A stretch of 64,000 nt of DNA, from positions 6,738,694 to 6,802,693 of the forward strand of contig NC_049988.1 in NCBI RefSeq assembly GCF_000003815.2, in the 5' to 3' direction. Within the stretch, counting starts at the first letter, position 1; each line of letters begins with the position of its first letter. This DNA comes from Branchiostoma floridae. Its lineage: Eukaryota > Chordata > Leptocardii > Amphioxiformes > Branchiostomatidae. The notes beneath the pieces are model-generated. The model was given only the letters and a program-made list of their open reading frames with translations, did not search any database and had not been told where the DNA came from. Below, piece by piece: positions 1 through 64,000 of the stretch. The translations under genes were made by a program, and so were the position numbers.

Positions 1-160
1 TGGGGTTTACCGTGCGTGTATGTTGTGATAAGTCGGCGGAAGGTTACATTAGTGCCTACTCACTACACGTGCCTGGAAAATAACAAGTATCAGTTGGTTC
101 TTTTCAGGGAAGAACTTCTAGGTTCGCTGACTGATATTAAAGGATCATCACGTAACATCA

Positions 161-300
161 GGCCACAGCAAGTAAATGTTATGGATGACATCCTCTGCAG
201 ACTGTAAAACTAGCAGAGATAGGGCGAAAAAAAGATGGGTAAAAATACAAGATGGCTAAATTTTCAACATTGTCACCATAAACATTGTAACAAGAATTGA
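161..300 (+). repeat. Solo left end of a Harbinger-like MITE (GGCCACAG subfamily)
   Basis: The segment starts GGCCACAGCAAGTAAATG and continues into TTATGGATGACATCC, then a stretch matching the left part of the complete element at 5578-6174. I see no matching right end nearby, so it is probably truncated. It has no coding potential of its own. A short open frame starting upstream at 16 runs into it and is accidental. Confidence 0.6.
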
Positions 301-695
301 TGTTGACAAATATAAGGCTCGTTTCATCTGGTAGACAAAAAGTTACTCTTTACCTGAAAAGTGAACAATTCCGGAAAATGCGTACGTTGTGGCATGGTTA
401 TTTTAATGTTAATAGATACTTTGTGTGATATATCGATTTTTTTCGTCATAATCGTTAAAACTTATAATCCATTTTGACCGGATGATTTATTGTACCTTTA
501 CAAAGGGTCTCAAAGATCATAACCTCGATACAGGGTCATGAACTGACTGAACTTTAGAGGGGCTTAAACCTCATTTGTCTTCATGCACAATCTTAATGGA
601 TAGGACGTACAGAATGATCGAGTGCATCTCTTTAGGAAGCATAACAGTGAGCATTTGTCATTTGTTATAAGGAAACCGTTGACAGGGCCTTGTAG
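220..695. other. Non-coding stretch, nothing recognised
   Basis: After the MITE end the sequence is AT-rich and unique in this window. I see no long open frame, RNA gene or repeat in it. Confidence 0.5.
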
Positions 696-696
696 A

Positions 697-745
697 TCAC
701 GTGAGCATGACGTAATCACGTGATAATCACGTGGTGTTCACATGA
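697..745. promoter_or_regulatory. Array of TCACGTGA-type E-boxes with 11-bp spacing
   Basis: TCACGTGA occurs at 697-704 and 716-723, followed by TCACGTGG at 727-734 and TCACATGA at 738-745. The last three start exactly 11 bp apart, about one helical turn. TCACGTGA is the M-box/CLEAR-type site of bHLH-ZIP factors such as MITF, TFE and USF; this is family knowledge. A regulatory role is inference. The array could also be a short minisatellite with an 11-bp unit. Confidence 0.4.
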
Positions 746-1103
746 TAATGACGAGAGTTATACTCTCTATTTGTTGGTATATGAAAGGACGAGTGGTGAG
801 AGTAAATGTATCTTAAAATACACCTCAGGGGTTACAAATAACGAAAGACAGACCCCATCAATGTAAAACGTTAAGGTATTGTTTCGTCTAGATTGATAGT
901 ACTGCATATCAAATTTCCCAACGTATAATACCACATAATCTGCGACGCTATTAGTGTTTTAAGTATTGATCCTTGAGAATTTGGCTCATATCGTTATGTG
1001 AGAAAAGTTGACATTGTGGAATTTATTCTACCCCATCATACCCGCCTATTTGTTGGTACATCTAGACTACAAAAGAATTCTACCGTTGTCTCTACGTAAT
1101 GAA

Positions 1104-1261
1104 TGACGTCATGTAATGTCGCCATCTTGGTTCTACCCTCCCCACCAACATGGCGATGGTGGCCATTTTGTAAGCCGTGACGTCACGTACACTCTTTTTG
1201 CAGGATACCGTAAAAGAAACTGTAAAGCAAATAATGACGTCATGACATGACGCCATCTTGG
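1104..1261. promoter_or_regulatory. Cluster of CRE and YY1-like motifs in a ~130-bp duplication
   Basis: Palindromic CRE sites TGACGTCA lie at 1104-1111, 1178-1185 and 1235-1242. GCCATCTTGG, matching the YY1 core in the CCAT orientation, lies at 1121-1130 and 1252-1261. The first and last CRE are each followed by a YY1-like site within about 20 bp, so the block looks duplicated with a ~131-bp period. This motif mix is typical of housekeeping promoters, but no exon is visible downstream. It could equally be the end of a repeat. Confidence 0.35.
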
Positions 1262-1344
1262 ATCTGTCCTCGCCATCCGTGCCGTCACAAACTGTATTTC
1301 AACACACCGTGGAGCAAACTGTCACTAGGTGTTTCGTATCAATA

Positions 1345-2049
1345 AACACAGCCACCCACCCCTTCCGTTCAATCTCCACCCTGCTGTTATCATTGTGATT
1401 TCTCACCAAGAATCATATTAATCACCTACTGTTTTGGATTATTAATGTAGATTACCTGTTTAATAAAAGAACATCAAGAATAGTATCGCATCAGTCATGA
1501 TGAAGCTGAATATCTACACACACAAAAGTTAAAGTTTTGGAGAGTTTTTGGTAGCAAAACTGCAGACAGACTTCAACAAAATATTTCATCATCATGTACA
1601 CAGAGTTTGATAGTAGGAATATTCAGTTTGTCTTTCCCATTTTCCTTGCGAGTATAATTTAACGGAGTCTGCAAGTTCAATTATTATACATCTGGAATAA
1701 TAAATGATAAGTCATTTCTTAGATTCTACTGCACATGCAAAGGTCAAAGTTTAAGGCCACAGAGACCTTAAAAAACACATCTGGACATTGTTATGCAAAC
1801 CGACTGAAGAAGGCCACATACATATATAACTGGACATGTAGAAAGCATGGTAAAGACAACAGTTGTTTACAAGTACCGGGGCCCACACCACATGTATCTA
1901 TGAACGGGCTTACAGCACTGCAGGTTCAACATTTACATCGTCTACATCAGAGCTTTACAACCATACATGAACAGAGACGGTGGGCGCCATAGACTTCCTG
2001 CAACCTATGATCCACTGCTTACCGAGACACGGGTTCTATCTGAATAACG
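1345..2049. other. Non-coding; weak copy of a dispersed repeat near 1960-2100
   Basis: No gene is seen. The part around 1975-2100 (GGTGGGCGCCATAGACTTCC onward, then AAAGACTGGTGCTGTTCAG) resembles stretches at 41695-41800 and 46305-46410, so a dispersed element is present with unclear borders. A further TGACGTCA lies at 2050-2057. Confidence 0.4.
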
Positions 2050-2449
2050 TGACGTCACGACAGTAGTGGGTTTTTCATTCCTTGACAAAGACTGGTGCTG
2101 TTCAGTTTGGGTTAGTCGAATTTTTGAGTTGGATACTACTGTTAAACTAGTTAAGTAATGCCTTCTACCACCACAAAGGAACTTTCAAGTTAAGGTTGAA
2201 CATTGCAAGGGCTGTTGACCCTACTGTTTAACATACACGTCGCCATACCCCGCTGTCTTCACCCTATTCCCGACACACGATTATATTACTCAACGACTGC
2301 TCTCGGATTAAATCGGATTATACTTCAGTTAGATGAATGCTGATGAATCCAAATAACGGGATTAAGTCAGATTTATGTGTCTAGTCACGGATGAAAGTTA
2401 CTGGTGGCCTTGAACATGACAATACATCACAACTAGTAATGTAATGTTC

Positions 2450-2762
2450 GGCGTTGTCTGTGGCGTAACTGATAGAGCGTTCGGCTTGGAATCTAGAGGT
2501 CCCAAGTTCGATACTCGCCGAGACACCGGCGTTCTACCCTTGGGAAAGGCACTTTACATGACCTTTCCGTTCCCAACTTCATCCAGCTGTAAAAATGGAT
2601 ACCTGACTTCGGTCTGGGAGGTAAAATAAAAGACTACCTTTACCTTCTGTTGGTACTGTGTATTTGGCACTGTTGATAAAAGTTACTAACTTGAACGCGG
2701 TGCCCACCTCTCTGCCAACCTATTGCCCTCGTCTGTCTAAAACGCAAAAAAAAATTTAAAAA
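2450..2762 (+). mobile_element. tRNA-derived SINE, full length with A-rich tail
   Basis: The head has tRNA-like Pol III signals: an A-box-like TGGCGTAACTGATAGAG at about 2460 and a B-box-like GTTCGATACTC at about 2507. The SINE core follows, with the hallmark stretches CTTGGGAAAGGCACTTTACA and TACCTGACTTCGGTCTGGGA. A tail (GTATTTGGCACTGTTGATAA) recurs at 18320-18350. The copy ends in an A-rich run at 2745-2762. It is a retroposon transcribed from its own internal promoter and carries no protein. Confidence 0.8.
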
Positions 2763-2835
2763 ACTAGTCATAATCAATATAGAAGATGAATTCTGAGCGA
2801 TTTTTCCCAATGACGCAGAATGATTCGATGCTAAC

Positions 2836-3018
2836 TACGCATGTCACGCGAAATGCACTGTGGGTAATATGTCAAGGCTGGGGGCCAGTAACTTGTAAAC
2901 AGATCTTGTCTCAATCATTGTCTCGATTTGCATATCAATGGCCGGACGTGTTTTTTTATGTCTAAGGAGCATTCTCCTTTGACATATTACCCACATTGCA
3001 TTTCGCTGCGCATGCGTA
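2836..3018. mobile_element. MITE with TACGCATG...CATGCGTA inverted ends
   Basis: The left arm runs TACGCATGTCACGCGAAATG then CACTGTGGGTAATATGTCAAGG. The right arm is its near inverse, CCTTTGACATATTACCCACA and then CATTTCGCTGCGCATGCGTA. Arms are about 40 bp and the element is 183 bp. It is non-coding and therefore non-autonomous. A related copy lies at 24930-25148. Confidence 0.8.
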
Positions 3019-3019
3019 C

Positions 3020-4110
3020 CTCGTAAACCTCGAGTCATTCCGGTGTTTTTGCAAAAAAAAGTCTTGTGTGAAAAGTTATCTTACGACAGCTGCAAGATGT
3101 GTCAACAAGACATACCAGAGAGAATTTTCAGACGTTTCTATTTGACCTTGTTTTGACTCCATTGAAGACATTACAGCTGGAGTCGAAAATATTTGTACGA
3201 CACACCTGCCGTTTTCTGGCAGAAACAATGCGGTGCTGTTTTGCGACACATCTGTCATTTTGCGATATAAAAGGGAGAACAACCTCTTTGCGGTTGATTG
3301 AACCAAAGTACCCTTATTTAACCTCCTTGATTGAGCGTTTTCGTTGAGTTGTATCTGATGATATAAGTTAGATGGAAATTGTTATTCATAAATAATGATC
3401 TAGAGTACTTTGATAATAAATGCTTTATAGTTTTATTCCCGCTGTGCTAGTGATTGTGATTTTTGTAAGTTCAAAAACATCATTTTAGGGTCTAACGCTC
3501 CCGTAAACAACACTGTAGGCGGTAACCTATGTGGCCGTGGATCGGTTTGTCTTCCAATTTTCCTCTTTTGACTTTTGACTTGGCAAACTTTTAAACGTTT
3601 TTGTTAGAAGTTATAAAGCTATTTTGTAAATATTCAAATAGGAAACGCATGCGCAAGAGCCATGGAAATCATTCTTATATAATTTTATCAGCGTACTTTC
3701 TGTCTTTTGATGCTACGTTGCTATTTTTACTAATAAGAGTGTGCTTAAATCGAGAGTAGTTCTATTTATCAAGCTTCTACTTTTTGACACATTTTCTGAA
3801 TAGCTGTATCAAACAAATGTTTTGGCGGAGGTTTAAATGATGTGTGCTTCTAGGCACGGCGAATACCTTGCATGGACCCAAAAGAAATATTGAACATTTA
3901 TTTCACCAAACTTTATAACATTTACAAAGCTCCATACATATATTTATACGAGAACCATCATGGCTGTACATGACATACAGGTATGTTTCCGTGTCTATAG
4001 ATACATATTTACGTCACATTTACAAGTACTAAAAGTTATAAGATGGTCAAATGTGTCTTTCTGTCGCCTATACGAAATCTTAGTTAACGTTGTTCAAGTT
4101 GCCCGTGCAT
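3020..4110. other. Non-coding stretch, nothing recognised
   Basis: This AT-rich sequence has no convincing exon. The longest open frames, about 80 codons around 3076-3347 on both strands, lack recognisable domains and compositional bias of coding DNA. Confidence 0.5.
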
Positions 4111-4114
4111 TTGT

Positions 4115-4275
4115 AATAGATGCTTAGGGACGGTGCCCATCTCCATTTCTGTAACCCTTGGGCCACACATTTGTGCAAGCCACTACAGCAGGGGGCTAGT
4201 CCGCTGGTAGTGATGTGTGTTTAACTCCCGTACCCTTCGCTATTAGTGCTGAGAATCTTAGAGAAATCTTAGAGT
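4115..4275 (+). repeat. Dispersed repeat copy (related to 23560-23720)
   Basis: The stretch with GGTGCCCATCTCCATTTCTG, CACTACAGCAGGGGGCTAGT and TGGTAGTGATGTGTGTT matches 23585-23690 closely enough to be the same family. Borders and class are unknown. No protein is encoded. Confidence 0.55.
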
Positions 4276-5574
4276 TCGCCTTAAATAACTCTTTGCATAT
4301 TTCAGAAAGTTAGCTTAAACATGAATCTTTTCTTTGCTACCAATGATACAGCTTCTTACATTTCTTATTCTTTTGTTCGACACCTACAAATTAAAGGCCC
4401 AAGCGTGTGAATTTACGTTGTGTCAAGGTTTTATAGTCCATACAACACCGCTACCTCCCAGGCTTGCTTTGCCCTAGTACTAACATTTAGTTAACCCCGT
4501 CCAAATACAGCACAGTAGCTATAACGAAACGTCTTGGACCGTGTTAAACTCCCATAATTCATTCTGACAAGCCTACCGGAAATGGCTGTTGTGCTGTTGG
4601 CTCCCTATGTCTACCACAGATACGGTGGCGTCTGTTCTAAAATATTTCATTTCCTTCAAACGATTGTGAAAATTAGTTTCTACCAGATACCCCTATACAA
4701 GGATGGTTCTTTTCCTATTATACCTGTCTTCTGTGATATTGTAGGACACAAATTTTAGCTGCCCTACAAGATTTGACGGACGAAGTTTGACAGGAAAACT
4801 GACAGCTTCGTTCCACATGCATTCATCTTGAAGTGGATGTTTATGTAAACGTGTCACGTCGTGTACTTTCTGGTGAAAAGCATGCTTCTTCCCATCAATT
4901 AATTCGTCTGTGAAACGTCAACGTTTGTATGCCTGGAAAAGTTCAGTGATTTATCTCCATTACGTTTGTTTTCTTGTTCTTGTTGTTGAGAGAAAACTTG
5001 CCATGTCCTGTAAAATTTTCAAGTGTCGTCAGCACTACTTGGTATTATGATTCTTTGTACACAAACACTACTAAGTACTTGCCACAATTTACTATGTAGT
5101 ACTTGTTTTGCTTCTTTCGTCAGGGCAAAAAATGAAAGCTGCACTTCCCATTGCTATATAGGTGGTGCTTCAGTCGGGAGAGTGCCGTCCCAAGCGTGAC
5201 TAAGTCTGTATTCCCCCTCGTCATAGTTCTTGACTGGAGTAGATTTTCTGATCCATACAGCCTGCTTATCTAAAAGATACGTCTGTCAAGGACACTGGTA
5301 TCCTCTGCACCTTTCTCTCTCTTGTCGTGTACTCTTTCCCGCTTTCTCTCATGCTCTATCTATCAATCTCTTCTCCCCCTTTCTCTCTTCTTCATTCTCT
5401 CTCATCATACTGCCGTCTTTTGGAACAAGCTGTGAATGTACGGCTAAATTGATCTACAACAGTGCCTCACTTTACCAATACATGTACCATGTCTGCTGGA
5501 CAGGTCCTGATATTGTAAGCTTCGGAAAGGCACTTAACACGAATTTCCCACCACTCGAAAGAAACATGTTTGAA
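4276..5574. other. Non-coding stretch with a pyrimidine-rich tract
   Basis: No gene is recognised. The section 5311-5412 is strongly C/T-rich (CTTTCTCTCTC type). It inflates an accidental 200-codon open frame at 5230-5832 that runs into the adjacent MITE. Confidence 0.5.
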
Positions 5575-5577
5575 TTA

Positions 5578-6174
5578 GGCCACAGCAAGTACCTTTTGTG
5601 GATGACATCGTCTGCAGACTGCAGAAATAGTGAGATAGGGCGAAAAAAAGAAGACAAGACGAATGAAGAAGAAAAAAGAAAAAGAAAAAAAGAAGAAAAA
5701 ATAAAACAAGATGGCTACTTTTTTTCAAAATATACAGTCCATAAACGATTGTACCATGAATCGAAGCGACAAAACATGGTAGCAGAACCCACCAGTCAAT
5801 CATTCCTGAATCTAAGACATGCACTATTGTAGTAAAGTGACACTAGTGTGGTAGACTGGTATCACTCGGTAAGTTGGCCACTACAGTCATGGCTTCCATA
5901 TTGGTGCCACCGACTATCCAGCTAGTTTAACTTTTACAACTAGTCATGGCTACCTGGCTAGTGCTAGCTACTTCTACAAGTACTATTTTAACTAGTACAT
6001 CATTATGACTATAATTGAGCTAAAACAAATTACCATTATTAGTCAATTTGATCATTTTACATGTAGTTATTTATTGTAATGTTGAGCATCTCCAGAGATT
6101 ATTTTTTTCTGAACTCAAAAGAAAATTATTATTGAGGGCGCTGATGTCATCCATAAAATTTACTTGCTGTGGCC
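5578..6174. mobile_element. Harbinger/Tourist-like MITE, 597 bp, TTA target duplication
   Basis: The ends are inverted repeats starting GGCCACAGCAAGTA and ending TACTTGCTGTGGCC, extending about 32 bp into GGATGACATC / GATGTCATCC. The element is flanked by TTA at 5575-5577 and 6175-6177. A 3-bp TTA/TAA duplication is the known signature of PIF/Harbinger elements. The interior has purine-rich simple sequence (5640-5710) and no transposase. The interior around 5820-5890 matches, in inverse orientation, 48460-48500 inside the related element at 48232-48684. Confidence 0.85.
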
Positions 6175-6276
6175 TTAGGTGATGTTTTCAAGTAGCCTTT
6201 GTGATAGGTTTTGTGTCAATCATGATGTTTCTGTTTCTGACTTAGGAAGAAGCGATGTTGTTCAAGTTCTCCGTAA

Positions 6277-6818
6277 AGGCCCCTCACACCAAAAGCGGAA
6301 TCAGCCGGAATGCCGTCAAAATGATTATTCTTTGTGTATTCCGGGGTATTCGTATTGTATTCCAGAAGTTCTTACGGCATTATAAATATTTTTGCCCATT
6401 CTTGGGGCCACCCCGAATGCTTTTGTCCTGCTCAAAATATTTGAGGTGCATTTGAAGTGAATACATCTCGAACGGCATTCAAAGTGTATTCTAACTGCAG
6501 TATGACCGCATTCAACGGCATTCCAATATTGTTCAAAACATTCTGATTTCATTCTATGAATCGAAACGGCAAGCCACTTCAGATCCTACCAAAATGTGGC
6601 CAAAAGAATATTTGTCAGCAGTGATAATATGTATAATACACTACAGATACACAGGAATAGACAAATAATAGTTATTCTGACGTCGTTTCGGTCCATTCCT
6701 TCTCGTGTAAAGCTGATATAAAGTTCATTTGGAATGCCCACCCGACGAATTTTGCAAATACTTCATTCCGGCTGGTTCTGCTTGGTTCCTGCTAATTCGG
6801 TTTCAGTGTGAAGGCCCT
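6277..6818. mobile_element. GAATGC-rich foldback-type element, copy 1
   Basis: The ends are AGGCCCCTCACACC on the left and GTGTGAAGGCCCT on the right. The interior carries many short GAATGC / GCATTC motifs in both orientations. The right part reads (inverse) GCCGGAATGAAGTATTTGCA, which also occurs at 13134-13153 in the copy at 13089-13683. Flanks GTAA and ATAA suggest, but do not prove, a 4-bp duplication. Only accidental short frames are present. Confidence 0.75.
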
Positions 6819-6824
6819 ATAATA

Positions 6825-7235
6825 TGTAACCTGCAATCTTGGAGTGGATTTCGGATCTTCTAACACTATGATCATAATTGCATCCAAGATTTCCTCTTCC
6901 TGTTGTGATTGAGTAAAAGATAGACCTAATTGCTTTGGCTGTTATTGAGCCAGTGTAATTCTATCATTTTTTACACACCTGATCCCTTAAATCTTATCAC
7001 TAGACGTTCGGATCCAGACAGACATGTGTATAATGTTATTTCAATTGTTAGTGAATTGTCATGTGTTTTTGTCAGTATGAATCAATGAATGGTGCACTGG
7101 TGGTATAGTTGTGCAAACTGTGAAATAGAGGAAAGGGCAGGGTGCAGTTCACCAAACCGCCGCGCGGTGGCTATTGCTGGTACTGGTCAGTCTGTCTGCT
7201 AGTCATGGAAAGAGTTCGTTTTTCGCTATAAGCAA
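6825..7235. other. Non-coding stretch, nothing recognised
   Basis: No gene, RNA or clear repeat is seen before the tetranucleotide array. Confidence 0.5.
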
Positions 7236-7504
7236 ATTTATATATCTATCTATCCATCGATTCATCTGTCTATCTACCTACCTATCTACCTATCTACCTA
7301 CCAACCTATCTATCTATTCATCTATCCATATATGTACCTTTTCATCTATGTGTCTATCCATGTATCCATCCATCTATCTATTTATTTATTTATCTATCTA
7401 TATATCTTTCTAGCCATCCATTCATTTATCTTTTTTCTATGTGTGTATCCATCTATCTATTTATCAAATAGTATGTGTCTATCTATCTATCCATCTATCT
7501 ATCC

Positions 7505-7594
<90 letters not shown>

Positions 7595-8096
7595 TTATCT
7601 ACCTATCTATCTATGTGTCTTATTATTCCTCTCTCTATCTATGTGTCTATCTATATGTCTATCTATCCATCCATTCATCTATATATAGCTATTTCTCACT
7701 ATTTGTCTATTTTTCCACCTATTTATCTTTCTCTCTATATATATATGTGTGCGTGTATCTATCTCAGATAGATAGATAGATACATGAAATAGATGGATAG
7801 ATAGACACAGATATCTATCTATGTGTCTATAAATAAATCTATCTAGAGTATCTGTGTCTATCTATCTATCTATCTATGTGTCTATCTATCTATATGTCTA
7901 TCTGTCTATATATCTATCTATGTGTCTATCTATCTATCTATCTATCTATCTATGTGTCTATCTATCCATCTATCTATTAATTTATCTATCAATCTATCAA
8001 TGTAATTATCTATCTATCACTCAATCTATCTGACTATCAATCTATCTTTTTATCTATCTATCTATCCATCCATCCATCTATCTATCAATCTATCTA
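7236..8096. repeat. GATA/TATC tetranucleotide microsatellite array
   Basis: About 860 bp consist mainly of (CTAT)n, with a pure core at about 7500-7595 and many single-base variants outside it. Between about 7765 and 7812 the repeat switches strand (GATA on +), forming an inverted junction. Open frames of Tyr-Leu-Ser-Ile repeats cross it in several frames because the unit has no stop codon; they are not genes. Confidence 0.97.
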
Positions 8097-8099
8097 CGG

Positions 8100-8430
8100 T
8101 GCATTCGACCATGTAAGAGTTCAAAAATATCTACTTTACTTAGCTTTTTACGCCCACGAGTGTTAATGAGCCCTGCTATCTCGTATTGAACTGCTTGCCA
8201 CAGAGGGAGTCTGCAGGCACCGTTACATTGTGTGAGCGGGGTGATCGACAATTTGTGGATACTTTACGACCGCCTGGGGGCGCTCTTATCAGTGCCACTT
8301 CATGACTGCTTGATCTTATCATCACACACTCACCACGCGTTCTGCACAGATTGCGCTACACTCTACAGTGTGATTACGTACTCACTTTGAATACAAATTC
8401 TATTCCATACTGTATTTCGACTTTCTTCAA
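8100..8430. other. Non-coding stretch, nothing recognised
   Basis: This is a unique sequence between the microsatellite and the SINE pair. No gene is seen. Confidence 0.5.
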
Positions 8431-8434
8431 TCCA

Positions 8435-8540
8435 CCTAGGCGTAAAAATGAGTACCTGACTTCGGTTGAGGAGAGAAAAGGTGGTGAAAGGAAAGGGTTG
8501 GGCTATGTCTTACAATACCGTACCCTAAACACAGTAAAGC
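8435..8540 (+). mobile_element. SINE core and tail fragment, plus strand
   Basis: TAAAAATGAGTACCTGACTT and then CAATACCGTACCCTAAACAC match the core and tail of the lancelet-type SINE seen at 2450-2762 and 29225-29365. The tRNA-like head is not recognisable. It faces another fragment at 8572-8650. Confidence 0.75.
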
Positions 8541-8571
8541 TGTAAGTGCACTTGGTCGTTATACACAGTGT

Positions 8572-8650
8572 CTAGGCAACCTCCTTGGTCCAGGGTACGG
8601 TATTGGAAGGCGGAGCCCATCCTTCTCCCTCCACCAACTTCATTTGCATA
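8572..8650 (-). mobile_element. SINE tail fragment, minus strand
   Basis: CAGGGTACGGTATTGGAAGG, then CGGAGCCCATCCTTCTCCC, is the inverse of the SINE tail. It lies tail-to-tail with the fragment at 8435-8540. Confidence 0.75.
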
Positions 8651-8926
8651 CATTTGCATAGAAAGCGCTAGAACCATGATGTCCCACCTGGACCAAAGAG
8701 GAACATACCTAAAATGATCGGGAGACATCACGCTATAATTCTACGATAGTGAACTGAATAAGTACTGGATGGGCTACAAAACGCTATTTCTAGACCTCTT
8801 CTGAGAATCTCCTCCTAGACTATGTCTTGACATTTTCTTATCTGTTTCTGTTTCTTATTGGACCATTCAAAATTCGTCTTCACCTTATATTTACATAAAT
8901 TCATAGCTAGGGTCTAAACCTTTGAT

Positions 8927-9030
8927 ATTTTTTTTCTTTATTGAAATACGTGTAAAAATACAAATAAACGGACGAGGACAAAGTGACGGCGGACTCAAGT
9001 TACATTCAACTTATATTAACGCCACCACTA
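8927..9030 (-). mobile_element. Short retroposed fragment with poly(A) and 14-bp target duplication
   Basis: The target TCTAAACCTTTGAT is repeated at 8913-8926 and 9031-9044. Between the copies, read on the minus strand, lies a 104-bp insert that ends AATAAAG followed by an A-run. That is the expected structure of a 5'-truncated retroposed transcript with its polyadenylation signal. The parent (LINE 3' end or another RNA) is not recognised. Confidence 0.75.
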
Positions 9031-9044
9031 TCTAAACCTTTGAT

Positions 9045-9650
9045 TTTTCTCAGTGTCACTGATGGAAGGTAGTGGATACTGCCTGAAACATCCGACTGTT
9101 TCCAAAATCATATCCAGTTGCTTGAGTAACTACTATCTCTCCATCTCCTAAGTCATAAAACTCTTCTCACGTTTCTTGTTGTAATCAGATATACATCTGT
9201 GACTTGCGTGGGCCAAGAGTGAGTATGGGGACGAAAATCTCATTCTACTTGGGCCACCTGCTCTTGGGATTCAATTATGTAAGACGTATAACTAGACTAT
9301 GGCTATACTGTATGGGTCATCTAGTTTCTTTATTTCATAATGTGCTATTTGTCATTGTGAATCACTGAAGGTATTATACAATTTGCATTTTTATTAAAAG
9401 AAAATAACTCTCTCTCTCTTAGATTGTGTCCTTTCTCTACTTATATAGGGTGAGAGTACAACTTATATAAATGTAGTGATGTTTTGCCTATTGCAAATCT
9501 TTCATATAGCTTCGTTATCGACATGTAAGCAATTATATACTTTCTTTTAGGCTATTCAATGACCGAGGGAGAGACACAGAATCCTGTATACATTTGTCCT
9601 TTCGGATGGGGATGTAAAAAAGCCGTGGACAGTTTAAGTATGAATATTTT
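9045..9650. other. Non-coding stretch, nothing recognised
   Basis: This is an AT-rich unique sequence with a small CT run near 9410. No gene is seen. Confidence 0.5.
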
Positions 9651-9654
9651 GCGC

Positions 9655-9745
9655 TTGAGACCGCATCTGTAAGCAACGACACCTATACTGCAGTTCACTG
9701 ATGTGAACCAGTCAGAATTGCCCTGACTGAGGAAGGTAACAGATG
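9655..9745 (+). repeat. Dispersed repeat with GCATCTGTAAGCA...GCGACACC core
   Basis: GACCGCATCTGTAAGCAACG, a TACTGCAGTTCA-type stretch and GAAGGTAACAGA match the tandem copies at 17125-17475, the copy at 35345-35440 and an inverse copy at 52543-52616. The class is unknown and it is non-coding. Confidence 0.75.
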
Positions 9746-10125
9746 TATAAAAAATTTTGTAATACATTACCTATAGGGTGTGTAATGCATTCAACGATTC
9801 AAATATAACACAATACATAGACGAAATGCTCAACGGAAATCTAATAAAGAGATGACAAATGTGTAAAAGTTTACTTCTTTTTTCATCTGTGGCACCACTA
9901 CTGTCGCCATTATAATTGAGGTTAAGGCCATCGTGGTCCCTTCAAGACAGACAGATAAAAACATATATCTTATATTCACCATCTTCATCTATCTGCACTA
10001 AACGCCACAGGCGACGTATGGATAGTACTGATAAAGGTTTTACTTATAATTTTGCTTTTTCTGTCTTTGAATGTAAAGATACCTAAAGCCAGAACAATTA
10101 CACAAAGTGTCAAGAACGGTCAAGA
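9746..10125. other. Non-coding stretch, nothing recognised
   Basis: No gene or clear repeat is seen. Confidence 0.45.
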
Positions 10126-10144
10126 CAAATCAGCTTTGGAGCAG

Positions 10145-10300
10145 CTCACACGTAATACATGTAGCAAATCTATCCACACACAGAGTATAAGTCTTCCGGG
10201 AAGCAGCTTTTGCACAGCCCACACGTAATACATGTAACCAAACTATCTACACACAGAGTATAAGTCTACACACCAAGTATAAGTCTTCCGGGAAGCAATT
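10145..10300. repeat. Two-copy tandem duplication, ~70-80 bp unit
   Basis: Both copies contain CACACGTAATACATGTA, CACACACAGAGTATAAGTC and TCTTCCGGGAAGCA. The second copy carries an extra internal ACACACCAAGTATAAGTC partial unit. Confidence 0.8.
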
Positions 10301-11095
10301 AATGTTAGTATAAAGGCTCACCCGGGGGTAGACAAAGAGAAATGAATTGTAAGACCCTGTCTGACACAGAATCAGATAACTGTAAGATTATATCTCCTGA
10401 TATAAGAGCGGTAAATTTGTAACACACAGTGCCATCGTAGGTGGTCTTGGTAGACCTTCCTTTTATTTCATTCTCCGCCATAATCAAAAATAGTTGGTGT
10501 AAAGTTACACTTGTATGGACCTTAGTCGTAATAATACCAGGTACTTTATCATGTCAAAGCCGGAAAGGTTTCCTGGAAAAGACTGTGGGTGTTGACCTTG
10601 TCGAATGAATGAGTCATATGAGAAGAAAGCAATCACTTAAGAGTTTGTGTAAAGGATATACGCATCCCTGCAGGGAATATTTCGGTATAAATCTTACTTA
10701 TAAAGTTACAATATAAAGTTACAAGCGATTATGCATATTGTACAAGACGTAAAGAAGATTTAAAGACTCACGTAAGGTGTTCAAACTGACAAAACGCGCG
10801 GCCAAGGACCCAAAACCGTACAATAAACTACGGAGTGAGCGAAGCGTATTTCGTGCTTATAACATGAATGTAAGTTCATCTATGACGGTAGTCAACATTA
10901 TGTTATAATTTCACACTCTGTTTCTGTACACAAAATATAGCGCATACCAACAAGCTTCCCGGTAGTCCTCTGATACTTATCAGGTTGAAATGACCCAAAG
11001 CCTAACCTTCCATCAACCGAGACGGGGGCCGATGCCAACTTCCAAGCAACTTTGACCCTTTGCTGACGTCACACTTCCGGTCTGTCTAACTTTCA
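10301..11095. other. Non-coding stretch, nothing recognised
   Basis: No gene is seen. A small (TTG)n microsatellite follows at 11099-11142. Confidence 0.5.
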
Positions 11096-11098
11096 TCA

Positions 11099-11142
11099 TG
11101 TTGTTGTTGTTACTGTTGTTGTTGTTGTTGCTGTTGTTGTTG
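11099..11142. repeat. (TTG)n microsatellite
   Basis: This is an interrupted TTG/CTG run of about 44 bp. It gives short Leu- or Asn-rich open frames that are not genes. Confidence 0.9.
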
Positions 11143-11205
11143 TGCCTGTATCTAACCTTAAGAAAACATTCGGCCTTGTGGTATCTTTTTATGAAGGACA
11201 AAGTG

Positions 11206-11210
11206 AAAAA
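11206..11210 (-). terminator. Pol III oligo(T) terminator of the tRNA-Ser gene
   Basis: AAAAA on the plus strand is TTTTT on the transcribed side, 6 nt downstream of the tRNA 3' end, the usual Pol III stop. Confidence 0.85.
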
Positions 11211-11216
11211 TAGAAT

Positions 11217-11298
11217 CGCTGCGAGCAGGGTTCGAACCTGCGCGGGGAGACCCCATTGGATTTCAAGTCCAACGCCTTAACCACTCGGCCATCGCAGC
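11217..11298 (-). tRNA. tRNA-Ser (anticodon UGA)
   Basis: Read on the minus strand, the 82-nt sequence folds as a canonical class II tRNA. A perfect 7-bp acceptor stem pairs GCTGCGA with TCGCAGC, followed by discriminator G, the base serine synthetase expects. The D-arm contains the A box TGGCCGAGTGG. The anticodon stem TTGGA/TCCAA encloses loop CTTGAAA, giving anticodon TGA (UGA, reading UCA-type Ser codons). The long variable arm (GGGG-TCT-CCCC) is diagnostic of Ser rather than most other tRNAs. The T-arm is GCAGG/CCTGC with loop TTCGAAC, and GGTTCGAACCC forms the B box. No CCA is encoded and there is no intron. A run of five T on the minus strand (11206-11210), six bases past the discriminator, is a Pol III terminator. 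The gene appears intact and functional. It is unlike the degenerate tRNA-like SINE heads elsewhere in the window. Confidence 0.98.
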
Positions 11299-11299
11299 C

Positions 11300-12009
11300 A
11301 ACTGCTGCCATGACTTTTATTACCCTTCGTTTATTTCAAGACGCTCAACACTATAGTGCAATCTAAAATTCTAGAAAAAACATCAACTAGAGGTTATATA
11401 TACAATATCTAACTCACATCTCGAGAGACGATCATATTGGATTTCATGTAACATCTATAAATAGCATCTCATCATGCGACTATCTCAGACATTACTTGCA
11501 TTCAATACTTACAATGCAATACTTTATCTTAGGCAGCGTCATCCATTCATAGATATGTGGTACACAGCACGGAATTGGCTATATCACTGAATTGTGACAT
11601 GTTGGCAGCTTGGCTGCGTTTTAACTTGTAGTTGTGTTACCATTGTTTCTATAACTGTAACATAATGATAATATCCTTTATTAAACATGCTTATCGGGCT
11701 AAGTACAGGCATATAGATACAAAAGGTCGTAATACAGTACACATGGTTTCTAAGACTAATCTAAAACATGGGCTCTAAAACCATTCTAATACATTTGTTC
11801 GGCTTCTTCTCGTTCAAAGCGTTTTCTGTCAATTGAGTTCGTCGAGCGCCTCTGTCAAATTGCTCGGCCGCAGCGATGCCGCCAGTTTGTCGCAGCGACG
11901 CCGCAAATGTACCGCACCTGTCGTGAGATACCGACCGTGCAAACGCTATACAAAGCTCTCAAAACCTAAATCAATAAAAAGTGAAGTAAAGAACTGTGAC
12001 AATGTGAAC
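11300..12009. other. Non-coding stretch, nothing recognised
   Basis: No gene is seen. A 63-codon frame at 11833-12024 is Arg/Ser-rich and has no recognisable domain. Confidence 0.45.
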
Positions 12010-12868
12010 AGGAAATCAATTTAATGGCCCCCATCCACCTAACCCCCTTAAGGACTACAGTGTATTTATTATACTGTCAGGGTGCGAGTCTGTCTGTCTA
12101 ACCTTATTGGGTACTTTAATCCTCTAAAGTCATCTTAAATCGGCAAGGGTAATTTATATCAACACTTCACGGCAATATGTCAATAGATTCCCGACAAGGC
12201 CAGAACTCTGAATTTTATGGATAACATCCTCTGCAGACTCAAATCTAATACGAGAGAGCGAAAATTATGATGGAAAAATGGCTAAATTTTCAAAGCAAAG
12301 ACTACAATCATAGTACAGGTTAAAAAGCTTCAAACCCTGCATTCAACAAGTGCACAGAGATAGTGTTGTGTTAGTGGATTAGCTCACTTGATAGAACCCC
12401 CCCCCCCAAAAAAAAAAGACCACGATGAAACATATGCGAACCAGATTACACAGGACATAAGATGCAATATAAACAAACCACAGTAGATAAATCTAAATCG
12501 ATATTCTAACTGACAGTCTATATCCGTTCCAGCTAAAATTTAAGGTAAGAGATCAGGGTTACGGTGACTTGTATGTTTTAGTGGCTGTCCAAATCTGGTG
12601 ATTAATTACGATTGCTTGATACCAGTATCTAAACAGGAGTTAAGAGCTTGATCTTTATCAGAACGTGCCCCCTTTAGGCCTAACATACGAGCATACTCAA
12701 TGAAGACAAATTTTAGAACTGACTATAGCTACTGTCTTGAATACGCCAGTCTGGAGGCAATTTTTCAGGGTCAATATGTGATGGCAATCATGTTGTAGAT
12801 TTGTCGTTTGGAGTTTGAGTCAAGCATATGTCAAATACCATAACACATTTAAACAGTTGGCAGGTTAT
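12010..12868. repeat. Direct repeat unit A (~860 bp)
   Basis: This unit shares with the next one its start (GCCCCC...CCACCTAACCCCCTTAA), the TATTTATTATACTGTCA stretch, AATTTATATCA...CACTTC, GGCAATATGTCAATA and, later, CCTAACATACGAGCATA and TGTTGTAGATTTGTCGTTT. It contains a solo Harbinger-like MITE end at 12198 and a C-run followed by an A-run at about 12398. Identity to unit B is moderate, so the duplication is old. Confidence 0.75.
12198..12300 (+). repeat. Degenerate Harbinger-like MITE end
   Basis: GGCCAGAA then TTTTATGGATAACATCCTCT, followed by a CTAAATTTTCAA-type stretch, resembles the left end at 161-300. It is present within duplication unit A. Confidence 0.5.
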
Positions 12869-14215
12869 GATTGAAAATCAATCTAATGCCCCCCTCCCCC
12901 TCCACCTAACCCCCTTAAGTACGACGGTATAGTCCATGTATTTATTGTACTGTCAAGATGAACGGTCTAACAACATCCGATGCTTAAATCCTTTAAAGGC
13001 AACTTGGAATAGCAACGATAATTTATATCAGCACTTCCCGGCAATATGTCAATATATTCCCGACTTAAGCATAAGAAGTAAACGTTATAGGGCCTTCACA
13101 CGGAAATCGAATTAGCAGGAATCTAGCCGAACCAGCCGGAATGAAGTATTTGCAAACTTCGTGTCACATTCGGGGCCATTCGGGCGGGAATTCCAAATAG
13201 GCCTTAAATCCCCTTCACACGAGAAGGAATGAGCCGGAATGCCGTCAGAATGAAAATTCTTGTCTATTCCTGTGAATTCGTAGTGCATTGTAGACATTCT
13301 TACGGCATTCGAAATATTCTTTCGGCCACATACGGGCAGGATTCGAAGTGGCTTGCCGTTTCTGTTCTCCATCGAATGAGATAAGAATGTTTCGAATAAT
13401 GTGAGAATGCCGTAGAATGCGGTCAAGACTGCAGTCAGAATAGTTAGAATACACTAAGAATACACTACGAATGCCATTCGATATTTCTCCACTTCGAATG
13501 CACCTCGACAGTTTTTAACAATATCAAAAACATTCGAGCCAGCCAAATGAACGGGGACGAATATCTCGAATGCAGTAAAAATGTTTAGAATACAGTACGA
13601 ATTGCGAGGAATTGCCACGAATAGAAAAAAAAATTCATTCGGACGGCATTCCGGCTCATTCGTGCTCTCGTGTGAAGGGAGCTTTATGGACGACGTACTC
13701 TGCAGATATGAATCTAATGTACATATAAATATTTATCATATTGAGGGCAACTTTTTTCATCAAACCTTATTTTAATGACACGCTCGCAGACGATGTCATC
13801 CATGTAATCAAAGCAACATGGCCTTTCGTATGTGAGGTAAATTGCTTATTGATCACCTTAACTCGTTAACCGCATTGACACGTATCCGTACTTGTAATAA
13901 ACAAGGCCAACTTTTCATCCTAATTGTTATCAATTGCACACTGTCAGTGACCATATGTCGTTTGATAAAGTTATCTAGATCATTGAGGGCTCAACATCTT
14001 CGATTTTACAAAACAATTGCCCCCTTGAGGCCTGACATACGATCATATTCAATGAAGACAAATGTGATATCAGACTTCTGTCATGAAATCATCAGTTTGG
14101 CAGCGATTTGACAGGGTCATGATGTTGTAGATTTGTCGTTTAAAGGGATTGGGTTTGAAGCACTTGTCAAATCACCACCTCCCTCTATGACCATAACACA
14201 TTTTTTTTAATAACC
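12869..14215. repeat. Direct repeat unit B, interrupted by a transposon
   Basis: This is the partner of unit A, in the same order and orientation, split by the element at 13089-13683. The counterpart segments at 14015-14215 match 12670-12865 (GCCTGACATACGATCATA, TCAATGAAGACAAAT, TGTTGTAGATTTGTCGTTT, CATAACACATTT). Confidence 0.75.
13089..13683. mobile_element. GAATGC-rich foldback-type element, copy 2, probable TTAT duplication
   Basis: The ends AGGGCCTTCACACGG and CTCGTGTGAAGGGAGCT are inverted repeats. TTAT flanks both sides (13085-13088 and 13684-13687). The interior is densely packed with GAATGC/GCATTC in both orientations. The homologous position in unit A (TTTTATGGATAACATCC) reads as the empty site, which supports insertion after the duplication. 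No transposase is encoded. The superfamily is not settled. Confidence 0.8.
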
Positions 14216-14404
14216 AAACATCAGTTTGCATCAATGCTAAAGCCGATTTTCTATGCAAAACTAGATCTACAATATTTTTTTTTCTTTGTTGTGACCTGTA
14301 CTTAACTCGGTCGGGCAAAAATGTAAAGAAAGGTTTTCATTCATTCATTCATTCACAGAAAACAGCAATCTATGGGTCTAGTAGTCAATCATCTATTTTA
14401 CTGA

Positions 14405-14605
14405 GCTATAGGTTGTCTGGGCAGTTGGTAGACTCAAAATGTCACGCACGGTTTTGAGCGATCATTCGCCGACGAGTAGTCTGCCAAGGACAACCTTAAT
14501 CTTTGCAAATGTCACGAACATAAGGTCGGTCTAGTCGCTATATTGTCAGCCATTACAGGAGCTTTACGTAGTACTTATCGGAGAGATTGATAAGTTTATA
14601 GTTTA
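14405..14605 (+). repeat. Direct repeat, first copy
   Basis: ATGTCACGCACGGTTTTGAG, AGTCTGCCAAGGACAACCTT and GTCAGCCATTA are shared with 14930-15125 in the same order. Confidence 0.8.
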
Positions 14606-14929
14606 CCTTTTCAGCTCTCAATAGATACTTGCACTAGGATGTTTCAGTTTTAGATACTTTTCAAATTCCTAACATCAAATAAAACACTGCACTTTCGGTT
14701 ATTTCTCTGTTTCAAAATGGTAAGGGTTGTCCCGACATATTGTAATCATAGTCTTTTGTTCTCGAATGGTATGTTTCAGTTTTGTTGTTTCTCATGTGTG
14801 TCTTTATCTTGTATGTTTGCCATGATTTTTGTTCTGTAAAATCATGTTTTCCATCAGCAATAAAAGAATGATTAAAAAGAATTTCGATCAATATTCCTGT
14901 GAAAACAGGAGTCAACGGATCTAGTTTTC
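14606..14929. other. Spacer between direct repeats, nothing recognised
   Basis: This is a unique AT-rich sequence, no gene seen. Confidence 0.45.
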
Positions 14930-15125
14930 ACAACCATGGACTGTCTCGACAGTTAGTCAACTCTAAATATGTCACGCACGTTTTGAGCGATCATTTTCCG
15001 ATGGGTAGTCTGCCAAGGACAACCTTGATCTTTGCAAGGTCACGAACAAGGTCACAAGTTCGGTACATAGCGTCAGCCATTAACTGTGTTTACGTACTTA
15101 CCAGGGAGATGAATAAGTTATTATA
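14930..15125 (+). repeat. Direct repeat, second copy
   Basis: Matches 14405-14605 with small indels. It ends in GGGAGATGAATAAGTTA versus GAGAGATTGATAAGTTTA in the first copy. The function is unknown. Confidence 0.8.
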
Positions 15126-15129
15126 GCTA

Positions 15130-15537
15130 CATGGTCTCAGTTATGCGCATAATAGATAAAGATGTATATGTACTTCTTACAATACAAAGGCGTAAGGAAC
15201 ATTTTGCTCTTGGCAAAACTTTGCTCGTGGTTGCATTTATCTACTGCAAGATATATACCATGCAATGCGGCGAACTAAGAAAAGGCATTACAGCGAAAAA
15301 AAATGACTTCCGCTATTTCTGTTGTTTTTACATTAAATATGCACATGTATATGTCTCAACACAACTGCATAAAAAAGCGTTGAATGTTTATTTAGAACAC
15401 TATTTAGAACACATCAGCATTTACCCGCTCTGTTTATTAAAAAAAACTTTAGAACAACTTGGCTGTTACCTTTTTTTTATTATTTAATGCAATAGAAGTA
15501 TTCTTTCCGTAAGTTTTGTATACTTTTATTTTCTATA
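15130..15537. other. Non-coding stretch, nothing recognised
   Basis: A 118-codon frame (15131-15487) has no recognisable domain, sits in AT-rich sequence and stops just before the adjacent MITE. I do not call it a gene. Confidence 0.45.
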
Positions 15538-15540
15538 TTA

Positions 15541-16393
15541 GGCCATGTTGATTTGATTATATGGATGACATCCGCGCTCGCACCAATTTTCGGCCATTTC
15601 CAACAAAAAAAAGTTTTCGACCCTACAATAAATTGTGCAAAGCAGCTGTAAAATGAGCATAAATATTCCGTAGATTGAAAAAAAAGTATCAGAAAACAGA
15701 TAACTAATGCCATAGAATGCCCAAATGAATCTAAAGTCAAAGAATAAGATGTGAAAGGACAGAAAGAAAAAAAAAATCTATTGTTGGTTGGGGAGGTACC
15801 AGTACAGAAAATTCAGGTCCAGAGGATCATTTCCAGGTCCGGACATGAACCTGGACCTGATTGTCTGTGGAAACTTGAGAACTGGCAATACTCAAAACAA
15901 TGGTAATTGGTCAATTTTGCTACAAAGGAATCTGTTTGGTGGATTATTGGACTCCCACTGCATTTTAAAATCCCATCTCCATGTAATAAAGGCTAACTGT
16001 CTCTGTACCTTTGACTGTAATTGACTATAAACTCTACTTGACTTCGCTCTTGTTGTCTTCTTGGCCCCCCGGTTAGACCCCAAATGGCTGCCGACATAGT
16101 GTGTCCATTTTGTAATTGGCAAAACCTGTTCCTCTGTTGTTTTTTTTAGGTCTGTTTTTTTCCGATTGGTCCAAGAAGAAAAAAATGTTTTGCACCCATA
16201 TGATGTACTGGTCCCTACACATAACTGTTGATATACCATACTATGTGTGTTTAGTCCTATGTTCAACCTTCCTGGCCACTTTGATTTCATACTGAAGGCA
16301 ACTTTTTTTTTGGCCAAACTTTTTTTTTCGCTCGCTCGCATCAGTTTTGGCGTTCCCAGAGGATGTCATCCATATAATCAAATCAACATGGCC
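15541..16393. mobile_element. Harbinger/Tourist-like MITE, 853 bp, TTA target duplication
   Basis: The ends are a perfect ~33-bp inverted repeat beginning GGCCATGTTGATTTGATT and ending AATCAAATCAACATGGCC, reaching into GGATGACATCC. TTA flanks at 15538-15540 and 16394-16396. Inside, 15795-15910 matches the GGTCCAGGTCC-type repeat at 19522-19655, so a second element is nested or captured. The 149-codon minus frame at 15892-16341 has no transposase motif. Confidence 0.9.
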
Positions 16394-16396
16394 TTA

Positions 16397-17095
16397 CCTG
16401 ATGAAAAAAGTGGACCCTGTTTGAAACGTCTAATAAATCATATGCTTATATCCAATGGTAAAGACTGATCTTACTACATATCTAAACACCCTGGATGACT
16501 TATCTTCACAAACGTACGTATACAATATATATAAATAAAGATTGTACATATACTTTCAGAACAGTATACACATACTACTGTAATGTAGTGTGTCGAAACG
16601 TGTTTCATCTTGTATCAGAGGTAGTCCGACTTCCTCTGCCTCTTGCAAATTACGGAATCTTCGATTTTTCTTAAAACAGAGTTTTGAATACAAATGAAGG
16701 ACTTGTTTCATAAGAGCACATGTACTACAAGATAGATATGATATGGCGTTGAAAATGTGTTTCTTCTGATATTACAGTGGTGGAAATGAGTTTTACCACT
16801 TCTGCCGTGAGCGATTGAACGGGGGCGGATCAAGCCCACGACTTGGACTTACCACCTGATGATTGCAGATTGGGCCCTGGTCGTGACTTTCTGCATGATT
16901 GTCATCAAAGTGAGCTCTACGTGTATGCCCTTGGCGCGTCAAAGGTTGAATATGTCATATGAAATATGAAATATCTTCTACGCAAATACCTTATACGCTG
17001 AATAATCAATAACGTAACTATGTTTCTTTTATGATTTCATAAGCGAGAGTCAACTTCAGAATTACAAGATTCTTTGTACACAATCAAGTGTCACA
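16397..17095. other. Non-coding stretch, nothing recognised
   Basis: No gene or repeat recognised. Confidence 0.45.
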
Positions 17096-17119
17096 TTCCT
17101 CGTGGCAATTTTGAATGGT

Positions 17120-17480
17120 TTGGGACCGCATCTGTAAGCAGCGACACCTGTGCTGCAGTGCAATGCGAAACAGTCAGCACAGCCCTAAGAAAGGTAACAG
17201 ACAGTTACTGAAATTTTTTTTGACCGTCTGTCAAATTCCTAGGTGTAATTCTAACTAGTTTGGTACCGCATTCGCAAGCAGCGACACCGATGCTGCAGTG
17301 CAATGAAAGTCGGCTAAAACTTCTACGAGGAAGGTGACAGTCACTAAAACGTCGGTTGACCACCTGTCAAATTCTTAGGGGCGGTTCTTACTGACTTGGA
17401 ACCGCATTTGCTAGCAGCGACACCTATGCTGCAGCTCAATATAAACCAATCAGAATTGCATGCAAGGCAACAGACGGGCG
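17120..17480 (+). repeat. Three tandem copies of the GCAGCGACACC repeat
   Basis: The core GCATNTGNNAGCAGCGACACC recurs at about 17128, 17268 and 17405, a 137-140 bp period. Each copy has a GCTGCAG-CAAT stretch and GGTRACAG downstream. Single copies exist at 9655, 35345 and (inverse) 52543. The array probably arose by tandem amplification of a dispersed element. Confidence 0.85.
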
Positions 17481-17558
17481 CCGTAATATCAGTTGATTAA
17501 AACACTTGAACTTTAATTATCATTCAGTGACTTACCTGATAAAACTGTTCACGGAAAC

Positions 17559-17637
17559 TCACTCACTCACTCACTCACTCACTCACTCACTCACTCACTC
17601 ACTCACTCACTCACTCACTCACTCACTCACTCACTCA
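17559..17637. repeat. (ACTC)n microsatellite
   Basis: About twenty uninterrupted ACTC units. Confidence 0.97.
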
Positions 17638-17949
17638 GGTTTAGCGTCCCTGTCTTGCAAGGGTTGGACGTTTGGTTAAGTCATTCGGTCTGATTGCTGC
17701 CCTCCAGCCACCTCGCTTTTTGCAAGTCCAGTGAACCTTATTTGTAATTTGGCTAGTGGACCACTGCCAACCCTGTTGCACAGTTCATCACATTATCGAT
17801 CCCCTGTCGTAAAGGTCAATAGAAACATTGAACTCGTGTCCTACTGACCTAAGATATAAATTTATATCAAAGGGCGCCGGTCTGTCTTGGGAATTTACAT
17901 GTCGAAGTGAATTTGATTCTTCGTCTGTTTATGTACAACTTTATTGTGT

Positions 17950-18510
17950 GGGTCATGTGGTGTAGCGGTAGGGTTTTTGACCCATTATCCAAAGGTCCAG
18001 GGTTCAAATCATTGATGTGCCAAGGATCGTGTGCCCTTGGGAAATGAACTTTACAAGACTCTACCCATGAAAATGAGTACATAGCTTTGGTTAGGGACGT
18101 CCCTCTGATAGTATATTGAATAGAGGTCCCTTGTTTGAGGAGAGCCACACCTCGAGCACGTTAAACAACCCACCACACGTATAGAAAAGAGTGGGGGAGG
18201 GGGGGGGGGGGCTCAATCCTGGTGTGGGTGGATCAAAGTCATCAAACAAATCTGAGTGGATCAAACAAATCTTTTCAAATAAAAACAACTACTCTACTCT
18301 GCTCTACTCTTTACCTTCCTGTAATGTGTATGTGGCACTGTTAATATAAGTTACTGACTTGAGTGCGGTGCTACGTTGTCATTCTCTGTCCAAAAGCAAA
18401 TAGAAAGTAAATCTGTCCGGAAATGCAGCTGACATTGTTCAGTACATATGTGATGTGTTACGTTATGTGGTTGTTCACCGGATATGCAATACAAACAAAT
18501 GAAAGGATGT
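17950..18510 (+). mobile_element. tRNA-derived SINE with a nested SINE-tail insertion
   Basis: The tRNA-like head (GTGTAGCGGTAGGG at 17960, CCAGGGTTCAAATC at 17997) is followed by the core GTGCCCTTGGGAAATGAACT. Then comes the long-tail type (GAGGTCCCTTGTTTGAGGAG, TCGAGCACGTTAAACAACCC) shared with copies at 33812, 42005 and 55105. At 18262-18417 the tail is interrupted by a piece matching the other SINE tail (GTATGTGGCACTGTTAATAT), bounded by CAAATCT/AAATCT. The expected continuation resumes at GTCCGGAAATGCAGC. A G-run lies at about 18195. Confidence 0.75.
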
Positions 18511-18519
18511 AGTATTTTG

Positions 18520-19345
18520 AATTGTCTTCATGCTTTCTTTTAAGTTTCTTCAAAGTTTCTCTCTCAAAACTCGGTTGTTCAGAATTTATGTGTTTGCCAT
18601 TTCTGAATCAAATTAATGCTTTAAAATTTTATTTCAAGTTTTATCAAAGTTTCTCTCTCAAAACTCCACCAGTTGACCGAATTTTGTCAACAACAGCTAG
18701 GCAAATCACCGATGGTCCAACAGTACGGTAGATATACGTATTGTCTGACCCGTAATCTTAGCTCTACAACTGGGTTTGCCATTTCATAATCATAATAATA
18801 CTTTACTTCAAGTTTCTTCAAAGTTTCTCTCTCAAAACTTGCCAACACCAGTTGACCGAATTTTGTCGACATCAGCTAGACAAATCACCGATGGTTCAAC
18901 AGTACGGTAGATATACGTATTGTCCGACCCGTAATCTTACTGCTACAACTGGGTTTGCCATTTCTTAATCATATTAATGCTTTCTTTTAACTTTCTTCAA
19001 AAGTTTCTCTCTCAAAACTTGTCACCAGTTGACCGAATTTTGTCGACAACAGCTAGGCAAATCACCGATGGTCCAACAGTATGGTTGAATTACCTATCGT
19101 CTGACCCGTAATCTTACTGCTACAACTGGGTTGTTCAGAATTTATGTGTTTGCCATTTCTTAATCATAATAATGCTTTTTTTAATGTTTCTTCAAAGTTT
19201 CTCTCTCAAAACATACCACCAGTTGACCGAATTTTGTCAACAACAGCTAGATAGATCACTGCTTTTCCGACAGTATGGTTGATTTACGTATCGTCCGACC
19301 TCGTAATCTTACCGCTACAACTGGGTCGTTCAGAATTTATGTGTA
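18520..19345. repeat. Tandem array, ~175-195 bp unit, about 4.5 copies
   Basis: AGTTTCTCTCTCAAAAC starts at 18554, 18648, 18822, 19002 and 19196. Each later unit continues with ACCAGTTGACCGAATTTTGT, CAACAGCTAG and TACAACTGGGT. The first interval (94 bp) is a shortened unit. It is non-coding. Confidence 0.92.
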
Positions 19346-19521
19346 TAAGGACGGGATGGCGTCGGATGGGGCTAAAAGGATCGAAGGTTCCCCAAGAAGA
19401 GCAATCTTCGGGCAGACAACAATTTCTGTAGGGGAATGACCCATATGGAAACGTATTTCTATATGGGTCACCACAGGTAAACTATGCCGCAAGTTTGACC
19501 CAGTAAGAATACTAACAACTA

Positions 19522-20398
19522 GGGTTGGGTACTCGTACAGAAAATTCAGGCATAGGTACGGTCCAGGTCCAGAGCATCAGGTCCAGGTCCGGACCTGAAC
19601 ATGAACCTAATTGTCAGTGAAAACTTGTGAATGGGCGATACTCAAAACAATGTTGTTTTTTGCCTTGCCGCCAGGCAAGGCTTTACGCCAGCTTTCTTCC
19701 ATGGATGGACGGACGGACCTGTTAACCCAGCCCTTCCAAAGCCCCTTCCAAAGGCCCTTCTTTCCTTGCCGAGTTTCATGGCTTAGTTAGACAATGGTAC
19801 ATTCCAGGCGAGTATTAAAACGCTCTTCTAGACGCATGTTACTGTATGTGGTCCAGCGTAATAAATCTACGCTTTAACTCACCATGTTTATATAAAAATA
19901 TATCACAAATTGCATCAGAAGGAACTGAGTTTGTAATAAAAAATAATGCATATTCATTGTGGGTCAAAAAGTTTTACAAAACCTGTTTAATGTGCCAATA
20001 ATTCATCTGACATAAATTATGATAATGCGGGGGAGGGGGCGACATGTGGAACTCGGGATTTTTAAGCGTAGAATCTAGTCTAGCTTACCAAAATAACATA
20101 AAATACGCGGCAAGGCACAGCTTTTTAAAAAAGATTTCTTGTTTTATCACAGAAGGCTATGTTTGACGGAGTATTTGATTCCTATCTTTATCTAAAAGAC
20201 TAATGCCATTATCAATTCAGACAAGGCTTGACTGTAAAAGCTTGGAAAAATGAATCTCTTCTGCTTAGCTGTGCTTATTTTCTTGGGTCGGTAAGCTCAA
20301 AAACACGTGAACAACTGCCGGTACAATCTGTTCATTTTGTAATAGGTCCAAAGTCCGGTCCACTGATTTCATTTTCAGGTCAGGTTTTGTACACCTAC
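19522..20398. mobile_element. GGTCCAGGTCC-type element, ~880 bp
   Basis: The left end GGTTGGGTACTCGTACAGAA leads into AGGTCCAGGTCCGGACCTGA. The right end has GGTCCAAAGTCCGGTCC and TTTTGTACACC, then ACTAG, which also precedes the left end. Fragments of the family are at 15795-15910, 31205-31290 and 33285-33350. An inner segment (about 19660-20120) is bracketed by TGCCTTGCCG and CGGCAAGGCA, suggesting a nested element. No coding frame is present. Confidence 0.55.
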
Positions 20399-20399
20399 T

Positions 20400-21890
20400 A
20401 GCAACCTAACGCAGAGCACTTTGCTGATCTACGTTGAACGGCCGTGGAGCATTATATCTTATTTATCCATGCCAATGTCAAAGTTTTCGATAACAGTAAT
20501 ACATTTGGGACGATGTTTGGGTGAATTTCAGTCATATATTGAATATCATATTGCTACACTTAGATAATTGCATAATACTACACAATGTATATGATCAGTA
20601 AAACTAGGACTAAAATGATAAAGATTTATAATTTGTATTTCTGCTAGTTTCATCTTTTGGCATGGTCCATTGGAGGTAGAAAGCTGTAAAGTACAATCAA
20701 CAAAGGGCCATACTTGATTTAGTACAAACTAAACACTTTTACACAGGTGATCAAATTGTTTCGAAACGTTACAAATAAGCCCATCTAACTAACACAGGCT
20801 ATGCCGTCAAATTAATTCATTTTGTTGCCATAAAATAAAATGAAATTACTACTAAAAGGTTATTATTAGTACTAGTGCTGTAAGGAGATGAAATCAAACG
20901 TTACCATGTATACTTTGTATTGAGTACTTTAAAAACATTGAAAGATGCTGTGTTTTTTTTGTAAAGCAGCGCATTGTGACTTTGTTGAACCACCTTTGCT
21001 GATAAAGACTACAGAAATAGGTATTGAACTGATATTTTGCTGCAAATTAGCCGTGCAAACATCAAATCAAAAAGGATTATCCAAGGTGCTGAAGTGTGCC
21101 ATACAGCGTTATTGGTGATGTTTATCCATTCATCTAAATCTTATTTATGAATTTTTAAGGTGATTCCTTCACGTAGCTGATTTTAAAGGGAGCCGTTGCA
21201 AAATAAAAATTAGGATACAGAAAAAACATTACTGAATGAATATAGACCTTACGTGTACGTTTATGCTCTCTAACAAGCTAAGTACAAGTCGAAGTGAATA
21301 GAATGCAATTACTAGTGATTTTAAGTACAAAAAGTGTGAGGATTTGTTATAAAACAAAAAATACAAAGTCTAAAGTATGTATAGGTTCAACTTCTTCACG
21401 CTTCTTTAGCCAGTTGTAAATGTAAAGGAAGATGGAGCTTATAATATATTGTTTTTCAAATTGCATGAGGAATACTTACTATAAGATAACATAAATTAGT
21501 CGATATCTTTTAACAAAAAGTTGTAACCATTGCACACGGAGTAATGAACCATATAAACAACGCAACATAACTCAAAATAACTACGACGCAAAATCACAAA
21601 GCAAGGCCATTCACTGGTGTTTAGGTCAATGTTCTGTGTATAACTCGCATGGGTGGACAACTAGGTCGAGTTGTCGATTACATACAAATCCAATCTTTGG
21701 TAAAAGCTCGTAATGGTTTCCTGAAAATGCTTCTGTATGTGTTGCGTGACCTTCATTAGAATAGCCAGAGCAACTGTGTTCTTCTGTCAAGGTCGTTGAA
21801 CAGGGCAATGTAATTTTTCTTGAACCTCAATCCATGGCTTCGTCTCGTATGACTGGATTCTCACAATATCAGTTTATGTACAGTAAGCCA
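20400..21890. other. Long AT-rich non-coding stretch
   Basis: About 1.5 kb with no recognisable gene, RNA or repeat. Confidence 0.5.
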
Positions 21891-22892
21891 GTTAATTACA
21901 CAACGGATAATTGCACACTTCTGTCAATTACATGAATCCCCAAAATCACGTGGTGGTGCGGTCCAGCTTGATAATTTCGCTTTGATGCACCAATCGGATA
22001 TTTGCACGAAATGCACTGGCAAATGGGGTGTGCAATTTACCGGCTTCTACTGTACAGAAGAAGCCAGTTAATTGCACAACGGATAATCGCACACTTCTGT
22101 TTAAATTGCATGAAACCAACAATCCGGTAGTGATGCGGTCCAGCTTATTGATTTCGCTTTGTTGCACCAATCGGATAATTGCACGAAATGCACTGGCAAA
22201 TGGGGTGTGCAATTTACCGGCTTCTACTGTACAGAAGAGGCCAGTTAATTGCACAACGGATAATCGCACACTTCTGTTTAGATTGCATGAAACCCAAAAT
22301 CCGGTAGTGGTGCGGTCCAGCTTATTGATTTCGCTTTGTTGCACCAATCGGATAATTGCACGAAATGCACTGGCAAATGGGGTGTGCAATTTACCGGCTT
22401 CTACTGTAAATTGCACAACGGATAATCGCACACGTCTGTTTAAATTGCATGAAACCCAAAATCCCGTAGTGGTGCGGCCCAGCTTATTGATTTCGCTTTG
22501 TTGCACCAATCGGATAATTGCACGAAATGCACTGGCAAATGGGGTGTGCAATTTACCGGCTTCTACTGTAAATTGCACAACGGATAATCGCACACGTCTG
22601 TTTAAATTGCATGAAACCCAAAATCCCGTAGTGGTGCGGCCCAGCTTATTGATTTCGCTTTGTTGCACCAATCGGATATTTGCACGAAATGCACTGGCAA
22701 ATGGGGTGTGCAATTTACCGGCTTCTACTGTAAATTGCACAACGGATAATCGCACACGTCTGTTTAAATTGCATGAAACCCAAAATTCCGTAGTGGTGCG
22801 GCCCAGCTTATTGATTTCGCTTTGTTGCACCAATCGGATATATGCACGAAATGCACTGGCAAATGGTGTGTGCAATTAAACGGCTTCTACTG
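21891..22892. repeat. Head-to-tail array of a Tigger/pogo-like MITE, open on both strands
   Basis: The unit has ends of the type CAGTAGAAGCC...GGCTTCTACTG and inner motifs TTAATTGCACAACGGATAAT and GCACTGGCAAATGGGGTGTG. The marker TGGGGTG (last copy TGGTGTG) starts at 22024, 22201, 22378, 22540, 22702 and 22864, so the spacing is 177, 177, 162, 162 and 162 bp. Both lengths are multiples of three and neither contains a stop in one frame per strand. This yields a 309-codon frame on minus (21946-22875) and a 283-codon frame on plus (22028-22879). I interpret both as by-products of the repeat, not genes. A solitary copy is at 25181-25354. Confidence 0.92.
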
Positions 22893-23560
22893 TCCATTTG
22901 GTCCTTGCATCGCCAGCAGTGTCAAAAAATCTTGTACATGTTTTTTTTTTTTAATTCAAAATAAGTAAAGATGATAATAATGAACACGTATACGTTTTTA
23001 CGCGTTTAAACAAACTGTTTGGTACGTTCTCGAAGTCAAAGAAGAATATGCGAAAGAACAAAATTGAAGAATCAATTATTCTGTATACAGTACTCTCTGT
23101 GTACTCAATCATCCATTCAACCTTCCTGACTACAAGGATTTCATGATAAAGGCAACTTTTAAACAAATATGTTTCCTTGCACGCTCGCACCACTTTTGAT
23201 GTTCGCAGAGGATGTCATACAGAAAAATATCATCATGGTCAACTAAAATGAAGGCTGTGTTTTGTAAGTTCAAATGTAATCTTCCAAAATGCCAGCACAC
23301 TATCCCTCATTACGTTGCTCTCACTACATGCTTTTATCCCTTCAGAAGCTTATCAGTAACGTTTGAAAACCACCTGGGTCTTCGTTCTTTCCAATATCGT
23401 GTGTGTTGCAGTTGCCATTTGAATTCATTGTATCATAATGATCGAGCCTTATAGCAGCAGTGGCGTTTACGTAGACGTCAGGTAATGACCGGAAATTTGC
23501 ACAAGGACGCTGTAGGTCTTTTGTATCAACCTTTTACATTTATTTTGCTGTAGAGTTGAA
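22893..23560. other. Mostly unannotated; degenerate MITE end near 23120-23245
   Basis: Around 23120-23245, CAACCTTCCTGACTACAAGG, GGCAACTTTTAAACAA and AGAGGATGTCAT resemble the right part of the element at 15541-16393, so a decayed Harbinger-like end is probable. Nothing else is recognised. Confidence 0.4.
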
Positions 23561-23761
23561 AGTCGTTCCCGCACTTGATGGAGCATGGGGTGGCATCCAC
23601 CTCCATTTCTATAGCCCTGTGCCATACAGCTTTGTGCAATCACTACAGCAGGAGGCTAGTCGGCTGGTAGTGATGCGTGTTCAACTACAATACTCTTCTC
23701 CATTATTGCTAATCAGAGAAAGCAGCATGTACCATTTCTAAAGTCAGCTTTGTGCAATCTC
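23560..23761 (+). repeat. Dispersed repeat (related to 4115-4275)
   Basis: GGTGGCATCCACCTCCATTT, CACTACAGCAGGAGGCTAGT and TGGTAGTGATGCGTGTT define the match. A further partial copy follows the foldback element at about 23895-23990, so this segment is locally duplicated. Confidence 0.65.
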
Positions 23762-23771
23762 CACTGCAGGT

Positions 23772-23886
23772 AGCCTGAGTACCATATGCATCCTCCGTAG
23801 TGACCGCTGGGCAATACTCTCGCTTGCTAACCATGGAAGCGAAAGTATTGAGCCAGCGGTCACTACGGAGGATGGTACTCAGACAA
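23772..23886. mobile_element. Foldback MITE, 115 bp, 10-bp target duplication
   Basis: Long inverted arms (GAGTACCATATGCATCCTCC... and the inverse ...GGAGGATGGTACTC, with GTAGTGACCGCTGG / CCAGCGGTCACTAC inside) enclose a short spacer around GCTAACCATGG. CACTGCAGGT is duplicated exactly at 23762-23771 and 23887-23896. A 9-10 bp duplication suggests a Mutator-like or related mover, but I do not recognise the family. Confidence 0.88.
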
Positions 23887-23962
23887 CACTGCAGGTGGCT
23901 GGTCCACTAATAGTGATGTGTGTGTTCAAGTACAATACTCTTCTACATTAGTGCTGAGTGCT

Positions 23963-24258
23963 AAGCAGAGAAAGCAGCATGTACCATTTTAAAAAGTCTT
24001 TCGTATGACTCGGCCGGGATAGAACTCACTACCTACCGAATGCAAAGTGAACACTCTAGCTACTCGGCATTGCACCGAGTGCAAAATGGTTTACGGCAAG
24101 AGGAAAAACAAGCAGAGAAAGCAGCATGTACCATTTTAAAAAGTATTTCGTATCACTCGGTCGGGATAGAACTCACGACCTACCGAATGCAAAGTGAACA
24201 CTCTAGCTACTCGGCATTGCACCGAGTGCAAAATGGTTTACGGCAAGAGGAAAAACAC
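23963..24258 (-). repeat. Two tandem 148-bp copies with a tRNA-like (SINE head) segment
   Basis: AAGCAGAGAAAGCAGCATGT starts at 23963 and 24111. On the minus strand each copy contains TGCCGAGTAGCTAGAGTG (A-box-like) and GAGTTCTATCCCG (B-box-like). It is therefore a tandemly duplicated SINE-like head rather than a true tRNA. Identity between copies is very high. Confidence 0.8.
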
Positions 24259-24371
24259 TGTATGGCGTAATGAAACTATTAATAATCTGACATATGGAGG
24301 CTTCAAAAATAATATAATATTTCGCGTTGGTAAAGGTGATATAAAGAAAGTTGCACGAAGTACGCAAGTAC

Positions 24372-24929
24372 AAGTCAGGTAACAACGGAACTGAATATAT
24401 CGCTGACATTTACCGTGAGGTTAAATACCACTTCATGTATGACTTCGACTTATCTTTACTTAAAGATAGAGTGCCTACTTCTCTACTATGTTCTTCTCTC
24501 TAACACTGACGAATCGCAACAGCTCGAATGGCAGACACGGTTCGACTGATCCCAATAGTTGGCCTTGCCTCTGTCGTCAGGGGGAAAATTTGAAAGCGTA
24601 GCTGCTGCACGATGATTGGACGTAATGAGAATCTCGTTGGCTACACGTTGTAATTTTAACGGCAATGATTGGATGTAATGTTAGCGGTACATCACAAGGT
24701 GTAGAAAGGATCACAACAGCCAAGGTGTGCCATCAACGAAATGTCGGTTGCCGACATACCCCGTTTCAAATTACAATTACGTACGCGGTATATATTTTAC
24801 ATCGTCCGGTCAAAGTCACCTTTCTTTGACTTTTTCAACTCGAAAGAAACCCACTTACATTTTTTCCGGCAACTATATTCTTCATGGCTAACTTTCAGAC
24901 TTAACCGCAAGCTTGTTTACACTTCAGAG
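24372..24929. other. Non-coding stretch, nothing recognised
   Basis: No gene or clear repeat is seen. Confidence 0.45.
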
Positions 24930-25148
24930 TACGCATGCACAGCGAAATGAATTGTTGGTCATATGTCAAGGGTGAAGACCCCTTAGAAATAAACAAAAGA
25001 TGTTTGGACATTACTATGCAAATAAGAGAAAGGTGAACTCAAGACAAAAACTTTTCGCAAGTCAGGGGCTTTCACCCTTGACATCGTAACCATAGAGCTA
25101 AGATTGATACCATGTCGTAACCATAATTCCTGTGGCTGCGCATGCGTA
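24930..25148. mobile_element. MITE with TACGCATG ends, second copy
   Basis: The left arm is TACGCATGCACAGCGAAATG and the right arm ends GGCTGCGCATGCGTA. An inner ATATGTCAAGGGTGAAG / CTTTCACCCTTGACATCG pair extends the inversion. It is a relative of 2836-3018. Confidence 0.78.
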
Positions 25149-25180
25149 CTTGGAAATGTGAACCAGGCTATATCATAATA

Positions 25181-25354
25181 CAGTGGAAGCCAGTTAATTG
25201 CACATCGGATTATCGCACACTTCTGTTAAATGCACGAAATCCCAGAATCCCAAACCGGTGCGGTCCAGCTAGATAACTTCGCATTATTGCACCATCCGGA
25301 TAATTGCACCAAATTCACTGGCAAATAGGCCGTGCAATTAAGCGGCTTCTACTG
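25181..25354. mobile_element. Solitary Tigger/pogo-like MITE (founder type of the 22-kb array)
   Basis: The left end is CAGTGGAAGCCAGTTAATTG and the right end GCAATTAAGCGGCTTCTACTG-like; the interior matches the array unit at 21891-22892. The 174-bp length agrees with the 177-bp array period. TA precedes the left end, but GG follows the right end, so the usual TA duplication is not confirmed. Confidence 0.8.
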
Positions 25355-25591
25355 GGTACTGCTGTTGCAACAAAATCTGCAAAGCGCTTTTGTGATTTTG
25401 AGAGCAGTAACAAGATGCCCAAGATAGCATGACTGAACCAAACATATTGTACGCTTTGATACTCAGCAGTAGATTTTTGCAACATGCTGAGAAAGCAATA
25501 CAAACTGTGTGTCGCCCCTACTGTGATCTCATCGTAAAAGCTGCAAGGATCCGAGAAGCTTAAAATGCTTTTCTAATTTGTACTTAACATT
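25355..25591. other. Non-coding spacer
   Basis: Nothing recognised. Confidence 0.4.
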
Positions 25592-25882
25592 ATAACAGAA
25601 TAGCTTCTAAGTCTATACCTATAGCTATATTATCATTCTGAGTTTTCCGGCTGTGCAATTAATGTTATAGCAGGATAGCTTCCAAGTCGATATCTACATT
25701 AGTTTTTGAGTTTTATGCTTTGTAATTGACGTTATAATAGGGTATCTTCCAAGCTTATACTTACATTGTTATCCTGAGTTTTTCTGCTTTTCAATTGCGT
25801 TATTACAGGATAGCTGTCAAGTCTATACGCTCATTATTGTTCTGAGATTTTCTGCTTTGTAATCAGCTTTAAAAGGAAAGCT
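25592..25882. repeat. Tandem array, ~65-72 bp unit, four copies
   Basis: The GATAGCTTCCAAGTC-type motif recurs at about 25602, 25674, 25743 and 25808, each followed by a TCTGAGTTTT...GCTTTGTAAT stretch. Units are well diverged. Confidence 0.8.
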
Positions 25883-26184
25883 TCAGAATGTGTCATCAGT
25901 ATATTTCTAAGCAGAACGGAACTCATACCTTCCAATCATAGAAGGCAATAAATGACTCAATTATCTCCGACCATGTTCATAGATATAGGTCTTCATCAGA
26001 AATTTGAAACGTACCAAACTATACTTTATCATTACTCAAAAACCTACGAAACTTGTTTCTAACTTCCATGAATTTGTGATCATGAGTTTAGATTAAGAAA
26101 CTTTCCAATTTCTTACTTATCAAACAATGAAAATAATGAAATTGTCGTTGAACAACGTTAAAAAGTTGAACCACTTTTAAGTCT

Positions 26185-26700
26185 GGCTCAATGTGATATT
26201 CGGGATGCATGTGGTAAGACCATGGGTCAAAGCTGGTGAAAAGTCTTTTACACCTCCCGTGAAGAAATTTATTACTTTATTTAGAATGATTGGATTTGAT
26301 ATGAATTCAATATGAATGAGCTGTGACACCTTGGGTGAGGACGCACTAGGGCGTTGTGACTTCTCGAACATTTCGAGATAGGGAGCCTTTTTTTTCTTGA
26401 AATGAGGTACACAAGCGTGGGATCCGTCACAGCAAGGAGTCACTTGATGTCGAAGCTATTAGAGACACGCAGTTATTGTGAGTTCAAATCCAACAAATTG
26501 TGACCTCGTCAGTTCAGATCAAGTAATTTTCCAACTGCTTTCTTATCGTACAGCGGAATAGATAACTCGACACTGAATTCTTGACACTGCTCAATAAGAA
26601 ATAAAGTTTACTTGCAAGTTCACACTCGTAGGCTACCTGCAAGTACATGGTTCTAAAGAAAGCGGGTATGCATGTAACAATGGTCAGTTTTATATAGTAT
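26185..26700 (+). repeat. Diverged repeat, copy 1 of 3
   Basis: ATTCGGGATGCATG, GTGACACCTTGGGTGAGGAC, GCACTAGGGCG, AGATAGGGAGCC and GGATCCGTCACAGCAAGGAG recur in the same order at 26815-27125 and 27780-28080. There is no conserved reading frame between copies. Confidence 0.75.
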
Positions 26701-26814
26701 TGTACAAAGAGACTATTCTAGTATTGACTGTATCTAGATAGGTTGGGTTTGACTTTTGTTTGGGTGGGAGCTAGGAAAACAAAGAGTCATTAGAAATTTG
26801 AACCACTATTTTTT

Positions 26815-27760
26815 TTTTGACGCGCATTGATCTTTGGCATGCATGAAGTCAAGCCGCGGGTCAAAGGTTGTCGGAAGTCGATACCCGTCCCCATCCCTCC
26901 TCTATACCCTTCTTGAATATGTTGTGCTTTATTTAAAGTCACCGGATGTTCTAGAGGTTTAAAATTGATTAATGTGATACCTTCAACGAGGATGCACTAG
27001 GGAGTCATGACTATCAGATTATTTCTAGATGGGGAGCCTGTTTTATATTTGAAATGTGTATGTGACATGCAAGTGTGGGATCCTTCACAACAAGGAGTAA
27101 TTTGGGGTCAAGATTATTGGAAATACGTGTTAAAGGGGTATTCCACTCCACACGGGAGTGTTATTTTCCGATATATATTAATTCTAGGAAGTAATAAATG
27201 CATACTACTTCACATTATACGATAAAGTAGCCAGTTGTTGCACGTACCTCAAAAGCATTCAGTCTTCTACTAAACTCCCCAAGTACCCTCTAATTGAATT
27301 AATTCTATGACTGAATACAATGCAAAACTTTTAGGAAAGGTTACAAAACTAATTTCAGGTTCGCTAAGGAATCTCGTCTTGTCCTTGTATTCTTTGCTAT
27401 CTTATGAGCTATTTGCCTTCTCGGTGTGCTTAGCGAACCTCATTTATTGCGAAAATATGCACGATAAACAAAGTGTCTATGCGTATAGGGAATGCATGGG
27501 TAGGGTCTGCATGGGTTTAGTGAGTGTCATATTGTTTTACAAAACACACATCGCGCAATTCATCCCAAGTTAAATTCCACAAAATTCGGCTGATTATGTA
27601 TTCATTGACACATTATCTATTGGAAAACAAGACTCCCTTCTGGAGTGGAATGCCCCTTTAACTATCAATTCAGATCCAGCAAATTTCCAACGACAATTTC
27701 AAATACCTAATAACACAACGCAATGAACGACTCACAAACTTTAAACCATGTTCACCATCA
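26815..27760 (+). repeat. Diverged repeat, copy 2 of 3 (split by a transposon)
   Basis: Shares GTCAAAGGTTGTCGGAAGTCG, CGTCCCCATCCCTCCTCTA, GATGCACTAGGGAGTC and GGATCCTTCACAACAAGGAG with the other copies. The match is interrupted at 27134-27657 by a TTAA-flanked element and resumes with CAGATCCAGCAAATTTCC. Confidence 0.75.
27134..27657. mobile_element. TTAA-flanked MITE, 524 bp (piggyBac- or Kolobok-like)
   Basis: The inverted ends are AGGGGTATTCCACTCCA and TGGAGTGGAATGCCCCT. TTAA flanks at 27130-27133 and 27658-27661. A 4-bp TTAA duplication is the known mark of piggyBac and Kolobok transposons. The interior has an 88-codon frame (27307-27573) with no transposase motif, so the copy is non-autonomous. 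Confidence 0.88.
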
Positions 27761-27779
27761 GGAATGTAGACAACTAGAC

Positions 27780-28080
27780 ATCAACTTTATTTGATGCGCA
27801 ACGATCTTCGGGATGCGTGACGTCAGGCGTTTGGTCAAAGGTCATCAGAAGTCGATACCGGTCCCCGTCCCTCCTCTACACCTCTCGTCAATATTTTGTA
27901 TTTTATTTATAGTCACCGAATGTCGTGGCGGTTTAAGATTGATTCGTTGTGACGCCTTAGACGAGAACGCACTCGGCCTTTTCTTTTTGATTGAAATGTG
28001 GCACGAATACGTGGAATCCTTCACAGCAAGAAGTCACTTGATGTCAAAGCTATTACAGAGATACGTGCCCCGATATTTTC
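27780..28080 (+). repeat. Diverged repeat, copy 3 of 3
   Basis: Shares GTCAAAGGTCATCAGAAGTCG, CCGTCCCTCCTCTACACCTC, GAACGCACTCGGCC and TTCACAGCAAGAAGTCACTT with copies 1 and 2. A 123-codon frame across it (27813-28184) is not conserved in the other copies. Confidence 0.75.
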
Positions 28081-29220
28081 TATGCTGTGGTGCACACGAT
28101 TCTTCACACCTGTGTTGTGATGTCGTCGTTTGTAGACTTCTTGGCACCGATACAAATGTGCTCAGTAATATACCAGACAGATAACAAGTAATATTTTGAG
28201 TTATGATTGATTGAACCGTATATAGTTTCATCAGGTTGGTAGATAAATTGAGTTTTGTTCGTTCATTCTAGTTTTAGGAAAAATTAAAGAAGATTGAGTG
28301 AAGAAGAAGACTTTTTTAATTGATTGATTGACCGCTTCGCAATAAATAATTGCTTTAAAAGACAACATGTAGGGTAGTAGTAGTATCAAATTCGCCATAT
28401 TGATAGTATATAGATGTATAAATGAGATACAGAAATATAGAGAGCAAAGAGAAGAAAAATGTAACTTCTATCATTTCTAGGGTCAAAAATATCATTCAAG
28501 AAGCTGAAAAGCATTGCGAAATAGTAGAAATATGACCCGATTTGTAAAAAAAAATATATCAAGGAGAAAGTCAAGCTTATCAATTCATTCGTGAAATACA
28601 ATGTCGCAATTGTTCTTGTTTTTATTCATACTTTATTGTATTCAGCATTTCGTGTTCGCCGGAAAAGTAAATATTACGTGTCATGTGGCATTAGGCCCCC
28701 TTTCCACTAGACGGCGATGGAGCTGCGCTCTCACTGCGACCTAAATATGATATGTTTAATTTTCACTTTTACACTCTGGGTATATCATATAAAACGTAAA
28801 CGTGTGACATAGAAGACAACGGAACACAAAAAGAGTAAAAAGATTCGTTTCTTTTCTATACAATTCGTTGAGCAATCTGTCAAATTTGAGGTCACGGCGA
28901 GAGAGCCGTGCTTGTGGAAAGGGGATATTACCACTATCGGCAAATCCCATTTTTCGTGCAGCACTAGTACCTTCCGACCAATCGAAATATAAGAAGATTG
29001 ATTTGACCTGCATTGAACATTGAAGGTCATGTTTCATTGCGCACACGCCCACACAGGTATGACATCATAAACATGAGACTACAGGTGATGGGTGATTCGG
29101 TGGTATTTCTTCGGCTGTGACTCTAAGAGTGGCAAGGGGACTGGACAGCTAAGGTTAGTGCAGCCAAAATTTAGGTCAGTTTCGTAAGATCATGTCTTGT
29201 ATAGATTTTTAGAAACCGTA
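28081..29220. other. Mostly non-coding; possible MITE end near 28693
   Basis: GGCCCCCTTTCCACTAGACGG-type sequence at 28693 resembles 48958-48980 (GGCCCCCATTTCCGCTTGACG), hinting at a dispersed end. Otherwise nothing is recognised. Confidence 0.4.
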
Positions 29221-29224
29221 GGAG

Positions 29225-29365
29225 GAGTGGGTTGTTTTCCAATGTGTTTTGGGTACGGTATTGGAAGGCGGAACCCATCCCATTTCTTGGACTGCATTTA
29301 ACTCCCCGACCGAAGTAAGGTACCAATTTTGACACCTATAGGTGGAGTGAGGAAAGTGGTGTAAA
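29225..29365 (-). mobile_element. SINE core and tail, minus strand
   Basis: GGTACGGTATTGGAAGGCGG, CCCCGACCGAAGTAAGGTACC and GGTGGAGTGAGGAAAGTGG are the inverse of the SINE core and tail. A GAGTTCGATACTC box at about 29380 reads on the plus strand, so the head region is rearranged or belongs to another copy. Confidence 0.75.
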
Positions 29366-29714
29366 TGTTTCACCCAGTTCCTGAGTTCGATACTCACCAT
29401 GCCTCTGCCCCATGACAGTGGAGTGACGCCCACCAAGCCTCACGGATGATCACCTACGGATTTGGTACTATCAGTGTGTCAACATCTGCACATTTGCCAC
29501 TAAGACCCGTGAATTTTACCAAGCTTGTACTATAAAACCACCGATAAATTCGGCTAAAGTAAACTACCATTGTTCTTAGTAGCCAGACGGGTAGAGATCT
29601 CCTGCAAGGTCTAAGTCATTTATGATATTGGGAGAATGTGAGGAGTCAATTTAGCAATATTTTATGGTCGCGTGCCCTGGGTCCAGATTTCTGGTCTTTA
29701 AGGACAGAATGTCT

Positions 29715-29810
29715 TGCAGAAATGTAAGGATTCGAATCGGTGCTATCTCGATCCAGGGAGCGCTAGCCTAACAGCCTAGCACATTGACTAAACGTAAGAG
29801 AAGAACGAGC
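29715..29810 (-). mobile_element. tRNA-like SINE head fragment
   Basis: On the minus strand GATAGCACCGATTCGAATCC resembles a B box, and an A-box-like GTCAATGTGCTAGGCTG precedes it. Stems are too imperfect for a functional tRNA. Confidence 0.45.
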
Positions 29811-30311
29811 TATATACATAGACATGGTGCTCTTGGTTTTGGAAACTAAGGTCTGGTGACAACTTTGTATAGCGTTCACATTGTATTGTCCTTTTGCAAT
29901 TCGAATAAAGTCAAAGTGAACTTGGGTAAGGTTTCAGAATGATTTGAACAGAAAAAGAAGAGGCAATGGGAGGGTAAAATTGGAAGGAAGGCCGTTTAAA
30001 GCCCTGACATTGATCGTTTTACGGGTTTACTCAACGCAAGGTCATTGACCACGTCTAGTTCTAGGAGATGGACTCAGTTGAAGGGTGGGAGAATCATTAT
30101 GCAAGGAGAACATTGGTATTGAAGGCTTGAAGATTATGTGCGGGAGGGAAACCTTTGCCATTGAGAGAGTTGTCATTCATAGTTTGTCAGTCCGAAGCTG
30201 TTGCTGTAGAAGGACTTTGAAGAGAGTGGCAATTATGTTCTACTCAAGAAGGTTTGTCTTAAGGCTTAATCTTGTTGTTTCATCTAAAGTATCATCATCA
30301 TCATCGGCCGA
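29811..30311. other. Non-coding stretch, nothing recognised
   Basis: No gene is seen. A 93-codon frame at 30085-30366 enters the hairpin below. Confidence 0.45.
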
Positions 30312-30357
30312 CGTGATCAACTGTAAACATGTGCGAACATGTTTACAGTTGATCACG
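30312..30357. repeat. Perfect 21-bp inverted repeat with 4-nt loop
   Basis: The arm CGTGATCAACTGTAAACATG plus T (30312-30332), loop GCGA, and an exact inverse arm at 30337-30357. It adjoins the distal end of the minus-strand SINE region. It could extrude as a cruciform or be the core of a short foldback element. Confidence 0.95.
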
Positions 30358-30384
30358 ACGGGGTGATACCGCCCCGTACGGGGT

Positions 30385-30778
30385 GACATACCCTTTCGCT
30401 GGCTAATTACAAGACGGGGATGCGCCAGGTCTCCCGTCCGGGTGAATGATGTAAATCACCGTGTGGCTGATACAGTATGGAGGTTCGCCAGGCCTACAAC
30501 CGGGTGATTTGAAGTGAATCACCAACTCCAGACAGAAGGGTTTGCTCCAACCACACCGCACCATCGCACGTGCATGGGGTGTGACTCTCCCCATACATGG
30601 GACCTCCATTTAACGTCCTATCCGAGGGACGACTCATTTTTCAATTGAGTAAAGTGAGGAAAGTCGTGTAAAGTGCCTTTCCCAAGGGCACAAGACCGGC
30701 AACACGGCAGGCGGATTCGAACCGGCGACCTCTCGGTCACGGGCCGAATACACTACCACTGTGCTACGCGGCCCCACA
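30385..30778 (-). mobile_element. tRNA-derived SINE, minus strand, near full length
   Basis: On the minus strand the head at 30774-30705 contains GTAGCACAGTGGTAG (A box region) and GCCGGTTCGAATCCGCC (B box). It is followed by GTGCCCTTGGGAAAGGCACT, the core and CGTCCCTCGGATAGGACGTT, then GGAGGTCCCATGTATGGGGA. It belongs to the long-tail type seen at 33812, 42005 and 55105. The distal part diverges from the others. Confidence 0.85.
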
Positions 30779-30784
30779 TCTAAA

Positions 30785-31195
30785 GTATACGTTAACCAGT
30801 TGAGTTATAGATAATAATGTGTATTCTGTGAGAACTGTAAAATGTACGTATGTATTGGCACCCATATCAGCTATGCTAAGCTGCCTAAGTTTGTCATAAA
30901 TTGCATTGTCTGCAATCTCAATAAATAAATTGAACAGTATAACGATGTGAGCTAGAAGAAAACCTAGTGTTACATTGAAAGGCTCTTAAAATGGCGTCCA
31001 AAAATGGGCCATATGGCGTCCCAACCTTCTTCAGACAGTATGGTTGGGAATTAGTCTTTATGAGCAAGGTATTCTGTGGTTGGAAGCTGGTCGACCAGGT
31101 TGCCTACTAAGTATATAAAAGTCGTCCACGATAATTGACTACAAAATTTGACAAATCACAGTGGGGTACGTTATATTCTGCTTAAAAGCGAATTG
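30785..31195. other. Non-coding stretch, nothing recognised
   Basis: No gene is seen. Confidence 0.45.
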
Positions 31196-31204
31196 CGGAT
31201 AGAA

Positions 31205-31290
31205 TAGGCTAAATTTCAGACCTGGACCTGGTTCTCTGGACCTAGACCGTACCTGGGCCTGAATTTTCTGTACCGGTACCCACCCGACTC
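31205..31290 (-). repeat. GGTCCAGGTCC-type element end
   Basis: GACCTGGACCTGGTTCTCTGG, then GGCCTGAATTTTCTGTACC and GGTACCCACCC, is the inverse of the left end at 19522. It is a solitary terminal fragment. Confidence 0.7.
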
Positions 31291-31294
31291 TCAA

Positions 31295-31910
31295 CCCAAT
31301 GCCGACCATGGTTGGGGTTTAGTTGGGAGCAAGTTGTAAAAAGGTCCTGAAAGTGTGACAAGAGCAGAAAAGCTGCTGAAAAGGCCAAACTATACGATTT
31401 CGGGGGGAGTTTTTAGACTGTGCAGCTTTTTTCCTGTCAGAGTATGAAAAAAAAATGATCTGTTGTCAAACATGACAAATGGGTGAAGTGTTCCACATGA
31501 CCCCCATTAGGCCCTCTGTCCATTCATTGGAAAGCGTTCATCAACCAAAGATTGGATTTAAATGACCTATGACCCAAATATTCAATAAGATCCATGATGT
31601 ACGACCATTGGTTTAATTCATCGATCTACTGTACGTTATACAAGAATGAAAAAAGTGTAATCTTCAATTGTGTACAAGATATGGTCTCTTGTTTTTGATA
31701 TTCAAAGTCCACAAATATATTTACATTCCCCATAACCATACAACAAAGATTAACTTGAAAGTTCATCTGTGTTGGAACAAGTCATTCTTGAAATAGTTGA
31801 ACTGTAATTTCCAACACCAAAATTGGAATCAGCAGCTGCAATTAAGCAAAAATAGTCAGAGGTGGGTTAGGGGTGGGTAAAACGGTACTAAAACCAGTTT
31901 TTCTTATTGG
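31295..31910. other. Non-coding stretch, nothing recognised
   Basis: Unique sequence before the 1.1-kb element. GGGTGGGTAAAACGGTAC at about 31870 may be the remains of another GGTCCAGG-type end. Confidence 0.4.
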
Positions 31911-31916
31911 ACCGGT

Positions 31917-32980
31917 GTGACAGCGATCTCGCCCCCCCGTGATCTCGCCCTCCCCGGCTAGTGATCTCGCCCCCCTACCTCGCCCCCCTTTAGCGATTTC
32001 GCCCCCCCCCCCCCCAAAAAAAAACCGGGTTAACATGACATTTTAGAAGTTGATTGGTATAAATCACAAAATGCAGTTTCAGAATGATATAAGTACACGA
32101 GTTTGATACATAACTCCATTCATAGTATCAATAGTAACGTAATTACATGGTAATAAGATAGTTGAACTTGTTTCAGACAAGGAGGGTTGGGTCCCTTGTA
32201 TTCCCATTATTGCATATACCTGAGTCTTGACATAAGATGTATTTCATTGTATTCACCTGTCCTCAAGCAACCTATATATCTCAAATATGAAGTCTCTACC
32301 ATGAAGTGACCACAAAAGAACTATGTAATGTCTTTATTAATTATGCAAATATTAGGTATTAATTAGAATAACGCACATTTTGGTATATGCACCTGGCCAA
32401 GGGATATCTTCACCTCCAACATGACTGTTTTTTTCTAGTATTTAGGAACTGATGCATTTACCCGTGTTTCTGAAGACTGGTACTTTACCAGTGTTTGTGT
32501 AGCATTTAGCAACAGCTATATCAACTTGCGCGTAGATAGTGTTTATAATGAGAAACTATTATTCACGTGTGTTTTTGTTAGTGCTTTGGAAATGTTTCCA
32601 GCACAAGAAAGACAACACTGTGACAAATTGAAAACATATAGCTGACGTATTCCGTACCATAGACGGTGTTGATTTATACGTTCGCAGTAGCACTGTTTTT
32701 ATGCCACCTCAGCTGCAAAAATTGTCTCTTTCATTTCAATGTCATGTTTGCACCGAACAATATAGTATCGACTTTCGAGGTATGACAGGCATCTTACGGT
32801 ACGGTAATAAGGTGCCATATAGGTACCAGGTAACACACCATACACGTTACTCCCCAGGTGCAGTATAGTACCAGGTAGCGCACCTGTAATATGTAGTAAC
32901 CAGCTGCTCTTGGGGGGGGGGGGGGGGGCAAAAACCCTAAAGGGGGGCGAAAACCCTAGGGATCTCCCCCCCCGGGGGGG
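31917..32980. mobile_element. 1.1-kb element with G-tract termini, copy 1 (right end truncated)
   Basis: The left terminus GTGACAGCGATCTCGCCCCC opens a ~100-bp block of GATCTCGCCC-type repeats with long C runs. A ~900-bp AT-rich interior follows, then a G-rich right block (32909-32980). Compared with copy 2 at 60516-61621 the interior is about 97% identical where I aligned it by eye (8 differences in about 250 bp). The final inverted terminus GCGAGATCGCTGTCAC is missing here; the sequence passes directly into a pogo-like fragment. A 108-codon minus frame at 32699-33025 spans G-runs and is not a gene. Confidence 0.88.
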
Positions 32981-33081
32981 TAACTTGTAGATAAAATACC
33001 CAAGGGACCGACAAAAAGTGGCCACTATGGACAGGTGGCCCCTCTGTAGAGGTGGCCCCTAATACAGGTTTGACTGTACTG
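32981..33081 (-). mobile_element. Tigger/pogo-like terminal fragment
   Basis: On the minus strand it begins CAGTACAGTCAAACCTGTAT and continues through GGGGCCACCTCTACAGAGGG. This matches the general style of Tc1/mariner-pogo (Tigger) ends as known from animals. It abuts the broken end of the 1.1-kb element. Confidence 0.65.
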
Positions 33082-33284
33082 TCAGGCGTTGACGTGTTTT
33101 GTGGGTTATCGGCCCAAGAACGAAGTAGAGAAGAGTCAGTCTCTGTAGATAAACGTGATCTACGTTAACTTTTTCAATCGCCAGTAGAAGTCGACTACTC
33201 CATCAAACAGCTTAAATCGTTTGTAGTGAAATGAACCTTTGTTTTGAGTACATGTATCGCCCATTCACAAATTTTCACAGACAG

Positions 33285-33350
33285 TTAGATCCAGGTTCAG
33301 GTCCGGACCTGGACCTGGTCCTCTGGACCCCTGGACCGAACCTGGACCCA
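33285..33350. repeat. GGTCCAGGTCC-type fragment
   Basis: CAGGTTCAGGTCCGGACCTG and GGACCGAACCTGGACCC match the family at 19522 and 31205. Confidence 0.65.
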
Positions 33351-33359
33351 AATTTCACA

Positions 33360-33805
33360 ACCCGCCGTACGTGCAAATACGTGGTCTACATGCCAAAACG
33401 TGGGCAATCTTTTGGCATCCGTAAGTGATAAGTACCGCCTTCGTACGAACTCGTAGGGAATCCGACGGATTTTGGAGCACGCAGACACGCAGACACGCAG
33501 TAGAACTTTGTGCGTGCCCTTAGCTTTAGTTAATTTGAGATGCAATATTCTGGACAGGTGGCGAGGTGGCTATCATTCTACCAGTGACCCAATCATAAAC
33601 ACCCCGTCAATTTCCGGGTAAATTTCCTATCCCCATTCCAATCTCCTTGCGTCATTACTTCAGAGTCATTTCCATCTCAGGATGGGACTTTAAGAAAGGG
33701 CAATGACCGTATTACCGTTATGACGTCATTGCTTTAATTTGATATGCATGGAAGGAAAGCGTAGCGTTTATTTAAAGTGAGGTTTCTAACATTTAAGGAC
33801 GTTGC
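33360..33805. other. Non-coding stretch, nothing recognised
   Basis: No gene is seen. A small GCAGACACGCAGACACGCAG run lies at 33480. Confidence 0.45.
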
Positions 33806-33811
33806 CTTGTA

Positions 33812-34050
33812 ATTGTGGGGTGTTTTGGCCCAGACCCTAGAGGTCCGTGGTTCGAATCTCACCCGTCGGCATTATGCCCTTGAGAAAGACACATTACACG
33901 ACTTGGAAATGAGTACCTAACTTGGGCACTTATGAGTACCTAAGTTAGGTACTCTTGGATGGGACGTTATATTGAGGTTTCTTGTTAAATGAAAGGTACA
34001 TAACTTGAGCACGTTAAAGAACCTATCTGACTTGCATCGTACGTTTTAAC
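33812..34050 (+). mobile_element. tRNA-derived SINE, plus strand
   Basis: Head with CCGTGGTTCGAATCTCACC (B box), core TGCCCTTGAGAAAGACACAT, then GAGTACCTAACTTGGGCACT and TTGAGCACGTTAAAGAACCT. A short internal duplication of GAGTACCTAA lies at about 33912-33945. Confidence 0.8.
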
Positions 34051-34129
34051 ACAAAACAGAGGTATCGAAGGGCGCTCGATCAACGTACGGTACACAGGCA
34101 TTATAGTTATATTACACTAAGCGGCCAGT

Positions 34130-34345
34130 CACACCTAACTCTTGCACATCTATCAGCAAGTGTTCTTTAAAACTATCCAGAGAAGATGCCCCTGTTGTGC
34201 TTGGTCATAACAAATTCCACTATACAACAGTTCTGGGAAAGTATGAATCATAGGTTGTTAACTTTGGTATTTGAAGGCATGATTCTTTCTTTTTTGTGTG
34301 TGTTTTTTTTTTGTAGCTGGTATTAGATACTTATCAGTTGGTACG
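34130..34345 (+). repeat. Dispersed repeat shared with 59440-59655
   Basis: TTCTTTAAAACTATCCAGAG, AACAAATTCCACTATACAAC, AGTTCTGGGAAAGTATGAA and GGTACGTCCACCAGTT recur at 59460-59655 in the same order. A short frame is shared, but most codon differences are amino-acid changing and this copy has a stop, so I treat it as non-coding. Confidence 0.75.
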
Positions 34346-34469
34346 TCCACCAGTTCATTGGTCATTTTGTACATCATGGAAAGTCTGGACATTTCCTACT
34401 GTCTTCAGGTGATGTCCGCTGCAATTTTGTTTTCGTTTTGCTGTATCTGTATCTATATAACTGGTATAA

Positions 34470-35095
34470 TACCGTAACCTTTTTGGGGCTGTGTCTTGAA
34501 CTGTGGGGGCAATGGGCTGTCCACTGTGTCTAGGGCACGGCATTGGAAGTACCATAAGCAAGTAGACGTCTGCATGACTTTTCTAGAAAATAACATTTTA
34601 AACTAAGAATATTTTTTTCTTGATATATTCGTGTCCGCATAGGTAAGATCCTATAGCCTTTCTGGGGTTGTGACTTGAACTGTAGGGCCAATAGGTTATC
34701 CTCTGTGTCTAGGGCATGACATTTGAAGCATCAAAAGTAATTAGCTGCCTACAAGACTTTCCTAGAAAATGAGATTTTGAATTTAAAAAATACATGTATT
34801 TTCTTAATATATTCGTGTCTACATAGATAAGGTAGAGGTCAAGATCCTATAGCCCTTCTGAGGCTGTGGGGGCAATAGGTTGTCTACTATGTCTAGGGCA
34901 CGACAATGAAAGTACCACAAGCAATTAGACTTTCCTAGAAAATGATACTTTAAATTAGAAAATAAATGTATTTTCTTGATATATTCGTGTCTGTATAGGT
35001 TAGATACAAGGTCAAGATCCTATAGCATTTTGAGGCCGAGAGGGCAGTGTGTTGTTATCCACTGTGTCTCTATGTATTGGAATTGCACTTACACA
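34470..35095 (-). repeat. Tandemly amplified SINE tail, ~175-195 bp unit, 3-4 copies
   Basis: CTATAGCCTTTCTGGGG-type starts lie at about 34471 (degenerate), 34651, 34845 and 35018. Each is followed by GGGGCAATRGGTTGTC, GTGTCTAGGGCACGAC, a CTTTCCTAGAAAATGA stretch and TTGATATATTCGTGTC. The GTCTAGGGCACGRCATTGGAA part is the inverse of the standard SINE tail (…CCGTRCCCTAGACACAGTGG). The array therefore looks like repeated copies of a SINE 3' part. Confidence 0.8.
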
Positions 35096-35240
35096 TCCCT
35101 GTGTCAGGTACCAGTCTACACTCAGGGAGTTGTGTAAAATACCTTTCCCGAGTATGCAACGTCTAGTCGTCTAGTCTGGAATCGAACCCGTAACCTTCCG
35201 ATCTCGTATCCACTTTAGCCTTGCTACTATATTGGGTCAT
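35096..35240 (-). mobile_element. SINE head and core joined to the amplified tail
   Basis: On the minus strand ATACGAGATCGGAAGGTTAC then GGGTTCGATTCCAGAC (B box), a degraded TACTCGGGAAAGGTATTTTA and CAACTCCCTGAGTGTAGAC. This is the 5' part of the SINE whose tail is the array at 34470-35095. Confidence 0.75.
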
Positions 35241-35342
35241 TAATTGTCTGTTTGAACATATATCAAGATGCATGAACATATACCAATTTTCAATATGGCT
35301 AACTTTTACAGCAATATCCGCTGTACAACCGTCCATTGAGCA

Positions 35343-35440
35343 GTTTGGGACAGCATCTGTAAGCAGCGACACCTATGCTGCAGTGCAATGTAAACCAGCC
35401 AGAGTTGTCCTGAAAAGGTGACAAACGAAAACGTCGGTGG
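35343..35440 (+). repeat. GCAGCGACACC dispersed repeat, single copy
   Basis: GGGACAGCATCTGTAAGCAG, CGACACCTATGCTGCAGTGC, TGTAAACCAGCCAGAGTTG and AAAACGTCGGTGG. This is the best-preserved single copy of the family in the window. Confidence 0.8.
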
Positions 35441-36485
35441 AACGATCTGCGTGATGTAATTAAAAAACAAACTTCCTCTATTTTTCACCACGAAACTTAC
35501 TATAAGAATGTGTATACGTTGTAAACATTGTTTTTCTTCGCTATATATATATATCAGTTCGATGACGAAAATACCAGTATATGAAGTATTTGAGTTTCAC
35601 AATCATTTTTCTGTATCTGTTGGGCAACTTCGGGCGAAATATATTTTAAAAAAAAACGGAAAAAGAGAACTCCTACCTACCGACAATGTTTTCAGGAACA
35701 CAACCGGAAACATTTTAGTAGCCCTAGCTAGCGCGCGTTACTGGGCCACCAAAGTAGACTATAGACTTGTTCATACACTAGAATACTGTGATATCATTCA
35801 GTCTACAGAATTAAACCCCCATATTGCGAACACAAATTGCATGCACAGCTGCAACATAAGTACCTTAAACCCACTCAATTTATACAAATGACTATAAAGT
35901 AAATTTGAGGACGGCAACGTTTGAAACGGAAAAAAAGACCAACTCATCAATATTTTACGGTAATATTCAAGATGCTATACCAACGTACGTAAACGTATAC
36001 TCAATGGTATAATGGCTCTTCAGGCAAAATATGTACTTAAGTCAGATTTTTGTCAGGAACATATATCATATCAGATTTAACCCAAAGCAATATAATCTTT
36101 TTATCAAAAAATGAGATCTTTGAATGTGTTTTTCTCCTTTTTCTAGAAACCATGATTCTTCGAAACCATTTCAAACATGTACAGAGTATGAAATTCATGT
36201 TATTATGCAAAAGAGATTTTTTTTAAAGTCATGAAAATTCATTCATCTCTTCTTGATTTATGCTGCTTCAAAATTTGCAACTAAAACCTCCTGTTGTTTA
36301 AAAAAAGTTACTAGAAGGCCCAAACTTATGCCACTTATTTCCTAACGAGCTATTGACCTAACTAAAAAAAATCGTGACCACAGCTTGTCCAGAATAGGAG
36401 ATATGAAAACTGGAAGTTCTTTTGTACTATCATAGATAGCCGCCAGAGTGGGCAAAGTCTAATCACTTTGTGGTCTCAACAACGA
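35441..36485. other. Non-coding stretch, nothing recognised
   Basis: A 127-codon frame at 35508-35891 shows no domain or motif. I do not call it a gene. Confidence 0.45.
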
Positions 36486-36492
36486 CCTATGT

Positions 36493-36716
36493 TCACACAC
36501 GTACACGCACACGCACACGCACACGCACACACACACACACACACACACACCACATACACACACACACACACGCACACGTACATACATACACTAACGCGCA
36601 CACACACGCATACACACACACACACATACACACACTCACACACATGTATACACACACACGCGCGCGCGCACGCACGCATACACATACACAAGCATACACA
36701 TACAAACACACACACA
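36493..36716. repeat. (CA)n-rich microsatellite
   Basis: About 220 bp of CA repeats with CG and TA variants, including an alternating CGCGCGCG section near 36659. Long Thr/His and Cys/Val frames through it are accidental. Confidence 0.97.
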
Positions 36717-36719
36717 AGT

Positions 36720-37610
36720 CTGTATATTTTCAAGGCATTAAATCACAGTCTTTTCAATTTTTGAACGGTCTGGTAAACAATGTACTGCATTTATCTGGCC
36801 TTACGATGCTTTAAGACTTTCCGCCATTGACCGTTAATACGAAATGATGAAGAAGCATTACCTCGTGCCGTTCCCGGTTAGGATTCAATCCAGCACCAGG
36901 AGGAAACAATTTTGGTAGGTTTTGCAGTAGTCCTAGCCTTAGGCTGGTATGGTTTTGAACTTGACAGGGTCGCGAGCCAAGGGAAAACGTTGTGAAGAAT
37001 ATAGAAATCCAAAACATCTTCGAGAAAATGCAAGATACTTCCCTCCCAGTAATTTGCTTTTAATGACACCAAAAATTGAATACAGGTTTTACTATTGCTA
37101 ACCTACAGTTATCGATACTAATTTTGCTCTAGCAAACCTGTAATCATTGCTCATATTTGATGTAAGAGGTGATATTTTTCTCATATGCTGACGTCACCGA
37201 TAGTTCTAAGCTCTGATTGGTTCATGACAGAAGAAAAACACCACACCAGCAAAAACAATATGTTCTCACTTGGGGGAAACATAAAAAGGGAACAGTTCGC
37301 CTAGCGTCCGCATGGGTTTTATGTCCTTTATAGGCATAGTCTTACCTAGTTCTGAGGACAGCTTACGTACATATAGTGCTTATCTACAATTAGATGCTGG
37401 GAAACAAGGCCCCCGAGGCCACTATCTTGCTAAGCCAGCAAAAACAAAAGAGGGGCGTTTTCTGGTACCAGTTGTTAACAGACACCTCGTGGCTTCGCAA
37501 CGGGGAATTAACACTGCCCCGCGGTATCGTCTGTTTTGCATGCAGGTATTAACGCAATCTTGCTCCGGCTGTTGTGACCAACCAAATGCCCGGTGGGCCT
37601 TTTATCAAGG
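36720..37610. other. Non-coding stretch, nothing recognised
   Basis: A 123-codon frame at 37312-37683 overlaps a local duplication and has no recognisable domain. Confidence 0.45.
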
Positions 37611-37617
37611 ATCAAGA

Positions 37618-37765
37618 GGGCAGTTTTCGACTTCATGCATAGTGTCAGACACCGGCTGGGCTAGAAGACGGGACAAATCTTAGTGTCACGAGGCGGTTTT
37701 CCACTTTATGCATAGTGACATCGGCTGGGCTAGAAGACGGACGGTACAACTCTAAGTGTCGCCAG
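37618..37765 (+). repeat. Two-copy tandem duplication, ~72 bp unit
   Basis: CAGTTTTCGACTTCATGCAT / CGGTTTTCCACTTTATGCAT, each followed by CGGCTGGGCTAGAAGACGG and TTAGTGTC / CTAAGTGTC. Confidence 0.8.
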
Positions 37766-38065
37766 TGAAGCTTTGCAAAGGTAGGTGTATTCAGTACGCT
37801 ATCCTCAGTCGCATTCGTCGTATCTATTCCCTTCTGTAAATGTGTTATCATAGCATTGTAAGCTACAGTCGCAATGCCCTATTTCCTTAAAATCTCTAAA
37901 TTCGTGTGTAAGCTAGCTAGAGGTCAACTGTTTCTAGTTTTCTTTGCGAAACAAGTTTTAATTAATCCCCTTGGTAGAACGTTTGTGTAGTTGCCTTGGA
38001 TTTTTCAGCGTTTAGGTCACGACTCTTTATGAAAAGAGGTATCCTATTATTTCCTGTGGTACGCT

Positions 38066-38224
38066 TAGACTCCCTTGCAGTCTTCGGAACGGGGCTGTTT
38101 TTTTTTTGGGGGGGGGGGCGTTGGTCCGCGATTTTTAACGTTGGCCATGTTCCAGGAAGGGACTTTGCTGTGGAAGGGACTTTGCCGTGATAGCGAGTTT
38201 CTGCCCCGTCCGAACGGGAGTCTA
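38066..38224. mobile_element. MITE, 159 bp, TAGACTCCC ends, 9-bp target duplication
   Basis: The ends TAGACTCCC and GGGAGTCTA are inverted, extended by TTCGGAACGGGG / CCCCGTCCGAA. TGGTACGCT is duplicated at 38057-38065 and 38225-38233. The neighbouring satellite unit (TTCCTGTGGTATCG) gives the approximate empty site. Inside are a T-run next to a G-run. The family is not recognised by name; the 9-bp duplication is compatible with Mutator-like elements. Confidence 0.9.
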
Positions 38225-38507
38225 TGGTACGCTAGAGATACGGTTGTGTGGTTTGGTTGGGGAAGGTTTGTGTTTGAAAATGTAAGCTTAGAAAACGGAA
38301 GATACTAGTGTTGTTCATTGGTGTGTATAGCAACTAGAGCGCGACGCATACTACATAGACCACAGCACACACATTAGAAGTGTTACACCTGTCTACGGTG
38401 TATCTACATGGTGTTAAGTGTTCCTATTATTTCCTGTGGTATCGTTGTGTGCTATTTGGTTGTGGTAGGGTCTGGGTTTGAAACGTTAGCTTAGAAAACG
38501 GAAGATA

Positions 38508-38709
38508 CTGTAAATGCAGAAATGGAGGATTAATGTTCGCGGTTTTCGCGGTGACCACTTCACCGCGAACTTAAATCCACCGCGAACATTTTTCTATTAT
38601 GGTATTAGACTGCAGTCTATGGTGTAACCGCGAACTTAAATCCACCGCGAAAAGTCGTTTTTCCCGCTACCGCGAAATTAAATCCCCGCGAACTTAAATG
38701 CATTTACAG
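38508..38709. mobile_element. MITE, 202 bp, CTGTAAATGCA ends, TA target duplication
   Basis: The ends CTGTAAATGCA and TGCATTTACAG are inverted. TA is duplicated at 38506-38507 and 38710-38711. Other satellite units read GAAGATACTAGTGTTG without the insert, an exact empty site. The interior is built of short CCGCGAACTTAAAT and TTCGCGG repeats in both directions. A TA duplication suggests Tc1/mariner-type movement. It is non-autonomous. Confidence 0.95.
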
Positions 38710-39224
38710 TACTAGTGTTGTTCGTAGGTGTGTATAGCAACTAGAGCGCGACGCATACTACATAGACCACAGCACACACATTAGAAGTGTTACACCTGTC
38801 TACGTTGTATCTACATGGTGTTAAGTGTTCCTATTACTTCCTGTGGTATCGTTGTGTGCTATTTGGTTGTGGTAGGGTCTGGGTTTGAAAACGTAAGCTT
38901 AGAAAACGGAAGATAGTGTTGTTTATAGGTGTGTATAACAACTAGAGCACGACGCATACTACATAGATCACAGCACACGTGTTACACCTGTGTACGTTGT
39001 ATCTACATGGTGTTAAGTGTTCCTATTACTTCCTGTGGTATCGTTGTATGCTATTTGGCTGTGGTAGGGTTGTGGTTTTGGAACGTTAGCTTAGAAAACG
39101 GAAGATACTAGTGTTGTTCGTAGGTGTGTATAACAACTAGAGCGCAACGCATACTACACAGATCACAGCAGACACATTAGAAGTGTTACACCTGTGTAAG
39201 TCGTATCTACATGGTGTTAAGTGT

Positions 39225-40385
39225 CCCGGCACACCTATTCAGGGGAATACACCATGTGTTCATCACACAATTTAGGATATGCAATGGTGCATTAACTAGA
39301 TACGATTGAATAGCTGTCATTTCTTAATGTCCCCTGGCCCATTTGCATTATAAGAGAGAGAGGGGGAGTAATCGCATGGTTGATAGCAATCGGGAAAGCG
39401 TTTCTCTCTCGCTGTTTCTTTCCCACAAAGGTTTGTGTATCTACCACGAGAAAATATGGGTCATGATACAAATGGTGTAAAAGGAAACAAGTCTGGGAAG
39501 AATTATCGCCTCCCAGTTTTGACTCACGCCCTTACGAATGACCTGTGTCCATGTTGGGTATATACGAATGAGTAGGCTTGACAGAAACGCTGTAGTAGTA
39601 CAACAGGTGGGACAAGCAAGCGCCCGAGGTGTTTCATCAAGAAAGGGGTTACGAAATTTCTTGTCGCCTGAGCGAGTTAGAAGAAAAAAAACAGCGGAAA
39701 GAACCATTTTCCTCTCTCTCACACCCACACCCACACCCACTTCAATCAGTGTGTGTTTTACCTGGATTTGATGACAAGCACTACTGCGGTGAGAGAACAA
39801 AAAGGTGGGTGCTGAGAGCGTATTTGTCCTATCTATTTGTTCAGCTTAATGGGTACGGTAAATGCAGTGGCTTATTTGCAAGGTTGGCCGTTCTTCTTTG
39901 CAAGCATGTTTTGTAAGTTTTCATAGATTTTTCGAAAGCGTTTGACAGAATCCTGTCGTTATAACTACTTTGTGTGTGGGGGGGGGGGGCGTAGGAGGGG
40001 GATGGGTTGAAAATTTGAAACGTTCCCCCGAATTTTACCCCCCCCCCCCCCCCCAACCCACCACTTAACTACTTCATTACGTACACCACCGCCTCTAATC
40101 TCGAAGCAGATATGGTGAGAGAAAATTGTTTCAATTTGCATCTAATTTCATAGAACACATCCATCAACACATCTTCTCTGAGAAATGACGACTACAGTAT
40201 TACCGCTCTTTTTTTCCAACTGTCATTTTTCAAACCGGTTTGGGAGTCAATAGTTCCAGACATGCTTAACAGCTGTGCGGGGCATATTTGTTGTCTCACT
40301 GTAAATGGCTGGCGCGACTATGTACACATTCTCAGCACGGAACGGTAAATCACATCACAGCACATGTGTGGCGTCAACTCTTAAA
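39225..40385. other. Non-coding stretch with paired G and C runs
   Basis: No gene is seen. Runs of about eleven G at 39978 and about seventeen C at 40037, 60 bp apart, form a potential hairpin or quadruplex site. Accidental frames (119 and 95 codons) cross 39441-39916. Confidence 0.45.
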
Positions 40386-40394
40386 AAGGTCACA

Positions 40395-40595
40395 ACCGCC
40401 GCACGATTGTCGTACGATTGTCGCGCGATTCGCGGCATTATTGACATAGTTGTGCAAGTGTCGTACAATCTCCAAATGTCTTCTTACCGTAAATGCTGTC
40501 TTAGATCCTTGTCGGAGGTTGGTTCTGTCACAGACTGTTTTGAGATCGTACGAACTGAAAATCGTACGACACCCTACGACAATTTGATCGCGAGT
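40395..40595. repeat. Possible short element with CGTACGA-rich ends
   Basis: The left part has ACGATTGTCGTACGATTGTC and the right part AATCGTACGACACCCTACGA, approximately inverted. Target duplication is not evident. Confidence 0.35.
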
Positions 40596-40949
40596 TTACC
40601 ATGAGCCTTGGCCAATCTTATCTTACACTCGTGTATGGTTTGTTATATGTATTTTTACGACACTTTCCTACTTCATAAACATTCTGGTACTACTACTACT
40701 ACTCATCCCAGACAGGGCCATATTGCCTTACACAAATATTTTATCAAGCCTGTGGCCTTATTACTTCTTAAGGTATGTCCCTGTAGCTCAACTGGTAGCA
40801 GCCTCAAAACTCCTGGTTGCAATTAGTTAATAAGTAAAAGACAATAGGTGGGGTTGGGACTGCACCAGTCTTTTGGAAGGGACGTAAAATGGGGTCCTGT
40901 ACGTTAGAGGAGGTGCCTCCCTGTTGAAAATATGCCCTGCTACAGAAAC

Positions 40950-41184
40950 CACAAGGAATCTCACTGCATTTGGGACACAGGTGCGGCACTGCCGGGTTCG
41001 TTCTTTGCGGCACTGTTGTGTTATTTTTGCCATTATTTCGTAATTTAGATGTTGCGTAATACGTAAAAATAAAACAAAAAGTACACAAAGCGAAAGAAAA
41101 TTTGTTCTTTATCTGTGGAATTCTTTAAGTGCCTTTCGAACCCGCAGTGCCGCACCGGTGCCCCAAGTACAGTGAGATACCACC
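40950..41184. mobile_element. GGTGGTATCTC MITE, copy 1 (left end degraded)
   Basis: The left end GAATCTCACTGCATTTGGG with GGTGCGGCACTGCCGGG and the right end CAGTGCCGCACCGGTGCCCC then AGTGAGATACCACC. Same family as 49012-49269 and 54892-55098. Confidence 0.8.
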
Positions 41185-41399
41185 TTTCGCTGACCTATGT
41201 GCCACTAGCCAGCGGCTACAAGGTTAACAACAATTTATTACAGCTTATATAAGGGGATCTCTCCATATGAAGTTAGTCGTTTTTCAAACGGAGTTAAGCT
41301 CCTCGTCCCAGATGTTACGACATTCCTTTAGTTGGGTGGACTTGAGCCAGTAGCGCCTCTGGTAAGCCTCTAAATTGTTTTCATCTCACTTAAGAAAGA

Positions 41400-41795
41400 C
41401 CATATGTTACGCAAGAGAAATCTCAGTCACCTTTCGACTTACTCACAGGTACATAGTACATGTACTTGTACAGTAGCTAGCAGTTAACATTTCCATAAAC
41501 TGGTTCATGGACTAGTACATATTGGCTTGAATGATAAGAGTACCAGTATGTGGCGTGTCACATGGCGTAATTGACCACTCAGATGCATAAGTCCTGGGTT
41601 CAAATTCCCAACCGCTGGAAATGCATGTAGGAAGTCCCCACGAGACCAATGTCTTTTACACTCAACTAGAATACTAGCACTATGGTTTACTAGAATAGAG
41701 ACGGGGGACGCCACAGGCTGTATCCTGTATCTTTCGATCAACTGCTCACCCAATCATGTGCTCATCAAGTTCCTGTAAAAGACTGCTGCTGTTGC
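41400..41795 (+). repeat. Duplicated segment with SINE-like head, copy 1
   Basis: TTACGCAAGAGAAATCTCAG, CAGTAGCTAGCAG, TCCATAAACTGGTTCATGGA and TTGAATGATAAGA repeat at 41870-41995. A B-box-like CCTGGGTTCAAATTCCC at 41595 marks a tRNA-like head. The downstream part (ACTAGCACTATGGTTTACT, AGACTGCTGCTGTT) recurs at 46285-46405. Confidence 0.7.
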
Positions 41796-41867
41796 GAAAA
41801 TGTGTGTACACGTGTGTACATTTCACTCTTCCTTAGTGTTGAAAATTACCCCCCCCCCCAAAAATGT

Positions 41868-42000
41868 ACATGTTACGCAAGAGAAACCTCACCTTTCGAC
41901 TGTGGTATATAGTACTTGTACAGTAGTCAGCAGTCTATATTTCCATAAACTGGTTCAAGGACTGGTACATATTAGTTTGAATGATAAGATAATGTGGCGT
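41868..42000 (+). repeat. Duplicated segment, copy 2
   Basis: Direct repeat of 41400-41545 about 465 bp further on. It leads directly into a SINE. Confidence 0.8.
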
Positions 42001-42004
42001 CACA

Positions 42005-42405
42005 TGACGTAGTGGGTGGGTGTTGGTTCCAGAACCTAGAAGTCCTGGGTTCGAATCCCTTGACATGCCCCAACGTTGTACCGCTGGAAAAAAGGATTTA
42101 AAAGAATTTGTTCACTTCAATCAGGTGAAAATGAGTAACTTGCTCATACTGTTAGGGATATCCCTCGGCCTCGGATATGGTTTTAAACGGAGGTCCCGTG
42201 TTGGAGGAGAGAATGTAAAATAACCCACCACACTTATGGAAAATAATAAGAATATTTTCCCATAGTGAGTTGATAAGATAAATCTGTACGGATATGCAGC
42301 TTGTACTCTTCATGCAAACCTTGTGTGTTACACTATAAGCCGGTTTACCGTGTTATGCAATGCAAACAATATAAATGAACAATAAGGAAGCTGTAAATGA
42401 TAATA
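42005..42405 (+). mobile_element. tRNA-derived SINE, plus strand, full length
   Basis: Head with AGTCCTGGGTTCGAATCCC (B box), core GTGAAAATGAGTAACTTGCT, then AACGGAGGTCCCGTGTTGGA, AATAACCCACCACACTTATG. The 3' tail (GGATATGCAGCTTGTACTCT, AAGCCGGTTTACCGTGTTAT) matches 55265-55340 and 18415-18500. Confidence 0.85.
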
Positions 42406-43550
42406 ATGCGGTTTATGTAAAATCTGTAACACATCGGTTGCTTTGAAAACATGATAATAATCACATGTCATCGTATAACCGAGATTATATTTTTATGTAA
42501 ACTAATATATGAGTGACTGGGGACACAATAAACGTCATATCCACTGCACAACTAGTCACGTGCCCTATTTGCATAAAGTGACGTCATAAAATCAGTGAAT
42601 TGCTTATTTCTTCACATAGACTCGAGCGTCCAGTGGAAATCAGTTTCGGTAAGTCCATTTTTGCCTCTGTGTCGGAAACTAGATTTTATAGATGCTTACA
42701 TAATAAAAAGTCAACATAGGTGTTTGCGTGGATTAGATTTGTTTGTTTGGGAGATACCAACTTCTGCGTTCTTAAGCACGTTTTATAAGCTCTGTGCATT
42801 CCTTAGGATAATTTGCTGTTCGGCCCACTTGTTATGTGCAAGCTTCTTCTCAAAAGTTTTATCCCTACAAAATGTATCCATTACCACCAATACACACTAG
42901 AATTTTTCTGTATCTAAAAAAACGCCATTAACCTCATTTAGACTGTGATTTGTAGACACTACACAATGCTTCCTAGTTTGCATGCTAATGCCATGGGAAT
43001 TGCTTACCGCTCTTAAGTGACCTCAAACAGAAGAAACCCTCTTATCTCTACCAACAGACCCCAAAGTGTTGTAATAATATTGATTTGTAGTCTAGTCTTG
43101 AAGATAGGCATAGATATTTTAAAAGGGGTGAGTGACTTGAAGATGCTTTTCTGGTAAAAGATTAACAGCTTCGTCTTGTAGGGAAATATAGCTTTTCAAA
43201 TAAAATTGAAAGTTTTATCATAGTTTCGGTAATTCAGTACACATGTGAAACCCACTTGCATTGTAAAGAAGTCATAAATTTTCTAACAAAGTTGGGAAAA
43301 TGACACCAATCGTTCAATTATTTGAGCTGGCCAATAACTGGAGCACGTATATTTAGTAGTGTATGCCATGGTGGCTATTGTATAACGTTATGTAGTATCT
43401 TTTACTAAGAATGTTATATTTATAGTATGTTTATGGTAGTTTGCTTGTATGTTTGTGTGTTGGACAGAGATGAAGTTCCTAAGGTTAAGCCACCAACAAT
43501 CATTTGGGAACTGTAGGAGCCGATTTTGCTTGAGAATTTGTATTGTGTAA
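42406..43550. other. Non-coding stretch, nothing recognised
   Basis: A 101-codon frame at 42595-42900 is Ser/Cys/Phe-rich without a recognised domain. I cannot support an exon. Confidence 0.45.
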
Positions 43551-43558
43551 GAATTCTA

Positions 43559-43732
43559 ATCTCCAAGCAGATCCTACGGTAGCATAAGATAGTATCAAAA
43601 GCTGGCAGAGGAGTAAAGCTGGCCTAGGAGTGTGTTTGGCTACCGTAAATGGCAAATGGACACCTCTTGGCTGACTACACTCCTTGGCCAGTTTGGTACT
43701 ATTTTATGCCATTGTAGGATCTGCTTGGAGAT
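43559..43732. mobile_element. MITE, 174 bp, ATCTCCAAGCAG ends, TA flanks
   Basis: ATCTCCAAGCAGATCCTACG and its inverse TAGGATCTGCTTGGAGAT bound the element. The arms continue through AGCATAAGATAGTA / TACTATTTTATGCC and AAAGCTGGCCTAGGAGTGT / ACTCCTTGGCCAGTTT. TA flanks both ends (43557-43558 and 43733-43734), suggesting Tc1/mariner-type movement. Confidence 0.88.
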
Positions 43733-43734
43733 TA

Positions 43735-44325
43735 TAAGAATTCCAAACTTTGTACTTGAAAAATCACCATGATTTCTAGGCATAGAATTACAGTTACTAT
43801 GGAACTTTAAAAGATCCCAAACCTCAAAACAAATTCTCAATCTCCCTTGAGGTCTTTGAAAACAAAAGACACGAAACACGCTGTCCACCATGCGTCTTTT
43901 AACTACGTAATTACAACGCAGAATTGCCATAGGCGCATTCAGGGGGGTGCATGTTTACCTAATTATGCAAGAAATGCTTTTGTTTACTCTTTGCTGATAG
44001 ATTAGTAATCACACATCGATCATTATCGATCAACACATATTGAGACAATGTTTCACTTAAGGGTCGATGACCGATTAAAAGTAACGCACGTTGTGTAATA
44101 TGTTTAATATAAAAGATTGCTTATGTCAAGGACACATTGCTTGATCGTATTTCAATGACCCGGTTTCAAGACCATGGTATTTGAGCAAATAGGGCAACGG
44201 ATGAAAAATTATAGCAAGCAATTTAACATCTGGGTCTTTTAGACTATTCATATTCGAGTGAGGTTGGCCAGTTTAGCAACATGTGGCTGTTTCTTCATAT
44301 AGATAGATCCAGAGTTATTATATTA
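43735..44325. other. Non-coding stretch, nothing recognised
   Basis: No gene or repeat seen. Confidence 0.45.
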
Positions 44326-44327
44326 GA

Positions 44328-44452
44328 CTAAAGTATTACTATACTATACTATACTTTTACTATGACTATACTATGCTGTACTATACTATACTATACTATA
44401 CTATACTATACAATTCTATAATATACTATAATATACTATACTAGATTGTAAC
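44328..44452. repeat. (ACTAT)n pentanucleotide microsatellite
   Basis: Imperfect ACTAT repeats, most regular at 44380-44410. Confidence 0.93.
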
Positions 44453-44754
44453 GTATACTACATTCAAGGGTTAACTATCCACCTATTCCTCGGTGTATAT
44501 GGTGTCATATGGCCTGATCAATTTCTGTATTAAACCACGGAATAAAATCAACGAGTGAGTGAGGCGAAATCATGTCTTTAGTATGAAATCTATTTGGTAA
44601 AGAGGATTGAACAAATGACTGAACACACTGGAACTTCGTATACCAAACGATAACTTTTGTCTTGTTCTTTAACATCTAGTTCTTTGCTTTTGGGAGACTT
44701 TACTTATTAGCATCCTTTTTCTAAAAAAGCTTTCTTTACAGATACGAAAAACAC

Positions 44755-44815
44755 TACGGCCGAAAATTATTGCTCGCGCGGATGTCATCCGTGTAATCAA
44801 GGCAGTAGAGCCTTA
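44755..44815 (-). repeat. Degenerate Harbinger-like MITE end
   Basis: GCGCGGATGTCATCCGTGTA then AATCAAGGCAGTAGAGCCTTA matches the right terminus of the 15541-16393 family, decayed at the tip. Confidence 0.6.
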
Positions 44816-44920
44816 TGGGCTTGACACCGTGAACTTTTGCCAGCCTCTCTTGACAACGTCAATAAATTCTCTTAAATAATGGTTTTAAGGGCGAGTTCTT
44901 GCATACCAGCCATTCTATAT

Positions 44921-45957
44921 ACAGTAGTGTTTTCGCTTGGTTTGGCTCATGACAAAAACGAACAGGTTTTGACCTGCCAAGCTGTCACTATAGCTTGAAT
45001 ATGTGATTCTTATTGAGTTGAATACTAGTGAAAAGTTGGGCAGTAGTCATTTTACTTGTTTGGCACATGACGAAAAAGAACATGTTTGGCCTGGCAACTG
45101 TCACAATAGCTTGAATATGTGATTCATGTTGAGTTGAATACTACATAGGTTTGACATTAAACGTGTGCTACAGTGTAGTCAAAAGTTGGACAGTAGTGTT
45201 TTCACTTGGTTTGGCACATGACCAAAATAAATATGTGTGGACTACAACGCTGTCACTATAGCTTGAATATGCGATTCATATTGAGTTGAATACTACACGG
45301 GTTTGACATTAAACGTGTGCTACAGTGTAGTCAAAAGTTGGACAGTAGTCTTTTCAGTTGGTTTGGCACATGACGAAAATAAATATGTGTGGACTACAAC
45401 GCTGTCACCATAGCTTGAATATGTGATTCATATTGAGTTGAATACTTCATGGGTTTGACATTAAAAGTGTGCTACAGTGTAGTCACAAGTTGGACAGTAG
45501 TCTTTTCGTTTGGTTTGGCACATGACGAAAAAGAACAGCTTTTGGTCTACCACGCTGTCACTATAGCTTGAATATGTGATTCATATTGAGTTGAATACTA
45601 CATGGGTTGGACATTAAACGTGTGCTACAGTGTGGTCAAAAGTTGGACAGTAGTCTTTTCGTTTGGTTTGGCACATGACGAAAACGAACAGCTTTTGGTC
45701 TTCAACGCTGTCACTGTACTATTAGCTTGAATATGTGATTCATATTGAGTTGAATACTACACGGGTTTGACATTAAACGTGTGCTACAGTGTGGTCAAAA
45801 GTTGGACAGTAGTCTTTTCGTTTGGTTTGGCACATGACGAAAACGAACAGCTTTTGGTCTACCACGCTGTCACTATAGCTTGAATATGTGATTCATATTG
45901 AGTTGAATACTACACGGGTTTGACATTAAACGTGTGCCACAGTGTAGTCAAACGTTG
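44921..45957 (+). repeat. ~152-bp satellite, seven copies
   Basis: TTGAGTTGAATAC starts at 45013, 45129, 45281, 45433, 45586, 45745 and 45898, i.e. intervals of 116, 152, 152, 153, 159 and 153 bp. Units share GGTTTGGCACATGACGAAAA, CGCTGTCACTATAGCTTGAA and GACATTAAACGTGTGCTACA. The first unit is short and most diverged. The 159-bp unit has a small insertion near 45717. It is non-coding. Confidence 0.96.
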
Positions 45958-46199
45958 AGCTAGTGAAGATTAATTATCGGTTCGTCCGAATCAATCCTGA
46001 GAAGTAACGCTAGTCCACCTTTATCTGCGGGGTAACCTATATCCGTTGTTTAAAATAGGATATAGAGTCGGTGGATGGTGGTTACAATCTGTAATATTTT
46101 TGATATCTGTAATATATATTTTCAAAACATTACAATTTGAAACCACGTTAGGCGACTATATATACCTTGATGCTCTGTGATGCTAGTGATAGAGATAAA

Positions 46200-46480
46200 A
46201 TTCTGCTGCACTTTGTGTCCATCTCAGCGTTCAATAAGGCAGTCCCTACCGTACGAGACTAGTGTCCGTTACACTCAACGAGAATACTAGCACTGTGGTT
46301 TACTTTAATACAGGCGGGTGACGCCATTGGCTTCCTGTAACTTTCAATCTTCAGCTCACAGAGTTACTTGCTCTTTTCACTACAAAGACTCTTGCTGTTC
46401 AGTCGAAAATGTGTGCGAGTACACGGGTACCGGTGTACGTCTCACTTTTCCGTAGTGTTAAAAAGTGCAGTTAAATCGTG
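46200..46480 (+). repeat. Dispersed repeat related to 41640-41830
   Basis: TTACACTCAACGAGAATACT, AGCACTGTGGTTTACT, GGTGACGCCATTGGCTTCCTG and GTGTACGTCTCACTTTTCC parallel 41650-41835 in order. Confidence 0.7.
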
Positions 46481-46497
46481 CTACAGACAGACAGACA

Positions 46498-46863
46498 CAG
46501 GGTTGTAGCCAGCACCTGTCCTTCAGTCCTTTGAAGGAATTTTGCAGCTGGGGACTGAAAAAAAGTTTTCCTCATTCCGTCCCCTGGGACAGACAAAAGT
46601 TGATATGTAAAGATATAAAAAAAGCTGAAACCCATATGTTCTTCTTCACCAAAACAGATTCCATTGAACAGCTTAGTCTACAAGCAAACTTTGCACCTAA
46701 AAATGCAGGAAATAGTGTTTCAGAGGGTCTTGATTTAAAACTTTTCTGGGACCCAGACCCCCTAGAAATGACGCGCAACGTCACGCCATGCCTTCGGCGC
46801 TCGATAGGATTCCCATTCAAAATCAAGGGGACTGAAAATGATTTCAGGCTGGCTACAACCCTG
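46498..46863. mobile_element. hAT-like MITE, 366 bp
   Basis: Inverted ends CAGGGTTGTAGCCAGC and GCTGGCTACAACCCTG. The flanks GACAGACA (46490-46497) and TACAGACA (46864-46871) are an 8-bp duplication with one mismatch. CAGGG-type ends with 8-bp duplications are typical of hAT elements. The 168-codon frame at 46465-46971 starts outside and runs through the element, so it is accidental. Lack of transposase makes it non-autonomous. Confidence 0.88.
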
Positions 46864-46871
46864 TACAGACA

Positions 46872-47350
46872 GACTACTTTTTTAGTTGTTAAGTCTGTTC
46901 TGATTGTTCTCACATGCGAACATGTATTCCTCTTATCTATAAGTGTGGAGTTTTTTGCAACAACGGTCTAGAGACAGTGTCATTCACCCCTATCGTTAAA
47001 CGGCGTGCACAAAATTGCAAGGGCTTTAAGGAAAGCTCCCTTCGAACCTTTGAATTGAAAGTGCGTGATTCACACGATGCAAATTCCATAAGATGTATAG
47101 ATCAATGTCAAATCATGATTTCGTGAGATCTTTTCTATTCTGATGTATTTTCGAGGACAAGGAGTGAAAATGTGAAACTGAGCTTTCGGGCGCATAATCA
47201 CAAAAATTGATCGAAACTGAAATTGCGTAGGCTTTGAATTTCGATTGGAGTGTTGGAAAGGATTTTTGAAATACTGACAGATCAGTTCTCTGACAAAGCC
47301 TTCTAGTCTAGAAACAATGTGGAATAAATGGAAAACAATGCATTTAGTAT
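46872..47350. other. Non-coding stretch, nothing recognised
   Basis: No gene is seen. Confidence 0.45.
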
Positions 47351-47355
47351 ATCAA

Positions 47356-47432
47356 TCACGTGACTATCACGTGATAAATCCATGTACAGATGCACTGTGC
47401 GATCATGAGTCAATCACGTGATGATCACGTGA
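47356..47432. promoter_or_regulatory. Two pairs of TCACGTGA boxes, each pair 11 bp apart
   Basis: TCACGTGA occurs at 47356-47363, 47367-47374, 47414-47421 and 47425-47432. Within each pair the start-to-start distance is exactly 11 bp; the pairs are 58 bp apart. The arrangement echoes 697-745. Binding by bHLH-ZIP factors is plausible from the motif only. Confidence 0.45.
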
Positions 47433-47634
47433 TAAACCCAAGTACAGGGTAACTTTGAGTCAACATTCAAGGACATTCTAAAAACGTTTATAAAAGTTCA
47501 ATGACCCCAATCACCTGCTCCAATCAGTTTAAAGCCTTGCAAGAGGATCATTAGCATTGTGATCGTATTTCACAGAAATGTCTACGCATAGCAAAATGGC
47601 CAAAGTTATCTAAAGGTGACATTCCGGGCGCGGT

Positions 47635-48045
47635 TGTGGTTGAAAAAGGATTTGCTATCTAACACGTTACACAAAACGGTAGGCATGTGCAAATGGTTGA
47701 TAAGCTTGTCATCGCAAAAGGATGACGTCACAGCGGTGACGTCATTGCAACAAACAATAAGGATGCTGTGAGAGATTGCTACGTCACTTCTTTTGAGGGC
47801 TTCTGTCTCGTGATACGTTACTCAAAAAGCAAGCCATGTGCGGGTGCTTGATAAGCTTATCGTTACAGAAGCAACGACACAATATTTCTATATATTCTAT
47901 ATATTTCTATATTTCTATATTTCTAATATAACAAAAATGATGATCACCTGAAGCCGTGAGAGAATGCTATTATTTTGGGGCTTTTGTCACGTGATACGCA
48001 TAGTTTTCATACGCCATGCAATGACCATCATTTTGTCCCAAACTT
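47635..48045 (+). repeat. Diverged tandem repeat, ~175 bp unit, three copies, with CRE sites
   Basis: Units share GGCATGTGCAAATGGTTGAT / AGCCATGTGCGGGTGCTTGA and AAGCTTGTCATCGCAAAAG / AAGCTTATCGTTACAGAAG; a third is weaker at 47955-48040 (GTCACGTGATACGCATAG). Two CRE palindromes TGACGTCA lie at 47723-47730 and 47737-47744. Confidence 0.65.
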
Positions 48046-48231
48046 CTAGTAAATATCTGTCTTTGCTTTTGTGTTTTAAAGTCATTATTTACTTTCAATT
48101 TGTTTGGTGCGATTTTTCAGATTGTATATTTTTCTTCTTCTTTCTCCTATTTTTCCTCTTCCATATTTTACCTGTATGGCTTGTAAAACAAATCGACGCC
48201 TTGCATCTGCTTGGAGATAGTCAGCCAATAA

Positions 48232-48684
48232 GGCCAAAGCAAGTAAATCTTATCAATGAAATCAACGCGCTCATTAATTTTCGCCAGATTTTTTTCCTCT
48301 TCGGGGATGGTCAGATAGACCAAAATAGGCAAAGTTGTTGTAGCCTAATAATTGTACCTGTAGAAGAGACACTAGGGAGGTAGCCATGACTATAGTTGCA
48401 GAAGTGAAACTTGTACTTGCAAAAGAGCCACCAATATGAAAGCCAGCTTGGCAAGTGATACCAGTCTACTACAATAGTGTCACTTTTACTACACTAGTTC
48501 ACCTCTTTGATACACGAATGGAATTCAATGCCTTGCTAGTTGTGATGCCGCGTTTTGTCACTTTAAATCTTGTTACGACGTTTATGGTGTCTATTTTTTT
48601 AAATTTAACCATCTTGTTTTTTTCGCGTTTCGTTATTTTTGCACTCTTCATATGGCGTCATCATAGAATTCACTTGCTGTGGCC
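48232..48684. mobile_element. Harbinger/Tourist-like MITE, 453 bp, TAA target duplication
   Basis: The ends GGCCAAAGCAAGTAAATC and GAATTCACTTGCTGTGGCC are inverted. TAA flanks at 48229-48231 and 48685-48687. The interior TACCAGTCTACTACAATAGT matches 5830-5900 in inverse orientation. It is the same subfamily as 5578-6174. No transposase is present. Confidence 0.87.
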
Positions 48685-48689
48685 TAATG

Positions 48690-49011
48690 TCAAGGATACT
48701 GCTTTTTATAAGACACCGGAAACTTCAAAGAGAATAGAGATAGATTCGTGCTTGGGAATAGATAAGTCTCTAATGGAAAAGACTTAAACTGAATTTAGTT
48801 GCTCACATCGTGAGTCGGCTACAAAGAGAAACTTCCGTGCTAATTTTACTGAAAGTCTACGAAATCAAATCAAAGTGATATCCTTTTATCTATTATTATC
48901 ACTAAGTCCGCATCTGATTGTTTGAATCATACACAGCTAAATTTAGACATCGTTCGAAGGCCCCCATTTCCGCTTGACGGCGATCTCGCTGTGTGCTCGC
49001 TGAAACAAAAA
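48690..49011. other. Non-coding; possible repeat end near 48958
   Basis: GGCCCCCATTTCCGCTTGACG at 48958 resembles 28693. Nothing else recognised. Confidence 0.4.
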
Positions 49012-49269
49012 GGTGGTATCTCGCTGCACTTGGGGCACAGGTGTGGAACTTCGGGGCTCGAAAGAATACTCAACGAATTTCAGAAATAGAGAACGAATTT
49101 TCTTTGTGTATTTTGTTGCATTGTAAGATTTTTGTTGTGTTGTAAGCCGCACTTTTACGTATTACACAATATCTAAATTATAATACATCGGCGAAAATAA
49201 CACAACAGTGCCGCAGTGAACGAACCCCGCAGTGCCGCACCGGTGACCCAAGTGCAGTGAGATACCACC
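49012..49269. mobile_element. GGTGGTATCTC MITE, copy 2, complete
   Basis: Starts GGTGGTATCTCGCTGCACTT and ends AAGTGCAGTGAGATACCACC. The arms extend about 50 bp (GGGGCACAGGTGTGGAAC / GTGCCGCACCGGTGACCC). AAA lies on both flanks, but a target duplication is not certain. Confidence 0.88.
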
Positions 49270-49418
49270 TTAAATTGGAAAACTTAGATTTGGGTTATCC
49301 TTGACTTCATAATTGAAATATCATGCAAAATGTAAATGTATGACCGAAAAGACGTCAAAGCACACAAATCGTAGAAAATGATTCGTGTCTAGTTTCATGA
49401 AATTCTAGATCTAAAATA

Positions 49419-49550
49419 CCCCTGTCACATTTGGCGAAAATCGATTGGACGACGATTATGCGGCAATCGCCAGAGCCTCGCTTATAATAATAACGTTATT
49501 GCAGAACAAATGCACAAGGTACAAAGTATGGCTTATATGTGACAGGGACG
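49419..49550. mobile_element. Probable small MITE with CCCCTGTCACAT ends
   Basis: Left ACCCCTGTCACATTTGGCG and right CTTATATGTGACAGGG are inverted over about 12 bp. The interior holds CGATTGGACGACGATTATGC-type sequence. Target duplication not clear. Confidence 0.5.
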
Positions 49551-49654
49551 GTTTTCAGGTGAAAAATACGCGCAACCCTCTGTCGATCTTAAATATGGCC
49601 GATCTTCCATCGATACGCCCGAAGATCGTGGATAATGTGGCAGAGGCATAAGCG

Positions 49655-51670
49655 CTATTTCAAATTCTAAGTCGCAACTACCGATGTAGTGACGACTTTG
49701 TGTATGTAATTGGAGCATTAGAGACACCGTCATTAGAGAATGACTATATATGTGTATCAAGAGAATTGCCAGTCGAATTTTAGCCATTACAACCGCTAGG
49801 ACGACCAGATTACAATTGTTGTTCCAATAAACGTAATGTAGGCATCGTTTTGTGGTAAAACAAGAATCAAGAATATTATCCGTATATATAATTTTCTTTG
49901 ATGAAAAGTAATAACTCTAGTTATTATGCAGACCAAATTGCATACTGATAGAATTCATGGCGATACGTACATGTCTTATTCATGGATAGTAGTTACGTTG
50001 GACAATTTAAGTAAATTGTCAGTCTTGATTTGATAGGTTTTATATTAGTGTACTTTGTGTTCATTTCGTAAATGCTTTTGAAGGTCGAGGTCTACGGGGA
50101 CATTCCATTCCACAATGCTATGGAGGGGTGGACAGCATGTCAATCACAATGTAGCCCAATCATAACAATCATAACAATTGCAAAAATCAAGTAAAGTGTA
50201 GGGCCTTATTACATCATTAATCAATGACATGGAATTAATCTAAATTAATGGCACTTGAAGCATAGATGGCCATAATAGCTCATAACATTGCTGTTGCAAT
50301 AATAAACAGTCGCCTGTAATGATAGACCATAAACGTTTGTCAATAAACATGTAGTATATCACCGTAGTCAACTTTGTCACCATAAACTATAAGCTTAAAC
50401 GACATAAACAGAGATAATAGAGCGCCTAATAGTTTTGTCACTATAGAAAGAGTTTACCATAGTGAGTCGTAGACCAACCACATCATTCAATAAAGCAACC
50501 ACAAACGATAAGGATTGGTATGTTTAATACAATTCCAAACATGTAGTGTTGATATCCCAGTTTTAGACACTTCAATACAAACATGTATAGATAAAATATA
50601 CAAATGTATATCATACATATAGAAATCATACAGTACATTTTGCTTGGCATGATTCCTGTTTATTATTCTTTGAGCAAACACTACGGTACGTTTATTAAGA
50701 TGCATTTGGTGTTGATAAATACCATCTGGTTTTTCACACTATCTCAACTGCGACAGCTGTCTCATAATGGATTTAATCTACACTAAATCGGGGCATTGTG
50801 ACCATCTTTTCATATAACAATTGTGCCTAATCTGGTATGCAAAACACCGATAGAAAAGACGTAACTGTCGTTGATTATCTTTTGGACATTTATCTCTGAC
50901 AGCGTTTGGGTCGATAGCCGTAGGAAAGGAGTTTATCATCTAGATCTGGTGACGCCCAAGACATCCTTGGTATTCAAATAATTACTGGCGCACAGACACC
51001 AAAAGGGTGTCACAGACAGCTACTGTGTGAAGAAAGCTACCATATGGCAGCTTAGGTGGACATTCTTACAGATTTGAAGTTTTGAGACGTTGAGATTAAG
51101 CGTTAAGACGTGCAGAAGCTCTGTGATAGAGTCGCACTTGGCGCATTGTCACAAGGAGTTCACCGGGGCCGAATAACCTGACTCGTGAAAAGCGCCGCCG
51201 TGCGGGCTTCAGTATATCTGCATCGGATCGTGCAAACATTTACAGGTACATTTTTGTTGCTTTACTTGCGTGTTTCTCAGAGTTTAAAGAGTAAATGTTT
51301 GGATATTATGTACTTTTATACACGCATGTCTGACTTAAAACCACCAGGTTTTAGTAGACCATTTTGTAATGCTAAGAAACCAAGGCGGTGCCCTCAAGAC
51401 CTTATTCTGCAACACTTTAAGTAGCAAATCCCAAAGGGGTCGTTCGACAGCATTGCTTTCTTATCACATGTATGCAGGTAGCATAACCTTTACCTTACTA
51501 GAGTCACAAAGTACAATTCTGAAAAAGGTAGGCCTTGGATGTTGTTTAAGTGGTTTTAAGAAAGCTGCCTCGCCCTATATATACAATATAATCGTCATGG
51601 TGCTTGCGTACCTCAAATCCGTACTACTTTTTAACCTCTATAATGTTAGTTCTTCTTGCATACCCGGAAA
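49655..51670. other. Long AT-rich non-coding stretch
   Basis: Two kilobases with no recognisable gene, RNA or repeat. Frames of 60-80 codons lack domains. Confidence 0.5.
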
Positions 51671-51887
51671 NNNNNNNNNNNNNNNNNNNNNNNNNNNNNN
51701 NNNNNNNNNNNNNNNNNNNNNNNNNNNNNNNNNNNNNNNNNNNNNNNNNNNNNNNNNNNNNNNNNNNNNNNNNNNNNNNNNNNNNNNNNNNNNNNNNNNN
51801 NNNNNNNNNNNNNNNNNNNNNNNNNNNNNNNNNNNNNNNNNNNNNNNNNNNNNNNNNNNNNNNNNNNNNNNNNNNNNNNNNNNNNNN
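51671..51887. other. Assembly gap, 217 N
   Basis: Unknown bases. Any frame drawn across it is meaningless. Confidence 1.
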
Positions 51888-53480
51888 CGTCCAAGTTTTC
51901 ACTTCGAGAGAAATAGTGATAATGGAATGTGCTTATTGGTCGGTACTATAGCTCCGTAAGCTCGTAGTAAAGAACTTGAACACTAAGTTCTCAAAACATG
52001 CCAAGAACTCTTGAATCTTGAGGAATTTCAGTCTTGCAAAGCTAACACAACGATCGGCAAAGACAACGTATAATTATCGGGGTAGGGTGTTGTTGTTTTC
52101 GGCTTGGACACAAGATTTGCCTCCGGGCATACATATGTAATGATTTCTTTCTCACTCCCTTTGCAACAGTTATGTCATACATAATGAATCTAAGTGCTTC
52201 GTTAGTGTGAACCATAAACTATTTTGGTGACACAATTAGTACTGTTAGACCGCAGACTGGTTGTAGTTTTCGCACTAGCAACCACGAACAGGCCGTGTGT
52301 GATTCATACAGGTAGGTATTCTAGTAATCACCGATGGCTATCTCGACTTAAATACTCAAGACAATGTGGTGACGGCAATGGCTGAAAATTGGACATCATA
52401 CCACAACCCCCTTTCGGTACATCTGTCATTGTAATGTCCCGGGGGGGGGGTCCAACAGAAAGCGACAAAAAGTTGCTGCATGAGTAGGAGGATTCTGTGT
52501 ACTCAGTCAAGTGCTTTGTTCCACCGACGTTTAGGTGTTACCTTTTTAGGGTAATTCTTACTGGTTTCCATTGTACTGCAGAATAGGGGTCGCTGCTTAC
52601 ATGTACGGTGCCAAACGTCAAGTCTTTGTATATTTATGTATCATATATATAGAGAGAGAGGAAGATAGAAAGATAAATAGTTCATGATAGTCGGTTAACT
52701 CTTTATGCAAAGCATGAAAAGAACATGTATAAAGATGATTTTATGACCTTTTTAGCACTAAAAATCGACAATTTTATGTCCCTTACTAGCAGTGGATACT
52801 TGAAACAAGATCCCATGATACTAACTTATTTCCTTCATGCTTCAAGAAAGGAGGTTATGTGACCTCCATTATATAACGTCCATGCTGCAAGAGCCCAGTG
52901 CAAGCCAATAGTCATCGACGAGTCTTTAAAAACAGCACGAAACACCAACATGACAGTACATAACAATATAACAAGGAATATTCAACCACACAAGCATGGA
53001 TTCGTAGTACACAACTGAGAGTCATTCAGCACCCTTAAGGGCCTTAAGGGCCTTCAATATCTATCAAGTGGTCTTTCGGATGAGACTTCTGAGTGTCTAG
53101 AAACCGTTCTGAATCGTGATGACCTCATCATACGCCATTACGCAAAGATTGATATCTCCCAAAGACGTATTCACGACGTATATTAGGCTAATGCGACGTC
53201 ATCTAAGGACTACTAAGTGATGGGAAGATACTGCTTCGTAGATCCCCTTTAGTCACAGATTATCACTGTGTTGCTCTGGAAATCCACAAGTTAATATCTA
53301 GAAGTGCTTGGATTGCTGAATATGTCCAGATTTTAGGTGGATTCATAAACTAGTCAGTCGTCTTAGCAAACTACAAAGGGTCAACATGGGTTAATATTGT
53401 TTTCGAAGTTTCCTAGTGCAAATCAGTAATGGTGAAATTATAGGAGATTTAAGGTGATATGGTTGACGCATGTACACCTA
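51888..53480. other. Mostly non-coding; one inverse GCAGCGACACC repeat
   Basis: A degraded inverse copy of the dispersed repeat lies at 52543-52616 (TTCTTACTGGTTTCCATTG...GGTCGCTGCTTACATG). A G-run sits at 52441. No gene is seen. Confidence 0.5.
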
Positions 53481-53484
53481 TTAA

Positions 53485-54700
53485 GTTTAAATTACTTCCG
53501 TACTGACACCCTAAGTTCGTAATGTGACAGAGAGTATAGGTTGTAGGTTCACACCATATGTCTAATGTATAAGCGTGGTTAGGCCATGTTGATTTGATTA
53601 TATGGATGGCATCTTCTGGGAACCACAAAACTGATGCGAGATGAAAATTTTAGAAAGTTGTCATCATTCTAAGATACACGTGGTCTGGAAGGCTGAACAA
53701 CTGTCCAACCACACACAGAGTATGGTATACCGAACAATTGATTTTTATATTTCAGCCACACCATAGGTATGGTGAATTATATTGCATTCGTAATGTTTTT
53801 TCTCCTGTCAAATCTTCAAATTGATTCATCTCTGTCGTTACTGGACCTAATGATCTGAAATTTGGCACAAGGGTAGAGTGGGCCAATTACCTCAGGCGTG
53901 TTTTTTTCTTCATTTTTTTTTTCATACCTGCCATTAAAATGATTTTATTGAGATTTTTGGCACTTTTTATGTATATTTTGGACCCCTGTACCCTGGTATT
54001 ACAGCCGAATGACCTGAAATTTGGTACAGAGGTTCCTTGATCACATGCCTATATAAAACCAATAGCAGGTTTGGCATACAGCACAACAAAATGCTTAATT
54101 TTGCCATTGTTTGCCATTTTTCGACAAAAAATCAACTGACCTGAAATTTGGCATAAGACACAATGTTGTTGAAACGACCGAAAATTGATGCACGCGGATG
54201 TCATCCATATAATCAAATCAACATGGCCTTAGAGCTGGAGCTCGAGAGAGCTGGGCCTATAGTTTCTTCATCCACTTTCAAGTGTTAAACTGCTGAATTC
54301 TGTGCCCTGGGTACAGCTATTACAGAAAATTACTTCCGTACTGACACCCTCAGTTTGTAATGGGATAGATAGTATAGTTTGTGAGGTCACACCATCTGTC
54401 TAATCTATTACATTGCTTATCATACCGAGCTTGTACTATAGTTCTGCATTCAATTGCAAATCATTGTTAAATTGAGGAATTCTGTGCCCTAGGTACAGCA
54501 ATAATAAAAGCTACTTCCGTACAGGCGCCCTTAGTTCATAATGTGATATATTGTCTAAGTTGTTGGGGTCACATTGTCTGTCTAATGCACGGTGCCTTGG
54601 TTATTATACTATGCTGGTCCTAGTTTTTTTCATCCATTTGCAATTCACTGTTTAACTGAGGAATTCTGTACCCTGGCTCCGGCAATAACAATATGAAAGA
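53485..54700 (+). repeat. ~185-bp tandem array split by a Harbinger-like MITE
   Basis: ACTTCCGTACTGACACCCT and related starts lie at about 53500, 54330 and 54515. GAATTCTGTGCCCT-type segments lie at about 54295, 54477 and 54660. Once the element at 53582-54228 is removed, the copies are contiguous. Confidence 0.85.
53582..54228. mobile_element. Harbinger/Tourist-like MITE, 647 bp, TTA target duplication
   Basis: Ends GGCCATGTTGATTTGATT and AATCAAATCAACATGGCC; TTA at 53579-53581 and 54229-54231. The interior has three copies of a GACCTGAAATTTGGCACA-like phrase (about 53853, 54011, 54140). No transposase. Another satellite unit (GCCTTGGTTATTATACT) gives an approximate empty site. Confidence 0.92.
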
Positions 54701-54891
54701 CTTCATGCTGTTTTGTGCTCAGACTTTAAAAGCTCATTAAACCTCATTGACCACATAAAGAGAGTGATAAGCCATGGGGAATCGACAATCCGACTGCTGC
54801 TAGAAACAAAGGCATATTATATGGCAAAAGGTAGAAGGTTTTCCAATAGTTTTCAACTAAATGTTGAATATCACAGCTTATGGTGGTATCT

Positions 54892-55098
54892 CACTGCACT
54901 TGGGGCACCAGTGTGGTACTGTGGGATTCGTTCACTGCGGTACTGTTTTGTTATTTTAATAATACGTATAAGTATGACTTAAAAGACAACAAAATACACA
55001 AAACGTAAGAAAATTCCTTATCTTTCTTTTGAAAACTTTGAGTCGTCAACGAAGACCGCAGTGCCGCACCGGTGCCCCAAGTACAGTGAGATACCACC
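54892..55098. mobile_element. GGTGGTATCTC MITE, copy 3, complete
   Basis: GGTGGTATCTCACTGCACTT to AAGTACAGTGAGATACCACC, 207 bp. The arms include GGTACTGTGGGATTCG / CCGCAGTGCCGCACCGG. It is directly followed by a SINE body. Confidence 0.88.
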
Positions 55099-55104
55099 TT
55101 AAGT

Positions 55105-55345
55105 GAAGCTATGAGTACAGTACCTAACTTCGGTTAAGGTCGTCCCTCGGATAGGACGTTAAATGGAGGTCCCGTGTTTGAGGAGAGCAACACCTCAAAC
55201 ACGTTAAACAACCCACTACAATTATCGAAAAGACTAGTGCGAGTGGATCAAATACATCTTATCCGGGTATGTAACTTGTACTATTCTGTACAAACCTGGT
55301 GTGTTACGCCATGAGACGCTTTACCGGGTATACAATACACAAACA
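55105..55345 (+). mobile_element. SINE body and tail, head missing
   Basis: GTACCTAACTTCGGTTAAGG, CGGATAGGACGTTAAATGG, TTAAACAACCCACTACAATT, then the tail GGTATGTAACTTGTACTATT and CTTTACCGGGTATACAATAC, shared with 42240-42400. No tRNA-like head precedes it, so it is 5'-truncated. Confidence 0.82.
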
Positions 55346-55349
55346 AATC

Positions 55350-56055
55350 AACAAGCATTCAAACCCCTCCCCCCCTTCTGCTTTACATTGGACGTTTTGG
55401 TATGTAAGGTTATCGCGATAGATCGGCAGAAAGATGTTATCACTAGAGTCTAGTCCACGGAAGGGTGTCATACACTAGTCCCCAAAAAATAAATCTTCAT
55501 CACAATCCACAGGGAACGTACTAAAATAGAACAAAAGCTCCACATCCACACAATACAGGAAATAAAACCTCCGGATACAAAACTTAGAGCCTCAAAGGGA
55601 AAAAAAATCACGCGCATCCTTGGTAGAAATCCTTAGTTTATAAATAGCGTTTTGAACTGCCGCCATGCACGAGCTAGCCTAAGGGTCCAATCAACCAAGT
55701 TACCTTTGAAACGATTTCCACTTGGTTAGGCAGCTATAGATACCTACGTAAACACGTCAGGTGGGCAAATTATGATTGATAGATCCATATATGCCCAGTG
55801 TTACTTAGTTTGAAGGTGAAGATTTGTCTTAAGCTAAGGCCACAACCCTTAGCTTAAGACGTACGTGGTTTCTGTCCGCATGTTCTTTGGAGGCCAAGTT
55901 TTTCTGAAAACGTGGGGAAGGACTGGCAAAAGCTGGGAGGGAGTACGTCAACGCACGTCATTTGCACGTTTGGGGTAATAAGTATGTGGTAAGCATTCCG
56001 TGATCGGTTGCGTGCATCGTTGTTGGTAACAAACAAACAAGTGGGTTGTACGTGC
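55350..56055. other. Non-coding; short inverted repeat at 55832-55860
   Basis: CTTAAGCTAAGG and CCTTAGCTTAAG face each other across a few bases. Nothing else recognised. Confidence 0.5.
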
Positions 56056-56059
56056 TTAC

Positions 56060-56328
56060 AACGTATGGTCTCTGTGCGATTGCCACATAACCGCAGTGAC
56101 GTTGCCGTACGCAGGCCGTACTTACACGGGCTGCGTACGTTAAACTTTCCTTACTCACTCGTTGCCGCGTTACCACTGTGACGTTACGTATGTAGGCCGT
56201 ATTTACACATGCTGCGTACGTTTCCTTACTCACTCTACTCGTTGCCGCGTTACCACTGTGACGTTACCGTATGCAGACCGTACTTACACATGCTGCGTAC
56301 GTTTCCTTACTCACTCTACTCGCTGTAC
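56060..56328 (+). repeat. 81-bp tandem array, three copies
   Basis: GCTGCGTACGT starts at 56130, 56211 and 56292, exactly 81 bp apart. Units contain CGTTGCCGCGTTACCACTGT, GACGTTACCGTATGCAG and CCTTACTCACTC. The 81-bp unit keeps frames open, giving repeated 77-91 codon frames that I reject as genes. Confidence 0.92.
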
Positions 56329-56369
56329 GGGGCACGCGCGTCGCGTGTATTTAAAGCCCTGTCTGTTGA

Positions 56370-56850
56370 GGAATGTCTTCTTGTCTGAGTATTAAAAGCT
56401 TGGAGGTCACTTTTAGAGATGTCTCCGACCACACTGTCCCATAGGAATTTACAGATAGTAACTGTTGCGTGTATGAATGTCCTTCCTGTTGAGGAATGTG
56501 TTATTGTCCAAGTATTAATATCTTGGAGGTCACTTTAAGGGATGTCTCCGACCACGCTGTGCGGTAACATGAATGTCCTACCTGTTGAGGAATGTGTTCT
56601 TGCCTGAGTATTAAAAGCTTGGAGGTCATTTCTAGGGATGTCTCCGACCACACTCTCCGGTGGGAAGTTGCAGGTAGTAATTGTTGCATGTATGAATGCC
56701 CTACTTGTTTAGGAATGTGTTCTTGTCTGACTATTAATGACTTGGAGGTCACTTTTAGGGATGTCTCCGACCACAGTGTCCGGTAAGAAGTTACAGGTAG
56801 TAACTGTTGCATGTATGAATGTCCTGCCTGTTTAGGAATGTGTTATTGAG
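56370..56850 (+). repeat. ~123-bp tandem array, about four copies
   Basis: GGAGGTC starts at 56402, 56525, 56621 and 56744. The 96-bp interval is a unit with a 27-bp deletion. Shared parts: GGGATGTCTCCGACCACA, GTAACTGTTGCATGTATGAA, GAGGAATGTGTTCTTG. All lengths are multiples of three, so open frames persist on both strands. Confidence 0.92.
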
Positions 56851-57475
56851 ACAGTTATATAGTGAGGTTATGTCTATGCATAGCTTGTTTGGTGTGTGTT
56901 GTTGTTTGTCTTCATGTAAACTGGTGTGAACTTCTGCACACGGTCTTAAAAGGTCCTTATCCTTACAGCGAGACATAAAGTGGTTTTCAAGGACGGCTAT
57001 TTCACTTACGAAGTGGGCATGGGTGAAATATAGACTTTGATAGTGTTTGCTTGTGTATTGAGTATGGGAAAGTTTATTCAAGTTATGGACTTTACCCAGT
57101 CTTTGCTGTGACGGTAGGAACACGGAAACATATTGTATATTTTACGAAACAGTAACACAATGCGTTGGACAAATATCTACAGTGAGTGCAGCATGAATAA
57201 TACTTTGATTATTTCGCAAAGGTAGTAGCTATTGTCTGAATAGTTTCTGATGGTACACTGGTTCAACATTTTGAATAGTCCATGCATTGTATTCCGGTTA
57301 TTTGTTTGTGGATTATTTGTACACTTCAAAGTCGTCCGAGGACAAGAAGCAAAGGATGTTGTTTGTTTAGGGTACAGAAATGCAAGAATGACGTATGAGA
57401 CAAGACTGCAGTAAGGATGTGGTGTTCAACATTCTGTGCATTCTAGTGGTTAACTTAACTAGCTGTCTGCCGTTT
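56851..57475. other. Non-coding stretch, nothing recognised
   Basis: A 110-codon frame on minus at 56791-57123 begins in the array and has no domain. Confidence 0.45.
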
Positions 57476-57479
57476 TACT

Positions 57480-57675
57480 TCTTGGTTGCTTTCTTTCGTT
57501 TGTTCGTTCCTTCTTTTGTTCTTTCTTATTACTTGTTGCAGTACTTATTTTTCTTCTTTTTTCCTTATTTTCCTATTTATCTTTCCTTCTTTATTTCTTC
57601 TTTCTTTTTCTTTTTTCCTTCATTCGTTTTATTTATTTCTTTTCTTTTTTCTTTCTTTCTCTCTTTCATTCTTGG
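57480..57675. repeat. Pyrimidine-rich low-complexity tract
   Basis: Mostly T with C (CTTTCTTTCT type), giving Phe/Ser-rich accidental frames. Confidence 0.85.
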
Positions 57676-57828
57676 GATATATTTGTGCAAGTGTTGTGCA
57701 AAATTCAACTGTCTTCCAACATAGTGTCTTACATCCTTGTCAGTTGTTATTTCTGTCACAGCCTGCTTTTTGTAATTAAAACCCTACAACATAAAAATCT
57801 CGGGACGCCATTTGACAAATTTGCCCAC

Positions 57829-57868
57829 CCAGTAACAGTAACAGTAACAGTAACAGTAATAGTAACAG
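57829..57868. repeat. (CAGTAA)n hexanucleotide repeat
   Basis: About six CAGTAA units, one with a T variant. Confidence 0.9.
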
Positions 57869-58181
57869 ATAAGTAACACTTTTAATACGGACTCCATATC
57901 AATCAGTGTATCCCTGAACAAAATTTTTGTATCGTTGGGGAGGAGATAAATGAAAGGTAATGCATCTTACAAGTGCTTCATTTCGATTGGCAAATACAAA
58001 TACAAATCCTACGGATTAAAGGATTTGTGTAATGGCCACCGTCTGCTAATGCATCAAAAATCATGTGACGTTCATTACTGAACTGACCTAGTTAAGAGGA
58101 GGAATACACTCAGTCACTCACTGAAGATGAACAACGTGGCAATGACTGAGGCGTAAGAAAAATATGTTGTGTTTTCTGTTA

Positions 58182-58257
58182 GGCCATGTTGATTTGATAA
58201 TATGGATGGCATCCTCTATAGGAACTCCAAAGGTGATGCGATCAAATCAACATTGCC
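58182..58257. mobile_element. Minimal Harbinger-like MITE, 76 bp, TTA flanks
   Basis: GGCCATGTTGATTTGATAAT at the left and GATCAAATCAACATTGCC at the right, TTA at 58179-58181 and 58258-58260. It consists of little more than the two termini and is the shortest member in the window. Confidence 0.85.
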
Positions 58258-58399
58258 TTACAGTCCTGAAAAATGGGTAGGTACTAGGTAGGGAATTTCT
58301 TTCTCGAGATTTCGGCGGAAGTGATAAACATATACCGTTTAATATTGACAAACTGAAATGTACTAGAACATCCGTATTTTTTTGCATCGTATTTCAAGT

Positions 58400-58530
58400 T
58401 ACCACTACAACAACTATTTCTACTGATACTACTACTACTACTATTGCTACATCCAAAACGTCTCCTACTACTACTACTTGTACTGTTGCTACTGCTACTA
58501 GTACTACTACTACTACTATTACTACTGTCA
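58400..58530. repeat. Imperfect (CTA)n trinucleotide repeat
   Basis: ACTACTACTACT runs with interruptions, producing a poly-Ser frame on the minus strand that is not a gene. Confidence 0.92.
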
Positions 58531-58539
58531 GTCAGTCTA

Positions 58540-59435
58540 TAAAGACTATGACTATGCGCAAAGGAACTAAACGACAACGAAGACTACATTTTAAGGTAAT
58601 AGCACTGTTATGTGCATGCGGGATGTCAACAAAGTGAGGCACAGAACTGAGGAAAATGTGTTGGAAAATGATTCTTCAATGTTTTCTTGTCCCTTCCTAG
58701 CAGTGGACCAAAAATGACTAGTGTCGCACGTTTTTGCTACATGAGGTCGTGTTATTGGAAACACAACATCTTTTTCCTGGGCCTACCCACGTACTGAATG
58801 AAGATGTGAAGTGCAAACGACGTGGCGAGATTTATTCAAGGACAAATTGAGTTGATTTGAAGCGAACCCATTACTCTGGGAGTCTCGAAAAGAATAGGTG
58901 TAATACTTTACACGATACGTATCATAAACCATGTGAACGAACCATTTGTAACTTAATCCTACCTTACGGTAATGACTGAAATCTCCAATATCTGTAATAC
59001 TACTTGAAGAATGGGAGCTTAGGACTCGTTTTATCAAGTGCAGCGACAGTTGCTTTATTTGTAAAGAAGATTTATACGTAGTGCTTACACGTAGATGTGT
59101 GTCTGCATAGGACGTAATCAAGAGAGTGGGGTGCTTCAAGAAATTGATGTGGTACGCCACAGAAAATTAAAAACGATTTTACAGTTTATTTCATGTATAT
59201 AAAGAATATCAAATAAATACATACATACAAGATATTCTGTTTGGTTATATGGTTAATTGGTTGTTTGAATAATTGCTAAAAAAATTAGTAATAGATAATA
59301 GATACATAATTGTACAAAGTCTACTCTAAAGACACATTACTGTTAGTATGATAAGAATAATTTTAGGGGCTCGGTCGGGCACCGTGTTGAATTTAGGTCA
59401 TGTTATATTATATTATATTACACTGGTTATATATA
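58540..59435. other. Non-coding stretch, nothing recognised
   Basis: A 125-codon minus frame (58783-59160) is Ser/His/Tyr-rich with no recognised domain. Confidence 0.4.
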
Positions 59436-59439
59436 TGGT

Positions 59440-59655
59440 TTGCATATCTATAGGCAAGCATTCTTTAAAACTATCCAGAAAAAACGTCCCTACTGTGCTT
59501 AGTGATACCAAATTCCACTCTACGATAGTTCTGGGAAAATACGAATTTTTAAACACATCAATCCTAGGTTGATAACTCTGGTACTTGAAGGCATAACTGT
59601 TTCTTGTTCTTTTGGGGCTAGCATTAGATACTTAGGTACGTCCACCAGTTTCTGT
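59440..59655 (+). repeat. Dispersed repeat shared with 34130-34345
   Basis: TTCTTTAAAACTATCCAGAA, ACCAAATTCCACTCTACGAT, AGTTCTGGGAAAATACGAA and GGTACGTCCACCAGTTTC match in order. Class unknown. Confidence 0.75.
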
Positions 59656-59939
59656 ATTCAAATTGAGACAATGTATATTGCAACGATTTATCATGATTCG
59701 TGTATATTGAAAATCCCACCCTCCCAGTCAAAACAAGCGTTCTATTCATACCCCCTGCTCTGACCGTGATCTTTATATAGCCCCCTTCTGCAATTGGATA
59801 TCGTTGGAATTGGTCTACGCCTGGTAAACGCTTACACGATATGATATGCCTATATAAATGGTGGGTGGATGTGCATATCGACGCATATGCTTTCATAATT
59901 AGTCTGTGAATATGTTTATACAACACTGTTTTAGACATA

Positions 59940-60240
59940 CGTGATTTCTGTCTTGCAGTATTTATTATAAGTCATAACAGGAACTTCCACGTTCTGGTAG
60001 AGACAATTTGTGTTACACTGTTGCGGAGAGGAGGAAGTGAACATCGGAAACAAGTAAGGTATCTAAATTTTACATCTCTTATCATATCAATATTGGTATA
60101 AACATATAACTTGAATGCCCTAAGTGTGTATTGGTATACATTATGTATTCAATGTATTTGTTGACAATTGGGGGGGGGGTCTAGTTTCAATTTGTTTGCA
60201 CATCAATATACGGAAACAAAATAAGGTATCTGGACGTTTT
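59940..60240 (+). repeat. Weakly conserved segment related to 63043-63260
   Basis: TACGTGATTTCTGTCTTG, GAACATCGGAAACAAGTAAGG and TTATCATATCAATATTGG parallel TACGTGATTCTTTCTTCG, CAACATTGGAACAAAATGAGG and TTATCATATCAATGG. A third partial match is at 60200-60225. The divergence is high. Confidence 0.5.
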
Positions 60241-60515
60241 TGTTATAGTTTTCTTTAATAAGATAATTATGTTATTCCTCTACACAGCATGACTTCTAAA
60301 TGGTATTTCATATTTGTTTGCAGTATTTTTAATTACCTTTGCCAAGAAGGTTATATTTTGGGTAGCGTTTGTGTGTGTGTGTTTATTTATTTGTGTGTAG
60401 AAGACCAGCATATCTCTAGAACGCCTGGACAGATTGTATTGATATTCAATATGTGGGTATGTGATGAGACCTGAAACGCAATTAGATTTTGCACCCCCTA
60501 GCAGCTTGTTACGTT
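60241..60515. other. Non-coding spacer
   Basis: Short (GT)n at 60368; nothing else recognised. Confidence 0.4.
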
Positions 60516-61621
60516 GTGACAGCGATCTCGCCCCCCCCCCGGGGGGGAAATCACTAGCGATCTCGCCCTCCCCGGCTAGTGATCTCGCCCCCCTACCTCG
60601 CCCCCCTTTAGCGATTTCGCCCCCCCCCCAAAAAAAAAAACAGGTTTACATGACATTTTAGAAGTTGATTGTTATAAATCACAAAATGTAGTTTCAGAAT
60701 GATATAAGTACACGAGTTTGATACATAACTCCATTCATAGTATCAATATTAACGTAATTACACGGTAATAAGATAGTTGAACTTGTTTCAGACAAGGAGG
60801 GTTTGGTCCCTTGTATTCCAATTATTGCATGTACCTGAGTCTTGACATAAGATGTATTTCATTGTATTCACCTGTCCTCAAGCAACCTATATATCTCCAA
60901 TATGAAGTCTCTACCATGAAGTGACCACAAAAGAACTATGTAATGTCTTTATTAATTATGCAAATATTAGGTATTAATTAGAATAACGCACATTTTGGTA
61001 TATGTACCTGGCCAAGGGATATCTTCACCTCCAACATGACTGTTTTTTCTAGTATTTAGGAACTGATGCATTTACCCGTGTTTCTTAAGACAGGTACTTT
61101 ACCAGTGTTTGTGTAGCATTTAGCAACAGTTATATCAACTTGCGCGTAGATAGTGTTTATAATGAGAAACTATTATTCACGTGTGTTTTTGTTAGTGCTT
61201 TGGAAATGTTTCCAGCACAAGAAAGAATACACTGTGACAAATTGAAAACATATAGCTGACGTATTCCGTACCATAGACGGTGTTGATTTATACGTTCGCA
61301 GTAGCACTGTTTTTATGCCACCTCAGCTGCAAAAATTGTCTTTTTCATTTTAATGTCATGTTTGCACCGAACAATATAGTATCGACTTTCGAGGTATGAC
61401 ATCTTACGGTACGGTAATAAGGTGCCATATAGGTACCAGGTAACACACCATATACGTTACTCCACAGGTGCAGTACAGTACCAGGTAGCGCACCTGTAAT
61501 ATGTAGTAACCAGCTGCTCTTGGGGGGGGGGGGCGAAAACGCTAAAGGGGGGCGAAAACGCTAGTGATCTCACCCCCCGGGGGGGGGCGAGATCGCCGGG
61601 GGGGGGCGAGATCGCTGTCAC
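60516..61621. mobile_element. 1.1-kb element with G-tract termini, copy 2, complete
   Basis: Starts GTGACAGCGATCTCGCCCCC and ends GGGGCGAGATCGCTGTCAC, a clean terminal inverted repeat. Subterminal blocks consist of reiterated GCGATCTCGCCCCC-like units with runs of 6-10 C on the left and the G equivalent on the right. The ~900-bp interior is AT-rich and near-identical to 31917-32980. There is no long reading frame, so it is non-autonomous. I cannot fix the target duplication: flanks are GTTACGTT and ACCGGTAC. Confidence 0.92.
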
Positions 61622-61768
61622 ACCGGTACTGCAGCGGAACTTTCGGGATTGATATCTCGAGTTCTGTACATGCTGTGGTCATGATGTTTGAGTGGTAGAT
61701 AGCTCTTGGGGTAGAGAGTAAGTGGTGTAGGTCCGGGCCCTCTAGTGGCTTGTTTTGAAACTGCAGGG
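61622..61768. other. Spacer
   Basis: Nothing recognised. Confidence 0.4.
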
Positions 61769-61860
61769 GCTGGTTTAGTGTCAGACTTTTTTCCTATTTG
61801 TTCTCTACTAAAAGTACATCAATTTACAGCGATACATAAATCTGATTGTGCACACGCGTG
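61769..61860 (+). repeat. 92-bp direct repeat (target duplication), left copy
   Basis: GCTGGTTTAGTGTCAGACTT to TGTGCACACGCGTG, identical by eye to 62641-62732, flanking the LINE insertion. Confidence 0.95.
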
Positions 61861-62640
61861 TTTTTTTTTTTTTTTTTTTTTAATTTTTTCCACATTTTAT
61901 TCTTCATTCACAATGTTACAATCAATGATACAATGAAGTGTGTAAGTAACCATGGTAACAAACAATAACAAAATAGATTACGTCAAATATACACATATAT
62001 ATAACGAGCTATTATATTTTACAACATGTCCCCTGACTTCAGTACTACACTAGTACTGTCTGAAAAAAGTATGAACGTTGGAACTAAAGAACTTAGCTCC
62101 TCTCCCTTTATAAAATGCAACAAGTAAGTGCTCACGAAGGGAGAACAAAATTATTAAATGGCAAGCATCGAAATACAAATAAAAAGCGGATACATCTGCA
62201 TCTCAACAGTACCAGTCATATTGCCAGCTTGTGGGCAAGACAGCAATTACTCAAGACTTTGTTCTTCTTATTTCATACTATATATGTTCAGAAACATGGA
62301 TATTTCAATTTATGTACGACATTAACTTTAGGTCTGTCAAAAATGTTTCAAATATGTTGCTGTATAACTCTGTATTAGTATCTATATGTCTCAACCACTG
62401 TTAAAAATAGAGAACTTTGCAATCGAGATTATCCTGTAACAGACCATATATTACTGATTCCAAGAAATATAAGTGGTTTTGATATTGAGACATGTAATCC
62501 TCTTCGATACAACACATCTCCAACATCCTTCCAAAACAACCCCAGCTTTCTACAGTTATAGAACATATGGACATAGGTGTCTTTTTCATTGCATAGTGTG
62601 CATACAGGGCTGTATATTTCACCCAGTGTGTTTTTAATTT
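61861..62640 (-). mobile_element. 5'-truncated L1-type LINE insertion
   Basis: The 780-bp insert begins on the plus strand with 21 T (a poly(A) tail on the minus strand). At its other end it has an open fragment that encodes the cysteine-rich C-terminus of an L1-type ORF2 protein. It is bounded by identical 92-bp direct repeats. This is the known product of target-primed reverse transcription with 5' truncation, although such duplications are usually under 20 bp. Identity of the flanks implies a recent event. Confidence 0.88.
62429..62638 (-). pseudogene. L1-type LINE ORF2 protein, C-terminal fragment
   Basis: About 69 codons are open on the minus strand from the insertion edge (62638) to a TAA stop at 62431-62429. 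Residues 13-29 read CTLCNEKDTYVHMFYNC, a C-x2-C-x7-H-x4-C motif. This is followed by a LFW segment, as in the C-terminal cysteine-rich region of L1-clade ORF2 proteins. That region lies downstream of the endonuclease and reverse-transcriptase domains, which are absent here because the copy is truncated. After the stop come about 550 bp of presumed 3' UTR and then poly(A). The fragment has no start codon of its own and is not functional. A different frame with an ATG (62401-62622) overlaps it and is a shadow. Confidence 0.82.
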
Positions 62641-62732
62641 GCTGGTTTAGTGTCAGACTTTTTTCCTATTTGTTCTCTACTAAAAGTACATCAATTTACA
62701 GCGATACATAAATCTGATTGTGCACACGCGTG
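62641..62732 (+). repeat. 92-bp direct repeat (target duplication), right copy
   Basis: Identical by eye to 61769-61860. Confidence 0.95.
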
Positions 62733-63040
62733 TTGCTTCTCACATCTCGCACGTCAAACTATGAAGAGAAAAATATTTAAGCTTTTCTAGCGACAGAGAT
62801 ACATGTAAAAACATGCCATGCATATTGCCAAAAACCCACGTGCGCCCACCCATAAAAAAAACAACGATGTTACCCAAGCCGTATGCTCATAATTTAATTT
62901 GTTATTCATTAATAAACGCAGCCCTGTTTTTGGACACACATTTTAGATTAGTCTGGCGCAAGACATGCCGGTTGTATGTTGTATTTTTTATTCTAAAATT
63001 AATATGAGTGATGCCACGTCGACGTCAAGCACACCGTATT
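62733..63040. other. Non-coding spacer
   Basis: Nothing recognised. Confidence 0.4.
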
Positions 63041-63042
63041 AG

Positions 63043-63260
63043 AAATACGTGATTCTTTCTTCGCAAAAGTTATCACGTATAATTAGTATTAGGGGGACAT
63101 TTACGTACTGGTAGGGTAGCTATTCTGTTGGGAGCCAACATTGGAACAAAATGAGGTATTTCAATTTCATATTTGTTATCATATCAATGGTTAAATGCAT
63201 AAGGTTTCTGCACTATGTGTATCTTTTTCTACATTATTTACTCGATGTATTCATTCGTTA
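63043..63260 (+). repeat. Weakly conserved segment related to 59940-60160
   Basis: See 59940-60240 for the matching phrases. The function is unknown. Confidence 0.5.
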
Positions 63261-64000
63261 TCATTATGTCAAATTGTTTATGATTCAAAGATTAAAGTAC
63301 AACAAAAGATTTATGTAATGACATGGACTGCAAATTGACATAAAGCCACCCACCAACTCACACAAAAACAACTGTTACAGAATCTCATGATCAGAATTTT
63401 ATTTACATTGAATATTGTCGTATTTTGTGTACCGCTTGAAATTACTCTTGCTTTTGAAAATCAGTAGGTAATTTGAGAGAAAAACAAGGATGAACTGTGA
63501 TCAGACATGTGTGGGTCAAGTTCCCCATGCCGTGAATTCTTCGAAGACATAGTCAAAATGATTGACTAGGGTTCCCTTTCTATTTAAAAGAAAAAAAACC
63601 CTGTGTGTCATGACAGAAGAGGGTGTCTGGCTTTCAGAAGAGCCAAATTGACCCGCAAACCTCAGTAGGTGCATGTTTTTTCCTTCCCTCTTACCTACCA
63701 TTACTGGGTGCCGCATGTAAAGTAAGTATCACAGTAATTTGACTTTTGGTACACATTCATCAAAGACTATATACTTGACATCTTTGCTTCGAAATCTGAG
63801 TTGTACTTATTATATCTGGGTGTGGCCGAGAACTTATTGATCACCCGTCATACACAAAATAAAACAAGTAGGTAGCTCGAGCTCCTTGTCAAATGTTCAT
63901 CAATGCACTAGTATGTAAGAGGTACAAGTTCCAGTATGCTAAACAAACATACACACACACGTGTGTGTAAACAGTCTCATTAAGTAAGCGTTTACGGGGT
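63261..64000. other. Non-coding stretch to window end
   Basis: No gene is seen. A short palindromic ACACACACACGTGTGTGT lies at 63951-63968. Confidence 0.45.

What the first reader, a model, noticed from the sequence alone, without database searches (positions are those of the whole stretch)
60516..61621. 1.1-kb transposon with G-quadruplex-prone termini, two near-identical copies
The element ends in GTGACAGCGATCTCGCC inverted repeats and carries subterminal arrays of GATCTCGCCCCCC-like units with C/G runs of 6-10. Copies at 31917-32980 and 60516-61621 are about 97% identical in the portion I compared by eye, so the family moved recently. The interior encodes nothing. Reiterated subterminal motifs could be transposase-binding sites. 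The G-tracts could form quadruplexes in single-stranded intermediates. I do not recognise the family.
Basis: partly seen in the sequence, partly recalled or inferred. Interest (0 to 1): 0.72.

Follow-up and report, generated by a model that had tools for sequence, protein, structure and literature searches.

The report
Non-autonomous transposon with repetitive inverted ends
This is a 1.1-kb jumping DNA element that makes no protein of its own, seen in two copies, whose ends and insertion sites look like those of the known Ginger1 transposons, so it is probably a parasite of a known kind with unusually repetitive C/G-rich ends.

Summary
A non-coding element lies at 60515-61622 (1108 bp), with a second, right-truncated copy at 31916-32980. 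The copies match at 999 of 1040 aligned columns; the interior differs at 21 of 879 sites (K2P 0.024). Flanks on matching sides are unrelated, so this is a mobile element, not a segmental duplication. Both ends carry imperfect ~100-115-bp inverted repeats built from a 16-nt C-rich unit (11 units in copy 2, 8 in copy 1, 2 elsewhere; 20 controls gave 0-4). TGTNR tips, a CCGG target and 40-270-bp TIRs are the published signature of Ginger1 transposons, which use a Gypsy-integrase-like transposase (PMC2836005). I call it a probable non-autonomous Ginger1-type element (0.6). Against this, no copy shows an intact duplication (copy 2: ACGT left, CCGG right) and no transposase was seen. The whole-genome search did not complete (12 calls), so copy number, partner and host stay open. 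The quadruplex idea is weak: copy 2 has no canonical motif and hairpins compete.

The parts
60515..61622 (+). Copy 2, complete element, 1108 bp, TGTGACAG...CTGTCACA
60515..60629 (+). Left terminal inverted repeat of copy 2, with 16-nt units in both orientations
61524..61622 (-). Right terminal inverted repeat of copy 2
61623..61626 (.). CCGG beside the right tip of copy 2, probable half of a target-site duplication
60511..60514 (.). ACGT beside the left tip of copy 2; should be CCGG if the duplication were intact
31916..32980 (+). Copy 1, same orientation, lacks about 19 bp of the left array and the last 37 bp of the right end relative to copy 2
31912..31915 (.). CCGG beside the left tip of copy 1
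60641..61519 (+). Non-coding interior, K2P 0.024 from copy 1

Best explanation
A non-autonomous cut-and-paste DNA transposon of the Ginger1 type. It encodes nothing and is mobilised in trans by a Gypsy-integrase-like transposase made by an autonomous relative elsewhere in the genome. The transposase binds the tip and the reiterated AGCGATCTCGCCCCCC units, pairs the two ends, cuts at TGT/ACA and joins the element to staggered cuts across CCGG, leaving a 4-bp duplication. Shown: the element, its inverted repetitive ends, two copies at unrelated sites, CCGG at two tips. Inferred: the transposase, its binding to the units, and the duplication.
For: Two copies 96% alike with unrelated matching flanks. 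Tip TGTGA fits TGTNR; CCGG abuts copy 1's left and copy 2's right tip. CCGG occurs at 90 positions of the 64,000-base window, so two or more hits among three flanks has a chance of about 6e-6 by my arithmetic, before allowing that I looked after the fact. TIR arms of 115 and 99 bp lie in the published 40-270-bp range. PMC2836005 (passages) reports for Ginger1 TGTNR tips, 4-bp duplications CCGG (75%) or CCGT/ACGG (24%), and a few non-autonomous copies in lancelet.
Against: No intact duplication in either copy: copy 2 reads ACGT left and CCGG right, two mismatches of four; copy 1 has no right tip. The shared stretch is ACCGG, so it could be part of the inverted repeat instead of a target site. 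No transposase and no third copy was seen. In the paper's passages that I read, repetitive C-rich terminal arrays are not described for Ginger1 (the word subterminal occurs 0 times in its main text).
Confidence: 0.6

Rival explanations
1. A non-autonomous element of another TIR superfamily with long, internally repetitive ends (Foldback/Galileo in the P superfamily, or a MULE), in which CCGG is part of the inverted repeat or coincidence.
For: Long internally repetitive TIRs are what the abstract start in the search listing names as Galileo's most characteristic feature (PMC3573991, listing only); ACCGG is shared outside TGT by two tips.
Against: The boundary scan of copy 2 shows no direct repeat of 7-12 bp with at most one mismatch except the tip against its own inverse (TGTGACA/TGTCACA); the longest exact outside match is GCAGC, 5 bp, 9 bp outside the left and 8 bp outside the right tip. 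But copy 2 lacks an intact 4-bp Ginger1 duplication too, so this weighs against both readings.
Confidence: 0.28
2. Solo LTRs of a Gypsy-like retrotransposon, which also begin TGTNR and end in CA.
For: TGT...ACA tips; two copies in the same orientation.
Against: Imperfect inverted arms of about 100 bp are not a feature of LTRs (established knowledge); the copies are 27.5 kb apart, and no reverse transcriptase or integrase hit was found in the 20 of 31 ORFs tested.
Confidence: 0.05
3. Segmental duplication or satellite-like array rather than a transposon.
For: Only two copies known; both in one 64-kb window.
Against: Homology ends at the element; 2-kb flanks on matching sides show no alignment better than E 0.11.
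Confidence: 0.03

Closest known systems
Ginger1 DNA transposons (Bao, Kapitonov and Jurka 2010, PMC2836005)
   Same: TGTNR tips, CCGG at insertion boundary (two of three flanks), TIR length in the 40-270-bp range; the paper reports non-autonomous copies too (lancelet)
   Different: No transposase seen here; no intact duplication; ends are arrays of C-rich units, which the passages read do not describe for Ginger1
Ginger2/TDD transposons
   Same: TGTNR tips, long TIRs
   Different: Published preferred target is AT-rich RTATAY; here the flanks are CCGG or ACGT
Galileo / Foldback (P superfamily)
   Same: Long TIRs with internal repeats (search listing only)
   Different: No 7-8-bp duplication found at the one complete copy (the length expected for P elements is recalled)

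Membership tests
Ginger1 | 5' tip TGTNR, 3' tip its inverse | tested here: met
   TGTGA at 60515 and 31916, TCACA ending at 61622; copy 1 has no right tip
Ginger1 | 4-bp TSD CCGG or CCGT/ACGG on both sides | tested here: inconclusive
   CCGG at two of three available flanks, ACGT at the third; no copy has it on both sides
Ginger1 | TIRs of about 40-270 bp | tested here: met
   imperfect arms of 115 and 99 bp, 72% identical over 115 columns (also 57)
Ginger1 | Gypsy-integrase-like transposase with YPYY, H2C2, DDE, GPY/F in the element or in an autonomous partner with the same ends | tested here: inconclusive
   none in this element; 20 of 31 ORFs of at least 110 aa in the window had no integrase hit; the genome could not be searched
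Ginger2/TDD | AT-rich RTATAY target | tested here: not met
   the three available flanks are CCGG, CCGG and ACGT
P / Galileo / MULE | target-site duplication of 7-8 bp (P, recalled) or 4-10 bp (MuDR, PMC10045372 passage) | tested here: inconclusive
   no such direct repeat at the tips of copy 2, but that is the only complete copy and it lacks the Ginger1 duplication as well

The most novel reading that the evidence does not exclude
A Ginger1-type element whose inverted repeats have become arrays of about ten C-rich transposase sites, most with a small dyad core (GCGA..TCGC), so that an integrase-like transposase acts through clustered sites, and whose C/G runs fold into hairpins or long-loop quadruplexes that drive the array's gains and losses.
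Probability: 0.2. Interest if true: 0.45.

Novelty: new member of a known kind. Interest (0 to 1): 0.3.

Why it matters
Ginger1 links cut-and-paste transposons to the integrases of Gypsy elements and endogenous retroviruses, and PMC2836005 states that the mechanism of its excision is unknown (Discussion). A small non-coding member with clearly defined ends would be a convenient substrate for testing which end sequences the transposase needs. Otherwise it is one more small family in a repeat-rich genome.

Tried and rejected
Whole-genome copy search: the genome search 'own' with the element was sent 12 times and never answered. Copies in other collections: the 22-mer tip has 0 exact matches in viral contigs and genome contigs, a 32-mer of the interior has 0 in viral contigs, and blastn of the element found no phage record. 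These collections are viral or prokaryotic, so this says little.

Papers: four tip or unit strings occur in 0 papers of the held library, and five strings from two dispersed repeats of the window likewise, so the library did not identify the host. Of five recalled or guessed family names, only Ginger1-1_BF was found, in PMC2836005 alone. Two searches for quadruplexes in transposon ends were seen as listings only and I opened one paper from them, PMC2872659.

Rejected: coral MITEs of PMC2872659, which are TTAA-flanked, about 100 bp long and piggyBac-related (passages); IS481EU, described in PMC10045372 from parabasalids with TSDs of about 4, 15 or 25 bp (passages); a related element at 48974, whose tip-like match has 3 mismatches and no array unit around it. 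PMC12863088 held none of my six terms.

Full report
OBSERVATION. Two copies of a non-coding element lie in the same orientation. Copy 1 runs from 31916 to about 32980 and has lost its right tip. Blastn aligns them at 999 of 1040 columns with 13 gap columns; the interior has 10 transitions and 11 transversions in 879 sites plus 7 gap columns, K2P 0.024. Two-kilobase flanks compared left with left gave no hit, and right with right nothing better than E = 0.11. Of the crossed comparisons, left-of-copy-1 with right-of-copy-2 gave none; right-of-copy-1 with left-of-copy-2 gave an 82% match over 107 bp, an 85% match over 41 bp and weaker ones, which belong to a dispersed repeat more than 1 kb away from the element on both sides (the same pair is 34142-34355 and 59440-59650). 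So the homology ends at the element and the copies are best read as independent insertions.

ENDS. The tip TGTGACAGCGATCTCGCCCCCCCCC is shared by left and right of copy 2 without mismatch over 25 bp. Inside it both ends consist of a 16-nt unit, AGCGATCTCGCCCCCC, in direct and inverted orientation: 11 units in copy 2, 8 in copy 1, 2 in the remaining window, against 0-4 in 20 first-order Markov sequences of the same length. Read from the units listed, the core GCGA-TC-TCGC is a small dyad: of the 11 units of copy 2, 6 keep all four pairs (one of them as GTGA..TCAC, changed on both sides), 2 keep the outer three (GCG-TTTT-CGC) and 3 do not keep it. I made no chance test of this, and that it reflects a protein site is inference. 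Compared with copy 2, copy 1 lacks one inverted unit (about 19 columns) on the left and two units plus the tip on the right. Copy 1's right end also differs at several bases that lengthen C or G runs, so sequencing or assembly error in the runs cannot be excluded; run lengths should not be trusted.

TARGET. Immediately outside TGTGACAG stand CCGG (copy 1 left, 31912-31915), CCGG (copy 2 right, 61623-61626) and ACGT (copy 2 left, 60511-60514). CCGG occurs at 90 positions in the window, 0.0014 per position, so two of three by chance is about 6e-6 by my arithmetic; the test was chosen after I recalled the Ginger1 target, which I then checked in print. ACGT against CCGG is two changes in four, which neither a target duplication nor an extended inverted repeat explains without mutation or recombination between copies. 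This is the main result against my reading. Nor does copy 2 have a longer duplication: the boundary scan's only 7-bp match with one mismatch is the tip against its own inverse, and its longest exact outside match is GCAGC, 9 bp outside the left and 8 bp outside the right tip.

CODING AND SURROUNDINGS. The longest stop-free stretch in copy 2 is 71 codons. Of the 31 window ORFs of at least 110 aa I gave 20 to Pfam; none resembled a transposase or integrase. Eighteen had no hit. The two with hits were 56794-57141, with CEP104_ZnF below its cut-off, and 21949-22875, a translated tandem repeat with five weak families, one of them (DNA_repr_REX1B) just over its cut-off but with no stretch significant on its own. 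The other 11 ORFs, mostly simple or tandem repeats and two that run across a gap of N, were not scanned. The window has two tRNA matches and many dispersed and tandem repeats. Its look suggests an animal; lancelet is my recollection of similar sequence and comes from no call.

QUADRUPLEX CLAIM. The canonical motif (four runs of three or more G, loops 1-7) occurs at 5 places in the window; one is in an element, the G17 run of copy 1 at 32912-32928, and none in copy 2. With loops up to 12 it also occurs at 61579-61606 in copy 2 and at 31932-31955 and 32942-32980 in copy 1. G4Hunter-type scores of 1.5 or more occur in 24 regions, 9 of them in the two copies and 15 elsewhere. Folded as single strands, three of the four end strands of copy 2 are more stable than all 200 shuffles (z -2.8, -3.8, -4.9); the fourth is not exceptional (z -1.5, 16 of 200 at least as stable). 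Facing C and G runs and the dyads pair, so hairpins are a competing structure. To my knowledge the fold as run here does not weigh quadruplexes.

IDENTITY. Bao and colleagues (PMC2836005; abstract, 12 of 14 found passages and the Discussion read) characterise Ginger1 by TGTNR tips, TIRs of about 40-270 bp, 4-bp duplications CCGG (75%) or CCGT/ACGG (24%) and a Gypsy-integrase-like transposase, and report one autonomous lancelet copy with 77-bp TIRs plus a few non-autonomous copies. Here tips and TIR length are met, the duplication is seen at two of three flanks but in no copy on both sides, and the transposase remains unfound because the genome search did not complete (12 calls). I therefore say that it most likely works like a Ginger1 element, and that membership is probable but not shown. 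Whether the family is already in Repbase could not be checked.

CHANGES AFTER RECHECK. The P/Galileo/MULE row was moved from not met to inconclusive, because copy 2 lacks the Ginger1 duplication just as it lacks a longer one; the dyad statement was recounted; distances and counts were mended.

Noticed in passing
13781-13825, 15538-15573, 16361-16396, 53579-53613, 54196-54231, 58179-58214: A motif of about 34-36 bp (GGCCATGTTGATTTGATTATATGGATGACATCC in its commonest form) recurs, 89-100% alike in the pairs found, at six places in both orientations; some of the surroundings are shared too. Family not identified (0 papers hold its strings).
   Followed up: partly
61769-61862 and 62641-62734: A 94-bp stretch repeated without a single difference 872 bp apart, just right of copy 2.
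   Followed up: no
40955-41187, 49009-49273, 54874-55103: A dispersed repeat family, about 70-75% alike over roughly 230-265 columns, each copy with inverted ends of about 46-59 bp: possibly another small DNA transposon.
   Followed up: no
32981-33080: Copy 1 ends abruptly in a G run and is followed within 40 bp by a GTGGCC-type 17-bp tandem repeat, perhaps another mobile element or an assembly junction.
   Followed up: no
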